From Candidatus Desantisbacteria bacterium CG1_02_49_89 (GTDB lineage Bacteria > Desantisbacteria > UBA1551), in assembly GCA_001871075.1 (NCBI GenBank), contig MNUP01000132.1:1-8719 (forward strand): a stretch of DNA of 8,719 nucleotides, given 5' to 3'. The translations under genes were made by a program, and so were the position numbers. How positions within the stretch are numbered: position 1 is the stretch's first letter; the number at the start of each line of letters is the position of its first letter. The notes under the pieces are model-generated. The model was not told the DNA's origin and made no database searches. It worked only from the letters and a program-made list of their open reading frames with translations. Positions 1 to 8,719 of the stretch are shown one piece after another.

Positions 1-1
1 A

Positions 2-1753
2 TTCAATTTCTGGGCTGTTCTTCTGGTGGTCCTTTCGCTCTTCCTTAATATATGGGGGATAAACTGGGGCGTGCCTGATGACGAAAGGATAAGCCTTGTG
101 TTCGGCAGCAGGGAAATAATTTCTGGGATATCCGGGATAATGAAGGAAAGCAGGGATGATATCCGCAGCCAGCTGGAAAGCCCTCTCCAGGAGCAGAAGT
201 ATGAGGAAAAAAGCATAGGGCTTGACATGAAAGGAAAAACCGTTCATATACCGCGCTCCCAGCTCGACGGGGCGCGTTCTTTCCTGATACGTTCTTACGG
301 GGGAGACGAGCAAAGGCCGCTCGTGAGCCTCAGCGGCATGAAACCCGGGAAACTCGATCTGAACCCGCGTATGTATTTCTACGGCGGTTTTTACCTTTAC
401 GGACTGGGAGCTTTCCTTAAAATGCTTTCTGTATTCAAGCTGGTCACAGTGCAGTCAAATTCCGCTTACTATTTTATCAACCCCTCGGAAATGGGAAAGA
501 TCTTTATCGCGGCGAGGGCCTACAGCGCAATATTCGCGAGCCTTGCGGTCTACCTGATGTATATGATCGGCGCCCTGCTCTTCAACAGGAAGACCGGCCT
601 GATAGCCGCGCTGTTCTTCTGTCTAACTCCCGGGGTCGTTCTATGGAGCCACTACCTTAGTCCATTCGCTTTCACGCTTTTTTGGCTGAACCTTTCGCTG
701 TATTTCTGCGCGCAGATATACAAAACAGGTAGGTTCAGGTATTATATTCTTTCAGGGGTCTTTGCCGGCCTTGCTTCGGGAGCCCTCATCCATTACGGGT
801 ACGTGCTGCTTGGTGTGCCTTTGGCGCATTTCCTGAGAAGCGTCAAGGAAGGGAATGGCATCCTGCTTTCGCTTAAAAAGATATTCTCAAAGAAGATACT
901 TATTTCCCTGTGCCTTTTCCTCGCGTGTTTCCTGGCGGTCAATCCTTATTACGTGATATCCCTGAAAACAATGATCGCCGAATTCCGGCACGCGAAGCAG
1001 TGGTGGAGATCGGAGTATTCGCCGCGTAACTGGGCGTATCATTTTGTAAAAGTGCTTCCGTACCAGTTCGGCTGGCTCATCTGGATAGCCGTCGCGGCAG
1101 GCCTGGTTTTTGCCGCCGCAAGGCATACGGCCGAGGATATATTTTTCCTCGCGCTTACCGTGCCGCTCTATATCTACATCAGTTCCAGCACCACGTATTA
1201 CGCGCATTACGGCCTTCCGCTTGTGCCTTTCATGTTAATGCCGGCGGCCGCGATGCTGGGAAGGGAAGGCGGCTTTCCGGGCAAAAGAATAGCGTTTTCG
1301 GCGTTCATTGCCGCGATCGCGCTTTATACTTTCGCGCTGGACGTTTCATACGACAGGATATTCGCGGGCGTGAATATAAGGACGCAGGCAGGCAGGTGGA
1401 TTGATAAAGAGATACCGAAAGGCAGTTCTGTAGGCATGCTGGAAACACCTTCTCCGTGGAGGACCCCTCCGATCAATCCTTTCAGGTACAGGATCGTTGT
1501 AACCGCAAGGGACAGCAAGATACTGGAAAAAGAAAGGCCCGAATACTATTATATCAACGAGTTCCAATGGATGAGGGGGGTGAGTTTCCCGGTTGTGCGG
1601 GATTTCATTTCGGGATACGAAGAGATAAAAAGGTTCGAGCAGAGGCCGCGGCTTTTCGGGATCACCCTTGTTTCCGGCAAAGACCAGCCCTGGGACTGGC
1701 CGTCGCCGAACCCGCTTATGATAGTATATAAAAGAAGAGCTCATGGCTCATAG
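2..1753 (+). CDS. Membrane glycosyltransferase, GT39/ArnT-like, 5' partial
   Basis: The reading frame is open from the first bases of the window, so the true start lies upstream; the in-frame GTG at 26 falls inside the first hydrophobic segment and is unlikely to be the start. About 583 residues are visible. They show roughly ten hydrophobic segments, a first outer loop with the acidic motif VPDDER just after the first segment, and a later NPRMYFYGGFYLYGLG stretch. This is the usual plan of polyprenyl-phosphate-sugar-dependent transferases of the PMT/ArnT superfamily, in which acidic residues of the first loop are catalytic. The last 130 or so residues form a soluble tail. The protein probably transfers a sugar from a lipid carrier at the outer face of the inner membrane. 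The last residues (Ala-His-Gly-Ser-stop) are encoded by the repeat beginning at 1738, so the native C-terminus has been replaced. Substrate and acceptor cannot be inferred. Confidence 0.8.
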   Translation, partial: FNFWAVLLVVLSLFLNIWGINWGVPDDERISLVFGSREIISGISGIMKESRDDIRSQLESPLQEQKYEEKSIGLDMKGKTVHIPRSQLDGARSFLIRSYGGDEQRPLVSLSGMKPGKLDLNPRMYFYGGFYLYGLGAFLKMLSVFKLVTVQSNSAYYFINPSEMGKIFIAARAYSAIFASLAVYLMYMIGALLFNRKTGLIAALFFCLTPGVVLWSHYLSPFAFTLFWLNLSLYFCAQIYKTGRFRYYILSGVFAGLASGALIHYGYVLLGVPLAHFLRSVKEGNGILLSLKKIFSKKILISLCLFLACFLAVNPYYVISLKTMIAEFRHAKQWWRSEYSPRNWAYHFVKVLPYQFGWLIWIAVAAGLVFAAARHTAEDIFFLALTVPLYIYISSSTTYYAHYGLPLVPFMLMPAAAMLGREGGFPGKRIAFSAFIAAIALYTFALDVSYDRIFAGVNIRTQAGRWIDKEIPKGSSVGMLETPSPWRTPPINPFRYRIVVTARDSKILEKERPEYYYINEFQWMRGVSFPVVRDFISGYEEIKRFEQRPRLFGITLVSGKDQPWDWPSPNPLMIVYKRRAHGS

Positions 1754-1833
1754 CTCATAGCTCATAGTCAAACTGATAAAAGATAGCTCATGGCTCATAG
1801 CTCATAGTCAAACTGATAAAAGATGGCTGATGG
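1738..1833 (+). repeat. Tandem GCTCATA array, left arm of IVP cassette
   Basis: Two head-to-tail copies are visible: 47 bp (1738-1784) and 40 bp (1785-1824). They are identical except that the first has one extra 7-nt unit. Each copy is a run of GCTCATA-type units followed by the same 17-nt tail (TCAAACTGATAAAAGAT). A degenerate beginning of a third copy (GGCTGATGG) follows at 1825-1833. The array lies between the first glycosyltransferase and the small gene at 1852 and supplies the glycosyltransferase stop codon TAG at 1751-1753. Near-identity of the copies suggests recent slippage or duplication. Confidence 0.9.
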
Positions 1834-1851
1834 TAAAAACAAGAGGGTACG

Positions 1852-2229
1852 GTGGCGAAGAGAGAAATACATTTTAGTTTTGAAAATTTAGAGGTCTGGC
1901 AAAAGGCAATTACTTTTGCTGATACTGTTATTGATATAATCGATAAACTTGAGACAGACAGGAAACATTATAGGCTGATCGAACAGCTGGAATCGTCAGT
2001 TACTTCAATAGCAATGAATATCGCAGAGGGAAAGGGCAGGTTTTCAAAGAAAGAATTTGCAAAGTTTCTTTATATTGCCAGAGGTTCCCTGTTTGAATCC
2101 GTTGCTTTAATGGAGATTTTTAAAAGAAGAAGGTGGGTTGCCGAAGACCAGTATGATAAATTTTATAATGACGGAAATATAATAGGGAAAATGCTGACAG
2201 GTTTGATAAACTCAATAAAAAGCTCTTAG
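1852..2229 (+). CDS. Four-helix-bundle protein, 23S rRNA intervening-sequence (IVP) family
   Basis: This 125-residue protein has the hallmarks of the S23/IVP family: an N-terminal FENLEVWQKA motif (10-19), the central SIAMNIAEGKGR block (52-63), a KKEFAKFL segment and ARGSLFES (76-83). The length is typical. The family folds as a four-helix bundle. It is encoded in intervening sequences of some 23S rRNA genes and is related to Avd, the accessory protein of diversity-generating retroelements; no reverse transcriptase or variable repeat is present here. Its biochemical role is unsettled, and nucleic-acid binding is a reasonable guess. The start is GTG, preceded by AGAGGG four bases upstream; nearby ATGs are out of frame. 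The stop region AGCTCTTAGTC matches a repeat motif AGCTCATAGTC at 10 of 11 bases, so the repeat may supply this stop too. The gene is markedly AT-richer than its neighbours and has no evident tie to glycan synthesis, so it looks inserted. Confidence 0.88.
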   Translation: MAKREIHFSFENLEVWQKAITFADTVIDIIDKLETDRKHYRLIEQLESSVTSIAMNIAEGKGRFSKKEFAKFLYIARGSLFESVALMEIFKRRRWVAEDQYDKFYNDGNIIGKMLTGLINSIKSS

Positions 2230-2241
2230 TCTTTTGTTTTT

Positions 2242-2300
2242 GCTATGAGCTATTAGCTTTTAATTTTTAGCCATGAGCAATGAGCTATGAGCTATGAGCC
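2242..2300 (-). repeat. Inverted GCTCATA array, right arm of IVP cassette
   Basis: Read on the minus strand this is a run of GCTCATA/GCTCATT/GCTCATG units (2270-2300), then an A-rich stretch and a second short block (GCTAATAGCTCATAGC, 2242-2257). It is the reverse complement of the array at 1738-1767, with 21 nt perfectly shared. Just upstream, the sequence GTCTTTTG...GCTATGAGCT loosely mirrors the tail of the left arm (ATAAAAGAT after AGCTCATAG). It contains an ATG at 2287 in frame with the following methyltransferase, but this is better read as repeat sequence than as its start. Confidence 0.85.
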
Positions 2301-2305
2301 AGGAG
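2301..2305 (+). promoter_or_regulatory. Shine-Dalgarno deciding the methyltransferase 1 start
   Basis: AGGAG lies five bases before the ATG at 2311. It directly abuts the end of the inverted repeat at 2300. This favours ATG 2311 over the in-frame upstream ATG 2287, which lies within the repeat and has no such site at proper spacing. Confidence 0.7.
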
Positions 2306-2310
2306 TATCC

Positions 2311-3105
2311 ATGACTGAATTTTCATTCGGCAGGAACTGGGACCAGTTCATTAAGAACTACCTGACTGAGGAAAGGGTTGAGGCCGCGAAAAAGCATATC
2401 CTGGATTTCTTGGAAATTCCCGACCTTAAAGGCAGGTCCTTTCTCGATATAGGCTGCGGGAGCGGGATACATTCGCTTGCGGCCCTGAAAGCCGGCGCCG
2501 CGAAGGTCATAAGCTTTGACGTGGACCCGTATTCGGTCGAAACCACCCGCAGGGTCAGGGAAATGTCCGGCAGTCCTGAAACATGGGATGTCCTTTCAGG
2601 CTCAATACTGGATGAAAAATTCCTTTCAGGCATAAGCCTGGCTGATATCGTGTATTCCTGGGGGGTGCTGCACCATACGGGGAATATGTGGAAGGCAGTG
2701 GAAAACGCGTCAAGGTTCATTAAGGATAACGGTATTTTTTACGTGGCGCTGTACGTGACAACGCCGAAGTCGGATTACTGGGTCAGGATAAAGAAAAGGT
2801 ACAATACGGCTTCATCAGCCGGCAAGGCTTTCATGGAGCAGTGGTATATGTGGAGGCATCTCATAATACCGTATTTCATGCGCTCCAAAGACCCGCTGAA
2901 ATACATTCTGGAATACAAACAAAAAAGAGGCATGTCTTATTTCACCGACGTAAAAGACTGGCTTGGCGGTTACCCGTACGAACACGCGAAGATCGAGGAG
3001 GTCCTGAAATTCTGCAGGGAAAAACTGGGCCTTGAACTGGCCGGCCTCGGTACCGGGGAAGCGTGCATAGAATACCTTTTTAAGAAAAGCGGGAAGCGAT
3101 CCTGA
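2311..3105 (+). CDS. Class I SAM-dependent methyltransferase
   Basis: This 264-residue protein (start ATG 2311) has the Rossmann methyltransferase motifs in order: motif I FLDIGCGSG (44-52), which binds SAM; the acidic end of strand 2, VISFDVDP (66-73), for the ribose hydroxyls; and the motif-IV-like segment ADIVYSWGVLHH (111-122). The C-terminal 130 residues are mixed polar and aromatic, with a WLGGYPYEHAKIEEV stretch that may form the acceptor site. It resembles the Methyltransf_11/23-type enzymes common in polysaccharide clusters, so O-methylation of a glycan sugar is likely; a small-molecule acceptor such as a quinone precursor cannot be excluded. It lies 44 bases upstream of the GT4 gene and probably shares its transcript. 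A longer form from ATG 2287 would add eight repeat-encoded residues (MSYEPGVS), which I consider spurious. Confidence 0.85.
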   Translation: MTEFSFGRNWDQFIKNYLTEERVEAAKKHILDFLEIPDLKGRSFLDIGCGSGIHSLAALKAGAAKVISFDVDPYSVETTRRVREMSGSPETWDVLSGSILDEKFLSGISLADIVYSWGVLHHTGNMWKAVENASRFIKDNGIFYVALYVTTPKSDYWVRIKKRYNTASSAGKAFMEQWYMWRHLIIPYFMRSKDPLKYILEYKQKRGMSYFTDVKDWLGGYPYEHAKIEEVLKFCREKLGLELAGLGTGEACIEYLFKKSGKRS

Positions 3106-3149
3106 AAAAGAGCGGAGATCCCGTATTAAATACAGGCTGAAAGACTAAG

Positions 3150-4265
3150 ATGGATAAAATAAAAATACTTTATATTATAGCCACGCTTGATATCGGCGGG
3201 ACCGAAAAGCAGCTTTTCGAGCTTGCGAAAGGGCTTGACAGGAAGAAATACGAACCGGTTGTGTGCTGCCTTACGCGCAGCGGCCCGGTTGAAAAGGACC
3301 TGCGGGATCGCGGCATCAGGGTGATCGAGGCAGGGAAGAAAGGCAAGCTGGATTTCGGCTTTTTATTCAAACTGGCAGGGATAATAAGGCGGGAAAAGCC
3401 CGGGATAGTCCACACGTTCCTGTGGACATCCAATACCTGGGGCAGGATCGCCGCGATGTTCGCGGGCGTGCCGGTCATCATTTCCAGCGAAAGGAGCACC
3501 GATTACTGGAAGGGATGGTTTGAATTCCTTATAGACTGGAAACTATCGCTCTTTACGAAAAAAATTATCGTCAATTCTCTGATAGTGAAGAAATTCATAG
3601 GATCCAGAGGTATCAGCGAGAAGAAGATCGAGGTTGTCCCCAACGGCATCGACACTTCCCTGTATGGGTCCCTGCCTGGTCCGTCGCAGGCAAAGAAAAT
3701 GCTGGGACTTGACCCTTTAGCGCCTGCGGTCGGTTTTGCGGGCAGGCTTTGCAGGGAGAAAGACCCTTTTGTTTTTGTAAGGCTGGCCGCAGCGGTACTG
3801 AAGGAAAAAAGCGCGCAGTTTGTTATTGCCGGGGACGGTGAAATGAGGGGCGGGGTCGAAGCGCTTGCAGGGTCCCTGGGAGTGAAAAAGAACCTGAGGA
3901 TACTCGGCTACAGGAATGACATGCCGCTGGTCCTGAGCGCGATGGACGTAGTGGTCCTAACGTCATTATGGGAAGGGCTTCCGAACGTGCTTATCGAAGC
4001 CGGCGCCGCCGCAAAACCGGCGGTCACCTTAAATGTCGGCGGGGCGGGAGAAGTGGTGGAGGACGGCAGGACGGGTTTTGTGGTCCCTGTTTCCGACGAA
4101 AAAGGCCTGGCCGAAAAGGTGCTTGTGCTTTTGAAGGGTCCGGCGCTTTGCGCGGAAATGGGCGCCGCGGCAAGGCAGCGCGTGGAAGAAAATTTTAAGC
4201 TTTCAAAAATGATAAGCATGACCGAGGCGATCTACAGCGCTGAACTGCAAAAAACAGCGCGCTGA
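3150..4265 (+). CDS. GT4 family glycosyltransferase (GT-B fold)
   Basis: This 371-residue protein has two Rossmann-like halves typical of GT-B retaining transferases. The N-terminal half opens with ILYIIATLDIGGTEKQL; its glycine-rich GGTE loop (16-19) is the usual acceptor/phosphate loop. The C-terminal half carries VPNGID (163-168), GFAGRLCREKD (195-205), the nucleotide-proximal FVIAGDGEM (224-232), and the E-X7-E motif E275-E283 within SLWEGLPNVLIEAG. It should transfer a sugar from a nucleotide donor to a lipid-linked acceptor at the cytoplasmic face of the membrane. The start ATG is fixed by an in-frame TGA four codons upstream (3138-3140); no strong Shine-Dalgarno is seen, so it may depend on coupling with the methyltransferase upstream. 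Donor and linkage are unknown. Confidence 0.92.
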   Translation: MDKIKILYIIATLDIGGTEKQLFELAKGLDRKKYEPVVCCLTRSGPVEKDLRDRGIRVIEAGKKGKLDFGFLFKLAGIIRREKPGIVHTFLWTSNTWGRIAAMFAGVPVIISSERSTDYWKGWFEFLIDWKLSLFTKKIIVNSLIVKKFIGSRGISEKKIEVVPNGIDTSLYGSLPGPSQAKKMLGLDPLAPAVGFAGRLCREKDPFVFVRLAAAVLKEKSAQFVIAGDGEMRGGVEALAGSLGVKKNLRILGYRNDMPLVLSAMDVVVLTSLWEGLPNVLIEAGAAAKPAVTLNVGGAGEVVEDGRTGFVVPVSDEKGLAEKVLVLLKGPALCAEMGAAARQRVEENFKLSKMISMTEAIYSAELQKTAR

Positions 4266-4282
4266 TTTTTAAATGCGGGCAG

Positions 4283-4306
4283 CAGTTTCTCAATGAGGAG
4301 GGACTG
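4283..4306 (+). promoter_or_regulatory. Hairpin sequestering the first of two Shine-Dalgarno sites of asnB
   Basis: CAGTTTCTC (4283-4291) can pair with GAGGGACTG (4298-4306) through nine consecutive pairs (seven Watson-Crick, two G-U) around a six-base loop AATGAG. The strong site AGGAGGG (4296-4302), which would serve ATG 4312, lies largely in the stem. The second site at 4333-4337, serving ATG 4342, is outside. The fold is read by eye and no energy was calculated. Confidence 0.4.
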
Positions 4307-4332
4307 GTAAAATGGGAGAATTGAGGAACAGC

Positions 4333-4337
4333 GGAGG
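4333..4337 (+). promoter_or_regulatory. Shine-Dalgarno for the asnB Met-Cys start
   Basis: GGAGG stands four bases before ATG 4342. It supports the start that places the catalytic cysteine at position 2, as the enzyme class normally requires. Confidence 0.65.
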
Positions 4338-4341
4338 ATAT

Positions 4342-6246
4342 ATGTGCGGGTTTTGCGGGATCCTTGAATTCGGCTCGGGAAGCATAATAACCGAGGAGCT
4401 TTTGAAAAAAATGTGCGCGGTGCTCCAGCACCGCGGGCCTGATGACCAGGGCATATACATAAAAAGGAAAGACGGGGTGAGGCTGGGCCTGGGTCACAGG
4501 AGGCTGGCCGTCATAGACCTCAATACCGGGCGGCAGCCCATTTCCAACGAGGATGATACCATCTGGGTTGCCTACAACGGCGAGATATACAATTTCATGG
4601 AGCTGAGGGAAGGGCTTGAGAAAAAAGGGCACAGGTTCAAGACCCGGACCGACACGGAAGTGATAGTGCACCTTTACGAGGAGCACGGGACCGGCTTCGT
4701 CAGGTTCCTGCGGGGTATGTTCGGCATAGCGCTGTGGGACGAGAAGGAAGAACGCCTGGTCCTTGTAAGGGACAGGATCGGCAAGAAGCCCGTCTGCTAC
4801 GCGCTGGCCCCGGGCAGGCTTATTTTCGCGTCCGAGATAAAATCGATACTTGAGGTCCCCGGGATAAGCAGGGAGGTGAACCTTACCGCGATGCACCATT
4901 TCCTGACCTACCAGTACGTGCCGTCCCCGATCTCGATCTTCAGGGGCATTTCCAAGCTGCCAGCCGCGCACATGCTTGTCTGGGAGAAAGGGAGCGCGAA
5001 GGTCGAGAAATACTGGGAGCTTGATTACGGCGCTAAAATAAAGATAAGCCCTGCCGAAGCGCAGGAAAGGATAATCGGCGAGTTCAGGGAATCAACGAAG
5101 ATGAGGCTTGTCAGCGACGTGCCGCTCGGTGCTTTCCTCAGCGGCGGCATAGATTCAAGCGCAGTGGTGGCGATGATGTCGGAGCTCATGCCGAAGCCTG
5201 TCAAGACTTTTTCAATAGGTTTTGAAGAGCAGGATTTCTCCGAGTTGAAATACGCCAGGATGGTCTCAAAAATGTACGGGACAGACCACAAGGAGCTCAT
5301 AGTGAAGTCCCCGAATGTCCCGGAGCTGCTCCCGAAGCTGGTCTGGTATTACAACGAGCCCTACGCGGACTCCAGCGCCATCCCGACTTACTGCGTTTCG
5401 AAGATGACCAGGGAGCACGTTACGGTCGCGCTCAACGGGGACGGGGGGGACGAGAATTTCGCCGGGTATCCCAGGTACCAGCAGAGGAAGCTTGTCGATA
5501 CAGTTGCAGGGCTGTATAATATACTGCCCGGGTTTAAAAAGAACTGGATCAGCAGGATAGCGGGATCGCAGGCGTCCCGCAGCGCGTTCTGGAGGAAGGT
5601 AAAGTGGGCCGCGCAGGCTTCAGGCATGAGCCCGGAAAGAAGGTACGCCAGGTTCATGACGGTCTTCCCCAACGATTACAAGGAAAAGCTGTATTCCGAC
5701 ACGCTGAAAAAAGAGCTTGCGGGAATGGATTCAATAGACCTGCTTGCGGATGCCTGTTCAAGGGTGAAGGCAGATAATATTGTCGAAAGGATCATAGGCA
5801 GCGACATAATAACGTATTTGCCTGACTGCCTCTGCGTCAAGATGGACATAGCCGCTTCCGCGAATTCGCTTGAAACAAGGGCGCCCCTTCTTGACCACAG
5901 GTTCATGGAGTTCACGGCAAGCCTGCCCCCGGGCTTCAAGCTTAACGGCTTTACCACGAAATACGTTTTCAAGAAGGCGCTTGAGAAATACCTGCCTAAA
6001 GAGGTCCTTTACAGGAAGAAAATGGGGTTCGGCGTGCCCATAACGCACTGGTTCAAAAAAGACCTTAAGGATTACGCGCGCGGCATACTGCTTGGGGAAA
6101 GCGCGAAGCGCAGGGGCTATTTCAGGACGGAATACGTGAAACAGCTGCTGGACGAGCACGCCTCCGGGACCGCTGACCATACGACCAGGATCTGGGCGCT
6201 CCTGAACCTTGAGCTGTGGCACCAGGTTTTTATAGATGCGAAATAA
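4342..6246 (+). CDS. asnB: Glutamine-hydrolysing asparagine synthase-type amidotransferase
   Basis: This 634-residue, two-domain enzyme has the usual family length. The N-terminal Ntn glutaminase domain starts MCGFCGI, with Cys2 as nucleophile after Met removal; R54 (GHRRLAVID), N79/E81 (YNGEIYN) and D104 (RTDTEV) match known glutamine-binding residues. The C-terminal synthetase domain carries the ATP-pyrophosphatase loop SGGIDSS (267-273). Ammonia from glutamine would be channelled to an adenylated carboxylate. In polysaccharide clusters such proteins may amidate a sugar acid rather than make asparagine; the context favours that but does not prove it. Exosortase-associated amidotransferases of similar length also belong here, but no exosortase is in view. 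ATG 4342 is chosen because Cys must follow Met. An in-frame ATG at 4312 with its own strong Shine-Dalgarno would add an eleven-residue leader before Cys (MGELRNSGGYM). The gene lies 76 bases after GT4. Confidence 0.93.
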   Translation: MCGFCGILEFGSGSIITEELLKKMCAVLQHRGPDDQGIYIKRKDGVRLGLGHRRLAVIDLNTGRQPISNEDDTIWVAYNGEIYNFMELREGLEKKGHRFKTRTDTEVIVHLYEEHGTGFVRFLRGMFGIALWDEKEERLVLVRDRIGKKPVCYALAPGRLIFASEIKSILEVPGISREVNLTAMHHFLTYQYVPSPISIFRGISKLPAAHMLVWEKGSAKVEKYWELDYGAKIKISPAEAQERIIGEFRESTKMRLVSDVPLGAFLSGGIDSSAVVAMMSELMPKPVKTFSIGFEEQDFSELKYARMVSKMYGTDHKELIVKSPNVPELLPKLVWYYNEPYADSSAIPTYCVSKMTREHVTVALNGDGGDENFAGYPRYQQRKLVDTVAGLYNILPGFKKNWISRIAGSQASRSAFWRKVKWAAQASGMSPERRYARFMTVFPNDYKEKLYSDTLKKELAGMDSIDLLADACSRVKADNIVERIIGSDIITYLPDCLCVKMDIAASANSLETRAPLLDHRFMEFTASLPPGFKLNGFTTKYVFKKALEKYLPKEVLYRKKMGFGVPITHWFKKDLKDYARGILLGESAKRRGYFRTEYVKQLLDEHASGTADHTTRIWALLNLELWHQVFIDAK

Positions 6247-6250
6247 ATAT

Positions 6251-6344
6251 AACCACGAATTACTCGAATTACACGAAATAAGCATGAGAACAAGGCAGGA
6301 CCTTTCAAGTTTTTAATTTCGTGAAATTAGATTAATTCGTGGTT
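6251..6344. repeat. AACCACGAATT palindromic repeat, unit 1
   Basis: This is an inverted repeat with 30-nt arms (6251-6280 and 6315-6344) and a 34-nt spacer. The outer 12 pairs are perfect (AACCACGAATTA with TAATTCGTGGTT), and 26 of 30 positions pair overall. Each arm is built of three 9-nt periods (ACGAATTAC-like). It begins four bases after the asnB stop. Confidence 0.9.
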
Positions 6345-6368
6345 AAAGTACTATTAAAAAACTAACGC

Positions 6369-6444
6369 AACCACGAATTTCACGAATTACTCGAATTAGG
6401 CAATGGAGAAGATTTACTTCGTGAAATTAGATTAATTCGTGGTT
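6369..6444. repeat. AACCACGAATT palindromic repeat, unit 2 (short spacer)
   Basis: The arms are 6369-6398 and 6415-6444, with 23 of 30 positions pairing and a 16-nt spacer. The right-arm core at 6418-6446 is identical over 29 bases to 6318-6346 of unit 1, exactly 100 bp away. The spacer is shorter than in units 1 and 3. The trailing GGTTAAGGTG may act as the ribosome-binding region of the next gene. Confidence 0.85.
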
Positions 6445-6459
6445 AAGGTGTATAAAATA

Positions 6460-6873
6460 ATGCAACGACGACTTTTTCAGCTTACGCGAATTGCTAAAAA
6501 CAAGAACATAGTATATAAAGAGCTGAGCTATAAAGTGATAGGCGCAGCTATGGAAGTTCATATAAATTTGGGTCCGGGTTTTCTTGAGTCTGTTTATGAT
6601 GAAGCCTTCGGCATTGAATTAAAAAGGATCAATCTGAGATTTGAATATCAAAAGGACCTGAGGATATTTTATAAAGGGGAAAAATTAGCAAAAGAGTTCA
6701 GGGTTGATTATATGATAGAGGATAAAATCCTTGTAGAAAATAAGGCTGTAAAAGTAATAACGGAAATCGAGGAAGCGCAAATGCACAATTATTTAAAAGC
6801 TACAGGTTTAAAATTGGGCATAATTATAAACTATGGTTCGCCTTCGTTGGAATATAAAAGAATCGTAAGGTAG
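6460..6873 (+). CDS. GxxExxY protein, PD-(D/E)XK superfamily
   Basis: This 137-residue protein carries the family signature G40-F-L-E43-S-V-Y46 inside VIGAAMEVHINLGPGFLESVYDEA. It also has a PD-(D/E)XK-like core: D83 in FRVDYMIED, then E93-N-K95 in ILVENKAV. It ends with the typical IIINYGSPSLEYKRIV. The family (GxxExxY/PDDEXK_3) has a nuclease-like fold and no established function that I know of. The start is uncertain. ATG 6460 follows AAGGTG by nine bases; GTG 6439 lies inside the palindromic repeat and is rejected. Family members often begin close to the YKELSYKVIGAA segment (here residue 19), so the first 17 or so residues may be an extension read from degenerate repeat sequence. The gene is AT-rich, palindrome-flanked and unrelated to glycan synthesis, so it looks inserted. 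Confidence 0.85.
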   Translation: MQRRLFQLTRIAKNKNIVYKELSYKVIGAAMEVHINLGPGFLESVYDEAFGIELKRINLRFEYQKDLRIFYKGEKLAKEFRVDYMIEDKILVENKAVKVITEIEEAQMHNYLKATGLKLGIIINYGSPSLEYKRIVR

Positions 6874-6885
6874 AAATTCGTGGTT
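6874..6885. repeat. Isolated half arm directly after the GxxExxY stop
   Basis: AAATTCGTGGTT follows the stop codon without a gap and is the exact reverse complement of 6369-6380. It has no left arm of its own nearby, so it either closes the bracket around the gene or is a remnant of a fourth unit. Confidence 0.7.
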
Positions 6886-6896
6886 TCTTAACAGGC

Positions 6897-6991
6897 AACT
6901 ACGAATCAATCGAATTGCACTAATTAAGTATAAGAACGAGGTAAGCTTTTTTGAGCTTTTAAAATTTGTGAAATTCGTGAAATTCGTGGTT
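6897..6991. repeat. AACCACGAATT palindromic repeat, unit 3
   Basis: The arms are 6897-6926 and 6962-6991, with 22 of 30 positions pairing and a 35-nt spacer. The spacer resembles that of unit 1 (AGTATAAGAACGAGG versus AGCATGAGAACAAGG at their starts, both ending in T-rich sequence), so the whole 94-95-nt element is conserved, not only its arms. A small stem AAGCT/AGCTT around a T-rich loop lies within it (6943-6958). The unit ends 11 bases before the deacetylase ATG and contributes to the TTAAGGT upstream of it. Confidence 0.85.
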
Positions 6992-7002
6992 AAGGTCTTA
7001 AA

Positions 7003-7680
7003 ATGAAAAATATAGTCATACTCGCGTACCACAGGATCAATGACTCGGGTGCAGGCGTCCTGGACGTGCCACCTGAAAATTTCAAAAGGCAGCTGGAATG
7101 CCTGCTGGCAGGCGGTTACACGGTGGAAAGCGCGGAGGACATTGCGGGAAGGATACTTCGCAACCGTTATCCTGAGAAAAAAACGGCGGCGATCACATTC
7201 GACGACGGGCACAAGGATAATTTCAGCAATGCCTACCCGGTGCTGAAAAAAATGGGATTGCCCGCAACCATTTTCCTGACGACCTCATTCATGGACACGG
7301 AGAATTTTCTTTCGTGGGACGAAGCAAGGGAAATGAGCGGGGGCGGCATCTCTTTCGGCGGGCATACGGTTACCCATCCGCGCCTGACCCGGATCCGGCC
7401 AGAAGAGGCTAAGGAAGAAATATTGAGATCAAGGCAGGAGATCGAAAGCAGGCTGGGAAAGCCCTGCTCCTGTTTTTGCTATCCTTACGGGGATGTCAAT
7501 GAAGCGGTCAAGCAGCTTGTAAGGGAATGCAAATACTCATCGGCGGTTGTAACACCCCCGAGGCGCGGGATAGGCGAAGACATACTGTGCCTGAAAAGGA
7601 TCGGAATTTACCGCCACACGGATATGCTGCAGTTCAGGCTGAAGCTGTGGGGCGTTTATTCATGGCTGAAAGGCAGGTGA
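7003..7680 (+). CDS. Polysaccharide deacetylase, NodB/CE4 domain
   Basis: This 225-residue protein is essentially a single NodB-homology domain. The conserved motifs are intact: motif 1 TFDDGH (65-70) with the catalytic-base and metal-binding aspartates D67/D68; motif 2 HTVTHP (121-126) with the two metal-binding histidines H121 and H125; and motif 3 CYPYGD (159-164). CE4 enzymes remove N- or O-acetyl groups from glycans in a metal-dependent way. The N-terminus (MKNIVILAYHRI) is that of the short family members; no signal peptide is evident, so a cytoplasmic role on a lipid-linked precursor is possible. The preceding joint is made of palindromic repeats, and AAGGT seven bases before the ATG, at the repeat edge, is the only ribosome-binding candidate. 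It probably modifies the glycan built by the neighbouring transferases. Confidence 0.92.
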   Translation: MKNIVILAYHRINDSGAGVLDVPPENFKRQLECLLAGGYTVESAEDIAGRILRNRYPEKKTAAITFDDGHKDNFSNAYPVLKKMGLPATIFLTTSFMDTENFLSWDEAREMSGGGISFGGHTVTHPRLTRIRPEEAKEEILRSRQEIESRLGKPCSCFCYPYGDVNEAVKQLVRECKYSSAVVTPPRRGIGEDILCLKRIGIYRHTDMLQFRLKLWGVYSWLKGR

Positions 7681-7690
7681 CATGGATATG

Positions 7691-7780
7691 AAGTTAAAAG
7701 TTCCCGCCCCGATAAGATCGGGGCGAGGTCTCGCCCGCTGAAAGACGGGCGGAAAAGGTTAAAGGTTAAAAGTTGAAAAC
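7691..7780 (+). repeat. AGGTTAA-type 7-nt repeat enclosing a GC-rich hairpin block
   Basis: Short runs of the same orientation, AAGTTAAAAGTT (7691-7702) and AAGGTTAAAGGTTAAAAGTTG (7755-7775), flank a GC-rich block at 7703-7752. Unlike the other families the flanks are direct, not inverted, so the GC block may have inserted into a pre-existing 7-nt array. The right part carries all-frame stops, including TAA 7767-7769 in frame with the next gene, and provides that gene's AAGG and TTG start. Confidence 0.75.
7704..7752 (+). promoter_or_regulatory. Overlapping GC-rich stem-loops with two exclusive folds
   Basis: Four stems can be read. A is GCCCCGAT/ATCGGGGC (7706-7713 with 7717-7724). B is GGGCGAG/CTCGCCC (7721-7727 with 7730-7736, only two bases between the arms). 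C is CGCCCG/CGGGCG (7732-7737 with 7746-7751). D is CCGCCC/GGGCGG (7704-7709 with 7747-7752). A and C can coexist, as can D enclosing B, but the two pairs exclude each other. The block lies about 20 bases upstream of the TTG start of methyltransferase 2. It could be a structured repeat at the DNA level or influence transcription or translation; no poly-T run follows, so it is not a simple terminator. Confidence 0.45.
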
Positions 7781-8606
7781 AGAAAATTGCAATTTTTGCG
7801 GGACGAAAGGCGCTAAGGTGTGGGGTGACGGGCAATACGAGGCGCTTCGCTGCGGCAAATGCGGAGTGGTATGGGTGAGCCCGCAGCCCGGAGAAAAACA
7901 GCTGCGGGACATATACACCGGGGATTATTACCGAAGGTGGTACCTGAGCTTTGAGGAAAAAAGAAAGGAATATTTCAGGGGAAGGCTTAAGGCGGCCGAA
8001 GACGTTCTTTCCGTAAAGAGAAGCCCGGCCGCGGCACGCGGAAGGCTTCTGGATATCGGATGCGGGGTGGGTTTTTTTCTTGAAGCCGCGAAGGAAAAGG
8101 GCTGGGAAGCCGAAGGGACCGAAATTTCGGATTTCGCGCGCGAATACGCCGGGAAAAAAGGTTTCAGGGTTTACGCCGGCTGTGAAGGACTTAAAGACAG
8201 TTCTTTTGAAATGGTCACCATGATGGATGTTCTTGCACACGTCACTGATCCTGCCGGGTACATAAACAAGGCAAAAGCCCTTCTGAAGAACGGAGGAGCC
8301 CTTGTCATAAAGACACCGGACCATCCGGCAGGGCTTTTCAGGATGGCAGGGATCTTTTCTTTCACGGGACGCTCCAGGGCGCTTCTGCACATTCCCGCCC
8401 AGCTTTTTCACTTTGACCCGGGAAATCTTACCGGCGTTGTGGAAAGGTCGGGCCTGCGGGCGGTCAAGACCGAAAAAGTCCGGGAAGCGCTGAGGGGCGG
8501 CTGGACATCCTCATGCCTGAAGAACTCGCTGGTGAAACTGTTTAACGCCGCTGCTTCCGCGGCTGGCATCGGCGAAAGTTTCATGCTTTACGCGATAAAG
8601 CCATGA
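7773..8606 (+). CDS. Class I SAM methyltransferase with N-terminal zinc ribbon
   Basis: This 277-residue protein opens with a four-cysteine zinc-ribbon-like motif, C6-x2-C9 and C27-x2-C30, followed by VVWVSPQP. A Rossmann methyltransferase domain follows: motif I LLDIGCGVG (92-100), acidic residue E117 in AEGTEIS at the end of strand 2, and DVLAHVTDP, where relatives usually have DVLEH. Such zinc-ribbon methyltransferases occur in sugar-modification clusters and resemble nucleotide-sugar C-methyltransferases in architecture; O-methylation is also possible. The start must be TTG 7773, because an in-frame TAA lies two codons upstream (7767-7769) and no ATG precedes the cysteine motif. The TTG and its AAAGG (7761-7765) are part of the AGGTTAA repeat, which suggests that the original start region was displaced. 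The C-terminal third (after about 180) has no clear motif. Confidence 0.87.
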   Translation: MKTENCNFCGTKGAKVWGDGQYEALRCGKCGVVWVSPQPGEKQLRDIYTGDYYRRWYLSFEEKRKEYFRGRLKAAEDVLSVKRSPAAARGRLLDIGCGVGFFLEAAKEKGWEAEGTEISDFAREYAGKKGFRVYAGCEGLKDSSFEMVTMMDVLAHVTDPAGYINKAKALLKNGGALVIKTPDHPAGLFRMAGIFSFTGRSRALLHIPAQLFHFDPGNLTGVVERSGLRAVKTEKVREALRGGWTSSCLKNSLVKLFNAAASAAGIGESFMLYAIKP

Positions 8607-8613
8607 TAATTTT

Positions 8614-8667
8614 GACACTGATTTCCACTGATCTTTTCTGTGTAAACCAGTGCGTAAATTCAGTGAC
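8614..8667. repeat. CACTGATTT-type inverted repeat
   Basis: A left arm of two roughly 10-nt units (CACTGATTTC, CACTGATC; 8616-8633) faces an inverted right arm (GTGTAAACCAGTGCGTAAAT followed by TCAGTG; 8640-8665). The outer CACTGA/TCAGTG pairs perfectly and the inner units pair imperfectly. It begins eight bases after the methyltransferase 2 stop. It is a fourth repeat family with no sequence relation to the other three. The remaining 52 bases to the window end are AT-rich and show no gene. Confidence 0.7.
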
Positions 8668-8719
8668 AGGAATTTTGTTTTTTGTAATATTATTAACCGA
8701 AAAAGTAAGATCTGTGCCA

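Follow-up and report, generated by a model that had tools for sequence, protein, structure and literature searches.

What relation does a small nuclease-like gene have to the long palindromes that surround it? The question is raised by positions 6251 to 6991 of an 8,719-nucleotide stretch of Candidatus Desantisbacteria bacterium CG1_02_49_89 DNA (the window, by which we mean the whole stretch that was analyzed), where a gene of the GxxExxY family lies among palindromic units. A sequence-only reading of this DNA had suggested that the encoded protein recognizes or processes the hairpins. The best explanation is that the locus holds one copy of a selfish DNA element that is roughly 0.5 kb long and widespread, and the pattern found across bacteria points to an undescribed kind of such elements.

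Anatomy of the window element

Palindromic unit 1 (6250 to 6345) is composed of a left arm, AACCACGAATTACTCGAATTACACGAA, with three units at 9-nt spacing, and an inverted right arm; the arms are 30 nt each, are 90% complementary, and have 36 nt in between. Unit 2 (6369 to 6444) contains AACCACGAATTTCACGAATTACTCGAATT and an imperfect inverted arm, with 77% complementarity and 16 nt in between, and unit 3 (6897 to 6991), the outer arm of which ends in ...GAAATTCGTGGTT, brackets the gene downstream. These had been taken for three copies of a 94-nt palindrome. The three units do belong to one family, but they differ in length: about 95 nt for units 1 and 3 and only 76 nt for unit 2. As had been noticed from the letters, the right halves of units 1 and 2 have 29 identical bases in common, TTCGTGAAATTAGATTAATTCGTGGTTAA, which occur at 6318-6346 and 6418-6446 and so are offset by exactly 100 bp, and a half arm, GAAATTCGTGGTT, on the reverse strand (6873 to 6885) starts on the final G of the gene's TAG stop codon (6871-6873). 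The palindromic units of the window are beyond chance. RNA-fold z-scores against shuffles were -8.0, -3.2, and -3.0 for units 1, 2, and 3, respectively, and -5.9 for the whole element (6240-7000), and pattern searches counted the arm pattern in its own genome far above the reversed control.

The gene between the units (6460 to 6873, forward strand) encodes a protein of the PD-(D/E)XK nuclease fold with E-D-ExK-QxxxY residues, and its neighbors are genes for an asparagine-synthase-type amidotransferase and a polysaccharide deacetylase. Profile searches upheld the family assignment that the earlier reading had made: the protein matched TIGR04256 at 137.9 bits (cut-off, 35) over positions 1-116 of 116, with the domain at 6520 to 6867, and PF13366 (PDDEXK_3) at 126.5 bits, the latter being the sole significant Pfam match. 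The open frame reaches upstream to GTG 6439, and the start is likely ATG 6460; with this start, the D83 and K95 that had been singled out for mutation are indeed the catalytic D and K. E23, D63, E73, K75, Q87, and Y91 (domain numbering) were kept in 127 to 130 of 130 aligned sequences, and the catalytic four (E23, D63, E73, and K75), kept in 128 to 130, are also present in the window protein. The protein retains all PD-(D/E)XK catalytic residues together with the RecB/Cas4-type QxxxY motif. dN/dS ranged from 0.05 to 0.43 in close pairs with measurable dS, indicating that the gene is under purifying selection. Furthermore, about half of the GxxExxY members weakly matched Cas4 profiles. An AlphaFold2 model of the protein, made with three sequences, reached a pLDDT of 38 and was set aside as too poor.

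Arm architecture and its inheritance with the protein

The genome of the window carries five GxxExxY genes, each bracketed by inverted short-period repeats, and the bracket sequences differ among the five: AACCACGGAGACACAGAGGCACAGAG, AACCACGAATTACTCGAATT (the window gene), AACCACGGATGCACACGGAT, ACACAGATTT, and GATTACATTGATTA. One layout with five sequences indicates that the architecture, but not the sequence, is conserved. We then surveyed 386 genomes spread over the bacteria, 75 of which carry a GxxExxY gene at an E value of 1e-20 or lower, and analyzed the flanks of a clean set of 130 usable genes from about 75 genomes. An inverted arm pairing score of at least 15 was reached by 93 of the 130 genes, compared with approximately 5% of mismatched flanks and 0.3% of shuffles; about a quarter of the clean set was without a detectable arm pair. 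The mean pairing score was 20.2 for a gene's own flanks. Flanks taken from different genes averaged 9.9, dinucleotide shuffles 9.5, and other windows from within the loci 9.7.

Read from the outside inwards, the arms follow a common scheme, with TTAACC as the outer foot and then about three RCNRAK units spaced 9 nt (8-10 nt) apart. Three units were found in 138 of 234 arrays, and CC preceded the units in 83 to 94% of arrays, usually together with TTAA. Oriented RCNRAK triples occurred in half of the flanks on either side of the gene (50% upstream, 50% downstream). The wrong strand gave 8 to 12%, other parts of these loci 2%, and shuffles 0%. It is worth noting that the unit was defined on the first 29 loci and that the 102 later loci, which were held out, gave RCNRAK triples at 48% on each side. 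The arm period of GxxExxY genes is 9. The expectation that GxxExxY genes in many genomes would be flanked by ACGAATTAC-period palindromes was borne out as to the bracketing, which is far above chance in many bacteria and more widespread than had been guessed, but not as to the repeat, which is not ACGAATTAC itself: the arm letters vary with the protein lineage inside the fixed scheme instead of being a constant ACGAATTAC sequence.

The letters of the units follow the lineage of the protein, not that of the host. A deltaproteobacterial homologue (L067; 67% identity) has the same AACCACGAATTACACGAATT (ACGAATT) arms on both sides. Over all pairs, motif similarity rose from 0.36 at 30 to 35% protein identity to 0.87 above 70%, and motif and protein similarity were correlated (Mantel r = 0.42, p = 0.001), with r = 0.28 for pairs below 50% identity. 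At equal protein identity, paralogues within one genome were as alike in motif as genes from different genomes. On the protein tree, 7 changes were counted at motif position 6, where shuffles gave 33, and 54 for the whole motif, where they gave 76. Mutual information picked out several protein columns that vary with the motif letters; an assignment of contacts to single residues was dropped, as motif position 6 had switched independently only about three times.

Several further features were observed around the arrays. In the window itself, a solo palindrome of the RCNRAK type, CACTGATTTCCACTGATC...CCAGTG...TTCAGTG, lies without a gene at 8612-8660, downstream of the last methyltransferase gene. 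At positions 1-250 of the deltaproteobacterial locus L067, the left arm is expanded to six tandem copies of approximately 32 nt, GGTAACCACGAATTACACGAATTAAACGAA. A c-di-GMP-I riboswitch is located just upstream of another GxxExxY element in the genome of the window (L001, 1216-1304). The same genome (G000) holds 20 copies of a sequence of approximately 45 bp, TTTGCTTCGCAACATTCTTTGTGGGCTACGTCGATAAACGACGAAT (L265-L284; for example, L271 near 1500), which mostly interrupts RCNRAT-type arrays, irrespective of their letters, at the point where a RAT(T/C) unit ends. One copy lies at L004, within the left arm of the GxxExxY element there. By the insertion points of the 20 copies, it looks as if a small element targeted RCNRAT-type arrays.

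Solo arrays and turnover of the element

Sites of AACC followed by three units numbered 1309 in the 386 genomes, compared with about 15 for the reversed control; 1172 sites were in the 75 gene-bearing genomes, and 41 were counted in the genome of the window, some of them being the genes' own arms. At least two array sites were present in 44 of the 75 gene-bearing genomes versus 13 of the 311 others, an odds ratio of about 32 with kinship ignored and the genes' own arms counted. Thus, of the idea that solo palindromes occur only where the gene does, a strong enrichment remained, but not exclusiveness. Weak or broken traces of the gene were recovered from 6 of these 13 array-bearing genomes: clear ones in G295, where the GxxExxY gene is split by a stop, and G206, where gene fragments are left; weaker fragments in G209 and G149; and marginal matches only in G120 and G227. 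Nothing convincing was found in the rest of the 13, including G009 (L217-L220) and G272 (L221-L224), both of which contain many RCNRAK arrays. Hairpins without a gene were observed directly, as was a gene with an internal deletion whose two arms are intact; intact gene, decayed gene, and solo hairpin form a series.

In the genus of G334, gain and loss could be followed at the murC-ftsQ site, where the element is present in some of 59 species and missing in most. In the closest pair of occupied and empty alleles, the flanks were 92% identical, and there was no clean junction but recombination at a short repeat common to the two gene ends. Neither a target-site duplication nor an exact element boundary was definable at this site, where the empty alleles differ in other ways too. 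The genus contained 30 further copies in four other neighborhoods, 21 of them in one; so few neighborhoods for 30 copies suggest that moves are rare. Inheritance in this genus is mostly vertical, with few moves. Among the murC-ftsQ intergenic stretches of this genus (L180-L199), those without the gene often hold other short-period hairpins (GTATTTACGTATTCATGAATAC, GTACAAAGTACAATG, or arrays of heptamers), by which several repeat families seem to share this gap as a hot spot.

Mechanism, alternatives, and relation to known systems

A parallel arrangement was observed in the window at 1744-2300. A four-helix-bundle gene matching TIGR02436 and PF05635 (23S_rRNA_IVP; 1852 to 2229, forward strand) is placed there outside rRNA, between a left arm of GCTCATAG-type short-period array (1744 to 1815) and a right arm of inverted CTATGAGC array (2241 to 2300). 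The genome holds ten four-helix-bundle genes, most with 7- to 8-nt arrays of their own. At 37 TIGR02436 loci, own-flank pairing was 20.0 versus 9.1 for mismatched flanks; the period was 7 in 40 of 54 arms, and RCNRAK arrays occurred at 1 of the 37 loci. TIGR02436 genes therefore have the same layout as the GxxExxY elements, with 7-nt units. In Coxiella, the 23S IVS carries tandem GACAGAT heptamers before an S23p ORF and a 28-bp stem (PMC4990558), which connects the four-helix elements to a described kind.

The GxxExxY locus is probably a widespread selfish element in which a gene for a RecB/Cas4-like nuclease lies between inverted arms of TTAACC and about three 9-nt-spaced RCNRAK units, and these arms are recognized by its own nuclease. 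The nuclease would bind the iterated units on each side, probably one unit per monomer or domain, and its cutting or trimming of DNA at the arms would lead to the element being copied or retained; copying may be done by host repair after the cut. Solo hairpins would then be non-autonomous derivatives. Within a genus, the element is passed on mostly by vertical descent and moves or is lost only occasionally, in which it behaves like REP/RAYT and not like an active insertion sequence. Less easily reconciled with the selfish-element reading are the undefined ends at the murC-ftsQ site, the rarity of moves, the genomes with many arrays and no trace of the gene, the lack of a clear match between solo arrays and the gene motif of their own genome, and the quarter or so of genes that have no detectable arm pair. 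Recognition at the DNA level is favored because the arms are iteron-like and are spelled with the nuclease lineage, the active site is intact, and the arm mismatches have no sense-strand excess of G.U. In a broader and more tentative form, which we consider possible but somewhat short of an even chance, the elements are a new class in which Cas4/RecB-like nucleases read the 9-nt units of inverted three-unit arms by a lineage-specific base code, four-helix proteins independently read 7-nt units, and the two together are the source of much of the otherwise unexplained short-period intergenic palindromes in bacterial genomes.

The main rival is an RNA-stem model like that of the rRNA IVS, in which base pairing between the arms of the transcript forms a long stem and loops out the gene, host RNase III excises the element and leaves it near-harmless in operons, and the protein binds or cuts RNA. 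We consider it unlikely, even though the anatomy is that of the 23S rRNA IVS with its stem, S23p ORF, and tandem heptamers (PMC4990558). The window element, which is predicted to fold strongly as RNA, also fits it, as does the position of the upstream neighbor, which was on the same strand in 103 of 117 cases versus 119 of 162 for other gene pairs. Arm mismatches, however, comprised 121 sense G.U and 109 A.C (p = 0.47), and 45 and 40, respectively, at the four-helix loci; this lack of a sense-strand G.U excess argues against selection on an RNA stem. No rRNA family match was detected in the window or in 20 related loci, the neighbors of which are protein-coding, and one unit is reused many times in both arms, whereas pairing alone needs no such reuse. 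Moreover, active sites of the RecB/Cas4 type act on DNA in characterized relatives.

That unit letters and period track protein family and lineage makes it improbable that the arrays are another mobile or regulatory repeat family, such as host-factor sites or MITEs of an unrelated transposase, with the GxxExxY genes as inserted or captured passengers; a passenger would not yield such tracking, and at most loci the gene has inverted arms on either side. A passenger gene would accord with the several genomes that have many arrays and no gene, with the other small repeat that inserts into arrays in the genome of the window, and with solo arrays not clearly matching the motif of the gene in their genome, the likeness being 0.66 for a gene's own genome and 0.57 for others (p = 0.13). 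Still more improbable, and indeed hardly to be expected, is a host-beneficial or defense gene, restriction-like or Cas4-like, the hairpins of which merely serve as terminators or mRNA stabilizers: weak matches to Cas4 and PDDEXK defense models speak for it, whereas the GxxExxY gene was not found among 50,697 phage records and was rare on plasmids (only 8 with a match), its presence at conserved housekeeping sites is patchy, sequence inspection revealed no terminator T-run on either side of the arms, and gene-less hairpins are abundant. Among viral contigs, no GxxExxY relatives were found with one query and one distant relative with another.

Bacterial genomes commonly contain short-period intergenic palindromes, such as CACAGAGACACAGAG and GCAGATTACGCAGATT, for which we found no explanation in the literature searched; nor was any description of the association of GxxExxY with arrays found there, bioRxiv and most subscription journals lying outside the search. 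With the period set by the protein family and the sequence by the lineage, such palindromes become a testable system of protein-DNA recognition, and the uncharacterized GxxExxY and 23S-IVP families gain a likely role. The selfish-element reading also suggests a third route, beside RAYT and transposases, by which palindromes fill genomes. If it is confirmed, repeat letters and protein sequences together would be a natural data set from which the reading of DNA by a compact nuclease could be decoded.

Compared with known systems, the GxxExxY element resembles the 23S rRNA IVS with S23p (PF05635/TIGR02436) in having an ORF between inverted repeats of short tandem units, but its protein has another fold, its period is 9 instead of 7, and its sites lie between protein-coding genes; the ORF at 6460-6873 is not an S23p four-helix ORF, while the separate gene at 1852-2229 is. 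With Cas4/RecB-type nucleases, GxxExxY shares the E, D, ExK, and QxxxY motifs (D63, E73, K75, Q87, and Y91), and one pipeline reported it in place of a cas4 gene (PMC8934634). Unlike Cas4, it is without the conserved Fe-S cysteines, no conserved Cys column being present in the alignment of 130 sequences, and inverted arrays take the place of the CRISPR context, no CRISPR genes being among the window neighbors. As with MITEs and their autonomous partners, there is a series from intact over decayed gene to solo inverted repeat; unlike them, the element encodes neither a DDE nor a Y1 transposase, and target-site duplications were not seen. Presence and absence alternate at an orthologous site, as expected of a mobile element (murC-ftsQ, 59 congeners).

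In logic, the element is like REP/RAYT, in which a single nuclease-type gene likewise lies between two inverted palindromic repeats, solo palindromes occur elsewhere, and the repeat sequence is lineage-specific (PMC2817692). GxxExxY elements, too, have inverted flanking repeats and solo repeats dispersed in the genome. RAYTs, however, are Y1 tyrosine transposases with GTAG/GTGG-headed REPs (PMC2817692), whereas here the enzyme is a PD-(D/E)XK RecB/Cas4-like nuclease and an arm consists of three 9-nt-spaced units; a Y1 (HUH, IS200/IS605-like) domain is absent, Pfam giving PDDEXK_3 only, and the palindrome foot is TTAACC without a GTAG/GTGG head. The REP/RAYT analogy drawn by the sequence-only reading thus holds in logic and not as membership, and the GxxExxY element is best read as one that would work like REP/RAYT from outside that family.
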